The notes beneath the pieces are model-generated. The model was not told the DNA's origin and did not search any database. It saw nothing but the letters and a program-made list of their open reading frames with translations. A DNA stretch of 39,282 bases from a virus, in IMG/VR virus record IMGVR_UViG_3300037068_000051, positions 1-39,282 of that record; one strand, written 5' to 3'. Positions 1 through 39,282 of the stretch are shown here, one piece after another. Both the position numbers and the translations under genes were made by a program. Within the stretch, counting starts at the first letter, position 1; each line of letters begins with the position of its first letter.

Positions 1-127
1 CGCGTTCGGAGCTGGCGGGGAGATTGGACCGAAGGCGAATCGGATGCTGAATGCGGTACTCGATCGCCCCGCTGTCATGCAGGCATGGAAAGAAGCGGAG
101 ACGATGGCCGCCAACGCCGGCATGAAG
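1..127. repeat. Terminal direct repeat, left copy (circle overlap)
   Basis: Bases 1-127 are identical to 39156-39282. The gene open at the right end (from 38167) runs on in the same frame after base 127, so the two ends join into a circle of 39,155 bp. A length of exactly 127 is a typical assembler k-mer overlap. I therefore read this as an assembly signature of a circular or circularly permuted molecule rather than a biological terminal repeat, as expected for a headful-packaging P22-like phage. Confidence 0.9.
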
Positions 128-910
128 CCGAAGGAAATGGACCCGAGCAATTTGCAATTCATGCACTACATCAAAAAAGCGCTCGACGATCTAGTAAGCA
201 AGGCGGCGGCATCGAAAGCGGACACGGGGCCGAACGCGCTTCGTTCGCTGACGAATCCCGAAGGCGGAGCAAAGCCCGCGTTCCTGAATATGCTCGACGA
301 AATTTCCCCGCTGTACGGTATCGCGCGCGGCAACTTCGCCGAGAATAGCAAGCCGATCGATCGCATGACGACGTTGCAAAACATCATGCAGCGCTCGCAG
401 CTCGCGACGCCGAACATTGCGCAAGACCCGGTTATGTCGCTCGGCGGCTGGCGTCGCGCCGTGAATAGCCCCGAAGTGTCGGACAAGTTTAGCGGGCTGT
501 TGCCGGAAGATACCGAAATGCTCGGCAACGTCACGCGCGATTTGAAGCGAACGGCCGCGACGGCAGCTTCGGGCACTCCGATTAAATCGGACACTGCGCA
601 GAATCTTGCGACGAGCAACGTCATCAGCGCCGCGCTCGGCAAGAGCGATCCGACGAGCCCGCTTGCTCGGATGCTTTCCTACCCGCTGAAAAAAGCGTAC
701 GAGTGGAGCGGCGCCAACAAGGATATGTTCGAATTGCTCGTGAAGGCTGGCGTCGATCCGCAGTTGGCGGCGCAGCTTATGCGCGCGGCGCCGACGCCGG
801 CAGCTCGGACTTCGCTTAAAAATCTGCTCGCCGATCGCGCTCGCGCGACGACGCTCGGCGCCGGGATCGGCGCGATGCCTACAGCAGAATCAGTCGGATT
901 AGGGCAATGA
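1..910 (+). CDS. C-terminal part of a large virion (probable ejection) protein
   Basis: This is the 3' end of the gene that begins at 38167. Across the circle junction the full product is 632 residues. This part is alpha-helical and Ala/Leu/Arg rich in appearance, with no membrane segment or catalytic motif that I recognise. It ends at a TAG/TGA-type stop at 910, shortly before the tail-fibre gene at 1074. Position after the P22 gp10-, gp7-like genes and before a fibre gene suggests an internal virion protein ejected with the DNA. That is inferred from context only. The in-frame ATG at 44 is internal and is not the real start. Confidence 0.75.
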   Translation, partial: AFGAGGEIGPKANRMLNAVLDRPAVMQAWKEAETMAANAGMKPKEMDPSNLQFMHYIKKALDDLVSKAAASKADTGPNALRSLTNPEGGAKPAFLNMLDEISPLYGIARGNFAENSKPIDRMTTLQNIMQRSQLATPNIAQDPVMSLGGWRRAVNSPEVSDKFSGLLPEDTEMLGNVTRDLKRTAATAASGTPIKSDTAQNLATSNVISAALGKSDPTSPLARMLSYPLKKAYEWSGANKDMFELLVKAGVDPQLAAQLMRAAPTPAARTSLKNLLADRARATTLGAGIGAMPTAESVGLGQ

Positions 911-1070
911 ACGGGGAATACAGAATCGCGAGCGCCACGATTAGCGCGATCCAGCCGATCGCGGCAGCGATGCCGTTGAAGATCGGCGGCGGCGGCGGAT
1001 TCATCGGATCGAACGGCTCCGTTAGATTGTCGAGCCGTTCGCGCATGGTCTTGTCCACAAAGGAAAGCAT
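879..1070 (-). CDS. Possible small antisense membrane protein (63 aa)
   Basis: On the minus strand, inside an otherwise plus-strand late operon, an ATG at 1070 opens 63 codons. The predicted chain starts with a charged helix (MLSFVDKTMRERLDNL), then a Pro-rich hinge with five consecutive prolines, then a long hydrophobic stretch of about 28 residues ending IRLILL. That reads like a real single-pass membrane protein, and the 163-bp gap it fills would otherwise be empty. Against it: no clear Shine-Dalgarno sequence, no obvious minus-strand promoter, and a 32-bp overlap with the end of the upstream virion gene. It could be an independently expressed accessory gene or chance. Confidence 0.4.
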   Translation of the reverse strand: MLSFVDKTMRERLDNLTEPFDPMNPPPPPIFNGIAAAIGWIALIVALAILYSPFIALIRLILL

Positions 1071-1073
1071 AGC

Positions 1074-2669
1074 ATGGTCGCTGCCGTAGGGTACTACCCG
1101 CGCTTTCGCTCGTACGTTCCGGCAACCGGGCTGCCGAATGTCGGCGGCACCGTGCAATTTTTTGTCGCCGGCTCGGCAACCCCGCTTCCCGTCTATAGCG
1201 ATGCAACGCTAACGGTCCCGCTCGCCAATCCGTTGACATTGGACGCGAACGGCGAAGCCCTGTTCTACACCGGGGCCGGCGTCGCTTATAAGCTCACGGT
1301 CAAGGATGCGTCGGCCGCGCTGATTTGGACCGAAGATAACATCATCTTCGGCGGCGGCAGCGGATCGAGCGTTGTCGGTAGCTCGTCGGAATGGGTAGCG
1401 GTATCCGGCACTCCGACATTCATCGATGCGACGCATTTCGCGTACGTCGGCGATCAGACGGCAACCTTCACGGTCGGGCGTCGATTGAAGCCAACTGTCA
1501 CGGCTGGCACGGCGTACGGCACCGTCGCGGCCGTCTCGTTCTCTGCCGGCAACACAACCGTTACAACGCTCAATGACAGTACAGCGCTCGACTCGGGATT
1601 ATCGAGCGTGCAAGTCGGCTTGCTCGATCCCGCGCATATGTCGATGCCGAATTACAGTACGGCGATTCGGAAAAACTGGCTCACAAACGGCGCGATGATG
1701 ATTGCGCAACGTGCCAATCTAGGGACGCCGGTTACGCTGGCGGCAGCGGCCGGCTACACGCCTTGCGATCGCTGGCAGGGCAAGACCGGCGCGGGCGGCA
1801 ACGCCACGTTTACGCAAATCGGCACCGTCAATTTGCTCAATGGCTTTCCGTTCGCAATGCGCGTGCAGCGCGTCGCCGCCAATGCTGCGGTAACGCCGAT
1901 CCAGCTCGCGCAAAGCCTGGAGACGGTCGACTCGGTAGCGCTGAACGGACAAACGATGTTGCTGTCGTTTTGGGCGCTGATCGGATCGAACTATTCGGCC
2001 GCCGGCAATCTACTTAACGTGCAAGTGATTGGCGGAACCGGCGTCGATCAGAACGTGCTCGCCGGCTACACGGGCGCAGTGGTACAAGTGAATGCGAACG
2101 TCAACATCGGCCCGGGTACGTGGAACAAGTTTCAGCTCCCGCTATTCGGGATGCAGAGTGCCGGCGCGCAGGAATTCGGCGTTGTGTTCACTTACACGCC
2201 AACCGGCGTCGCCGGGATCAACGATACGTTTTCGATAACCGGCGTGCAATTGGAGACGGCGCCGCTTCCCGGCAACGTCGCGGCGAGCGACTTCGATCAT
2301 CAGCCGTTCCCGATCATGCTGGAGCGCTGCCAACGCTACTTTCAAAAGACATTTCCCTACGGCACGACGCCAGCGAACAATGCGGGGCCGGGCGGCGCCG
2401 CTATGAGCCTTGCCAAGCGCGCCGCAGCGGTTGCCGACGGGCTCGTTTATGAATGCGTCGTGCCGATGCGCGGCACGCCAACCGTGGCGAGCTTCAATCC
2501 TTCGGCGGCGAATGCGCAAGCGCGCGACGCGACAGGCGCCGTCGATTGCTCGGCGATCGCATTCGCCAACGCCAGCTTTAACGGCGTCGCCGTTACCTTC
2601 ACTGCCAACGCGGCGACGGCGATCAACAATTTATTCGAAGTGCACCTTACCCTGGACGCGGAGCTGTGA
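1074..2669 (+). CDS. Tail fibre / receptor-binding protein
   Basis: The 531-residue product has an N-terminal domain (about 1-95) of the type found in phage fibres: YYPRFRSYVPATGLPNVGG, then a VYSD..L..P.ANP...DANG signature that usually anchors the fibre to the virion. From about residue 205 a second module begins (NWLTNGAMMIAQR ... DRWQ), a jelly-roll, carbohydrate-binding-like domain common in tail proteins. The C-terminal third contains ERCQRYFQKTFPYG, another recurrent fibre motif. The start ATG at 1074 is supported by AAAGGAAA at 1059-1066. The gene overlaps the next one by GTGA. It probably contacts a host surface glycan; the ligand cannot be read from the sequence. Confidence 0.8.
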   Translation: MVAAVGYYPRFRSYVPATGLPNVGGTVQFFVAGSATPLPVYSDATLTVPLANPLTLDANGEALFYTGAGVAYKLTVKDASAALIWTEDNIIFGGGSGSSVVGSSSEWVAVSGTPTFIDATHFAYVGDQTATFTVGRRLKPTVTAGTAYGTVAAVSFSAGNTTVTTLNDSTALDSGLSSVQVGLLDPAHMSMPNYSTAIRKNWLTNGAMMIAQRANLGTPVTLAAAAGYTPCDRWQGKTGAGGNATFTQIGTVNLLNGFPFAMRVQRVAANAAVTPIQLAQSLETVDSVALNGQTMLLSFWALIGSNYSAAGNLLNVQVIGGTGVDQNVLAGYTGAVVQVNANVNIGPGTWNKFQLPLFGMQSAGAQEFGVVFTYTPTGVAGINDTFSITGVQLETAPLPGNVAASDFDHQPFPIMLERCQRYFQKTFPYGTTPANNAGPGGAAMSLAKRAAAVADGLVYECVVPMRGTPTVASFNPSAANAQARDATGAVDCSAIAFANASFNGVAVTFTANAATAINNLFEVHLTLDAEL

Positions 2670-3034
2670 CAGTGGCGGCGCACCCGCTCGACGATGTTGC
2701 AAACACCGATTGGGGCCAGCAACAGGAGCGCCGGCACCGGGAGAATCTTGATCGTTTTGACAATCTCGGCAAGCAATTAAAACTGTACTACGATACCGAC
2801 CAAAAGGAACACGCGGACCTAGAAAGGCGGCTCGACGTGAGCGATGCAGAGCGCAGGAGCTTGCGCACCGAAGTCGGCGAAAACACGGAGCTGACGAAAA
2901 AGATTAAAGCGGATACGGCAACGATCGTCGGGCTGACGAGGGCAGCGCGGAGCGTTCGCATTTTCCTGGCGTGGGCGATCCCGATTATTTGTACACTGAT
3001 AACCGCGTATGTTACGTGGACAGTGAAAAAGTGA
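2666..3034 (+). CDS. Coiled-coil protein with C-terminal membrane anchor (XhlA-like)
   Basis: A GTG start overlaps the preceding stop (GTGA). The 122-residue product has a highly charged coiled-coil region (about 15-90, rich in E/R/K/L) followed by one hydrophobic segment (about 97-118, FLAWAIPIICTLITAYVTW) and a short basic tail. This layout matches the XhlA/hemolysin-associated group of phage proteins that accompany holins and endolysins. Its place at the head of the lysis cassette fits. It may be a holin accessory protein or a single-pass holin; the sequence does not decide between these. Confidence 0.6.
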   Translation: MTVAAHPLDDVANTDWGQQQERRHRENLDRFDNLGKQLKLYYDTDQKEHADLERRLDVSDAERRSLRTEVGENTELTKKIKADTATIVGLTRAARSVRIFLAWAIPIICTLITAYVTWTVKK

Positions 3035-3044
3035 AGGGGCAGCA

Positions 3045-3482
3045 ATGAAGCGTTTATTTGCAATCTGTTTAGTCGCCGTGGCAAGCATGATCGCGGGCGC
3101 CGCGCTCGCCGATCCGTTCGACGAAAAGCTATGCACGACAATCCTGCTCGACAATCAACCGCACTCCGATGGATGCGTTACCTTCCACGGCTTCACGCTG
3201 GCGGAAGTGCAGCAACATCGCGCGCGGATCATGCCGATGATGACGGACGCCGCAACGAAAAATTCCGGCGGCCCGTACACCGTCACGCTGTCGGAGACGA
3301 CAACCGACACGGCGAGCGGCACGAAGGGCGGAGCTGGCGATATGACATTCACGGGCCTATCGTTGAAACAGGCGGCGCGGCTTGCGCGGCTCGGTTTCAA
3401 GTCGAGCGATACCATCGCGGCGAATGCCGAAGCGCACGGTGCGAAAGGCAAGCGGCATCCTTGGGGGCCGAAAAAGGATTGA
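3045..3482 (+). CDS. Secreted or periplasmic protein of unknown function
   Basis: The ATG at 3045 has GAAGGGGC upstream (3032-3039). The 145-residue product begins with a classic signal peptide: MKRL, a hydrophobic core LFAICLVAVASMIAGAALA, and an A-L-A cleavage site before DPFDEK. The mature part has two cysteines (about residues 30 and 44) that could form a disulfide, and a lysine/histidine-rich C-terminal end (GAKGKRHPWGPKKD). I recognise no family. It sits between the coiled-coil membrane protein and the lysozyme, so a role in lysis or in altering the host envelope is possible but unproven. Confidence 0.7.
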   Translation: MKRLFAICLVAVASMIAGAALADPFDEKLCTTILLDNQPHSDGCVTFHGFTLAEVQQHRARIMPMMTDAATKNSGGPYTVTLSETTTDTASGTKGGAGDMTFTGLSLKQAARLARLGFKSSDTIAANAEAHGAKGKRHPWGPKKD

Positions 3483-3485
3483 CGC

Positions 3486-3950
3486 GTGGAGCCGTCCGAC
3501 AATCTACTGAATTTCCTTCGCCAATGGGAAGGCGTCGGCGGCAAGCCCGAGCTGTCGGCGTATCTCGATACCGGGCACGTCTGGACGATCGGCTACGGGC
3601 ATACGGGGCCGGAAGTCGGCCCCGGCATGACGATTAGCGCCGACGAAGCGGAGACGTTGCTTGCGCATGATCTAGCATTGCCGGCGAACATGGTCGATAA
3701 AATGTCGCTCGTGCCGCTGTCGCAATGTCAGTACGATGCGCTGTGCGCCTTCGCGTTCAACGTCGGCGCTACAGCGTTGCACGGCTCGACGCTGTTGAAG
3801 CTCGTAAACGCCGCGCAGTACGATCGCGCGGCCCTGCAATTTACCCGATGGGATCATGACCATACGGGTGCGGAAATAGGGGGATTGTATAAGCGTCGAG
3901 TGGCAGAGCAGCGAATGTTTCTCGACGCCGATTATTCAATGCGACCATGA
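3486..3950 (+). CDS. Endolysin, GH24 lysozyme (T4/P21 type)
   Basis: The 154-residue product hydrolyses peptidoglycan as a muramidase. The GH24 signature is clear: E15 in LRQWEG, D28 in YLDTG, and T34 in VWTIGYGHT, corresponding to the E-D-T catalytic triad of T4 lysozyme, with about four extra residues between E and D. The second half has the conserved CQYDALCAFAFNVG stretch. Length is normal for the family. There is no signal peptide or SAR segment, so the enzyme should need a holin to cross the inner membrane. The start is GTG, three bases after the previous gene; the end nearly touches the next open frame. Confidence 0.92.
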   Translation: MEPSDNLLNFLRQWEGVGGKPELSAYLDTGHVWTIGYGHTGPEVGPGMTISADEAETLLAHDLALPANMVDKMSLVPLSQCQYDALCAFAFNVGATALHGSTLLKLVNAAQYDRAALQFTRWDHDHTGAEIGGLYKRRVAEQRMFLDADYSMRP

Positions 3951-4051
3951 AGATCAATTTACCCGATTGCAACGTGTGTTCGTTCGCGTATTGGCTTTGG
4001 AGCCGATGCGTTTCCCTTAACTTGAAAGTGCACCTTGAAAGGCATCGCAAA

Positions 4052-4342
4052 ATGAAGATCGGAGACAAAGGCGTAGCAACGATTGCCCCGACCGCACAGG
4101 GCAACCCGGCGACGGTGCAAGCCGTCGTTTACAACGTCGCCCCGCCCGACGCGTGGAAAGTAACGCCGGCCGACGATGGACTGTCGGCGGCCCTGGAGGC
4201 TGTCGCCGCTGGCGGCGCTTCCGTTCTCACTGTTACCGGCGTCAATGTTGCCGGCGTAACGCTGTCGGAAAGCGCCGATCTGCCGGCCGTCGACGCCGCA
4301 GTACCGGCGGCCGACAAGCTCAATCTGACGGTGACGTTCTAG
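4052..4342 (+). CDS. Small Ig-like beta-sandwich protein
   Basis: I chose the ATG at 4052 because TGAAAGG lies about nine bases upstream and the protein-like sequence begins there. An earlier in-frame ATG at 3947 adds an implausible Cys/Trp-rich leader with no ribosome-binding site. The 96-residue product (MKIGDKGVATIAP...) alternates small and beta-branched residues, with a VLTVTGVNVAGVTLSESADL core and terminal LNLTVTF. This is typical of the bacterial Ig-like (Big) fold that phages display on virions or fuse to fibres. Function is probably weak carbohydrate binding or decoration; that is inference. Confidence 0.65.
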   Translation: MKIGDKGVATIAPTAQGNPATVQAVVYNVAPPDAWKVTPADDGLSAALEAVAAGGASVLTVTGVNVAGVTLSESADLPAVDAAVPAADKLNLTVTF

Positions 4343-4344
4343 CC

Positions 4345-4839
4345 GTGACGAAAAAACAAGCGACGGGCACGCTCGATGCGATCCGCGTTTCGACGCTGTT
4401 CGTCGTCGGGTTTACCCTGTCGCTTGTCGTCGTCGTGCAGTACGGCGATATGCTCTACAAGATCAATTGGGCGATCGTCGCGCTCGTGTTTCTGTTGTCA
4501 TTCGGTAGCTTCATGCTCTACCGCTTCAACGCTAAGAGCGGGAACAAGTACGATCTGCTCGATCTAGTAATGACGAAGGGCGTCGCCGACGCCGACAAAC
4601 ATATCGTTTGGCTGTTCGCCGGCCTATCCGCTTGGGTGATCGTGCAAAAAGTTTTGCTCGATCCTAGGGGCGATATCACTGGACTGCTAACGCTCGTGCT
4701 CGGCACGTTCGTTGCAAAGCAAGCTGTCGGCGCGATCGCCGACGCCTGGAAAAATCGCCCCGCGTCGCAGCAAGGCGGCGGCGACGTGAATGTAACCGGA
4801 CCCGGCGCCGCAGTTGACGCCACAACGAAAGGCGCATGA
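4345..4839 (+). CDS. Four-helix membrane protein, candidate holin
   Basis: The GTG at 4345 lies two bases after the previous stop. The 164-residue product has four hydrophobic segments, roughly residues 15-37, 41-60, 88-106 and 112-131, and a soluble Gly/Ala-rich C-terminal tail. It lies between the lysozyme and the Rz/Rz1 spanin genes, and among the cassette's membrane proteins it has the most membrane segments. Holins are usually smaller with one to three helices, so this is a candidate, not a firm call. Alternatives for the holin are the products of 2666-3034 or 5911-6057. Confidence 0.55.
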   Translation: MTKKQATGTLDAIRVSTLFVVGFTLSLVVVVQYGDMLYKINWAIVALVFLLSFGSFMLYRFNAKSGNKYDLLDLVMTKGVADADKHIVWLFAGLSAWVIVQKVLLDPRGDITGLLTLVLGTFVAKQAVGAIADAWKNRPASQQGGGDVNVTGPGAAVDATTKGA

Positions 4840-5330
4840 TGGACAGCGAAGCTCTACTCCGATTGCTCTCGATGTTGACGCAAGGCGGGCGCGGAGTATC
4901 GACGCCCGGCCCGGCCGCCCCGCCGACGCAGCTCCCGCCCGACTATGCAGCTCGTCAGCTCATGGGCGGCGGGATGCTTGGCGGCCCGCTGGCGGCCCGT
5001 GGCGCTGCGCTTGGCGATCCTACCGGCCCCGCCGCCGACTCTGCCGGCGCGATCGCGGCCCTTGCCGCGCAAGCCGGCGCGCGCCCGGCGCAACAGGAAA
5101 TGCAACAGATTGCGGGAATGCCGCCGGGCGGCGTGTTCTCCCGGCCCGACGATCCGAGCACAATGAATCCGGCGGAGCTGTTGGCGTACATGAAAGCGCA
5201 CAACATCAAAAAGCCGAGCGGGCTCGACGAGCTAATCGCGTTCATGCAGAAAGCGGCAGCTCCCGCGACGGCCGCCGCCAGCTCGGGCGCGAAGTCGCTG
5301 GCGTCGATTTTTTCCGGCAGCAATCCGTGA
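4836..5330 (+). CDS. Hypothetical Gly/Ala/Pro-rich protein
   Basis: The gene starts ATGATG overlapping the preceding TGA. The 164-residue product has a short N-terminal helix (SEALLRLLSMLTQ), a long low-complexity Gly/Ala/Pro region (about 18-110), then a more ordered C-terminal block (NPAELLAYMKAHNIKKPSG ... IAFMQKAAA). It has no membrane segment or signal peptide. Its low-complexity composition resembles the virion proteins encoded at 33503-36447 more than a lysis protein. No function can be assigned. Confidence 0.65.
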   Translation: MMDSEALLRLLSMLTQGGRGVSTPGPAAPPTQLPPDYAARQLMGGGMLGGPLAARGAALGDPTGPAADSAGAIAALAAQAGARPAQQEMQQIAGMPPGGVFSRPDDPSTMNPAELLAYMKAHNIKKPSGLDELIAFMQKAAAPATAAASSGAKSLASIFSGSNP

Positions 5331-5914
5331 TCCCGGGAATTCCGTCGCCCTGGATCATACTCGGCGCGGTCGTGTTCCTGGCCGTCGCGTGCGCCGCGTC
5401 TTATCACTTCGGCACGACGACGCAGGAGAATGCCGACAACGCGAAGATCAACGCGGAAAAGCTGGCGAGCGAGCGCGCCATCGCTGCGGCGAACGATCGA
5501 CGGTATAACGCCGTCGCCGATCTTGTCGTGAATCAGGCGAAATCCGACGAGCTGCACGCGCAACAGCTCGCCGAAGCGCGCGCGAACGTGCAAGTTGTAA
5601 CGCGCGTCATTCAATCAAAGGTGATCGAATATGTCACGCCGAAAGCTGATGCTGCCTGCACTATTCCTGTTGGCTTTGTGCTCCTGCACGACGCAGCCGC
5701 CCGTGGAGAAGCAACCGACAGTGCGCTTGCCGCCGCTGCCGCAAATGCCGGCGGCGTCGACAACCCCTCTGGAATTGCACTCTCTACCGTCGAGCGCACC
5801 GTCGCCGAAAACTACGGCGCCTGCTCCGATTGGAAAACCGAGCTGATCGCGTGGCGCGCTTACAAGCCGGCGCTGCAACAGTGGTACGACAAACTGCAAG
5901 GGGCAATCCAATGA
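5327..5914 (+). CDS. Rz: Inner-membrane spanin (Rz-like)
   Basis: A GTG start overlaps the previous stop (GTGA). The 195-residue product has a single N-terminal membrane anchor (about 8-27, IILGAVVFLAVACAASYHF) followed by a long charged helical region (about 30-110), the layout of an i-spanin. A second gene coding a proline-rich lipoprotein lies wholly inside it in the +1 frame, which is diagnostic for an Rz/Rz1 pair. With the outer-membrane partner it would disrupt the outer membrane in the last step of lysis, which also implies a Gram-negative host. The C-terminal part (ENYGACSDWKTELIAWRAY) is somewhat longer than in lambda Rz. Confidence 0.85.
   Translation: MIPGIPSPWIILGAVVFLAVACAASYHFGTTTQENADNAKINAEKLASERAIAAANDRRYNAVADLVVNQAKSDELHAQQLAEARANVQVVTRVIQSKVIEYVTPKADAACTIPVGFVLLHDAAARGEATDSALAAAAANAGGVDNPSGIALSTVERTVAENYGACSDWKTELIAWRAYKPALQQWYDKLQGAIQ
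5631..5846 (+). CDS. Rz1: Outer-membrane spanin lipoprotein (Rz1-like), embedded in Rz
   Basis: A 71-residue product is encoded in the +1 frame entirely within the Rz gene. It has a basic start (MSRRK), a hydrophobic core, and a lipobox ending L-C-S-C, with C19 the likely lipidated residue. The mature part is proline-rich (for example PPVEKQP and RLPPLPQMP), as in lambda Rz1. The lipoprotein would sit in the outer membrane and bind the C-terminus of the i-spanin across the periplasm. The nested architecture is like that of lambda. Confidence 0.88.
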   Translation: MSRRKLMLPALFLLALCSCTTQPPVEKQPTVRLPPLPQMPAASTTPLELHSLPSSAPSPKTTAPAPIGKPS

Positions 5915-6057
5915 ACGATGAAGTTTCAAAGCTGGAGCAAAAGTCGCAGCCCGTGATCGATTGGATCAAGGCGCATCCGAAATTTTGTTGGACCGTGCTC
6001 GCCGTCGTGATAGTGCTCGGCGTCGGCATCAAAATCGGATCGAAGTTTGCCGGATGA
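5911..6057 (+). CDS. Small single-pass membrane protein (48 aa)
   Basis: The ATG at 5911 overlaps the Rz stop (ATGA), and GGGGCAATCC lies just upstream. The 48-residue product has a charged N-terminal half (MNDEVSKLEQKSQPVIDWIKA) and one hydrophobic segment (about 27-43, CWTVLAVVIVLGVGIKI). Size and topology resemble small lysis proteins and antiholins, and it directly follows the spanins. Exact role unknown. Confidence 0.65.
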   Translation: MNDEVSKLEQKSQPVIDWIKAHPKFCWTVLAVVIVLGVGIKIGSKFAG

Positions 6058-6250
6058 TCCACAGCCCGTCTCGGGGCACGAGCTGCACGCGGCTTTCGAC
6101 AAGCTGCGCGAGCTAATCCAGCGGCTTTATCACGAGCTTGTTGAAGCGCGGCGCGACAACAAAGAAACGATCGCGATTATCAATCCGCGTCGCCGCCGCG
6201 ACGATCCGCCGCACGGCGACGACAAGCCCGAGAAAAAAACACCCGACTAG
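6047..6250 (+). CDS. Small coiled-coil protein, last gene of the late operon
   Basis: The frame opens with a TTG at 6047 that overlaps the preceding gene by 11 bp; no ATG is available in frame, so the start is uncertain. The predicted 67 residues form an amphipathic helix (ELHAAFDKLRELIQRLYHEL) and a very basic/acidic tail (NPRRRRDDPPHGDDKPEKK). It is the final plus-strand gene before the convergent junction. A competing minus-strand frame covers 6113-6301. No function can be assigned. Confidence 0.5.
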   Translation: MPDDPQPVSGHELHAAFDKLRELIQRLYHELVEARRDNKETIAIINPRRRRDDPPHGDDKPEKKTPD

Positions 6251-6301
6251 CGCGGACCATGCGAAGCTAATCGCGATCGCGATTAGAAAGGCGAGCTTCA
6301 A
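6113..6301 (-). CDS. Possible membrane protein antisense to the end of the late operon
   Basis: A TTG start overlaps the stop of the upstream minus-strand gene (TTGA) and is preceded by a GGGGG run, the same coupled layout used throughout this operon. The 62-residue product would begin with a hydrophobic segment (LAFLIAIAISFAW) and continue hydrophobic to GLVVAV before a basic tail. It is antisense to the plus-strand gene 6047-6250 and includes the 20-bp palindrome. Either this or the plus-strand gene may be the real one, or both may be used. Confidence is limited. Confidence 0.35.
   Translation of the reverse strand: MKLAFLIAIAISFAWSALVGCFFLGLVVAVRRIVAAATRIDNRDRFFVVAPRFNKLVIKPLD
6267..6286. 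terminator. Perfect 20-bp palindrome at the convergent junction, probable bidirectional terminator
   Basis: CTAATCGCGATCGCGATTAG is its own reverse complement over all 20 bases. It lies 16 bases after the last plus-strand stop (6250) and 11 bases beyond the last firm minus-strand stop (6298), exactly where the two transcription units meet. Transcribed from either side it can form a hairpin with a GC-rich stem. There is no T-run, so it could instead be a protein-binding site. Confidence 0.5.
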
Positions 6302-6510
6302 ATATCCCCCGCGATCCCGTCGAATCCTGTTATCGCTTTGACGTACACGGTATCGGGCCACTTGCACGTTGCGCGCACTCGCGCCGCAAATTCGTCGGCC
6401 GCATCGCGAACGTCATATTTTCGGGACAAAGCCACGGGTTGAGATTTTTCGCCCGTCGCATCGTCGGGCACGCCGAACACGCGCCAGCCTTTGACGACGA
6501 TCTTAGGCAT
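6298..6510 (-). CDS. Hypothetical protein (70 aa)
   Basis: ATG at 6510, overlapping the end of the nuclease gene by 8 bp. The 70-residue product begins MPKIVVKGWRVFGVP and has a central helix DVRDAADEFAARVRA and a single cysteine. No family is recognised. The tight overlap with its neighbour and regular codon use support a real gene, transcribed with the early minus-strand operon. Confidence 0.65.
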   Translation of the reverse strand: MPKIVVKGWRVFGVPDDATGEKSQPVALSRKYDVRDAADEFAARVRATCKWPDTVYVKAITGFDGIAGDI

Positions 6511-7033
6511 GATGCCGCAACAGCTCGATCAGCTCGCGCGAGTGGCGCCCTGGTAGCGGCAGCTCCCGCACTTCGGAGCCGAAGCGCTTTGCATTCAGCG
6601 GCGTCATGCGAACGTCGGCGCCTGGATACCAACCGATAATCGACCAATGCCCGGCGCCTGGATCGTTCAGCATACTTTGCGCGATCAGGAATGCGTTTGC
6701 GCTTAGATCGCGATTGTTGCCGACGATCATCGATTCGCGCTCGACGCCGAGCCCCTTCACTTCGATAGCGAAGTCGCGCACCTTGAATTCTGTCGGCCGG
6801 CTGTCGCCGTCGAATGAAATATCGTGCACGTACGCGATGCCGTAGCGATCGAGCCAAATTTCGGCGGCATCTTCGCCGATGTAGCCCTTGTAATAACGCT
6901 GGAATGCGTTACCGCTCTGCCCGTCATAGTTGACGCGGCCGGCGAGCTTGCGGGCGACAGCTTCGGCGCGCTCGCGACACTTCGCGATGCGCGCCGGGCT
7001 GACGTACACGTTATGCCCGCCATACTTGTTCAC
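6503..7033 (-). CDS. Probable PD-(D/E)XK nuclease
   Basis: I place the start at GTG 7033, preceded by CAGGG; upstream codons in the same frame give Ser/Arg-rich nonsense. The 176-residue product has the elements of the PD-(D/E)XK nuclease fold: GE at 53-54 in a helix (YIGEDAAEIWLDRYG), D87, then E91-V-K93 in RDFAIEVKG. A HNVYVSP N-terminus and ALNAKRFG-like C-terminal part follow no pattern I know. It would cut DNA with metal ions; possible roles are recombination-intermediate or host-DNA processing. It lies downstream of recT and the exonuclease in the same operon. Confidence 0.6.
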   Translation of the reverse strand: MNKYGGHNVYVSPARIAKCRERAEAVARKLAGRVNYDGQSGNAFQRYYKGYIGEDAAEIWLDRYGIAYVHDISFDGDSRPTEFKVRDFAIEVKGLGVERESMIVGNNRDLSANAFLIAQSMLNDPGAGHWSIIGWYPGADVRMTPLNAKRFGSEVRELPLPGRHSRELIELLRHHA

Positions 7034-7046
7034 CGGCCGCGCCCTG

Positions 7047-7529
7047 TTACTGAACGTCGACGACGACGGCCGAAATGTTCGGCGGCGGCAGCGTGATCGA
7101 GCTGTGATCGAACGTCTGCTCCCAACCCGCGAAGTCGCCGCCGTTGTCGCTCGGGTGATACGCCCAAACCCAACCCTGCATCGCCCAATGCTGGCCGCGC
7201 GGCCCGCCATAGGGGCCGAAGGCTGCGCCCTTCCCGAGCTGGCCGTACTTGTTGAAATAGCTGTTGATAACCTTGACACCCTGCGTCAGCATCAGCGCTT
7301 GATACGCGTAATCCATCGGCGAATCCTTGCGACTGTGCGCGCCGAGCCAAGCGTATGCGGTTTGCTCGTCGCGCGCTTCGATCCGGCGGAAGCGATCGAG
7401 CCCGCTTTGCTGCTCGCCCGTCAGCTTCGCATTCGGATCGGGCGGCACGGGTTGCAGAACATGATGCTGTCCGCCTTGCGGTTGATCGGCTGCCGGCGCT
7501 GGCGCCGAAGTCTTGCCTTTAATTTCCAT
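7047..7529 (-). CDS. Hypothetical protein (160 aa)
   Basis: The ATG at 7529 has TTGGAGTAAG upstream. The product starts with a disordered Pro/Gln/Ala-rich stretch (to about 35), then an ordered part with KDSPMDYAYQALMLTQGV, a Gly/aromatic-rich region (YGGPRGQHWAMQGWVWAYHP), and a hydrophobic C-terminus ending VVVDVQ. I do not recognise the family. It lies between the wing-type protein and the nuclease. Confidence 0.65.
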   Translation of the reverse strand: MEIKGKTSAPAPAADQPQGGQHHVLQPVPPDPNAKLTGEQQSGLDRFRRIEARDEQTAYAWLGAHSRKDSPMDYAYQALMLTQGVKVINSYFNKYGQLGKGAAFGPYGGPRGQHWAMQGWVWAYHPSDNGGDFAGWEQTFDHSSITLPPPNISAVVVDVQ

Positions 7530-7536
7530 GTTGTGC

Positions 7537-7878
7537 TTACTCCAATGTATGCCGTCGCCCCGCGCTTGTTATGGGGAAAGCGAGCAGCCCGAGCGCGGAG
7601 CAAAGCGAGCTGTCATTAAATCGTTTCTGTCCGCCGTCCGGTCGCTGCGCAAGATAAATGCGGCCGTCGTCAGTGAGCACGTTCCAGTAGCGCGAATATC
7701 GCTCGTCCAATTCCAGATACCCGGCTTCGCGCATCCTGGCAAGCCGCTTCGCTGCGCTCTGTAGCGTCAAATCGAAGTGATCGCGGAGCTGCGCCGTCGA
7801 TATCCCGCCGGCCGACAGCGCACGTTCTAACGCCCAATGGCGAATTACAACGTCCGATTTTATTCGACGATCGCTCAC
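7537..7878 (-). CDS. Winged helix-turn-helix DNA-binding protein
   Basis: The GTG at 7878 overlaps the previous stop (GTGA). The 113-residue product carries a clear HTH at about 25-60: GISTAQLRDHFDLTLQSAAKRLARM, followed by a wing (EAGYLELDERYSRYWNVL). This resembles MarR/IclR-like DNA-binding domains where a recognition helix follows 'TAQLRDHFDLT'. It probably regulates transcription, or acts as a DNA-binding partner in replication. Its target cannot be told from the sequence. The C-terminal 30 residues look unstructured. Confidence 0.65.
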   Translation of the reverse strand: MSDRRIKSDVVIRHWALERALSAGGISTAQLRDHFDLTLQSAAKRLARMREAGYLELDERYSRYWNVLTDDGRIYLAQRPDGGQKRFNDSSLCSALGLLAFPITSAGRRHTLE

Positions 7879-8231
7879 GGCCGATACACCATCGATCGCC
7901 ACTGCATCGTCGGCCTGGAGTGAGCGCACTTTTTCGTCGACGGTGCGTAGCCGTCCGCCTTGATGATGCAATCGCGCCGGCACTTGACGGCGACGGAGCC
8001 CCAAGCGCGGGGATCGGGCGGCGGCGGGAGCCCGCGCTTTTCGGCGTAGGCTCGCACCGTCTCCGTCGCGAAGCGCTCGTTGTGGCGGGCGAACACGAGC
8101 AAGTGCGCCCTGGCGAGCAGAATCCAGCCCGCCGGCCCGCGCTCCAGCCGTTCTATAGCCCCGCTGCGCTGCGCTGTCGCCTTGCCGGCCATGATGCCCC
8201 GCTCGACTAGGATAAGGTCGCCAGCGCTCAT
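7875..8231 (-). CDS. Small phage protein, possible winged-helix replication/recombination accessory
   Basis: ATG at 8231 overlaps the recT stop (ATGA). The 118-residue product has a helical N-terminus and a C-terminal module reading RAYAEKRGLPPPPDPRAWGSV, then KADGYAPSTKKCAHSRPTMQWRS. From memory this motif series recurs in small hypothetical proteins near replication or recombination genes of Gram-negative phages, where it looks like a winged-helix domain. No biochemical role is known to me. Coupling to recT suggests a DNA-metabolism job. Confidence 0.6.
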   Translation of the reverse strand: MSAGDLILVERGIMAGKATAQRSGAIERLERGPAGWILLARAHLLVFARHNERFATETVRAYAEKRGLPPPPDPRAWGSVAVKCRRDCIIKADGYAPSTKKCAHSRPTMQWRSMVYRP

Positions 8232-9469
8232 TTTGCGCCTTGCAGCTCGATCTTGCGCAGCCGGGCGGCGTCGCGGAGCTGCGCGAAGTCGGGCGGCCCG
8301 AGCTTGTCGCCGAGCGACAGCGCCAAGTCGACGGCATCATCGTTGATCGACTGTTCTACCATCGTCAACAGCTCGGGCAGCGTCGGGGCCGGCGGCTGCG
8401 GTTGCTGGCTCCCCTTCGCACGTTCCGCCGCGCGCTTTTTGGCAGCGTCGAATGCTTCGTCGAAGCCCGGGCCGCGCTGCGGCTTTGGCTCCGTCCCTTC
8501 GCGCTGCTCCGCCGCCAGCTTTTCCCCCAAAGTGGGAGCCGGCGAAGATCCCGGCTCGAGCTTTTTCGCGTCAAGTGGGGCGTCGGCCGTTTTCATGGGC
8601 TCCGCCTTTTCGGTTTTTTCCGGCCCATTGTGGGAATCGGGAGTTTTTGCGCTCGCCGTGGCGGCCGGCTTTTCGCCTTCGATCGGCTCGCTCGGGCCGC
8701 CGGGCATATACGTTCCTTCAATCGCATCCTTGATGCTCAAATCCTGCTCGCCATTCTCGGCCGCAGCTTCTAACGCCATTGCAGCTTCTAGCTCGGGGCT
8801 TGACGGCATATATTTAAGCACTTGCAGGAGCGGAATTTTGCGCGCGTACATTTCCCAATTGTCGTGTGCGTAGTGCTTGTCGCCGACTTTGTTGTATCGC
8901 TTGAAGTGGCGCTTTACTTTTTCGTTCGTCCAAACTTCGATGACGGGAAAATCGTTCCCCTTGATGCGTCCGACCGCATAGACGAACAGGAGCTTTGCCG
9001 GATCATCTTCGCTGCCGGGCTTGTGTTTGACGAACGGATTGTCGCCTAGCTCATAGTCGAATTGATCGCCCGCGAACACGGCGCCCGTCCACACTGCGCA
9101 GCGGCCCGTGCGATTCGCCAGCTCGACGAGCCCTTTCCAGCCTGGAATAAACTGCGCTTCCATCTTGCGCTTGCTGTTGTTGTAGTACGGGATCATGTAC
9201 GCGCGGCCGTTCAATCCAATTTCCAGCCCGAGCTGCGCCGATTGAATGACGCAAGCGAATACGCTCGCCGGCTCGCACTCGGCGAGTTTCGGATTCATCC
9301 GGTATGCAGTGAGCGCGATGCGCGCCATGCGATCGGCCTTGATATGCTGCGGGAGCGCTGCCGCGATTTGCGATTTGTACATTTGCAACATCGCGGGAAA
9401 GCTCTGCACCGTTCGCGCAACGCTCGTGCCTTCGCTGCCGGCTGCGGCGCGCAAGTCTTGATTGCCCAT
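8228..9469 (-). CDS. recT: RecT-family single-strand annealing protein
   Basis: The 413-residue product carries the RecT hallmarks: a helical N-terminus with YKSQIAAALPQHI, then CVIQSAQLGLEIG, NGRAYMIPYYNN, and FIPGWKGLVELANRTG (about residues 70-125), a later VYAVGRIKGND and WEMYARKIPLLQVLKYMP. It anneals complementary single strands in partnership with the exonuclease encoded immediately upstream (stop/start overlap TAATG). The C-terminal third (about 255-360) is long, Pro/Glu/Lys-rich and probably disordered, longer than in E. coli RecT. The last 50 residues are again helical. Confidence 0.92.
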   Translation of the reverse strand: MGNQDLRAAAGSEGTSVARTVQSFPAMLQMYKSQIAAALPQHIKADRMARIALTAYRMNPKLAECEPASVFACVIQSAQLGLEIGLNGRAYMIPYYNNSKRKMEAQFIPGWKGLVELANRTGRCAVWTGAVFAGDQFDYELGDNPFVKHKPGSEDDPAKLLFVYAVGRIKGNDFPVIEVWTNEKVKRHFKRYNKVGDKHYAHDNWEMYARKIPLLQVLKYMPSSPELEAAMALEAAAENGEQDLSIKDAIEGTYMPGGPSEPIEGEKPAATASAKTPDSHNGPEKTEKAEPMKTADAPLDAKKLEPGSSPAPTLGEKLAAEQREGTEPKPQRGPGFDEAFDAAKKRAAERAKGSQQPQPPAPTLPELLTMVEQSINDDAVDLALSLGDKLGPPDFAQLRDAARLRKIELQGAK

Positions 9470-10383
9470 TATTCCGGTCCCTCCAGTTGTGGCAGCGCAT
9501 CGTCGGCGCCAATGCCGCCGGTCGCTCCCTTTTTGAAACGTCCATCAATGTAGCTCGATGGCTCGACGACGTAGCCGCGCCGCTTTACGGTCTTGCGAAT
9601 GAACAGCTCCCCGTCGTCAAAATCGAGCACGCCGGCATTTTTCATCGAATGCAGCAAATGCGCCTTCGCCACGTCGCGCGCTTCGCTGTAGTGGCCGATC
9701 CACTTCGCGCAATCCTTGTACATGGTGCGCCATGCCCGCAGCGCATCGTCGGCCTTTAGAATCTCCGTTGCATTCGGATTGCTAAACATCAGCTCCGCCG
9801 TTTCGAGCGCACGGGGATGCGCAAAGTCGATTGCCGGCGGCGTTTTGCTCTCGATCAGCTCCCAAAACTTTTGGGCTTCCGACAACAAATACTTGTCGAT
9901 CGCCGCATCGCGCTCCAACGTGTACACGCGCAAGTCATCGCTGCCAAGCAATGCGACGATGCGCCCGAGCGGAGCATCCAACGCGATCATTTGCCAATGC
10001 AATTGCGTGCAGTAGTACGTCGGCGCTTCGTCCGTTCCCGACTTGCCCCATTGCCCGCGCGTGTACTCGCTGGCGCTTTTTATCTCAATGGGGATCATCG
10101 TTTCCGGCCCGATCCGCTCTATCCGGTCGACTTGGGCGCGAAAGTGCTGCGCCTGCGGAAGCGTGCAATCTATTCCAGACTCCAGCGGCGTGCTCGTCTC
10201 CAGCTCGTAGAGCTGCGCGATTGGAGCTTCTAAAATCTTGCCGCGACGCTGCGCCTTGTTTTCCTCGTCGGGCCGTTCCAGCTCGCCGATCTTTTCAAGG
10301 AAAAGGCGAAGCCGGTCTTTCCACGGCGACAGCCCAAGCAACCCGGCGATATCGCTCCCGCCGAGAAAACCTTTACGTTCCAT
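9469..10383 (-). CDS. YqaJ-type viral recombination exonuclease
   Basis: Start ATG 10383 is preceded by GGGAGCG about nine bases away; the frame continues upstream but without supporting signals. The 304-residue product has the lambda-exonuclease/YqaJ motifs: FLGGSDIAGLLGLSPW (6-21), RRGKILEAPI with E52, QVDR with D86, and IEIKSA with E100-x-K102, followed by YYCTQLHWQM. The E...D...E-x-K set forms the PD-(D/E)XK active site. It resects 5' strands from double-strand breaks to load RecT. Complete length for the family. Confidence 0.92.
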   Translation of the reverse strand: MERKGFLGGSDIAGLLGLSPWKDRLRLFLEKIGELERPDEENKAQRRGKILEAPIAQLYELETSTPLESGIDCTLPQAQHFRAQVDRIERIGPETMIPIEIKSASEYTRGQWGKSGTDEAPTYYCTQLHWQMIALDAPLGRIVALLGSDDLRVYTLERDAAIDKYLLSEAQKFWELIESKTPPAIDFAHPRALETAELMFSNPNATEILKADDALRAWRTMYKDCAKWIGHYSEARDVAKAHLLHSMKNAGVLDFDDGELFIRKTVKRRGYVVEPSSYIDGRFKKGATGGIGADDALPQLEGPE

Positions 10384-10486
10384 TTTTATGCGCTCCCGGT
10401 AGACACTCGACGACGCCAAAGCCGTAACACCGCATTCGCGTGCCGGGCCAAATGACACAGCGGCACCGCACGCAAATATGCGGCAT
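10373..10486 (-). CDS. Possible Cys-rich micro-protein (37 aa)
   Basis: In the 120-bp gap upstream of the exonuclease, an ATG at 10486 opens 37 codons overlapping the exonuclease start by 11 bp. The peptide begins MPHICVRCRCVIWPG and has five cysteines (C-x2-C-x-C plus two more), which could bind zinc. No good Shine-Dalgarno sequence is seen. It is listed because this operon leaves few gaps and the composition is not random-looking. Confidence 0.3.
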   Translation of the reverse strand: MPHICVRCRCVIWPGTRMRCYGFGVVECLPGAHKNGT

Positions 10487-10503
10487 GATCGCGCGGCGAA
10501 TTT

Positions 10504-10746
10504 TCATTCCGGCTCGGCGCTCGCATCTTCGACGGGAAACTTCGCGCCGTACTGGATTAAATGGTCTTGATCGGCGATCGGAGCTTCGTAAATCTTTTTC
10601 GTGTAGTAGCGGATCGCGGCGGCTTCGGTGACGGCGCGGATTAGCGCGACGACGATTCCATTCTCGACCAATATGCGGATCGGGATTTTGCGCGACGGTT
10701 TCGCATCCCCCGGCGATCCGGCGGGCGCGACGGTTTCATTTGCCAT
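10504..10746 (-). CDS. Hypothetical protein (80 aa)
   Basis: ATG at 10746 with AAAGGGAGTG upstream. The 80-residue product has a disordered start (MANETVAPAGSPGDAKPSRK), a central stretch IPIRILVENGIVVALIRAVTEAAAIRYYTKK, and an acidic tail. The middle could be one beta strand plus a helix. No family is recognised. The 105 bp upstream (10747-10851) hold no convincing gene. They include, on the + strand, one copy of the GGAGACGCCAA string seen before several minus-strand starts. Confidence 0.65.
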   Translation of the reverse strand: MANETVAPAGSPGDAKPSRKIPIRILVENGIVVALIRAVTEAAAIRYYTKKIYEAPIADQDHLIQYGAKFPVEDASAEPE

Positions 10747-10851
10747 GACAACACTCCCTTTCAAAAGATGGCTCGGGCGCGGCGCCTTGGAGACGCCAAT
10801 CCCCATCGCTACTTGCGAAGGTACGCGAAATGCGCCGGCCCGAACCAAGCG

Positions 10852-11112
10852 TTATCGCCGCGCGACGCGCAGCGATTTGTTTTTGTGTTGCACTCCAGCT
10901 CGGAACAAAAGCCAATCATCGCCGAGCAGACGGATCGAGCGCAGCCACTTCCGGCGATTCGATTGCACTTGTCGCCAGCTCATACCGAGCAACAGCGGAT
11001 AGACGGTGCGCGCCCAATGGCGCAGCTCACGCGGCGTTAGGCTCGACAGTCGCGACGGCGGCGGGCTCGGCGGCGACGCCAGCTCGGGCGATAGCTTTAG
11101 ATTGTTGCGCAT
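10852..11112 (-). CDS. Hypothetical basic protein (86 aa)
   Basis: ATG at 11112 with a good TTTGGAGAAACG leader. The 86-residue product is Pro/Ser-rich at first, then strongly basic and tryptophan-containing (HWARTVYPLLLG, SWRQVQSNRRKWLRSIRLLGDDWLLFRAG), suggesting nucleic-acid binding. No family recognised. It overlaps the weaker frame 11027-11248. Confidence 0.6.
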   Translation of the reverse strand: MRNNLKLSPELASPPSPPPSRLSSLTPRELRHWARTVYPLLLGMSWRQVQSNRRKWLRSIRLLGDDWLLFRAGVQHKNKSLRVARR

Positions 11113-11248
11113 CGTTTCTCCAAATGTTTGCGCATCGGCCGGCGCCGATCGCGTGTGAAAATTCGTACGCTCCGCACTCGCACGCCTGCCGGGCGATCGG
11201 CGCGGCCGATGATGCGAAGTAATAACCCGGTAAAAACCCGGTTTTCAT
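11027..11248 (-). CDS. Possible small protein, overlapping frame (73 aa)
   Basis: An ATG at 11248 overlaps the stop of the upstream gene (ATGA), the coupling style of this operon, and fills an otherwise empty 132-bp gap (11113-11244). The peptide reads MKTGFLPGYYFASSAAP, with CECGAYEF and a later single Cys, then an Ala/Val-rich tail. It overlaps the better-supported gene 10852-11112 by 86 bp in another frame, which argues against it or for a shorter product. Confidence 0.35.
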   Translation of the reverse strand: MKTGFLPGYYFASSAAPIARQACECGAYEFSHAIGAGRCANIWRNDAQQSKAIARAGVAAEPAAVATVEPNAA

Positions 11249-11508
11249 GCTGCCAGCTTCGGCGGCGGCTCGTCGCCTTCGCGCTTTTTCATGCGCTCGA
11301 CGAGCATCGCATCGGCGTACAGATACGCCGCCGTCGATACTTGCGTCGTCAGCTTCACCGCATCCCCCAAGCTACTCGCGCCGCTGACGGGCGGGATCAA
11401 TCGTTTCATGGCGACGAGCGCGATCGCGTCGCGCAGCGTCATGCCTGGATGATGCTCGCCCGGGAATGCCGGGCCGCCCTTGCTCGTCGGTTGCTGCGGA
11501 GTCGCCAT
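11245..11508 (-). CDS. Small conserved phage protein ('GMTLRD' type)
   Basis: The upstream stop and start overlap as TGATG; of the two adjacent ATGs, 11508 has the better spacing from AAAGGGGAA. The 87-residue product reads MATPQQPTSKGGPAFPG, then GMTLRDAIALVAMKRL. The GGPAFP...GMTLRD combination is widespread in short proteins of temperate and lytic Gram-negative phages. Its function is unknown to me. It ends in a charged helix and Pro-rich tail. Confidence 0.7.
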   Translation of the reverse strand: MATPQQPTSKGGPAFPGEHHPGMTLRDAIALVAMKRLIPPVSGASSLGDAVKLTTQVSTAAYLYADAMLVERMKKREGDEPPPKLAA

Positions 11509-11786
11509 CATTTCCCCTTTAGAACGTCCACGTCGACGAATACCACCATGCCCAAGCGTTGCGCGATCTGCCCGCCCGCGAACGAATCCTTGTGCCGATC
11601 CCAAAAGCCGCGACAACACGCCGCGTTGCTGCGGCCGGTATGATGGCACTGGCGATGCCTGGAGAATCCGCCGTGCCGATCCGCAACGTCCGCTTCTAGC
11701 TTTTTGATATCGAGCGGGCAAGCCGGCCGATAGATGCACGTCTTGCACATTCGACGCTGCACGCGGAAGCCAATGCGCTCGCTCAT
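11508..11786 (-). CDS. Cys-rich, probably metal-binding phage protein (92 aa)
   Basis: The 92-residue product has CKTCIYRPACP near the N-terminus (C-x2-C-x5-C), then CHHTGRSNAACCRGFWDRHKDSF, leaving six cysteines plus a His pair for zinc or iron-sulfur binding. I recall similar small proteins with a first 'TC..RP' cluster and later 'CHxT...CRG' in many phages, of unknown function. Start ATG 11786 is preceded by weak signals; an internal ATG at residue 13 is possible. Confidence 0.7.
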   Translation of the reverse strand: MSERIGFRVQRRMCKTCIYRPACPLDIKKLEADVADRHGGFSRHRQCHHTGRSNAACCRGFWDRHKDSFAGGQIAQRLGMVVFVDVDVLKGK

Positions 11787-11851
11787 GATCGCGTTATCTT
11801 GCGGCTTTCCGCAACCGAAAGCAATAGCTCGGCAGCGTTTTTCCGAAACAT
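11783..11851 (-). CDS. Possible 22-codon micro-ORF or leader peptide
   Basis: In the 90-bp gap 11787-11876, an ATG at 11851 opens MFRKNAAELLLSVAESRKI and ends in a TGA overlapping the next gene's ATG. GGGGATTC lies upstream. It may couple translation into the Cys-rich gene, which lacks a good ribosome-binding site. It may also be chance. Nothing else is seen in this gap. Confidence 0.25.
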   Translation of the reverse strand: MFRKNAAELLLSVAESRKITRS

Positions 11852-11876
11852 TTTCAGAATCCCCGGCGATTTTCTG

Positions 11877-12194
11877 CTATGCGCCGTCGCGCCGGGCTCG
11901 GGCATACAAGGTTTGCAAATTCGCCAGCTCGGGCGTGCCGTCGATTTTCGGCATCAGCTTGACAAGCTCCGTCATCAGCTCGTCGAACACGAGCACGCGC
12001 CCGAGCGCTTTCGTCAGTAAGTCGACGTTATAGCCCGCATCGAACATCAGCTCGTTAAAGTCATCGTCGACGCCGCCGCTCGCGAATTTCGCCGTTACTT
12101 TTTTGTTTGTCGCGTCGACGCGCTCCGCGATGATTGTCGCGAGCGCTTTTCGCATTGCTTCCGTCCGTTGCCCTGGCGTTGCTTGCTCTGTCAT
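11877..12194 (-). CDS. Hypothetical helical protein (105 aa)
   Basis: ATG at 12194 overlaps the previous stop (ATGA) and is preceded by AAGGGGAATTGC. The 105-residue product appears all-helical and charged (EAMRKALATIIAERVDATNKK, then ELMFDAGYNVDLLTKALGRVL). No family recognised. Confidence 0.7.
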   Translation of the reverse strand: MTEQATPGQRTEAMRKALATIIAERVDATNKKVTAKFASGGVDDDFNELMFDAGYNVDLLTKALGRVLVFDELMTELVKLMPKIDGTPELANLQTLYARARRDGA

Positions 12195-12436
12195 TGCAAT
12201 TCCCCTTTCGGATGATCGATCATGCGCCCTTCGAAGCGCGCGACAAGCTCGCGCAGTGCCGTGATAACGTCGGCGCGCTCCGCGTTGCTTATGTACGTTA
12301 TGCGCGAATCGTCGCGATTGAACGGAAACGCGAGCAGAATAAATCCGACGCGCGGCGGCTTAACGCCCTTGTTCAGCTCCGCGTCAATCGCCGACGCGAT
12401 CGCTTGCAGCTCCGCCAAGGCGCGCGGATCGATCAT
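12191..12436 (-). CDS. Hypothetical protein (81 aa)
   Basis: ATG 12436 overlaps the upstream stop (ATGA). The 81-residue product has a helix (ALAELQAIASAIDAELNKG), a beta-rich middle (RVGFILLAFPFNRDDSRITYIS) and a final helix (VITALRELVARFEGRM). The middle fits an alpha/beta fold. No family recognised. Confidence 0.7.
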   Translation of the reverse strand: MIDPRALAELQAIASAIDAELNKGVKPPRVGFILLAFPFNRDDSRITYISNAERADVITALRELVARFEGRMIDHPKGELQ

Positions 12437-12564
12437 TGCAACGCCCTGGCGATGATGCGCGCCGCCAACAGCCCGACGCGCAGCCATACGAACACGTTTA
12501 ACGCGGCGAGCCCGAACACGACGAGCTGCCAGCCGATCGCGAGCCGGGCGCGGCGCCGCGTCAT
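12433..12564 (-). CDS. Small membrane protein (43 aa)
   Basis: ATG 12564 overlaps the upstream stop, and the end overlaps the next ATG. The 43-residue product has a basic start (MTRRRARLAIGW) and a hydrophobic segment (LVVFGLAALNVFVWLRVGLLAA). It is the second of two adjacent tiny membrane proteins. Too short for homology claims; coupled overlaps on both sides support expression. Confidence 0.6.
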   Translation of the reverse strand: MTRRRARLAIGWQLVVFGLAALNVFVWLRVGLLAARIIARALQ

Positions 12565-12668
12565 GCCGGCACCGTGCCCGCCGCGTAGACTGTCGCGACG
12601 ACGACGGCCGCGACAATCGCCAGCTCTAGCGCCCATCGTCGCAACGCTGCGCGATCGCGGCCCGTCAT
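12561..12668 (-). CDS. Small membrane protein (35 aa)
   Basis: ATG 12668 overlaps the stop of the upstream gene (ATGA), and its own stop overlaps the next start. The product is MTGRDRAALRRW followed by a hydrophobic helix (LELAIVAAVVVATVYAAG). Together with the 43-residue protein just downstream it forms a pair of one-helix membrane peptides translated in tandem. Confidence 0.6.
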   Translation of the reverse strand: MTGRDRAALRRWALELAIVAAVVVATVYAAGTVPA

Positions 12669-13033
12669 TGCGTCGCCTTCAAGTGATTCAGCCGGTCGAA
12701 CGCGGCGACATATTCCGCCGTGCTCGGATCGTGCAGCGCCGGAAACTTGCGCACGGGCTCGGACTGTCGCGTGAATAAATGCGACGTTAAGCGCCACAAG
12801 CGCGCCTTATAGGACGGCTCGCCTTCGGCGCGCTCCCGCCTGAACGTATCGCGAGCGGTATACTCCCCGCGCATCGTAAGCGGCGCCCTGGCGGCGAGCT
12901 GCGCGGCCGACAGCCGCACGCGATCGCGGAGCTTCAAGCGCTTGCAGCCCGGCGGGCTCGCCGCCATCGCTTCCCATGCGAGCCGCGCCCGGGCTTCGGC
13001 ATCCCTGGCGCGCAGTGTCGTCGCGATCCTCAC
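12665..13033 (-). CDS. Hypothetical basic protein (122 aa)
   Basis: GTG 13033 overlaps the previous stop by four bases. The 122-residue product is Arg-rich with helices (RARLAWEAMAASPPG, LSAAQLAARAPLTMRGEY) and a C-terminal EYVAAFDRLNHLKATQ. No family recognised; perhaps nucleic-acid binding. Confidence 0.6.
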   Translation of the reverse strand: MRIATTLRARDAEARARLAWEAMAASPPGCKRLKLRDRVRLSAAQLAARAPLTMRGEYTARDTFRRERAEGEPSYKARLWRLTSHLFTRQSEPVRKFPALHDPSTAEYVAAFDRLNHLKATQ

Positions 13034-13296
13034 GGCGCCGCCCGCATTTTTTCCATCGCAACGGCCGCCGCATCGCTCGCGCGCTCGTGCGCGGCTTCTA
13101 TTTCCTCAATGCGCGCCGTCGCCAGCGTCATAAGCATTGAGCAATCGCCGAGCGCGTCGACGGGATCGCGGCGAGCCAATGCGAGAATGCCCCGCTTTAG
13201 CCAATCGCTTACCGCCGGATCGGCGAGCATGGTCTTGCAAACGTCGCGATAATTTTCGCCTTCGCACTCGACCGCTATCGTGATATTGCGTTTCAT
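13030..13296 (-). CDS. Hypothetical protein (88 aa)
   Basis: Start ATG 13296 follows the shared leader GGAGACGCCAAA. The 88-residue product begins MKRNITIAVECEGENYRD, then helices (AVSDWLKRGILALARRD, ARIEEIEAAHERASDAAAVA). The end is a heptad-like helix. No family recognised. Confidence 0.68.
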   Translation of the reverse strand: MKRNITIAVECEGENYRDVCKTMLADPAVSDWLKRGILALARRDPVDALGDCSMLMTLATARIEEIEAAHERASDAAAVAMEKMRAAP

Positions 13297-13308
13297 TTTG
13301 GCGTCTCC
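13297..13308 (-). promoter_or_regulatory. Shared ribosome-binding leader GGAGACGCCAAA (copy 1)
   Basis: Immediately before ATG 13296, the minus strand reads GGAGACGCCAAA, identical in the leaders of 13643 and 17545 and one base different before 14674. The GGAG is a Shine-Dalgarno core, but conservation extends through the whole 12 bases into the start codon. Confidence 0.7.
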
Positions 13309-13313
13309 CTGTT

Positions 13314-13643
13314 TTATAGATTGTCGAGAATGAACACGGCCGCATCGCCGCGCCATACCACCGTGCGCCCCGCCGCGTTGCTGCGCATCGGCAAGCCGGA
13401 AAAGTGCGCGGCAATGTATGCCAGCTCGGCGCCATTCGCCGCGCACGTTACGATTTGCTCCGCGCCAACATCGAGCGACGGCGCCGGGCTTCCGACTTTC
13501 CAGCTTGCGTACATAATCACAACATCAGTAAATGCCCCGTCGTCTCCGTCGTCATAATGCGGATCGGCGCTCGTGCAGACGAGCACGGCGCCAGCTTGCG
13601 CAGCGTATAACGCGAGCGCGGCGGCGATTAGTTTGCGTTTCAT
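13314..13643 (-). CDS. Secreted or periplasmic protein of unknown function
   Basis: Start ATG 13643 follows GGAGACGCCAAA. The 109-residue product has a signal peptide (MKRKLIAAALALYAAQAGA, probable cleavage after AGA) and a mature domain with cysteines near residues 23 and 67, aromatic residues and acidic patches. An early-expressed exported protein could act on the envelope, for example in superinfection exclusion; that is inference. Confidence 0.68.
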   Translation of the reverse strand: MKRKLIAAALALYAAQAGAVLVCTSADPHYDDGDDGAFTDVVIMYASWKVGSPAPSLDVGAEQIVTCAANGAELAYIAAHFSGLPMRSNAAGRTVVWRGDAAVFILDNL

Positions 13644-13655
13644 TTTGGCGTCTCC
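13644..13655 (-). promoter_or_regulatory. Shared ribosome-binding leader GGAGACGCCAAA (copy 2)
   Basis: Same 12-base leader before ATG 13643, again followed by ATGAAACGC as in copy 1. The match of more than 20 bases across leader and first codons suggests either a duplicated leader or selection on the start region. Confidence 0.7.
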
Positions 13656-13663
13656 ATTGTTGA

Positions 13664-13703
13664 CGGTGCAAAGCGCACCGGGCGCGCCTGATCGGCGCGC
13701 CCG
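13664..13703 (-). other. Double hairpin between early genes
   Basis: Two adjacent inverted repeats fill the gap between the genes ending at 13711 and starting at 13643. CGGTGC/GCACCG lies at 13664-13669/13675-13680. CGGGCGCGCC/GGCGCGCCCG lies at 13679-13688/13694-13703, a 10-bp perfect stem with a TGATC loop. No T-run follows on the minus strand. They could be a partial terminator, an mRNA stabiliser or a processing site. Confidence 0.55.
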
Positions 13704-13710
13704 CTACGTT

Positions 13711-14133
13711 TTACAATCGCTTCCCGCAGTGCCGGCACTCGACATTGCTCGCCCGCTGGCGCATCCGGCACGCGCTATTGCTGCACGTTACCATCGGCGA
13801 ATCGCGACAGCTCCCGCCGGGCGTGAGCCCTGACAGGCGCCGATCGTGCGCCAGCTCCGCGCCCGTTAGCATTTGCTCGACGGTGCGGCCGGCGGAGCGC
13901 TCGACGTTAGCGCGCAGCGTCGCCGCGTTACCGGCTGCGGCTTCGATCGAGCGCACGCGCAACGCTGTAAGGCGATCGCCGAGCGCGCGCGCTTCGTCTT
14001 GCTCGTCGCCCGCAAGGCGCCCGCCAAGCGATTGCAATATCAACATGGCATCCCGCTTGCTCACGGTAAAGCGCCAGCTCTGCAACAGTGCCAAGTCGGC
14101 GCGCGGCTCGTCGTCGTGCTCTGTCGTCGTCAT
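13711..14133 (-). CDS. Protein with C-terminal zinc ribbon (140 aa)
   Basis: ATG 14133 overlaps the previous stop. The product has a helical N-terminal two-thirds (ADLALLQSWRFTVSKRDAM, EARALGDRLTALRVRSIEAA) and a C-terminal zinc-ribbon pattern C-x4-C-x10-C-x2-C (CSNSAC ... CRHC). Such ribbons often bind nucleic acid or protein. No family assigned. Confidence 0.68.
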   Translation of the reverse strand: MTTTEHDDEPRADLALLQSWRFTVSKRDAMLILQSLGGRLAGDEQDEARALGDRLTALRVRSIEAAAGNAATLRANVERSAGRTVEQMLTGAELAHDRRLSGLTPGGSCRDSPMVTCSNSACRMRQRASNVECRHCGKRL

Positions 14134-14405
14134 GATTGCACCGTCGAAAGTAACGCTTCGATCTTGTCGTGCTCGCGCGCCGTCCAATGCGCGGAGCCCG
14201 AGCCCGCGTCAATGCGCTTGCTGATCGCGCGGAGCGTAGCTAGCGCACTTTGCAGCTTGTGCAACGCGTCGACGATATCCGACGCGGGCACGATCCCGCC
14301 ATCGTCGACGCGATACACCGCACCGCCGCACGCGAAAAACACGGCGCGAGCTGCCCGAGCTTGCGCGCGCAGCGCTTCGAATATCGCATCCGTTCGCGCC
14401 TTCAC
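14130..14405 (-). CDS. Hypothetical protein (91 aa)
   Basis: GTG 14405 overlaps the upstream stop (GTGA). The 91-residue product has helix TDAIFEALRAQARAARAV, a short FFACGGAVYRVDDGG strand region, and a long helix to the end (DIVDALHKLQSALATLRAIS). No family recognised. Confidence 0.62.
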   Translation of the reverse strand: MKARTDAIFEALRAQARAARAVFFACGGAVYRVDDGGIVPASDIVDALHKLQSALATLRAISKRIDAGSGSAHWTAREHDKIEALLSTVQS

Positions 14406-14674
14406 GATTGCACCTTGGCGGCGTAGTACTTGCGCGACTTTTCGAGCTTGGCAAGCGCACGGTGCGCGCGCGCTTGCTTGCGCGCCCATCGCACAATCGC
14501 CGCGTCGAGCTTGGCGAGCTTCGCCGCCTGCCGCTTGCGCAACGCGTCGGCCGGGCTCGCCCTGGCGCGCACGGGCTCGGGCGCCGGCTCGGGCTCCCTG
14601 GCGGCTGATAGGTCTATGCCTTCGAAGCGATGCCTTGCGGGCGCCGCCCTGGCGTTTAATCGTTTCGCTTTCAT
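14402..14674 (-). CDS. Hypothetical very basic protein (90 aa)
   Basis: ATG 14674 follows the leader GGAGACGCCAAC. The 90-residue product is rich in Arg/Lys/Ala with a Pro/Glu segment (REPEPAPEPVRAR) and then a basic helix (LAKLDAAIVRWARKQARAHR). It may bind nucleic acid. No family recognised. Confidence 0.62.
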   Translation of the reverse strand: MKAKRLNARAAPARHRFEGIDLSAAREPEPAPEPVRARASPADALRKRQAAKLAKLDAAIVRWARKQARAHRALAKLEKSRKYYAAKVQS

Positions 14675-14686
14675 GTTGGCGTCTCC
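14675..14686 (-). promoter_or_regulatory. Shared ribosome-binding leader GGAGACGCCAAC (copy 3)
   Basis: Eleven of twelve bases match the shared leader before ATG 14674; the last A is C. It lies between the double hairpin and the start codon. Confidence 0.65.
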
Positions 14687-14691
14687 TGTGT

Positions 14692-14738
14692 CGGGCACTA
14701 TGCCCGCCAAGGGCTCTAGATCGATCCTAGAGCCCTTG
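14692..14738 (-). terminator. Double hairpin below the AAA+ gene, possible terminator/attenuator
   Basis: CAAGGGCTCTAG (14708-14719) pairs perfectly with CTAGAGCCCTTG (14727-14738) across a 7-base loop, a 12-bp stem just 12 bases after the AAA+ gene's stop on the minus strand. A second stem CGGGCA/TGCCCG (14692-14697/14701-14706) follows. There is no strong T-run. It may lower downstream expression or define the 3' end of the three-gene AAA+ transcript. Confidence 0.6.
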
Positions 14739-14750
14739 ACGGATCGCGTG

Positions 14751-16346
14751 CTAGGCAAGATCGAGCGCGCGCTTTCCTGGCGCCTTGGCGGCCGTGCTAA
14801 CGGCTTCGGCGCTCGATGCCGGGCGGGCACGTCCTACGCTCCAATCGCGGAGCCGCTTAACCTTTTCGGCTGCGGTCTTAGTAAGCGGCACGACAGTTGA
14901 CGCGGCGGCGATTAAATCCTTTGTGCGAATCTCGCGCGCCTTATCATTGAACGCTGCAAATAGCGCGTCGGGCACAATCGCCGCAATTTCGGAGCCGGTA
15001 AAGCCTTCGCACGCCGCGCTAATCTGTTCGCTATCGATCGGCACTGATCCGCGCCCGTGCGCCTTCATTGCAGCGGCGACGACAGCGGCGCGCTCGTCAG
15101 CGTTCGGCACGTCGACGAAAAACAATTCATCGAATCGCCCCTTGCGCAACAGCTCGGGCGGGAGCCCTTCAACATCGTTCGCTGTCGCGACGACGAACGC
15201 TTCGCCTTGGCGCTCCTGCATCCATGACAGAATCGAGCCGAGCGCGTCAGACGATACGCCACCGTCAGCGCTGCCGCTCGTCGCGCCTTGCAACGCTTTT
15301 TCTATTTCGTCAAACCAGACAACACAGCGGCCGATCGCTTCAATAACTTTGAAAGCCTTGCGAAGATTCGATTCGCTTTCGCCGACGAATTTCGACTTTA
15401 GCGCGCCAAGGTCGACGCGCAACAGCGGCACGCCCCAAGCGGCTGCAACAGCCTTTGCCGTTAGCGACTTTCCGCAGCCGGGCACGCCAACGAGCATGAC
15501 GCCGCGCGGCGCGGGAAGCCCATAATCCCGCGCTTGCTTGCTATACGCAGCCTTGCGCACTGTGAGCCAGCCTTTTAGATTCTCCAGCCCGCCAACGGCA
15601 TCGAGCCCGCCCGGGATCGGGTCGTACCATTCCAAAATCCGCTCGCGCGCAATCACGCGCTTTTTTTCGCCGCTGACGATGGCGGGATCGATGCGGCGCG
15701 ATTGCACGAGCGAGCGCGCGTAACAGCTCGCCGCTTCTTCGCCGCTTAGTCCGATCGCCGCATCGATCGCCGCTTCGCGCGTGCCGTTCGGCGCCGCAGC
15801 CGCTTGCAGCTCGTCGGGCAGCCCTGCAATAGCGCCATCGAGAATCGCCGCGACTTCGGCGCGGTCGGGCATCGGCCATTCGATAACGGTCGTATGCCCC
15901 GCCAGCTCGGGCGGCACGTCGCCGCTAGGCGAAAGCACGATGATTGCTTGCGCGCTCGCCTTGGCGGCCGTTGGCAAGCTCCGCGCTAAGTTGCGGAGCT
16001 GGCGCATTTGCACGGCGCCGCTTTGTCCCTGGAGCCATGCCGGAAGATCGCGCATGATCCACAATCCGCGCTCGTCGCCGCTCGTCGCGCGATTGCCGAT
16101 CAGCGTAAGCATTGCAGCCGGATCGTTCAAGTCGCTGCCGAAGCGGGAGCCGTTAATATCGGCCGCGCCTTGCGCAACGTCCCAAGTGCGCGCGATGTAG
16201 CCGGCATTGGCGCCGGCTTCGAATAGCGAGCGCTCGACGCGCGCTTCTTCGCGCGTCACGATCCACAACAGCGAATTGCGAGCGCGGAGCAGCGCCGAAA
16301 CGTCGGCCGCTGCGCGTATACCATTGTTGCTTGTCGTCGTCGTCAT
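14751..16346 (-). CDS. Ycf46-like AAA+ ATPase
   Basis: Start ATG 16346 is preceded by AGGAGCAATTG. The 531-residue product has a degenerate N-terminal AAA-like half (LLRARNSLLWIVTREEARV ... WIMRDLPAWL ... AIIVLSPSGDVPPEL) and a C-terminal AAA+ domain. The latter has Walker A GVPGCGKS (K293), VGESESNLR, Walker B VVWFDEIEKAL (D346-E347), sensor VATAND and the second-region RKGRFDELFFVD. This two-part layout with 'PPEL...EWPMPDR' matches the Ycf46 family of cyanobacteria and some other bacteria. It would use ATP to remodel a protein partner. No protease domain is fused. Its neighbours upstream may be its partners. Confidence 0.85.
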   Translation of the reverse strand: MTTTTSNNGIRAAADVSALLRARNSLLWIVTREEARVERSLFEAGANAGYIARTWDVAQGAADINGSRFGSDLNDPAAMLTLIGNRATSGDERGLWIMRDLPAWLQGQSGAVQMRQLRNLARSLPTAAKASAQAIIVLSPSGDVPPELAGHTTVIEWPMPDRAEVAAILDGAIAGLPDELQAAAAPNGTREAAIDAAIGLSGEEAASCYARSLVQSRRIDPAIVSGEKKRVIARERILEWYDPIPGGLDAVGGLENLKGWLTVRKAAYSKQARDYGLPAPRGVMLVGVPGCGKSLTAKAVAAAWGVPLLRVDLGALKSKFVGESESNLRKAFKVIEAIGRCVVWFDEIEKALQGATSGSADGGVSSDALGSILSWMQERQGEAFVVATANDVEGLPPELLRKGRFDELFFVDVPNADERAAVVAAAMKAHGRGSVPIDSEQISAACEGFTGSEIAAIVPDALFAAFNDKAREIRTKDLIAAASTVVPLTKTAAEKVKRLRDWSVGRARPASSAEAVSTAAKAPGKRALDLA

Positions 16347-16365
16347 GTTCAATTGCTCCTGTTGT

Positions 16366-16384
16366 GGCGCCAGCTATAGGCGCC
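16366..16384 (-). other. Short hairpin upstream of the AAA+ gene
   Basis: GGCGCC at 16366-16371 pairs with GGCGCC at 16379-16384 across a 7-base loop (AGCTATA). It lies in the 53-bp gap between 16400 and 16346, shortly before the AAA+ gene's ribosome-binding site. It could modulate translation. Stem is only 6 bp. Confidence 0.4.
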
Positions 16385-16399
16385 GGATTGAGTCGTGCT

Positions 16400-16741
16400 C
16401 TAGTGCCCCTTGTGCCACGTATGCCCGCCGTCGTGCGAATGCAGCCCTTGTCCCACGGCTTGCTTATCGATCGAGCGCCCCGCGAGCTGTTCAGCCTTGG
16501 CGATTGCAGCCTTAGCGAGCGGCGAGCCCGACACCATGATGCGACGATAGGCGCACGCGTCTGTCACTCCATCGCGCGCTTCGTCGTCGATGCCTTCGAA
16601 CGCTACGCCGCCGTTCGATCCGACCTTGGCGCGAATGCGGCCGGCTATCAGCCCGGCCGCGAAGCGATCAACAGCGGCGCGCACTTCCGCGATTCGCTCG
16701 CTGATCGTTTGCTGCGGCTTTAACTTGGTATCGCAAGGCAT
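16400..16741 (-). CDS. Hypothetical protein with His-rich tail, partner of the AAA+ gene
   Basis: Start ATG 16741 has CAGGAGTAAG upstream. The 113-residue product starts MPCDTKLKPQQTISERIAEV, continues with GVAFEGIDDEARDGVTDACAYRRIM and ends HSHDGGHTWHKGH, a cluster of five histidines that could bind metal. I recall MPCDT... proteins of this size in other phages and bacteria, unassigned. It lies between the AAA+ gene and the 265-residue gene, with 6 bp to the latter. Confidence 0.68.
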   Translation of the reverse strand: MPCDTKLKPQQTISERIAEVRAAVDRFAAGLIAGRIRAKVGSNGGVAFEGIDDEARDGVTDACAYRRIMVSGSPLAKAAIAKAEQLAGRSIDKQAVGQGLHSHDGGHTWHKGH

Positions 16742-16747
16742 GGCGGC

Positions 16748-17545
16748 TTACTCCTGATCGAATGAGACGACGGGCGCGCGCGGCTCGTCGACGGAAAGCG
16801 CGGGAGTGTCAAGATCGAGCGTGCGCGGCGCGACTTCGGAGCGCTCGACTTGCAAGGGCTGTTCGTCAAGGTCTAAAAACGACGTGCGCGCCGCTGCTAT
16901 CTTGCGCGCCACTTCGCCATCGATCGCGACGGCCGCGACTTCGCCAGCCTTCGCCGCGCGCACAATTTCGCGCGCCGCACGGCGGGCAGCGTCGACGGCG
17001 CCCTTAACCTTGTTCGCGCCTTCGGCCGTCAACATTTGCGCAATTTCCTGCGCACGCCGCGCCGCATCGCGCACGGCCGCCGGATCGAGCTTAGTAACGC
17101 CCGCTTCCATCGTCGCCAGTATTTGCGCCAGCTCGCCGCGAATCGCGCGCGCCGCTTCTACATCGTCTTGCGCAACACGCCCCGCGATCATGTATACATC
17201 GATGCGCGTAATTTTCGCGGTCGCATTAAACGCGTCGACCATTGCGCGCGCTTGCTTCATCGCTTCGTCAAGCTCGCTCGCCTTATCTTCGGGGCACAAG
17301 TGTCCGAAGGCTGTCGCCGCGCAAACCTTGCTGACGGTATAGCTTGCTTCGCGCCGCACTTTACCGGCGGCTTCGAATTCGATCGCGTCTGCAATCGTGC
17401 GCTCGGTTTCCCATTTAGCGAAGCGCTCGCCTTCGGGCGTTGCATGATCGGAAATAATGTCGCGCTTTGTGTAGCTGACGTTTCCGCGCAAGCTCGTTTT
17501 GATTGCGACGAGCAAGCCCGGCCGCAGTGTTGAAGTGTTGAACAT
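16748..17545 (-). CDS. First early gene: conserved helical protein linked to the AAA+ ATPase
   Basis: Start ATG 17545 follows GGAGACGCCAAA, and the early promoter lies about 50 bp upstream. The 265-residue product begins MFNTSTLRPGLLVAIKTSLRG, with NVSYTKRDI, WETERTI and VCAATAFGHLCP, followed by a long helical region (about 85-205) and a Pro-rich C-terminal tail. I recall MF.TS.LRPGLLVS.KTS proteins beside AAA+ genes elsewhere. It is likely a functional partner of the AAA+ ATPase, perhaps its substrate or adaptor. Being first, it should be among the earliest proteins made. Confidence 0.7.
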   Translation of the reverse strand: MFNTSTLRPGLLVAIKTSLRGNVSYTKRDIISDHATPEGERFAKWETERTIADAIEFEAAGKVRREASYTVSKVCAATAFGHLCPEDKASELDEAMKQARAMVDAFNATAKITRIDVYMIAGRVAQDDVEAARAIRGELAQILATMEAGVTKLDPAAVRDAARRAQEIAQMLTAEGANKVKGAVDAARRAAREIVRAAKAGEVAAVAIDGEVARKIAAARTSFLDLDEQPLQVERSEVAPRTLDLDTPALSVDEPRAPVVSFDQE

Positions 17546-17557
17546 TTTGGCGTCTCC
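17546..17557 (-). promoter_or_regulatory. Shared ribosome-binding leader GGAGACGCCAAA (copy 4)
   Basis: Same leader directly before the first early gene's ATG at 17545, about 50 bases into the predicted early transcript. Confidence 0.7.
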
Positions 17558-17578
17558 GTTTGTCTAGGTTAGCGGCCC

Positions 17579-17599
17579 GGCTGGTATACCGGACCAGCC
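17579..17599. promoter_or_regulatory. Inverted repeat over the early transcription start, probable operator
   Basis: GGCTGGT (17579-17585) and ACCAGCC (17593-17599) form a perfect 7-bp inverted repeat with a 7-base centre. It lies just downstream of the minus-strand -10 box (17603-17608), over the expected start of transcription. That is a typical place for a repressor, possibly the Cro-like protein encoded at 17714. Confidence 0.6.
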
Positions 17600-17602
17600 C
17601 AT

Positions 17603-17631
17603 ATTTTCCGGTTTTCCGCAAAGGCTGTCAA
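17603..17631 (-). promoter_or_regulatory. Early (leftward) sigma-70 promoter
   Basis: On the minus strand, a perfect -35 TTGACA (17626-17631) is followed after exactly 17 bases by GAAAAT (17603-17608, four of six consensus). It points at the AAA+ early operon. The spacer includes TTTGCGGAA, three bases after the -35, the same element at the same offset as in the divergent promoter. Confidence 0.75.
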
Positions 17632-17693
17632 GGGGGCACGCTACGCCCGGGCGGGAGCCCTTGGGAGCCCGGGATTTGACCCTATTTGCGGAA
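17614..17693. repeat. 9-bp element shared by both divergent promoters (inverted pair)
   Basis: TTCCGCAAA at 17614-17622 is the reverse complement of TTTGCGGAA at 17685-17693. Relative to each promoter, the element starts exactly three bases after the -35 hexamer. A regulator binding here would sit between -35 and -10 of both promoters and could control both at once. Confidence 0.65.
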
Positions 17694-17704
17694 GCTCGTA
17701 CCCT
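17676..17704 (+). promoter_or_regulatory. Rightward promoter for the Cro-like gene
   Basis: TTGACC (17676-17681) is spaced 17 bases from TACCCT (17699-17704). Transcription should begin near 17711, only a few bases before the ATG at 17714, so the message may be leaderless or nearly so, as lambda cI from PRM. No Shine-Dalgarno sequence precedes that ATG. The weak -10 suggests low or activated expression. Confidence 0.6.
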
Positions 17705-17713
17705 AGCCCGACT

Positions 17714-17908
17714 ATGGATTACAAACAGCTCCTAAAACACTTTGGCGGATCGCTGACGGAGACGGCCGCCGCGTTGCAGCGGCCGACGAGCACGGTCTTT
17801 TTTTGGAAAAAGCACGGCATCCCGCGCGGCGTGCAATTCGAAATACAAGTGTTGACCGGCGGGAAGCTCCGCGCGTCGCCCGGCCGCCCGCGCCGCTTCG
17901 CGGCTTAG
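17714..17908 (+). CDS. Cro/YdaS-like helix-turn-helix regulator
   Basis: The 64-residue product begins MDYKQLLKHFGGSLTETAAAL, with a helix-turn-helix covering about residues 11-35 (GSLTETAAALQRPTSTVFFW) and the IPRGVQFEIQVLTGGKLRA end found in small Cro-like proteins. It likely binds the elements in the adjacent divergent control region and shuts one or both promoters. It is the only obvious switch-type regulator. No CI-type repressor or integrase was found, so a lysogenic role is not shown. The predicted message starts about three bases upstream, possibly leaderless. Confidence 0.8.
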   Translation: MDYKQLLKHFGGSLTETAAALQRPTSTVFFWKKHGIPRGVQFEIQVLTGGKLRASPGRPRRFAA

Positions 17909-17931
17909 TGCGGCGAAGGGGAGCGCCGCAC
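17908..17931 (+). promoter_or_regulatory. Hairpin that displays the Shine-Dalgarno sequence in its loop
   Basis: GTGCGGCG (17908-17915) pairs perfectly with CGCCGCAC (17924-17931), leaving AAGGGGAG as an 8-base loop. The loop is the Shine-Dalgarno sequence for the GTG start at 17933, which follows directly after the stem. The first stem base is the last base of the Cro-like gene's stop. The fold could present or hide the site and so tune endonuclease synthesis. Confidence 0.65.
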
Positions 17932-17932
17932 A

Positions 17933-18481
17933 GTGGCACGCTGGAGACTGCCCGCCGGCTACGTCGCGCGGCCGGCATACGTCGCCGAGCAGCGCAAAGC
18001 GAACGAGCGCGCCAACGCGACGGCCGATGCCATCAAGCTCGCGCCGCAGCCGCCTAAACGAGCCAAGGCGCCGCGCAAGGGGCACGCTACGGCATACCCT
18101 GGCGTGCCGGCACTGTTCCGCGCTTGCGGGCTGCCCGAGCCCGTCAGCGAATGCCCGTTCACGCCGCTGCGCGGCTGGCGCTTCGACTTCGCATGGCCGG
18201 CGCTGCGCATCGCGCTTGAAGTCGACGGCGGGCTGTTCACGGGCGGCGCGCACGTCAATGCGGCCGCGATCCTTCGCGATCATGACAAGCGCAACGCGGC
18301 CGCCGCGCTCGGCTGGCGAATCTTCTACTGCACGCCGCGCACGCTAAAGCACGCTCCCGCCATCATGCGGCAGGCGCTATTGCTCGCAATCATCCATGCG
18401 CCTGTCGGCCCGGGATCGCCAACAGCGGAGCAACACGCCGCCGCCGCTCGTCAGCTCGCCGCAAGCGATCGCCCGCCGTGA
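17933..18481 (+). CDS. Vsr/DUF559-like PD-(D/E)XK endonuclease
   Basis: The 182-residue product has a basic N-terminal region (about 1-55) and a nuclease core: RGWRFDFAWP with D85, then LRIALEVDGG with E96-x-D98, a conserved GGAHVN and later DHDKRNAAAALGWRIFYCTP. This is the usual layout of phage endonucleases of the DUF559/Vsr-like group, which act on branched or nicked DNA or host DNA. Start GTG 17933 uses AAGGGGAG in the hairpin loop just upstream. It is the second gene of the rightward operon, before the replication gene. Confidence 0.8.
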   Translation: MARWRLPAGYVARPAYVAEQRKANERANATADAIKLAPQPPKRAKAPRKGHATAYPGVPALFRACGLPEPVSECPFTPLRGWRFDFAWPALRIALEVDGGLFTGGAHVNAAAILRDHDKRNAAAALGWRIFYCTPRTLKHAPAIMRQALLLAIIHAPVGPGSPTAEQHAAAARQLAASDRPP

Positions 18482-18549
18482 AAGTGCAGCGATCCGCTGC
18501 AAATTGGCGCCAGCTCGCGCAGTGTTTCACGTTCAACAATCAACGCAAC

Positions 18550-18581
18550 GGATACCCCTAGGGATATCCCTACCGGATACC
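18550..18581. repeat. Iteron-like repeats upstream of the replication gene
   Basis: The 104-bp gap before the replication gene ends with a dense set of related words. GGATACC occurs at 18550-18556 and 18575-18581, TAGGGATATCCC at 18559-18570 and TATCCCTAC at 18565-18573. The 12-mer TAGGGATATCCC recurs inside the gene at 18965-18976. Such iterons at and within a phage initiator gene are the hallmark of a lambda-O-like origin. Confidence 0.6.
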
Positions 18582-18584
18582 GCA

Positions 18585-19211
18585 ATGAAGCGCCCCGCAT
18601 TCCAGTTTTATCCGCGCGAATGGCTCGCCGACGTTGCACTTCAAGCGTGCGACTCGGCAACTATTGGTGTATGGATTAACGCGTGTTGCGTTATGCACGA
18701 TTGCACGCCTTACGGGCACCTTGCGATCAATAATCAAGCCCTGACGGATAGAGAAGCGGCGAGCGCGTGCAAGGTTCCGCTAAAGGTCTACCAAAACAGA
18801 ATGGCGGAGCTGTTAAGTCGCGGAGTAGCAAGGCGAAACGATGCAGGCATTATCTATAGCGCGCGCATGGTAAAAGACGAAGCGGCACGCGAATATCAAG
18901 CAAGTTTCGGCCGCTTGTCATTGAACAATCCGAACGTGCCGCGCCCGAAACATAACGCCCCGCGTAGGGATATCCCCCAAGGTATCCCTACGGGAATCCC
19001 TGACAAACCATCCTCTGCATTTGCAGTTGCTTCTATAAATAAAAGCGATGTGATTAGAAGCAACGCAAGCGGCGTGCCGTTGCCCTGGCACGTCACACAA
19101 CAGGGCATCGTCGCAAAGGCGCAAGCGCTCGGCATCATCGCCGAGCACGACGAAACGCCCGAGCACTTGCGCGATCGAGTGCGCGAGCGATTGAAAAACT
19201 TGCAAGGCTGA
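18585..19211 (+). CDS. Replication-initiation (lambda O/DnaD-like) protein
   Basis: I chose ATG 18585, where the family-like sequence starts. The 208-residue product begins MKRPAFQFYPREWLADVAL, with IGVWINACCVMHDCTPYGHL and NNQALTDREAASACKVPLKVYQNRMAELLSRGVARR, the winged-helix head of phage replication proteins. The central linker holds IPQGIPTGIP, encoded by the iteron-like DNA. The C-terminal part (about 160-208) is a short helical region that may bind a host helicase loader or helicase. No phage helicase or polymerase was found, so the phage should use the host replisome. Confidence 0.72.
   Translation: MKRPAFQFYPREWLADVALQACDSATIGVWINACCVMHDCTPYGHLAINNQALTDREAASACKVPLKVYQNRMAELLSRGVARRNDAGIIYSARMVKDEAAREYQASFGRLSLNNPNVPRPKHNAPRRDIPQGIPTGIPDKPSSAFAVASINKSDVIRSNASGVPLPWHVTQQGIVAKAQALGIIAEHDETPEHLRDRVRERLKNLQG
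18964..19000. repeat. Iteron-like repeats inside the replication gene (candidate origin)
   Basis: GTAGGGATA (18964-18972) and TATCCCTAC (18983-18991) are inverse copies of the core seen at 18565-18573. GGTATCCCTACGGGAATCCC spans 18981-19000. They code for the Ile-Pro-Gly repeats of the protein. Position in the middle of the initiator gene parallels lambda ori in gene O. Confidence 0.6.
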
Positions 19212-19235
19212 CGGATAACTGCGCACAATCCGCGC

Positions 19236-19562
19236 ATGAAAGCCCGTCGCCAACGCCCCGCAAACGAGCAAGGCGACGCGCAGCCAGCCGCGAAGCTCCC
19301 GGCATGGCTCACCGATCCAAATGCAGCAATCCCGCTCGGATACGAGCTGCGGGGCAACGTTCATTGCCTCACGCTAGGCAACGCAAACGAGCCGCGCCCC
19401 GTCGTCAAAAGCGCACTGTCGCCGATCGAGCTGCCGAGCGATAAATTGTTAGCCCTGGCCGGCGGCGCCTTCGAAGCGATCGCGCATCAAAAGTGCTCGT
19501 TCGCAATGGCGCGCACGATCGCCGAAGGCTGGCGCAAGTGCTACGCCAAGGCGATGCACTGA
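19236..19562 (+). CDS. Hypothetical protein before the terminase genes (108 aa)
   Basis: ATG 19236; no strong Shine-Dalgarno sequence. The 108-residue product has a disordered basic start, then LPAWLTDPNAAIPLGYELRGNVHCL, a proline-containing link and a helical C-terminus FEAIAHQKCSFAMARTIAEGW. No family recognised. It lies between the replication gene and TerS. Confidence 0.65.
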   Translation: MKARRQRPANEQGDAQPAAKLPAWLTDPNAAIPLGYELRGNVHCLTLGNANEPRPVVKSALSPIELPSDKLLALAGGAFEAIAHQKCSFAMARTIAEGWRKCYAKAMH

Positions 19563-19566
19563 CGCC

Positions 19567-20151
19567 ATGCCCGGCCGCTCGCTGACAAGCCCTGACGACA
19601 AGCGACGGAAGCTCGCGGCGCTGTCCGCTTCGCGCCTGCGCACGCCCGCGCCCGCACGCGATGGCGGCGACGCTCCGACGAGCGCCGAGCTGGAGCTTGC
19701 GCGAGCCATCATGCGCGAAGTACAAGCGGGCTCCAATGTTGCCGAAGCGTGCGCACGTCGCGAGCTGCGCACGTTCGATTTTTGGGATTGGCTGGCGCGC
19801 GCTCCCGTGCTCGTCGTCGAATGGGACAGAGCACAAGCGCATCGAGCGCTTGCGTATGGCGAACAGCCGGTCGGAATCGCTGACGAAGCGCCGATGTTTT
19901 ACGTCGACAAGGGCGTGCGGCGTATCGATCCCGGCTTCGTTCAATTGCAAAAGCTCCGCATTAATGCGCGCCAATGGGATGCCGAGCGCTTGCAATCGGG
20001 GCGCTATGCTCCGCCGTCGACCGCTGCCGATCGCGGCCCGGTCGCTGTTACCGTCGTCGTCGAACGCTTCGTCGTCGGAAGTGCGGAGCGTGCGCAGCAA
20101 GGCGAGCAAGTGCCCGACGATGCAGAGCAACGCGAACGGATGCGCGCATGA
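19567..20151 (+). CDS. terS: Terminase small subunit
   Basis: The 194-residue product has a basic start, a helical DNA-binding part (ELELARAIMREVQAGSNVAEACARREL), WLARAPVLVVEWDRAQAHRALAYGE, and RIDPGFVQLQKLRINARQWDAERL, the series typical of phage TerS. It would recognise the pac site and load TerL. The end overlaps the TerL start (ATGATG/TGA). The C-terminal VTVVVERFVVG plus charged tail is the usual oligomerisation/TerL contact region. Confidence 0.8.
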   Translation: MPGRSLTSPDDKRRKLAALSASRLRTPAPARDGGDAPTSAELELARAIMREVQAGSNVAEACARRELRTFDFWDWLARAPVLVVEWDRAQAHRALAYGEQPVGIADEAPMFYVDKGVRRIDPGFVQLQKLRINARQWDAERLQSGRYAPPSTAADRGPVAVTVVVERFVVGSAERAQQGEQVPDDAEQRERMRA

Positions 20152-21527
20152 TGCCCGACGCTGACGGTACGCTGCGCATTCGCTTGCCGTACAAGTGGCA
20201 GCCGCGCAACTATCAGCTAGGCGTATGGGGAGCCCTGGAGCGCGGCGTAAAGCGCGTCTGTGCGATTTGGCATCGGCGCGCGGGCAAGGATGAATTCGCG
20301 TTGCGTTGGACTAGCTGCGCAGCGCACGAGCGCGTCGGAAACTATTGGCATATGTTGCCGAAGGCATCGCAAGCGCGCAAGGCGATATGGACCGCTGTTA
20401 ATCCGCACAGCGGCGTGCGTCGCATTGACGAAGCATTCCCGCTTGCGTTGCGCGCGACGACGAACGAACAAGAAATGTTCATACGCTTTACGAACGGCTC
20501 GACGTGGCAAGTTGTCGGCTCCGACAACTTTAATTCGCTGCTCGGGTCGCCGCCAATCGGGGTAGTCTTTTCCGAATTTTCCCTGGCCGATCCGCAGAGC
20601 TGGAGTTTGCTTCGGCCGATCCTTGTTGAAAATGATGGATGGTCGTTGTTTATCACGACGCCGCGCGGTCGCAATCACGCGTACAAAATGTACGATGGGG
20701 CGAAGGGCGATCCGAATTGGTTTGTCGAGCTTTTGACGGTCAAGGATACTTGCGCGATCCCGTTGGCGCGGATCGAGCAGGAGCGTCGGGAAATGACGCG
20801 GGAAATGGGCGCGGACGAAGCGAATGCGGTCATCGAGCAGGAGTATTTTTGCTCGTTCGATGCTTCCTTCCCTGGTGCTTATTTCGGTGCGCTGATGACG
20901 CAAGCGATTGGCGAAGGTCGGATCATGGAGTTGCCGTACGATCCGCGTGGCGGGGTTGTTACGGCGTGGGATATCGGTTTCCACGACAGCAATGCGATCG
21001 TGTTCGGGCAGGAAGTCGGGCCGTGGGTGCATTTCATCGATTACATCGAGCAGAGCGGGAAGGGTGCGGATCACTACGCCAAGTTGTTGCGCGATCGGCC
21101 GTACGTGTACGACGAGCATTTGTTGCCGCATGACGTTTCGGTGCACGAGTGGGGGAATAACGGCACGTCGCGCAAGCAAGCGTTGCTCGACTTGCAAGTT
21201 AGGCCGATTCGGGTCATGCCGAAAACGAGTGTCATGGATCGGATCAACGCAAGCCGGATGATGATTAATCGTGCGCGTTTTGACGCGAAAAAGTGCGAAC
21301 GATTGGTCGAGTGTTTGCAGCAATATCACAAGGTTTGGGACGATTCGAAAATGATGTGGGGCGATGATCCCGAGCATGATTGGACTTCGCACGGTGCTGA
21401 TGCGTTCGGCACGTTCGGGCAGGGTTTTCGGGGCTCGCAGAATCCACGGTTGAAGCCGAAGGCTCCGAAAAAAGAGCCGATGGCGCGGGCGTGGGCGGCT
21501 GCGGGCAATTCGTGGGCTGGACTGTAG
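20148..21527 (+). CDS. terL: Terminase large subunit (packaging ATPase/nuclease)
   Basis: The 459-residue product has an adenine-binding YQ (22-23), Walker A-like HRRAGKD (42-48), Walker B VVFSEF (E143) and a C-terminal RNase H-like nuclease with D275 (WDIGFHD), D329 (HDVSVHEW) and D418 (HGADAFGTF). It pumps DNA into the procapsid and cuts it headful by headful. Start ATG 20148 overlaps the TerS stop. Word use changes around 20640: the 3' two-thirds contains few of the CCTGG or AGCTCG words common elsewhere, hinting at recombination. Confidence 0.92.
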   Translation: MMPDADGTLRIRLPYKWQPRNYQLGVWGALERGVKRVCAIWHRRAGKDEFALRWTSCAAHERVGNYWHMLPKASQARKAIWTAVNPHSGVRRIDEAFPLALRATTNEQEMFIRFTNGSTWQVVGSDNFNSLLGSPPIGVVFSEFSLADPQSWSLLRPILVENDGWSLFITTPRGRNHAYKMYDGAKGDPNWFVELLTVKDTCAIPLARIEQERREMTREMGADEANAVIEQEYFCSFDASFPGAYFGALMTQAIGEGRIMELPYDPRGGVVTAWDIGFHDSNAIVFGQEVGPWVHFIDYIEQSGKGADHYAKLLRDRPYVYDEHLLPHDVSVHEWGNNGTSRKQALLDLQVRPIRVMPKTSVMDRINASRMMINRARFDAKKCERLVECLQQYHKVWDDSKMMWGDDPEHDWTSHGADAFGTFGQGFRGSQNPRLKPKAPKKEPMARAWAAAGNSWAGL

Positions 21528-21537
21528 GAGCTGCGCC

Positions 21538-21726
21538 ATGCCGCTGAACAAATCGAAGTCGCCTGCCGCGTTTCAATCGAACGTGCGGGCGGAGATTGCC
21601 GCCGGCAAGCCGCCGAAGCAAGCGGTTGCGATTGCGTACTCGGTCAAGCGCGCTGCCGGCGGCTCCGATCCGAAGCCAGCGTCAAAGCCCGCGCCGAAGG
21701 CTCGGCGCGATCCTTACGATAAGTGA
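21538..21726 (+). CDS. Small conserved basic protein (62 aa)
   Basis: ATG 21538, preceded by GTAGGAGCTG. The 62-residue product MPLNKSKSPAAFQSN...KQAVAIAYSVKR plus a Pro/Lys tail belongs to a short group often seen next to terminase or portal genes. The AFxxNVxxEIxAGKPPKQAVAIAYSVKR pattern is characteristic. No function is known to me. Confidence 0.75.
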   Translation: MPLNKSKSPAAFQSNVRAEIAAGKPPKQAVAIAYSVKRAAGGSDPKPASKPAPKARRDPYDK

Positions 21727-21739
21727 CGAAAGGGAAGCT

Positions 21740-21910
21740 ATGTCGATCGGGCTCGCGTTTTACATTCTGATGTTGCTGTGGCTCGTGTTCGGGTTTTGGC
21801 AGTCGTGGGGTCCGACGCCGAATTATCCGATCATCGGCGGCAATCTGTTGCTGTTCGTGCTGTTGCTGTTGCTCGGCTGGCACGAATTCGGAGCGCCGAT
21901 TCACGGCTGA
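21740..21910 (+). CDS. Small two-helix membrane protein (56 aa)
   Basis: ATG 21740 with AAAGGGAAGC upstream. The 56-residue product has two hydrophobic segments (LAFYILMLLWLVFGFW and GGNLLLFVLLLLLGW) with a short PTPNYPI loop, then GAPIHG. Holin-like size, but it sits between the terminase and the portal, so function is unknown. Confidence 0.65.
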   Translation: MSIGLAFYILMLLWLVFGFWQSWGPTPNYPIIGGNLLLFVLLLLLGWHEFGAPIHG

Positions 21911-21913
21911 CGC

Positions 21914-24337
21914 ATGGGCAACGGTCCACTGTTGAATTTCCCCGCTGTTCCTGGCACGCCGTTGAATGGCGGGGGTAACGGCTCCGTGCGAGGAGACGAC
22001 GCGCCCCTTCCGGCGGACTCGGGCGAGCGCCCGGCGCCGGAAGGGAACGTCTCGACTTCGCTCGATCCCGCTGCCGACAAATTCGATCCGCGCGAGTACG
22101 GCGACGTAGTTGAACGCGCAAAAGAGCGCTTCGATTATGTGTGTGACGTGGACAGCGAGAATCGCAAGAATCAGGCCGACGATATGAAGTTTGCTTGGGA
22201 GCGTGGCGCGCAGTGGCCGGAAGAAAATCGGCGCGCACGCGAGACGGCAAACCCGAAACGGCCCTGGTTGGAATTCAATCAGACCGGCCCTTACATCAAG
22301 CGGATCACAAATGAGCAGCGGCAGAACACGCCGGGGCTTACGGCGCGTCCGGTTGGTAGTGGCGCATCGAAAGCGATCGCTAACATCTATTCAGGGCTTA
22401 TTCGCGATATCGAGTACCGATCGAACGCGGGCTCGGTCTACGACAACGCGCTTGAACAAGCGGCGACGGGCGGCGCGGGATATATGCGAGTCGTGACGGA
22501 GTACGAGCGCGAAGATTCGTTCAATCAGTGCATTCAGCTCCGCTCGATTCCGAACGCGCTGTCGGCGTTCCTTGATCCCGATGCGCAGGCGCCCGACAAG
22601 AGCGACGCAAAGTACGGCTTCGTGTGCGATTGGATCGATCAGGAGACGTACAAAAAGGAATGGCCGGAAGATAAGCGCAACCCGTCATCGTTCGAAGCGC
22701 AGCCGGGCTCGCTTGGCGCTCGATGGTTTAACGGCGACTTGATTTGCGTCGCCGATTACTACGAAATCATCGAGGAAAAGCTAAACCTTGTTCAGCTCTC
22801 GGACGGCCGCACGCTTTGGCGCGATCAGTACGATGCGGAGCTGAAAAAGGCGAACGAAACGGCCGCCGTGCCGACGCCGACGCAGCCGTTCGGCGTTTCC
22901 GCAATGGCGTTGCCGATGCCGCCGCAGATTGTGAAGGAAGCGGAGCGCACGCGTTGCCGCGTGGATTGGTACAAGCTCTCCGCGAACGATTATCCGCTCG
23001 CAAAGTACGAATGGGCCGGCAAGTACATTCCCGTCATCATGGTTCCCGGCGACGAAATCGATATCGACGGGAAAAAGGTACGGCAGGGCGTCATTCGTCG
23101 GCTGCGCGACGCGCAGATGATGTACAACTATTGGTTCACGCTCGCGACGGAGCGGATCGCGCTCGCGCCGAAAGCTCCCTACGTCGCCCTGGCCGGCACG
23201 TTCGAAGGCCATACCGAATGGGACACGCTGAACACTGACAATCATCCGTACCTTGAATACGAGCCCGTCGAGCTGCCCGATGGCACGTTCGTAACGGCGC
23301 CGCCCGCTCGCACCGAGCCGATCCAGCTCGATCAGGGCTTAGTGACGATGTTGCAGCTCTGCTCGCAAAACCTTCGCGATATCACGGGCCAGAAGGATGC
23401 GGCGCAGCCGAATCCGAATGTGCCGTGGCGCGCGATCCTGGCGGAGCAGCGCAAAGGCGACTTGGCGACGTTTCACTACGGCGACAATCTCGCGCGCTCG
23501 ATCACGCTGTTCGGGAAGATTTGCGTCGACTTGATCCCGAAAATCTACGATACGCAGCGCGCGTTGCGCATCATCGATGAAGATGGGACCGACAAGCAAG
23601 TAACGGTCAATCAGGCGATGCCGGCGCCGCCGCCGCAGCCTGGAATGCCGCCGCAGCCGGCGCCGCCGCCGATCAACGATATCACGCAAGGCGAGTACGA
23701 CGTTGTTGTGACGGTCGGCCCCGCGTACGCGACGCGCCGGGTTGAAGCCGCGAACGAAATGCAGCAATTCCTTGAAGCGATGGGGCCGGATAAGGCTTCG
23801 TTGATCGCCGATCTGTTCGCGAAGATGACGGATTGGCCGAACGGCATGGGCGACAAAATCGCCGCGCGCCTGTTCATGATGCTGCCGCCGCAAATTCAGC
23901 AAATGGAGCAGTCGAGCGACGATCCCCAAGTCGCGGCGATCCGTGGCGCGATGCAGACGCAGCAACAACAGTTTCAACAGGCGATGCAGGGTTGGCAGCA
24001 AAAAATCGCGGAAGTCACGCAGGAAAATCAAAAGCTCAAATCGCAGCTCTACGTCGAACAGACCGAAACGGCCGGCGCCAAGCTCAAGGGTGCGCAAGCC
24101 GCCGCTGCGGCCGATCGTTCCGTCGAAATTCAGCGCATGGAGACGCAAGACACGCAAATTCATGCCGCGATGGATGCGAAGGAACTCGCGGCGAAGATCA
24201 CGCAAGACAAGCTCGACGGTTTCATCGATTTTATGTCTAAGGTCGTCGTTCCGCTGCTCGTTGCGCAGCAAAAGCAAACGGCGCCGGTCGGTCCCGAAGC
24301 TGAACAAATTGCGGGCGAGACGAGCCCGGGAGCCTAA
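21914..24337 (+). CDS. Portal protein (P22 gp1-like)
   Basis: The 807-residue product starts with a disordered Gly/Pro/Asp region (about 1-55), then ERFDYVCDVDSENRKNQADD, FAWERGAQW, PWLEFNQTGPYIKRITNEQRQN and GSVYDNALEQAATGGAGYMR, matching P22-type portals. The C-terminus is a long Gln/Ala-rich helix (about 665-800) comparable to the P22 portal barrel. The dodecameric ring is the packaging gate and head-tail connector. Slightly longer than P22 gp1 (725). Confidence 0.9.
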   Translation: MGNGPLLNFPAVPGTPLNGGGNGSVRGDDAPLPADSGERPAPEGNVSTSLDPAADKFDPREYGDVVERAKERFDYVCDVDSENRKNQADDMKFAWERGAQWPEENRRARETANPKRPWLEFNQTGPYIKRITNEQRQNTPGLTARPVGSGASKAIANIYSGLIRDIEYRSNAGSVYDNALEQAATGGAGYMRVVTEYEREDSFNQCIQLRSIPNALSAFLDPDAQAPDKSDAKYGFVCDWIDQETYKKEWPEDKRNPSSFEAQPGSLGARWFNGDLICVADYYEIIEEKLNLVQLSDGRTLWRDQYDAELKKANETAAVPTPTQPFGVSAMALPMPPQIVKEAERTRCRVDWYKLSANDYPLAKYEWAGKYIPVIMVPGDEIDIDGKKVRQGVIRRLRDAQMMYNYWFTLATERIALAPKAPYVALAGTFEGHTEWDTLNTDNHPYLEYEPVELPDGTFVTAPPARTEPIQLDQGLVTMLQLCSQNLRDITGQKDAAQPNPNVPWRAILAEQRKGDLATFHYGDNLARSITLFGKICVDLIPKIYDTQRALRIIDEDGTDKQVTVNQAMPAPPPQPGMPPQPAPPPINDITQGEYDVVVTVGPAYATRRVEAANEMQQFLEAMGPDKASLIADLFAKMTDWPNGMGDKIAARLFMMLPPQIQQMEQSSDDPQVAAIRGAMQTQQQQFQQAMQGWQQKIAEVTQENQKLKSQLYVEQTETAGAKLKGAQAAAAADRSVEIQRMETQDTQIHAAMDAKELAAKITQDKLDGFIDFMSKVVVPLLVAQQKQTAPVGPEAEQIAGETSPGA

Positions 24338-24340
24338 CGC

Positions 24341-24646
24341 ATGAAGATCGACAATTTCGTACCCGCCGGCCCGAACAAGTGCATTACTTACGTCGTGGGC
24401 GTCGGAGCTGTATCGGCGGCGTTGCCTTTGGGCGGCGCATCGCTGGAGCTGTCGAACGCCGGCACGGCGATCGTGTTCATCGAGCTTGGCGATGCGCAAG
24501 TGGCCGCCGCTACCGTGGCGGGCTCGTATCCGATTCTGCCCGGCCAATCGAAGGTTATCGATCGCAAGCAAAACGACACGACGATATCGACGATCAGCGG
24601 CAGCGCCGCTCAATCGTTGATCGTCGCGCCCGGGATCGGGAGCTGA
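24341..24646 (+). CDS. Small structural protein, possible head decoration (101 aa)
   Basis: ATG 24341 just after the portal. The 101-residue product is beta-rich with many Ala/Gly/Ser (MKIDNFVPAGPNKCITYVVG ... SYPILPGQSKVIDRKQ), and the repeating small-residue pattern of virion surface proteins. No family recognised. Position in the head cluster suggests a capsid component. Confidence 0.65.
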   Translation: MKIDNFVPAGPNKCITYVVGVGAVSAALPLGGASLELSNAGTAIVFIELGDAQVAAATVAGSYPILPGQSKVIDRKQNDTTISTISGSAAQSLIVAPGIGS

Positions 24647-24648
24647 CG

Positions 24649-24963
24649 ATGTTACGGGGATCAGGCGGGGTCAATCCTGGCGTGCCGATCGCGCAGCAGT
24701 CGACCGACATTTCCGGCACTCCTGGCAGCGGCGTAATGAACACGCCGAGCGGTCGCTTCGCGTTTCCGGCGGGGCAGGGCGCGGCCGGGCTGACGTTCAA
24801 CTGTTCGCTTTGCTTGGCGACGAGCAAGATCAATATACAAGTGGAGACGCACGACGGCACGCTTACAAGTTGCTCCGTGCAGCCTTCGAATGGATCGTTT
24901 ACCGTGTTCGGCAATGCCAACGCGACGGGTATAACCGTCTGCAATTTTACATTGGTCAGTTAG
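24649..24963 (+). CDS. Small structural protein (104 aa)
   Basis: ATG 24649, three bases after the previous stop. The 104-residue product is Gly/Ser/Thr-rich with four cysteines (CSLC, CSVQ, VCNF) and a beta pattern (INIQVETHDGTLTSC, FTVFGNANATGITVC). It may be a decoration or stabilising protein. No family recognised. Confidence 0.6.
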   Translation: MLRGSGGVNPGVPIAQQSTDISGTPGSGVMNTPSGRFAFPAGQGAAGLTFNCSLCLATSKINIQVETHDGTLTSCSVQPSNGSFTVFGNANATGITVCNFTLVS

Positions 24964-24967
24964 TAGG

Positions 24968-24991
24968 CCGATCCGCAGTCGATCGGTTTTT
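24968..24991 (+). terminator. Rho-independent terminator
   Basis: CCGATC (24968-24973) pairs with GATCGG (24981-24986) and is followed directly by TTTTT (24987-24991). It follows the 104-residue gene and precedes the 25038 gene. The stem is only 6 bp, so it probably ends just part of the transcripts. Confidence 0.55.
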
Positions 24992-25037
24992 GCAATCGCC
25001 CGGGGCTGTTAGTCGGGCGCAAATCTGAAAGGGCATT

Positions 25038-25802
25038 ATGACAACCGAAATTCGAAGTGTTGCACTCGGCGTACCGCAAGTGTTTCGCGCGCCGCAAGGT
25101 CGCTCGTTCATGACGATGCCGGCCGGCGGAGCTGGCGGCGGCACGATCGGCCTGGAATGGTCGAACGATGGCGTCAACTATCTGCCGGCGCCGCAGGGCG
25201 TCTCCGTCAACCCGTACTCGTTCAATCCGCTGTCGGTCAACATTCAGCAAGCCGGCTTCATTCGTGCAACGGCGGGGATCGCGGCCGGCGCAGTGGCGGC
25301 GATGGACGTTATGCAGATTCAAGGGCAATCGTTCCGCCAGCCGGAAATCTGCACGATCGGCACGCCCTGGACGGCACAAGCGACGGTGACGACGGAGCAA
25401 TTGCTGTTCTCGGTGCGCATTCCGGCCGGGATGCTCCTATCGAACTTCGTCGCCGAGCTGGACTTCGAATTTTCGGCGAGCAACAACGCGAACGTCAAGA
25501 CGCTGAAAGCGTACATGGGTCCGACCGGCAACGCCGGCACGGCCCTGGCGTCGGTCGCGATCACGTCGTTGCTGAACGGCCGTATCGAAATCACGGCGCG
25601 CGGCCAGAACGATTTTGTAACGATCGTCGGCGGTTCGGTCGGCTCGGGCACGGGTCAAGGCGGCGGCGCGGTTGCGCTCGTCTCGACGACGGTTGCGAGC
25701 TGGCAGAGTGCCGAGCAAGAGTTGTGTCTGACGCTCACGAAGGCGACGGCTGCCGACGTGGTTTCGATCAACCGTATGCAAGCGCGGTTGTTCCAACAGT
25801 AG
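25038..25802 (+). CDS. Virion structural protein (254 aa)
   Basis: ATG 25038 follows GAAAGGGCATT. The 254-residue product is Gly/Ala/Thr/Val-rich and predicted beta (TIGLEWSNDGVNYLPAP, LFSVRIPAGMLLSNFVAELDFEF, LNGRIEITARGQNDFVTIV). There is no signal or membrane segment. Flanking terminators suggest it may be expressed on its own message at high level. Likely a capsid decoration or head fibre; the family is not recognised. Confidence 0.65.
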   Translation: MTTEIRSVALGVPQVFRAPQGRSFMTMPAGGAGGGTIGLEWSNDGVNYLPAPQGVSVNPYSFNPLSVNIQQAGFIRATAGIAAGAVAAMDVMQIQGQSFRQPEICTIGTPWTAQATVTTEQLLFSVRIPAGMLLSNFVAELDFEFSASNNANVKTLKAYMGPTGNAGTALASVAITSLLNGRIEITARGQNDFVTIVGGSVGSGTGQGGGAVALVSTTVASWQSAEQELCLTLTKATAADVVSINRMQARLFQQ

Positions 25803-25815
25803 AAAGTTTGGGAAG

Positions 25816-25858
25816 CGGCGAGCGCGACAGCGCAGTACCAAGCAGCGCTCGCCGTTTT
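25816..25858 (+). terminator. Terminator-like hairpin before the scaffold gene
   Basis: CGGCGAGCGC (25816-25825) pairs perfectly with GCGCTCGCCG (25845-25854), with TTTT directly after (25855-25858). It is 14 bases after the stop of the 254-residue protein. The loop is 19 bases, longer than usual, so termination may be partial. Confidence 0.6.
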
Positions 25859-25882
25859 CCAATTCACGACGAAAGGTAACTT

Positions 25883-26842
25883 GTGCCACCCGATCTAATG
25901 CTGCCGGGAATTACTGACGCCGGCACGGCTGCGCCAGCGCAAGGTGACGGAAGCTCGTCGCCCGCGCCGGATAACACTTCGGGGCAGCCAGCGACCCCCG
26001 ACGCATCTTCGCGCGCAGCGGAGCCTTCGGCCCCTACCGACGCCGCGCCCGACGCGAACGCCGACGATCAAGGCGATCAACGCCCCGATCGCCCGCGCCG
26101 CACTCGGGATAATCGGATAGATCAACTGACGACGGGATTGCGCGAAGCACAGCGCAACGCAGAGCGCGTCCAAGCGCAAAACGATTTGCTGATAAGGGCG
26201 GTGCTTGAAGGTCGCATCGCTCCGCAGCAAGCCGCAGAGCGCGCGGGCGTTACGGGCGACCTTGTAGCTCCTGACGAGTCGAAATACACCGATTGGCGTG
26301 CATACAACCGCGATCTAGCGAAGTATGAAGCTCGCATGGAGGTACGGGAACAGCTCACACGCGCAGCGCAGCAACAGCGCCAGCGATGGGAGCAGGGACA
26401 GACGCAACACGCGGCGACGCAGCGCGCGGCGGCAACCGAGCAATTGCACGGCGTTTTGAGCGTGCAGATGCAGGAAGCCGCAGCGCGATATCCCGATTAT
26501 GTCGACGTTATCAGCGAAGGCGGCGGCGACGAGCTGCCCGTCAACGTCGAAGCGGCGATGGCGGTAACGGGATTCGGCGGCGACATTGCGTACTACCTTT
26601 CGAAACACCCGCAAGTCGTGCGGCAGCTCGCACGATTGCCCGACGTTGCATTAGGCAATCAGATGGCAGTCATTGCCAACTATATGCGCACGAACGCCGT
26701 CGCTATCTCAAACGCGCCGGCACCCGGGCGACCGGGCGGAAGTCGTGGCTCTGCACCCGCAGGATATCCCGAGAATGCAACACCCGAGCAGCATCTTGCT
26801 TGGAAAAAGCGCTCGGAAGCCGCGCAAGGCAAAGGAAGGTAA
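25883..26842 (+). CDS. Scaffolding protein
   Basis: GTG 25883 with GAAAGG upstream. The 319-residue product has a disordered Pro/Ala/Asp N-terminus, then long charged helices rich in Q/R/E (about 78-200: RIDQLTTGLREAQRNAERVQ ... REQLTRAAQQQRQRWEQGQ) and a basic C-terminal end KKRSEAAQGKGR. This is typical of P22-like scaffolds, whose basic helix-loop-helix tail binds coat. It lies just before the coat gene. It directs procapsid assembly and then leaves. Confidence 0.8.
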   Translation: MPPDLMLPGITDAGTAAPAQGDGSSSPAPDNTSGQPATPDASSRAAEPSAPTDAAPDANADDQGDQRPDRPRRTRDNRIDQLTTGLREAQRNAERVQAQNDLLIRAVLEGRIAPQQAAERAGVTGDLVAPDESKYTDWRAYNRDLAKYEARMEVREQLTRAAQQQRQRWEQGQTQHAATQRAAATEQLHGVLSVQMQEAAARYPDYVDVISEGGGDELPVNVEAAMAVTGFGGDIAYYLSKHPQVVRQLARLPDVALGNQMAVIANYMRTNAVAISNAPAPGRPGGSRGSAPAGYPENATPEQHLAWKKRSEAAQGKGR

Positions 26843-26848
26843 AACGCT

Positions 26849-28072
26849 GTGGCTAATCAAATCCTCACGCCGGTAATGATAACGAACGAAGCCGTTATCG
26901 TGCTGGAGAATCAATGCAACGGCGTCCGCTTTTTCGACTCGTCCTACAGCGATGAATTCGCGAAAGACGGCGCGAAAATCGGCGCAGTGCTGAACGTGCG
27001 CAAGCCCGCTCGGTACAAAGGGCGTCAAGGTGCGACGCTCGCTGTCGAAGATCAAACGGAAACGATGGTCCCGCTCGTGCTGACGACGCAATTCGGCGTC
27101 GACGTGCAATTCACGTCGCAGGACTTGACACTTTCGTTGCAGGACTTTTCGAAACGCGTGCTGATGCCGCAAATGGCAGTGATTCGCAATCGTGTCGACT
27201 TCGATTGCTGCCTGCAAGCGCAGAACACGCCGAACGTCGTCGGCATTCCTGGCACGCCGCCAGCGACGTTGAACGCGCTGTTGTCGGTCAAGCAAAAGCT
27301 GTTGGAAATGGGCGCGCCGGATGACGGCCAGCTCTATCAACTGCTCGGGCCGGCTGCAAACACGTCGCTGATCGGCGGGCTGTCGACGCTGTTCAACGCG
27401 CAGACGCGGCTCGCGGAGCAGTACGAAAGCGGCATCATCGCCGATGCGGCGGGGCTGAAAATCGCCCTGGATCAAAACACGATGACGCAAGTTGTCGGCC
27501 CGCTCGGCGGCTCGCCGGTTATCAACGGCGCGGGGCAAGGGCAATCGTCGGGTTGGGCGTACTCGCAAAATCTGCTCGTGAACGGCTGGACGGCGGCAGC
27601 GGCGCCACGGCTGAATGCGGGCGACGTGTTCACGATCGTAGGCGTGTTTGCGGTCAACCCGCAAAACCGTCAGAGCACGGGCGCGTTGCAGCAATTCGTC
27701 GTGCAAGCGAACGTGTCGAGCGATGGTACGGGCGCGTCGGTTATCCCGATCGTTCCCGCGATCATCTTCGGCGGGCAATTCCAGAACGTGACGAACGCGC
27801 CGACTTCGGGGAACGCGATCACGGTATCGGGAGCTGCCAACGCGAATCTGCCGCAAAATCTCGCGTTTCACAAGTCGGCATTCACGATCGCATTCGCTGA
27901 TCTGATTCTGCCGAAGGGCGTCGATATGGCGGAGCGGAAGGTGTACAAGAAAATCAGCCTTCGCGTGATTCGCGCATACGATATCAACAACGACAGATTC
28001 CCGTCGCGGACTGATGTGCTGTACGGCATCAAGGCGGTTTATCCCGAGCTTGGCGTTCGACTCACAAACTGA
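26849..28072 (+). CDS. Major capsid protein (P22 coat type)
   Basis: GTG 26849 with AAGGAAGG upstream. The 407-residue product begins MANQILTPVMITNEAVIVLEN, has FDSSYSDEFAKDGAKIGAVLNVRKPARYKG and VDVQFTSQDLTLSLQDFSKRVL, the N-terminal pattern of the P22 coat family (HK97 fold). Size is close to P22 gp5 (430). It is framed by the scaffold and a strong terminator. Folding of P22-type coats is aided by GroEL/ES, relevant to the co-chaperonin genes immediately downstream. Confidence 0.88.
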   Translation: MANQILTPVMITNEAVIVLENQCNGVRFFDSSYSDEFAKDGAKIGAVLNVRKPARYKGRQGATLAVEDQTETMVPLVLTTQFGVDVQFTSQDLTLSLQDFSKRVLMPQMAVIRNRVDFDCCLQAQNTPNVVGIPGTPPATLNALLSVKQKLLEMGAPDDGQLYQLLGPAANTSLIGGLSTLFNAQTRLAEQYESGIIADAAGLKIALDQNTMTQVVGPLGGSPVINGAGQGQSSGWAYSQNLLVNGWTAAAAPRLNAGDVFTIVGVFAVNPQNRQSTGALQQFVVQANVSSDGTGASVIPIVPAIIFGGQFQNVTNAPTSGNAITVSGAANANLPQNLAFHKSAFTIAFADLILPKGVDMAERKVYKKISLRVIRAYDINNDRFPSRTDVLYGIKAVYPELGVRLTN

Positions 28073-28097
28073 TCGGGGCGCGTGTTTCATGGTCTTG

Positions 28098-28123
28098 CCC
28101 GGGGAGCGATCCCCGGGATTTTT
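28098..28123 (+). terminator. Strong rho-independent terminator after the coat gene
   Basis: CCCGGGGA (28098-28105), loop GCGA, TCCCCGGG (28110-28117), then ATTTTT (28118-28123). A GC-rich 8-bp stem with a GNRA-type tetraloop and T-run. It would end most coat transcripts and lower expression of the co-chaperonin and tail genes relative to coat. Confidence 0.85.
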
Positions 28124-28135
28124 CGGAGAAAAATC

Positions 28136-28621
28136 GTGGGCCTGGAAAGTTTGTCGAAAATGTCGGACGAGGAATACAAGCGGCTGTCGCCGCAAGACCT
28201 GATGGCGTACAACCGTCAGATGCCCGAAACGGATTACAGCAAACCCTACCTTCACAAAGCGTATCCGAAGGCAAAGTATCAGCTCCGCGAGCTGCCCGGC
28301 GGCGTGCGCCGTCTCGTCTCCGTCGAAGTGGCGAGCGCCGAAGCCGAAGCGAAGCTCGTCGGCGATTGGCGCGACAATCCTACGGCGTGGGGAATTGTCA
28401 CGCATCCCGAATCCGATCCGGTTGCGCGCGAGACGGGCTATTCGTTCGACGTGAACGATCCGATCGCGCCGCAAGTCGCGCACACGCCGCAGCCTGACGG
28501 CGTTCCGCCGGGCACGGGCGAGCCCGCGCCGAACGATGATCCCGACAACGCGCCAGTGCGCGAGCCGGGCGACGATGACGAGGGCAGCGGTGCTACCGCT
28601 CGGCCCGCGCGTCGCCGTTAA
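28136..28621 (+). CDS. Hypothetical head-region protein (161 aa)
   Basis: GTG 28136 is preceded by CGGAGAAAAATC, better than the upstream in-frame ATG at 28082 that spans the terminator. The 161-residue product starts MGLESLSKMSDEEYKRLSPQD, has YQLRELPGGVRRLVSVEV and ends in a disordered Pro/Asp/Gly tail and ARPARRR. No family recognised; probably a virion or assembly protein. It overlaps the GroES-like gene by 32 bp. Confidence 0.65.
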   Translation: MGLESLSKMSDEEYKRLSPQDLMAYNRQMPETDYSKPYLHKAYPKAKYQLRELPGGVRRLVSVEVASAEAEAKLVGDWRDNPTAWGIVTHPESDPVARETGYSFDVNDPIAPQVAHTPQPDGVPPGTGEPAPNDDPDNAPVREPGDDDEGSGATARPARRR

Positions 28622-28865
28622 GCGTGGCATTGGCGAACGTGTACGTCCGTCCGGTATTGTCATTCCGGCGCCCGATACGCGCGACTCGTTTTGCGGGGAA
28701 ATTCTCTCCGTAGGCAGTGCGCATCGCGTTCGCAACAAGCGCTTGCCGCTTGAAGTCAAGGCGGGGCAGCGCATCGTCTATTCGTCGCGCGTCGACTCGT
28801 TTCAAGTGGGCGACGATGATGTAGATATCGTCGACGAAAATTCCATCATCGGAGTTATCGAATGA
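28590..28865 (+). CDS. GroES-like co-chaperonin, single domain
   Basis: I chose GTG 28590 (GAGGG at 28580-28584) because the GroES fold begins there. The 91-residue product MLPLGPRVAVKRG matches the 'RPLxDRVxVKR' start of GroES. A mobile-loop segment (about 13-30) carries the hydrophobic tripeptide I23-V24-I25 between Gly and Pro. CGEILSVG, PLEVKAGQRIVYSS and VDIVDENSIIGVIE correspond to the core and end of GroES. Length is close to E. coli GroES (97). It would cap GroEL during folding of a phage protein, most likely the coat. It overlaps both neighbours. Confidence 0.82.
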   Translation: MLPLGPRVAVKRGIGERVRPSGIVIPAPDTRDSFCGEILSVGSAHRVRNKRLPLEVKAGQRIVYSSRVDSFQVGDDDVDIVDENSIIGVIE

Positions 28866-29575
28866 CGACAGCGACGACAACTGCCGGCGAAATTATCACT
28901 GACGCATTCCTGTTCGCTGGCATCGGCGATCAGTACAACCCGCTCGACGGCACGACGGCCGCCGCAGCGCTGCGCAATTTGAACGATCTGATCGACAGCG
29001 TAAGTACCGAGGAAATGACAATCTTCGGCTACACCGAAGGCACGATCGCGCTCGCTGTCGGCGTCTCCCCGATTCTCGTCGGCCCGGCGCAAGGGCTCGG
29101 CGTTCGCCCCGCCAGCGTCGCGGCCGTCTCCATCGTCGACTCGGGCAGCGTCACGCATCCGGTCGCAATCATCGGCCCGCAACAGTACGCCGATATTGTG
29201 TATCTGCCGGCGCCTGGACGGCCCGAATCGCTGTACAACGACGGCGGCGCGCCCGTGTCGAATTGGTATCTGTGGCCGAAGCCGGCCTTTGTCGGAGACG
29301 TGCTGCACGTTTGGTACTGGTCGCAGATTCCGCAGTTTTCGGCGCCGACGAATTTGCTCGTCTCGCCGCCCGGGTATTCGCTGTTCCTGAAAACGTCACT
29401 CGGCGCGCTCGTCGCGGCGATGAACGGCCGCACGCTCACGCCCGACAATCAGAAGATCATGCGCACGGCGCGCAACAATGCGCGTCGCCTATCGAATCAG
29501 CCCAAAGTGTTGCACCTTGACGTGCCGATGCCGAGCGCGCCCTGGTTCAACATTTACACCGGAGGTCCGCTGTAA
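28862..29575 (+). CDS. Head-tail adaptor / tail accessory protein (P22 gp4-like)
   Basis: ATG 28862 overlaps the GroES-like stop (ATGA). The 237-residue product starts TTAGEIITDAFLFAGIGDQYNPLDG, then AALRNLNDLIDSVSTEEM, and has YLPAPGRPESLYNDGGAPVSNWYLWPKP and KTSLGALVAAMNGR, the pattern of gp4-type adaptors that bind the portal after packaging. It lies between the two GroES-like genes. It then passes the packaged head on to gp10. Confidence 0.75.
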   Translation: MTTATTTAGEIITDAFLFAGIGDQYNPLDGTTAAAALRNLNDLIDSVSTEEMTIFGYTEGTIALAVGVSPILVGPAQGLGVRPASVAAVSIVDSGSVTHPVAIIGPQQYADIVYLPAPGRPESLYNDGGAPVSNWYLWPKPAFVGDVLHVWYWSQIPQFSAPTNLLVSPPGYSLFLKTSLGALVAAMNGRTLTPDNQKIMRTARNNARRLSNQPKVLHLDVPMPSAPWFNIYTGGPL

Positions 29576-30195
29576 TGCTGTCGAGCAATCTACCGTTTCG
29601 CCCGATTCAGGATATCGTCGTCTGTCGCAAGGATCACACCGAGCGATTGACGGCGGCCGGCTTGCTGATCCCGCACGTCAACGATCCAGACCGGCAGGAA
29701 AGCGACGAGCGCGACGTAGCCGAAGTGCTCGGCGCGGGCGAAGGCAAGCTCCTGGCCGATGGAAAGCGCCGGCCTATGAGCGTACACGTCGGCGATCGCA
29801 TCATCTTCGGCCGCAACAAGGGCCAATCGATCCGGCTGAACGAGCTGGACTATTGCGTGTTGCGCGAGGAACACATTATCGGGCGCCTTACCGACGACGG
29901 CTTCGAACCGTTGAACGGCGTTATCGCCGCGCAGCCGATCCACGAGGAAAGGGAGCTTGATTCCGGCGTGATTCTCCCGCAGTCGGTCGACGATCGCGAC
30001 GAAGCAATCGTCGTCGCGGTCGGCCCCGGCGATATCGGCGACGACGGCGAGCTGGAGCCGACGACGGTGCGCGTCGGCGATCGCATCCTGTACAACGTTC
30101 GCATGGGCGAGCCGTTCCGCCACGGCGAGCGCGAGCTTGTCGCGATGCGCGAAAAGCATATCGTGTGTGTCGTGGAGCGTGCCGACGATGCCTGA
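29575..30195 (+). CDS. Tandem two-domain GroES-like co-chaperonin
   Basis: ATG 29575 overlaps the previous stop (TAATG). The 206-residue product contains two GroES-like domains. Domain 1 (about 8-105): RPIQDIVVCRKD, GLLIP (L30-L31-I32), VAEVLGAG, VHVGDRIIFGR, YCVLREEHIIG. Domain 2 (about 114-202): PIHEERELDSGVILP (V132-I133-L134), IVVAVGPG, VRVGDRILYN, LVAMREKHIVCVVE. Both keep the Gly-hydrophobic triplet-Pro of the GroEL-binding loop. The architecture is that of chloroplast Cpn20. It may assemble with the single-domain protein encoded at 28590-28865. Confidence 0.82.
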   Translation: MLSSNLPFRPIQDIVVCRKDHTERLTAAGLLIPHVNDPDRQESDERDVAEVLGAGEGKLLADGKRRPMSVHVGDRIIFGRNKGQSIRLNELDYCVLREEHIIGRLTDDGFEPLNGVIAAQPIHEERELDSGVILPQSVDDRDEAIVVAVGPGDIGDDGELEPTTVRVGDRILYNVRMGEPFRHGERELVAMREKHIVCVVERADDA

Positions 30196-31627
30196 CGGCG
30201 CACAAATCGTCCCGCTGTTCGGCACCGGCTTTTTCCGCAAGTCGGCGAACGTCGTCGCGCAAACGCTCGTCAATATGTACCGGGAGCCGCAACAGCCGAC
30301 GCCTGACGGCACGCCGATGGCGTTCTATGGCACCGTTGGCAAGACGCTGTTCGCCGCGATCGGCGCGCTGCCGTCGCGCGGCGCGCGGCAAGTCGGCCCG
30401 TTCTTTTTCTTTTCGGTGCACGGTAACACGCTCTACTCGATCAATTCGGTCGGCATCTATACGCCGATATTCCCGACGCTGCTATCGTCGAACGGCCGCG
30501 TCGATATGACGGATAACGGCTCGCAGCTCCTAATCGTCGACGGGCTCGCCGGCTACGTGCTCACGCTGGCAACTATGGCGCTCGTGCGCATAGCCGATCC
30601 CGACTTTCCGATTCATCCAACAACGTGCACGACGCTAGGCGGCTACGGCATCGTCGACAACAACGATGCGCGCGTCGGTCAATTCAATTGGTCGTCGCAG
30701 TACGATTATTCGACGTGGGACGGGCTGGACTTCGCCAACGCCGAAGGCAATCCCGATCCGCTCGTGCGCGTATTCGCCAATGCCGGCGACTTGTATCTGT
30801 TCGGCACCGTCTCGACGGAAGTATGGTCGCTGTCGGGCGATGCCGCGATTTTCCGGCGCGTTGGCGGCGCCGCGATGGAATGGGGGCTCGCCGCCGTTTG
30901 GTCGCTCGACAAATTCTCCGATACGGCGCTCGTGTTCCTTGGCAAAAACAAGCTCGGACAAGTGCAGCCGATTCAAGTCGTCGGATATAACACGAAGATT
31001 CTCGTCGACTTGTCCGTACCGAGCGGCCCTGATGTTGCCAACGATATCAATTCGCGCGTGCCGGCGAGCGCGACAGGCTACGCGTACGTGCGCGACGCGC
31101 ACACGTTCTATCAGCTCAATTATCCCGATCGCTCGTATCTGTACGACGCGCTTTCGAATTCCTGGCAGCTATCGCAAAGCGGACTGACGCCAGCTCGCGA
31201 CAACGGCGAAGTGCGCGTCGAAATGTTCGGCGTTCCCTACGTCTCCGACTTCGCGAATGGCAATTGGTACGCGCAATCCGATTCGGTCTATACCGACAAC
31301 GGCAACCCGATCCTTCGCGAAATCACGACGCGGCATTCGATCGCGAATCTCGCGCGCTTCGCGGTCAACGAACTGTTTATCGAATTCGAACCGGGCGTCG
31401 GGATCGCTGTCGGGCAGGGCTCCGATCCGCAAGCAATGTTGCAATGGTCGAAAGATGGCGGGCAAACCTTCGGCGTCGAAGTGTGGCAGCCGATCGGACA
31501 GATGGGGCAATATCTCAATCGCTGCGTGTGGCGCAATCTCGGCATCGCGCGCGATTGGGTTTTCCGCTTGCGCATTACTGATCCGGTCAACGTCGTCATT
31601 ATCAACGCCGGGATGATCGTATCGTGA
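30188..31627 (+). CDS. Packaged-DNA stabilisation / tail protein (P22 gp10-like)
   Basis: ATG 30188 lies within the end of the tandem GroES gene (8-bp overlap). The 479-residue product begins VPLFGTGFFRKSANVVAQTLVNMYREPQ, and has GGYGIVDNNDARVGQFNWSSQYDYSTWDGLDFANAEG and VYLFGTVSTEVWSLSGDAAIFRRV-like blocks, the Phage_stabilise signature. It should close the head-tail channel after gp4. Confidence 0.85.
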   Translation: MPDGAQIVPLFGTGFFRKSANVVAQTLVNMYREPQQPTPDGTPMAFYGTVGKTLFAAIGALPSRGARQVGPFFFFSVHGNTLYSINSVGIYTPIFPTLLSSNGRVDMTDNGSQLLIVDGLAGYVLTLATMALVRIADPDFPIHPTTCTTLGGYGIVDNNDARVGQFNWSSQYDYSTWDGLDFANAEGNPDPLVRVFANAGDLYLFGTVSTEVWSLSGDAAIFRRVGGAAMEWGLAAVWSLDKFSDTALVFLGKNKLGQVQPIQVVGYNTKILVDLSVPSGPDVANDINSRVPASATGYAYVRDAHTFYQLNYPDRSYLYDALSNSWQLSQSGLTPARDNGEVRVEMFGVPYVSDFANGNWYAQSDSVYTDNGNPILREITTRHSIANLARFAVNELFIEFEPGVGIAVGQGSDPQAMLQWSKDGGQTFGVEVWQPIGQMGQYLNRCVWRNLGIARDWVFRLRITDPVNVVIINAGMIVS

Positions 31628-32886
31628 TAGTCGATCCCGTCTCGAAACAGCTCGACCAATACACGGGCGGCGACAAGCGCTCGCTGTTGCAGTTGCTTAG
31701 TCAATTGCGGCAAGGCGTCAATCACGCCGACGCGAGCTTCACGAGCATTTACAACGTGCTCGATTATGGCGCCGAAGGCGACGGCATAACCGACGACACG
31801 GCCGCGTTTCAAGCGGCTCACGATGCAATGTCGGTATTCGGCGGCATCGTGTTTGCGCCGGCCGGCACGTACGCGATCGGCGGCACGGTAACGTTTTCTA
31901 AGCCGATGACGTTCATGGGCGTTGGCATCGGCTCGACGATCATCAAGGCGACAGTCGGGACGGGCGACGTGTTCCTGATGACGGGAGCGCGGCAGCGCTT
32001 GACCGGGTTTCAAATTCAGGCCGGCGTGCCGCAGACAGCCGACGCTTATGTTCATTATTCCAGTACAGCGTCAGGGCAGATGATCGACCATTTTTATTTG
32101 GACGGTTGGTTTCGCGGCATTTTGTGGGACGGCATCGCGAGGCTCTACGCTGATCGTGGGTACTTATTTAACGGAGTGACTAACACCGGATTCGGCATTT
32201 TAATAAATGCCGGCAACGATTTTCGGCTGGCGTTCCTTTCGATGGACGGCCCGGCGCCGCAACTGTCGCAGGCCGGGATAGGAATGTCGATACAGAACGC
32301 AACGAATGTCGTCGTGCAGAGCTGCGTTATCTTGCATCATACGAACGGCATTGCGTCGACGCCGGGCAACGGGCAAGCGTTACTAAACGTGGAAATTCTC
32401 GATTGCTTGATCGACGGATGCGGCACGCGTGGCATCATCTTGCGCCCCGTTGTCGCGTCTACCGGCTCGATCGCGCGCGTTCGCATTGCGGACTGCACAA
32501 TGTCGAATTCGATCACGCAACACGGAATCATACTCGACTCGCGCGGCGGCACGATGAATAGCGTCGACATTGTTAATTGCCAATGTATGAACAATGTACT
32601 CGACGGGATTCAATTGCTCGGGATCGGCAACGCTAAGGACGTGCAAGTGCTCGGCGGGGAATACTCAAACAATCGCGACGGAATCCGCTTCGGCGACGGA
32701 GCGGTAGGCGTAACCGATTTTTCAGTGATTGGCATTCGTGGCACGGGGAATACCGGATACGCCGTGAATGTCAGCGTCGCCGCCTGCACAAACTATCGCG
32801 TGCTCGACAACGACGGGCGCGGCAACGGCATAGCAAACATTTTCGACGCTGGCGTGGCGCCTAAAGTCGTGGCGAATAACCTATGA
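31624..32886 (+). CDS. Tailspike with pectate-lyase-like beta-helix (likely depolymerase)
   Basis: GTG 31624 overlaps the gp10-like stop (GTGA). The 420-residue product has a short N-terminal virion-binding region, then YNVLDYGAEGDGITDDTAAFQAA (about 43-65), the classic start of the pectate-lyase_3 beta-helix. Many short repeats follow (for example VVVQSCVILHHTNGIAS, VDIVNCQCMNNVLDGI). Such spikes bind and usually cut host polysaccharide. The DNA near 32040-32220 is more AT-rich than its surroundings, which suggests an exchanged receptor-specific region. Confidence 0.82.
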   Translation: MIVDPVSKQLDQYTGGDKRSLLQLLSQLRQGVNHADASFTSIYNVLDYGAEGDGITDDTAAFQAAHDAMSVFGGIVFAPAGTYAIGGTVTFSKPMTFMGVGIGSTIIKATVGTGDVFLMTGARQRLTGFQIQAGVPQTADAYVHYSSTASGQMIDHFYLDGWFRGILWDGIARLYADRGYLFNGVTNTGFGILINAGNDFRLAFLSMDGPAPQLSQAGIGMSIQNATNVVVQSCVILHHTNGIASTPGNGQALLNVEILDCLIDGCGTRGIILRPVVASTGSIARVRIADCTMSNSITQHGIILDSRGGTMNSVDIVNCQCMNNVLDGIQLLGIGNAKDVQVLGGEYSNNRDGIRFGDGAVGVTDFSVIGIRGTGNTGYAVNVSVAACTNYRVLDNDGRGNGIANIFDAGVAPKVVANNL

Positions 32887-33506
32887 CACTCGCGCTATTC
32901 GATCAAACGTTGGACATGGGCGCGGACCTGAACACGCTCGTCGTCGACGCTGCGCAGCCGCACGGCTTTCGTTTCGGGCTCGGCGGCATAACGCGGATCG
33001 CGGAAGTCATCGCTCCTGGCGGCACGTCGACGGCTACCTTCGCGTCGATCCCCGCGACGTTCCGCCACTTGCTGATGCTGTACATGGGGCAGGATACGAA
33101 TGCGGGCGGCGCGGGCGTATTCGATATGCACGTCAAAATCAACGGCGATGCGGTCGCGGCGAATTACACGAATTCGCAACAGCTATCCGGCAACGGGGCG
33201 GCGGCTGCCGCTGCCTCACAAGCTCCGAGCGTGCTCGGCGCGTTGTGCGGCGTATTGGCCGGCACTGTAGCGAGCGCAATCGCTGTCGGCGGCGGCGCGG
33301 TTTTCTTTCCCGGCTACGCTAACACTTCAATTGCCAAGTTTGGTATCGAGGTATCCGGGCTCGCCAATCTGGCGGCCGGCGTCGGCATAACCGAAGTGCG
33401 TAGCTTTTCGTGGAAGTCTCTCGCCGCGATCAATTCGCTTGTGTGGACGGGCAGCGGAACAGCCTTCGCGGCCGGCTCGCAATTCACGCTGTTCGGAATC
33501 CAATGA
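32883..33506 (+). CDS. Second fibre/spike-like structural protein (207 aa)
   Basis: ATG 32883 overlaps the tailspike stop. The 207-residue product has TFRHLLMLYMGQDTN, KINGDAVAANYTNSQQLSG and SFSWKSLAAINSLVWTGSG, pieces that resemble C-terminal binding domains of phage fibres. Gly/Ala-rich. It may attach to the spike or act as a separate adhesin. Confidence 0.65.
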   Translation: MTLALFDQTLDMGADLNTLVVDAAQPHGFRFGLGGITRIAEVIAPGGTSTATFASIPATFRHLLMLYMGQDTNAGGAGVFDMHVKINGDAVAANYTNSQQLSGNGAAAAAASQAPSVLGALCGVLAGTVASAIAVGGGAVFFPGYANTSIAKFGIEVSGLANLAAGVGITEVRSFSWKSLAAINSLVWTGSGTAFAAGSQFTLFGIQ

Positions 33507-34387
33507 CGACGCTCGCCGATCTGTTGAAGCCGCAGTACACGCCTGGATTCGGCGCCGGCCCGGCGACCGGGCTCGATCCGGCTATCGCGTCGCAGTTGTT
33601 TCAGTACGTCGGCAAGAGCGACGCGGACACGCAACTGCTCGATCCGAAAGTAAAGCAACAACTGATCGATGCCGGGTTGCTGCAATCGATCACGGAAGGC
33701 GGCGCCGAAGGCGGCGACCCGCAACAATTCTACGAACTCGGGGCCAACGCGCCGACGAATTTTTCCGGCCACATTTCCAGAATCGACAATACTCCCGAAG
33801 CGCAGCGCCTTGTGAGCCCGACGCAAGTGCAGGGCATGGGCGAAAAGCTGTTCAATCCGAACATGGTTGTCCACGATCCGACGTTCGGCGACTTGACGAT
33901 GCAGGGCAACGTCGATCCGAACGAATCGACGTTCAGCAAGATCGGTTGGAAAGTCGGATCGATGGCGCCCGCGATTCTCGCCACGGTTATGTCGAGCGGA
34001 ATGATGGCGCCCATGCTCGCGGAAATGGCGGGCTCGGGCGGCGCGACAGCGGGCGCGATGATCGGCGGGCAGACGCTATCCGATATTGCCGGCGGCGCGA
34101 TCGCGCAAGGCGGAGCTGCCACGGCTGGCGACTTGCTCTCCGGTTTGCCGTCGTGGGTTACGTCGCAAGTGCCGGGCGCGGTGCGCGGCGGCATAACGTC
34201 ATTGGGAAGCAACGACGGCAAATTCAATCCGCTCGGCACGCTGTTGTCTCTCGGCGGCGCGGGGCTCGGGCAGCTCGGCGTGCCGTCGTGGTTGACGCCG
34301 ACGCTCGCCGCTGCAATGCGTGCGAACAAAAACCCGATCGGCGCAGCGACTTCGCTCGCGCAGATTTTCGGAAGGGGTGGACAATGA
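33503..34387 (+). CDS. Virion protein, probable ejection component (294 aa)
   Basis: ATG 33503 overlaps the previous stop region. The 294-residue product has MTTLADLLKPQYTPGFGAG, then helical parts and a central stretch with two Gly/Ala-rich hydrophobic regions (about 150-240, for example MAPAILATVMSSGMMAPML). Such amphipathic, glycine-rich proteins are common among podovirus ejection proteins that enter the envelope. Family not recognised. Confidence 0.65.
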   Translation: MTTLADLLKPQYTPGFGAGPATGLDPAIASQLFQYVGKSDADTQLLDPKVKQQLIDAGLLQSITEGGAEGGDPQQFYELGANAPTNFSGHISRIDNTPEAQRLVSPTQVQGMGEKLFNPNMVVHDPTFGDLTMQGNVDPNESTFSKIGWKVGSMAPAILATVMSSGMMAPMLAEMAGSGGATAGAMIGGQTLSDIAGGAIAQGGAATAGDLLSGLPSWVTSQVPGAVRGGITSLGSNDGKFNPLGTLLSLGGAGLGQLGVPSWLTPTLAAAMRANKNPIGAATSLAQIFGRGGQ

Positions 34388-35040
34388 GTGACGGCAGCGG
34401 CGGTTTCCTGAACGGCATCGATCTGTCGCACATGAGCGACGAGGATTGGTCGAATTTCATGAATCGACTAAACACGCCGAATCTCGACTTGACGAGCGGC
34501 ACGCAGGGCATGGGCGATCGCGGGCTAGGCACGACGGACCCGAGCTTGTCGGACGGCACAGGCACGCTATCGCCGGATGAAATTTCATTGCTCAATGCCG
34601 GCGGCGTCGGCTTCGGTGCGCCGGGGATAGCGCAAGGCAGCGGCGCGCTGCCGAGCGGCGGGCTCGGCTCGATCCTGAAAGCGCTCGGGCTCGGCGACGG
34701 CAGCGGCGGAATGAATATCCCGTTGCTGTTGTCACTGCTCGGCGCTGGAGCTGGCGGCCTATTGAGCAAAAGCGCAACGTCGAAAGCAACCGATCAAATC
34801 CTGTCGTCGATCAAGGACGCGAACACGCAAGCGACGAACATACTCGGCCCTGGCGGCGGCGCGCAGCAAGCGTTGCAACCGTACATGACGAGCGGAGCTG
34901 CGGCGATACAAGCGGCGCCCGGCATGATCTATAAACCGCCTGGATCGCAATTCAGCAATCCGCTCAATGCCCGTGTCAATCTGCCGCCGGTTTCGCTGTC
35001 GTCAATCATGCGCTCGTCGGCGCTGCCGAAAGGAAGATAA
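34384..35040 (+). CDS. Virion protein with Gly-rich hydrophobic segment (218 aa)
   Basis: ATG 34384 overlaps the previous stop (ATGA). The 218-residue product begins MSDGSGGFLNGIDLSHMSDED, is Gly/Ser/Leu-rich, and contains a hydrophobic stretch (PLLLSLLGAGAGGLL) that could insert in membranes. C-terminal QFSNPLNARVNLPPVSLSSIM. Likely an internal or ejection protein from its position; no family. Confidence 0.6.
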   Translation: MSDGSGGFLNGIDLSHMSDEDWSNFMNRLNTPNLDLTSGTQGMGDRGLGTTDPSLSDGTGTLSPDEISLLNAGGVGFGAPGIAQGSGALPSGGLGSILKALGLGDGSGGMNIPLLLSLLGAGAGGLLSKSATSKATDQILSSIKDANTQATNILGPGGGAQQALQPYMTSGAAAIQAAPGMIYKPPGSQFSNPLNARVNLPPVSLSSIMRSSALPKGR

Positions 35041-35043
35041 GCC

Positions 35044-36447
35044 ATGCCCGCACTCAATCAGATTTATCGTCGCTACCCGTATCAGAACGGCGCGAACGAT
35101 CCGAACACGGGCGGGCTGCCGCAGTATGCGCCGCCGCCGGGCACGACGCCGCAGGGCGCAGCGCCGAGCGGCGTCACGCTGCCGCCGCCGAATCCGACTA
35201 ATCCGCCGCCCGGCTACCGCTACGCCGATCCTGGCATTCCGGCCGCTGGCGGCGATCCGGCGACCGATCCGAATTGGTTTAACCCTTCGTGGTTCAACTC
35301 GCTCAATGCGTCGCAGCCGTTCACTCCTGGCGTGACGCCGACGAGTCACACGTACGCCGCGAACGATTGGCGCAATCCGCAGACGTTTGCGGGCTATCAA
35401 GCGCAGAGCGCCAACATGGACCCGGCGCAAAAGTATTTGTTCGCGATGGCGAATCGGATTCCGCCCGCGAATCTTGGGCTGTCGCCGGGGGAAATCAATA
35501 CCGCCGAGCAAGGGCTGATGGGCTACACGATGAACAAAAATACCGGACAGATAACCGGAGTGAACGGGCAGCCTGTCGACCCGAGCCAAATGCTCTCGAT
35601 CATGAATACGCAACTCGGCGGCGCGCCTGGAGCTGATGCAGGATCATTTTTCCAATGGCGCAACGGACAAGCCGGCACGTTCGATCCGTCGACATTCACG
35701 CCGCAAGATTTTGGGTTGCCCGGCACGGCCGCCGAGCGTCGTCAGCAAGCGATCGCAGCCGGCGGCGGCCCTGGCACGAATCGCGGCGCGTGGAATACCG
35801 GCGATTGGGGCGGCGGCGCTCGCGCGCAACCGCAAGAGCTTGGCGGCATGGCCGGCAGCGGCGCGGGCGGAGCCGGCAACGGTGCGGGCGTCGGTACGCT
35901 CGACACGAACGGGATCAACTTCGCGACGGCGGGCGGCAACGATCCGAACAATCCGTACTCCGTCGCGAATTATCTCGATCCATCGATGGGCTTTCAAATG
36001 AATCAGGGCTTGCGCGCGCTCGGATCGAGCGCGGCGGCCGGCGGGCAGACGTTCAGCGGGAACACGTTGAAGGATATTCTCGGTTACTCGCAAGGGCTCG
36101 CGTCGACCGCGTACAACAGTGCGGCGGATCGAGCTATGGCGGATCGCAGCTTTGGGTACGGCGTGCAAAAAGACTCGCAGACGATTCCGTTTTCGCAGGA
36201 AATGCAGCTCGCCGGGCTCGGCACGCAAAACAACGCGATCAATGCCGATCTTGCGAAGTCGCTTGCCGGCCTGATATCGGGGAACACGATCGCGGGCGGA
36301 CAAGCTGCCGGCGCCGGCACGATCGGCGGCAACAACGCGATCACGCAAATGCTGTCGAGCATCTTCGGCAATTTGCAGAGCAATCAAACGCTGCAACAAA
36401 TTCTCGCGCGAGCTGGCGGCACGCCGGCCGCGTCGACGACAGGCTGA
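35044..36447 (+). CDS. DNA-transfer / ejection protein (P22 gp7-like)
   Basis: ATG 35044. The 467-residue product has a Pro/Gly-rich disordered N-terminus, then a long Gly-rich middle. About residues 300-385 read YLDPSMGFQMNQGLRALGSS, AAAGGQTFSGNTLKDILGYSQGLAS and YNSAADRAMADRSFG. This motif set is shared by phage DNA-transfer proteins ejected ahead of the genome. The terminal QMLSSIFGNLQSNQTLQQIL is amphipathic. Confidence 0.72.
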   Translation: MPALNQIYRRYPYQNGANDPNTGGLPQYAPPPGTTPQGAAPSGVTLPPPNPTNPPPGYRYADPGIPAAGGDPATDPNWFNPSWFNSLNASQPFTPGVTPTSHTYAANDWRNPQTFAGYQAQSANMDPAQKYLFAMANRIPPANLGLSPGEINTAEQGLMGYTMNKNTGQITGVNGQPVDPSQMLSIMNTQLGGAPGADAGSFFQWRNGQAGTFDPSTFTPQDFGLPGTAAERRQQAIAAGGGPGTNRGAWNTGDWGGGARAQPQELGGMAGSGAGGAGNGAGVGTLDTNGINFATAGGNDPNNPYSVANYLDPSMGFQMNQGLRALGSSAAAGGQTFSGNTLKDILGYSQGLASTAYNSAADRAMADRSFGYGVQKDSQTIPFSQEMQLAGLGTQNNAINADLAKSLAGLISGNTIAGGQAAGAGTIGGNNAITQMLSSIFGNLQSNQTLQQILARAGGTPAASTTG

Positions 36448-36451
36448 TGCC

Positions 36452-38170
36452 ATGCCCGATTACGGTTTTCTTTTGGGAGCAAAGCCGGTCGAGCTGCCGA
36501 ATCCGCTGGAGCTGGCGACGAAGGGCGCATCGCTCGCCGGGCTGATGCAGAACGTCGACTTGGGCGCGCTGACGCTGGAGCAAAAACGTCAGATGATGGC
36601 GCTCTATCAAGACCCGCGTTACTTGACGATGCTATCGAGCATGGTCGGCGGCGGCGCTCCTGGCGGGCAAGGCGGCGGCGCTCCTGGCTCGCCCGATCTA
36701 TCGGTGCTCGGCAGTTATCCCGCTGCGGCCGAAGGCGCGCTCCAAAACATTTTGAAGATGCGCGTCGAAGGTGCGGCGGCAACGGAGAATCTTGCGCGCG
36801 CCGCAAACTACAATCAAGACGTGCGCGATAAGCGGCTCGCAAAGGTTGCCGACGCAGCGTACGAAGTGGCGCAGAATCCGACGCTGCCTTCGATAACGTC
36901 GCTCGTGCACGCGCACGAATTCGCCGGGCTCCAGCCTGGAGACTTCGGCAACGCACCGACGACGTTGGACCCGGCGGCATGGCAGAAGTGGGCGGGGCAA
37001 GTGTACGGCTCGCTGTCCGACGCGAAGATACGCGCGCAGACGGCTAAAGACCTTGCCGAAACGGCCGTCATTCAGCCGAAGCTCGCCGTCTCGCAACAGG
37101 AAGCGAACACCGGACAGGCGAAGCTCGCGCTCGATATGGCGAAGTTTTACAAGGGCGAGCCGTTTCAAGACCCCGACAGCAAGCAATGGTTTTTGCGCGT
37201 TCCGAATGCCAACGGCGCCGGCTTTACCATCAAGCCCGTTCCGATGGGGCCGAACGATCAGGGCACGACGCCGAGCGCTGCGCCGCCGGCAGCTCCGAGC
37301 GGCACCGTCGTTGCGCAATTGCCGAAGGGCTTTACGCCGAACATGAGCGATCAGCAAATCGCGACGGCGCTAGACGCTGCGCGAGCTGCGGGAAAAACAT
37401 CGTTCAGCGCGACGGGCACCGACATAAACGGCAAGCCGGTTACGATCACTGTTCCCGTGACGGCCGCCGCCGACATTTCGCAGAACACGTCGACGCCGGC
37501 AGCTCCCGCTAAGACCGGGCCGGATTATCGCGAAAAGGAATTGGTAACGTCGTCAAAACCGCAAATGGAGCACATGATTGCGCAAGCGCAATCGGCCGCG
37601 ACGATGAAGGAAATGTTGCTCGATATGCGCAAGCAAGAGGCAGCCGGGATTTTTTCGGGAGGAATTGCGGGGCAACAATTTTTCCGCAAGCTCGCGAACG
37701 TCTTGTCGCCGTTCCTATCGCAAGAGCAAATGCAAAAGCTCGCGAACACGCAAGCGTGGCAGGCTGGCACCGGGCAAGTTGTTGCGCAAGCCGTATCGCA
37801 ATTCGCCGGGAGCCGCGTCGCTGCGCGGGAGATTCCATTTTTCGAAGGCATCAAGCCCGAGCTGTTGCAAACCGCGCAAGGCCGGGCCGAAATCTATCAG
37901 CATCTTTACAACGTCAGCGATCGGCTGCAACAGCAAGCGGAGCAAGCCGGCGCGCACATGGCGAATCCGGCGAACACGGCGGGGCTCGCAACGTTCCGCC
38001 CCGACTTCAAGGATCGGCCGTTGCCGCCGATCCAGCTCGATCAAAAGCCGAATCCTAAAACGTGGAAAGGCGGCGATATCATCGATGATGCGACCGGGCA
38101 GCGGCAGCGCGTCGTGAATGGCGCCTGGACGAACGTGGGCTCGGCCCTTTCGGATCAGGTTCCGCAATGA
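36452..38170 (+). CDS. Large internal virion (ejection) protein (572 aa)
   Basis: ATG 36452, five bases after the previous stop. The 572-residue product starts MPDYGFLLGAKPVELPNPLEL, and is mostly helical and Gln/Ala/Lys-rich, with a coiled-coil-like region (about 180-230) and a C-terminal beta-containing tail (KTWKGGDIIDDATGQRQRVV). No enzymatic motif seen. Its length and place between gp7-like and the 632-residue gene suggest a P22 gp20/gp16 counterpart. Confidence 0.68.
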   Translation: MPDYGFLLGAKPVELPNPLELATKGASLAGLMQNVDLGALTLEQKRQMMALYQDPRYLTMLSSMVGGGAPGGQGGGAPGSPDLSVLGSYPAAAEGALQNILKMRVEGAAATENLARAANYNQDVRDKRLAKVADAAYEVAQNPTLPSITSLVHAHEFAGLQPGDFGNAPTTLDPAAWQKWAGQVYGSLSDAKIRAQTAKDLAETAVIQPKLAVSQQEANTGQAKLALDMAKFYKGEPFQDPDSKQWFLRVPNANGAGFTIKPVPMGPNDQGTTPSAAPPAAPSGTVVAQLPKGFTPNMSDQQIATALDAARAAGKTSFSATGTDINGKPVTITVPVTAAADISQNTSTPAAPAKTGPDYREKELVTSSKPQMEHMIAQAQSAATMKEMLLDMRKQEAAGIFSGGIAGQQFFRKLANVLSPFLSQEQMQKLANTQAWQAGTGQVVAQAVSQFAGSRVAAREIPFFEGIKPELLQTAQGRAEIYQHLYNVSDRLQQQAEQAGAHMANPANTAGLATFRPDFKDRPLPPIQLDQKPNPKTWKGGDIIDDATGQRQRVVNGAWTNVGSALSDQVPQ

Positions 38171-39282
38171 CGTACACCGTCGTAACTCCAGACGTCGCCC
38201 CGGCTGCCGGCGGCACCTTCACGATCGCGCCGCCCGACGCTTCGGCGCCGGCCGCGCCGTCGCCCGGCGATCGCCCGCCAGCTTGGGCGATGGGGCTCGC
38301 CAGCCTGACGGGGATCGACCCGAGCTTTTTCAGCGTCGACACGCTGAAAGCGCTTGCCCGGCAGGGCGGTTTAACGGGCCGTATAGCCCTTGAAGGGCTC
38401 GCCAGTATCACGGACCCGATCAACGCCGCTGTAGGGCTGCCACGGGCCGCAGACGTGACGGGCAAGGCATTGACGAAGGCGGGCGTACCGGAGCCCGAGA
38501 CGGACGCCGAAAAATTCGTCCACGACACGGGGCGGGCGATCGTGCCCGTCCTAGCGACGGCTGGCACGGGCGGCGTCATGCAGGCGGCGGCGAGCCCCGT
38601 CGTTCGCGGCGTAGGCTCCGCGCTCGCCGCCAACCCTGGTACGCAGCTCGCGGCGTCGACGGCGGCCGGCGCCGCCGGCAGCGTCGGCGAGCGGCAGCTT
38701 GAATTGAGCCCCGCGCAAAATCTGTTCTTTTCCCTGCTCATGGGTACGGCTGTTCCGCTCGGCGGCACGGCCGCATCCGAAATCACAAAGGGCGGCGCTC
38801 GCGCGTTGCAGGCTGCGGTGCGGCCGTTCACCGAAGGCGGCCAGAAAACCGCGATCGGCCAACTGCTCAATCGCTTTGCGACGGATAAGCCGACAGCGCT
38901 CGCCGGGATCGAAGGCGCCCGCGAATTCGTGCCTGGATCGATCCCGACGACGGCCGAAGCTGCCGGCGATATCGGGCTCGCCGGATTGCAGCGTGGATTG
39001 CAGAACACGCCCGAAGGCTCGGCAGCATTCACGGCGAAGGCGAACGCGCAGAACAAGGCGCGACTCGACTATCTGACGCGCACGGCGAAAACGCCGGAAG
39101 ATTTGGCGGCGGCGATCGCGGATCGGCAGGCGCAATCCGATGCCGACTATGGCGCCGCGTTCGGAGCTGGCGGGGAGATTGGACCGAAGGCGAATCGGAT
39201 GCTGAATGCGGTACTCGATCGCCCCGCTGTCATGCAGGCATGGAAAGAAGCGGAGACGATGGCCGCCAACGCCGGCATGAAG
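38167..39282 (+). CDS. N-terminal part of the large virion/ejection protein crossing the circle junction
   Basis: ATG 38167 overlaps the previous stop (ATGA). The 372 codons present end exactly at the window edge and continue in frame at base 128 of the window, giving 632 residues. The N-terminus is Pro/Ala-rich (MTYTVVTPDVAPAAGGTFTI), followed by helical and Gly/Ala-rich hydrophobic parts (VPVLATAGTGGVMQAA, SPAQNLFFSLLMGTAVPLGG) that could interact with membranes. It may be the third member of the P22-style ejection set (gp7, gp20, gp16). Which one it matches is uncertain. Confidence 0.72.
   Translation, partial: MTYTVVTPDVAPAAGGTFTIAPPDASAPAAPSPGDRPPAWAMGLASLTGIDPSFFSVDTLKALARQGGLTGRIALEGLASITDPINAAVGLPRAADVTGKALTKAGVPEPETDAEKFVHDTGRAIVPVLATAGTGGVMQAAASPVVRGVGSALAANPGTQLAASTAAGAAGSVGERQLELSPAQNLFFSLLMGTAVPLGGTAASEITKGGARALQAAVRPFTEGGQKTAIGQLLNRFATDKPTALAGIEGAREFVPGSIPTTAEAAGDIGLAGLQRGLQNTPEGSAAFTAKANAQNKARLDYLTRTAKTPEDLAAAIADRQAQSDADYGAAFGAGGEIGPKANRMLNAVLDRPAVMQAWKEAETMAANAGMK
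39156..39282. repeat. Terminal direct repeat, right copy (circle overlap)
   Basis: Identical to bases 1-127. It lies within the gene that starts at 38167, which stays open to the last base and continues after position 127. When counting genome length or features, one copy should be removed. Confidence 0.9.

Follow-up and report, generated by a model that had tools for sequence, protein, structure and literature searches.

Single-domain and tandem GroES-like proteins encoded in the head operon of a soil phage: candidate co-chaperonin lids for host GroEL

CocO of phage RB49 is a phage co-chaperonin that serves in coat protein folding. Among phage lids for coat proteins, gp31 of T4 is the precedent (PMC6318259), and the action of GroEL/GroES in the folding of the P22 coat protein was shown with temperature-sensitive mutants (PMC2267774). 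A different arrangement is found in chloroplasts, where Cpn10 and the tandem Cpn20 form functional seven-domain hetero-oligomers (PMC5780408) and where the Cpn10(1) of Arabidopsis shows no activity unless Cpn20 is present (PMC4242682). A homo-tetramer of chloroplast Cpn20 is functional too, and so are concatemers of six or eight domains in combination with GroEL (PMC5780408, PMC4242682). The use of a tandem Cpn20 with Cpn10 on a seven-fold machine raises a symmetry question that is still being discussed (PMC5780408). In algae, a CPN11/CPN20/CPN23 heterotetramer has been described on the Clp core (PMC8889267). Here, we describe a single-domain Cpn10 gene (S) and a tandem one (T) that are found together inside the head-building operon of a soil phage.

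The window is the whole stretch of DNA analyzed, the 39,282 nucleotides of IMG/VR record IMGVR_UViG_3300037068_000051. Positions 1-127 are identical to 39156-39282, and this 127-bp terminal repeat suggests a closed phage genome, although the record carries no completeness value. Both open reading frames, S and T, are located where the initial annotation had placed them, and the head genes follow the order portal, scaffold, P22-type coat, unknown gene, S, adaptor, T and Hc3 (Table 1). The gene between the coat and S gave no match in Pfam or PHROG; most relatives carry a homologue in this position, also when they lack S. The gene flanked by S and T had been called an adaptor, and this assignment is supported by its PHROG match, by an SU10_adaptor score just under the cut-off and by a distant homologue in Phage DSL-LC05 that is annotated as "tail adaptor." The overlap is ATGA for S and the adaptor, 1 base (TAATG) for the adaptor and T, and 8 bases for T and Hc3. 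Because of these overlapping gene ends, S, adaptor, T and Hc3 are probably translated together. We also considered whether the strength of the start signals, a strong GGAGGT for T of the window and a GTG start for S, could hint at a 3:1 ratio, but this was not upheld in the relatives and was discarded.

Table 1. Coordinates of the head genes and Cpn10 features in the window
Feature	Position	Strand	Evidence
P22-type portal protein	21914..24337	+	PF16510 511.7 bits
Scaffolding protein	25883..26842	+	phrog_8865 head scaffolding 56 bits
Major coat protein, P22 gp5 type	26849..28072	+	PF11651 106 bits; phrog_283 major head protein
Gene between coat and S, overlaps S start by 32 bases	28082..28621	+	
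Gene S, single-domain Cpn10/GroES-like co-chaperonin, 91 aa, GTG start	28590..28865	+	PF00166, AF2, Foldseek, start conservation
S mobile-loop contact motif GIVIP	28653..28667	+	Sequence; G-hydrophobic3-P in 8/8 S genes accompanying tandem T
Head-tail adaptor gene between S and T	28862..29575	+	phrog_12985 57 bits; SU10_adaptor 25.7 bits (cut-off 27)
Gene T, tandem two-domain Cpn10 co-chaperonin (Cpn20-like), 206 aa	29575..30195	+	PF00166 two stretches; AF2; 7ekq_Q/R match
T-N, first Cpn10 domain	29596..29883	+	PF00166 56.2 bits; GLLIP at 29659-29673
T-C, second Cpn10 domain	29905..30174	+	PF00166 54.9 bits; GVILP at 29965-29979
Head-closure protein, P22 gp10-like, Hc3	30188..31627	+	phrog_578 head closure Hc3 249.7 bits

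The initial annotation had recognized one Cpn10 domain in S and two in T, and all three are above the Pfam cut-off. Against PF00166 (Pfam Cpn10, cut-off 21.1 bits), S scores 42.3 bits (41.7 when its domain, 28593-28859, is scored singly) and T 108.1 bits in two stretches, and both have phrog_3188 "co-chaperonin GroES" as their PHROGs match. The G-hydrophobic triplet-P motif of the mobile loop, noticed before in the three domains, is indeed present in S (GIVIP), T-N (GLLIP) and T-C (GVILP) and has been kept in 24/24 domains of the eight distinct lineages with S and a tandem T. The VxxGxRIxY core, also claimed for all of them, holds for S (VKAGQRIVY) and T-C (VRVGDRILY), but in T-N it ends in F (VHVGDRIIF). 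The roof-hairpin sequence, aligned to E. coli GroES, is retained in S and in both domains of T, and the start of S is kept across relatives as M/V-[LVI]-PLGPR. Both genes are under purifying selection (dN/dS of 0.15-0.21 for S and 0.14-0.17 for T; each T domain and S fall within 0.11-0.21). A chance resemblance to Cpn10 was ruled out by the three scores above the Pfam cut-off together with the conservation and the purifying selection. At the level of sequence, the three domains are shown to be separate, conserved paralogues, with YS[SA]RxD in 12/12 S genes and, at the same position, GRNKGQ in T-N and N.RM.EPF in T-C (with one exception among the T genes, that of L073).

The Cpn10 fold was borne out by AF2 models built from alignments of 7-10 sequences (window and relatives). 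The S and T models (pLDDT 78 in both cases; pTM 0.70 and 0.74, respectively) match GroES/Cpn10 structures, which are the top PDB matches of S by Foldseek, and confidence is lowest over the mobile loops in both of them. The best PDB match over both domains of T was 7ekq_Q/R (Foldseek TM 0.66-0.69, about 200 columns), that is, chloroplast Cpn23/Cpn20, in support of the comparison with chloroplasts that had been drawn from the sequence. T compared with 7ekq_Q gave a VIA Z of 14.1 over 176 residues (rmsd 3.4, identity about 22%), versus a Z of 10-12 with single Cpn10 structures. T is therefore predicted by the model to be two Cpn10 domains placed head to tail and arranged as in the solved Cpn20/23. 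A sequence search identified the chains of 7EKQ as one Cpn11 (P), one Chaperonin 23 (Q) and two Cpn20 (R), i.e., one single and three tandem chains and thus seven domains, a solved algal precedent for the sum of three T and one S put forward in the initial annotation. The composition has this precedent, but the 3:1 stoichiometry is not forced, since the Cpn20 homo-tetramer and the six- and eight-domain concatemers work, and four relatives (L038 and L075-L077) carry the pair without a tandem. Other combinations, two T with three S or one T with five S, also add up to seven domains.

In the algal structure, the Cpn11/20/23 cap sits on ClpP, and the title of a work cited in PMC8889267 refers to an interaction inhibiting ClpP proteolysis. 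A phage pair that caps a target other than GroEL, such as host ClpP, and so blocks the degradation of phage proteins could be imagined from this match. We consider such a role highly improbable, given that 7EKQ was the only tandem Cpn10 entry returned and so would rank first for any target, that the same protein type serves the chloroplast GroEL homologues and that the loop motifs are conserved throughout the lineages, as needed for GroEL binding.

Relatives were recovered by scanning IMG/VR with S, T, the adaptor and the coat, followed by Cpn10 scans of the records. The gene pair, which the initial annotation had proposed to look for in related phages, was found. The order S-adaptor-T is kept in the eight S+tandem lineages, with adaptor identity down to 33%, and the block is located between the genes for the P22-type coat and for head closure. 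The relatives form three classes: (i) one Cpn10 gene, at the T position (L040, L041 and L042); (ii) S and a single-domain T (L038, L075, L076 and L077); and (iii) S and a tandem T (the window, L005, L022, L026, L028, L035, L037 and L073). This series suggests that the tandem T derived from a single gene. In a domain tree that left out plastid sequences, the twelve S genes formed one group (support 99/97), the eight T-C domains another (94/91) and all but one of the eight T-N domains a third (99/98). One internal duplication as the source of both T-N and T-C is at most tentative, as T-N lies closer to the single T genes in this tree and the labels that assume one origin were only partly supported.

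We also examined 48 coat loci spanning the coat to Hc3. Twenty-four had no detectable Cpn10 in the available stretch, ten had one upstream of the coat only and the remainder had it between the coat and Hc3; these Cpn10 counts are lower bounds, many of the loci being fragments, and by the position rule L073 was counted without its S gene, although it really belongs to class (iii). It follows from the 24 loci without Cpn10 that a lid of its own is not required in every case by this coat type. Four loci (L102, L108, L109 and L132) code for a divergent Cpn10-like protein between the coat and Hc3, with a shared "TPxQLSRWxNG"-like stretch near the loop position, and L132 has, in addition, a normal Cpn10 gene upstream of the terminase.

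The distribution of S and T bears on whether they work together. One alternative is that they act as two independent lids on host GroEL, S as a homo-heptamer and T as a homo-trimer or -tetramer, serving separate substrates or acting at separate times. The mobile-loop motifs are intact in the three domains, which, judged from the motif, also fits separate homo-rings; the chloroplast Cpn20 tetramer is functional, and in E. coli apicoplast Cpn20 can stand in for GroES by itself (PMC3542282). Besides, L040-L042 have a lone single Cpn10 at the T position. The same phages can be read the other way: T-position genes exist at times without S, and every S of the YS[SA]RxD type that was seen had a T next to it, which fits S needing T and argues against independent lids, as does the fact that both flank the same adaptor. 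Arabidopsis Cpn10(1) may be a fair model for such an S. The loop glycine of S, furthermore, has been lost only in the class (ii) phages (n = 4), whose T retains it, a situation that suits a helper subunit better. Independent lids thus appear unlikely to us.

Loss of the glycine in these four relatives could also indicate that one of the pair, most likely S, has lost the chaperone work and, with its Cpn10 fold put to a new use, serves in the structure or assembly of the head-neck region. The position of S next to the adaptor, its own motif in 12/12 genes and the divergent Cpn10-like proteins encoded between the coat and Hc3 in the four loci above point in the same direction. This seems improbable, as S retains G-hydrophobic3-P in the window and in the seven other S+tandem lineages.

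The reading that we prefer, with a probability of roughly 0.6, is that S and T are phage co-chaperonin lids that act on host GroEL as a mixed seven-domain ring during head making. No GroEL gene was found in the genome of the window or in the records of six relatives, so that host GroEL is implied as the barrel if the pair is a lid. S and T would co-assemble into one seven-domain ring, most simply of three T and one S, and the mixed ring would displace host GroES from host GroEL. The resulting chamber would favor the P22-type coat protein as its main substrate and perhaps other head parts; the coat is proposed because of the position of the pair in the operon and the literature on the P22 coat. 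By analogy with the chloroplast Cpn10/Cpn20 lids, fixed paralogues would provide a lid with a defined asymmetric interior. A more ambitious version, which we hold tentatively and with clearly less confidence than even odds, is that of an obligate hetero-heptameric lid (three T and one S) that arose in P22-coat phages by stepwise duplication, from one domain to S with a single T and then to S with a tandem T, possibly independently of the chloroplast lid, as a fixed asymmetric GroEL roof tuned to the coat.

The host was sought through prophages, and the tandem profile gave no match in genome contigs; the coat profile found only distant relatives there (Candidatus Sulfopaludibacter, Methylobacter, Paraburkholderia, Burkholderia and Pandoraea). 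Away from the head genes, the minus strand of the window codes for an AAA+ ATPase (14751-16352; PF00004, 101 bits; phrog_8638, 586 bits, function unknown) and for a RecE/YqaJ-like exonuclease and a RecT-like annealing protein whose genes adjoin (8228-10458).

A phage family with one, two or three lid domains is a compact system for testing the order of events, the composition of the ring and the consequences for a single abundant substrate. P22-coat phages also seem to have more elaborate lids than their single annotated GroES genes imply. We found no discussion of a phage tandem GroES in the literature searched, which was mostly without subscription papers.

The combination of a single and a tandem GroES is otherwise known from plant and algal chloroplasts (Cpn10/Cpn11 with Cpn20/Cpn23 in Arabidopsis and Chlamydomonas; 7EKQ). 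The phage pair resembles that system in having single and tandem proteins, in the predicted two-domain arrangement, which is that of 7ekq Q/R, and in that seven domains are possible as three tandem chains and one single. In contrast, the phage genes belong to a head operon, identity between T and 7ekq_Q is low (about 22%) and the phage pair is known from genes and models. T4 gp31 is likewise a phage-encoded lid, and S and T are also proposed to work with host GroEL in coat folding. However, gp31 is one single-domain homo-heptamer without roof loops and serves a different coat protein (PMC6318259), whereas the window has two genes that code for three domains of canonical Cpn10 sequence with the roof region kept. 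Xanthomonas phage PBR31, Phage DSL-LC05 and MW202674 are similar in that they combine a phage Cpn10 with a P22-type coat 37-44% identical to that of the window, but they have one single-domain GroES near the terminase or portal and no S-adaptor-T block. Neither the linked block nor a tandem with two clear Cpn10 domains was found by sequence in named phages; tblastn matches that seemed to cover at least 80% of T were one single domain matched twice and were discarded.

The initial annotation knew of no phage system with such a pair, a statement that requires correction. The Cellulophaga phages phi18:3, phi13:2, phi19:3 and phi46:3 have a single 84-aa protein (gp080-type, in phi18:3 numbering) and a 200-aa one (gp096-type), both annotated as "co-chaperonin GroES." In phi18:3 (L149), Pfam Cpn10 is detected in the 84-aa protein and in the C-terminal half of the 200-aa one, the N-terminal half having no match, and a fold search of viral proteins matched the long protein to T over its whole length. 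The viral entries A0A516LTQ1, A0A516L046 and A0A516LJK4 also aligned with T over most of the length in the fold search. The three relatives of phi18:3 carry both Cpn10 proteins. Unlike S and T, the Cpn10 genes of these phages are unlinked (31108-31362 and 41458-42060 in phi18:3, about 10 kb apart), there is no useful sequence-profile match to T and phi18:3 is filed in a different family, Pachyviridae. As far as we have seen in the literature searched, the Cellulophaga pair has been annotated yet apparently not discussed. These phages are cultured and provide a ready laboratory comparison for a single and 200-aa Cpn10 pair, and, given that they exist, a pair like S and T is not unique to the window.
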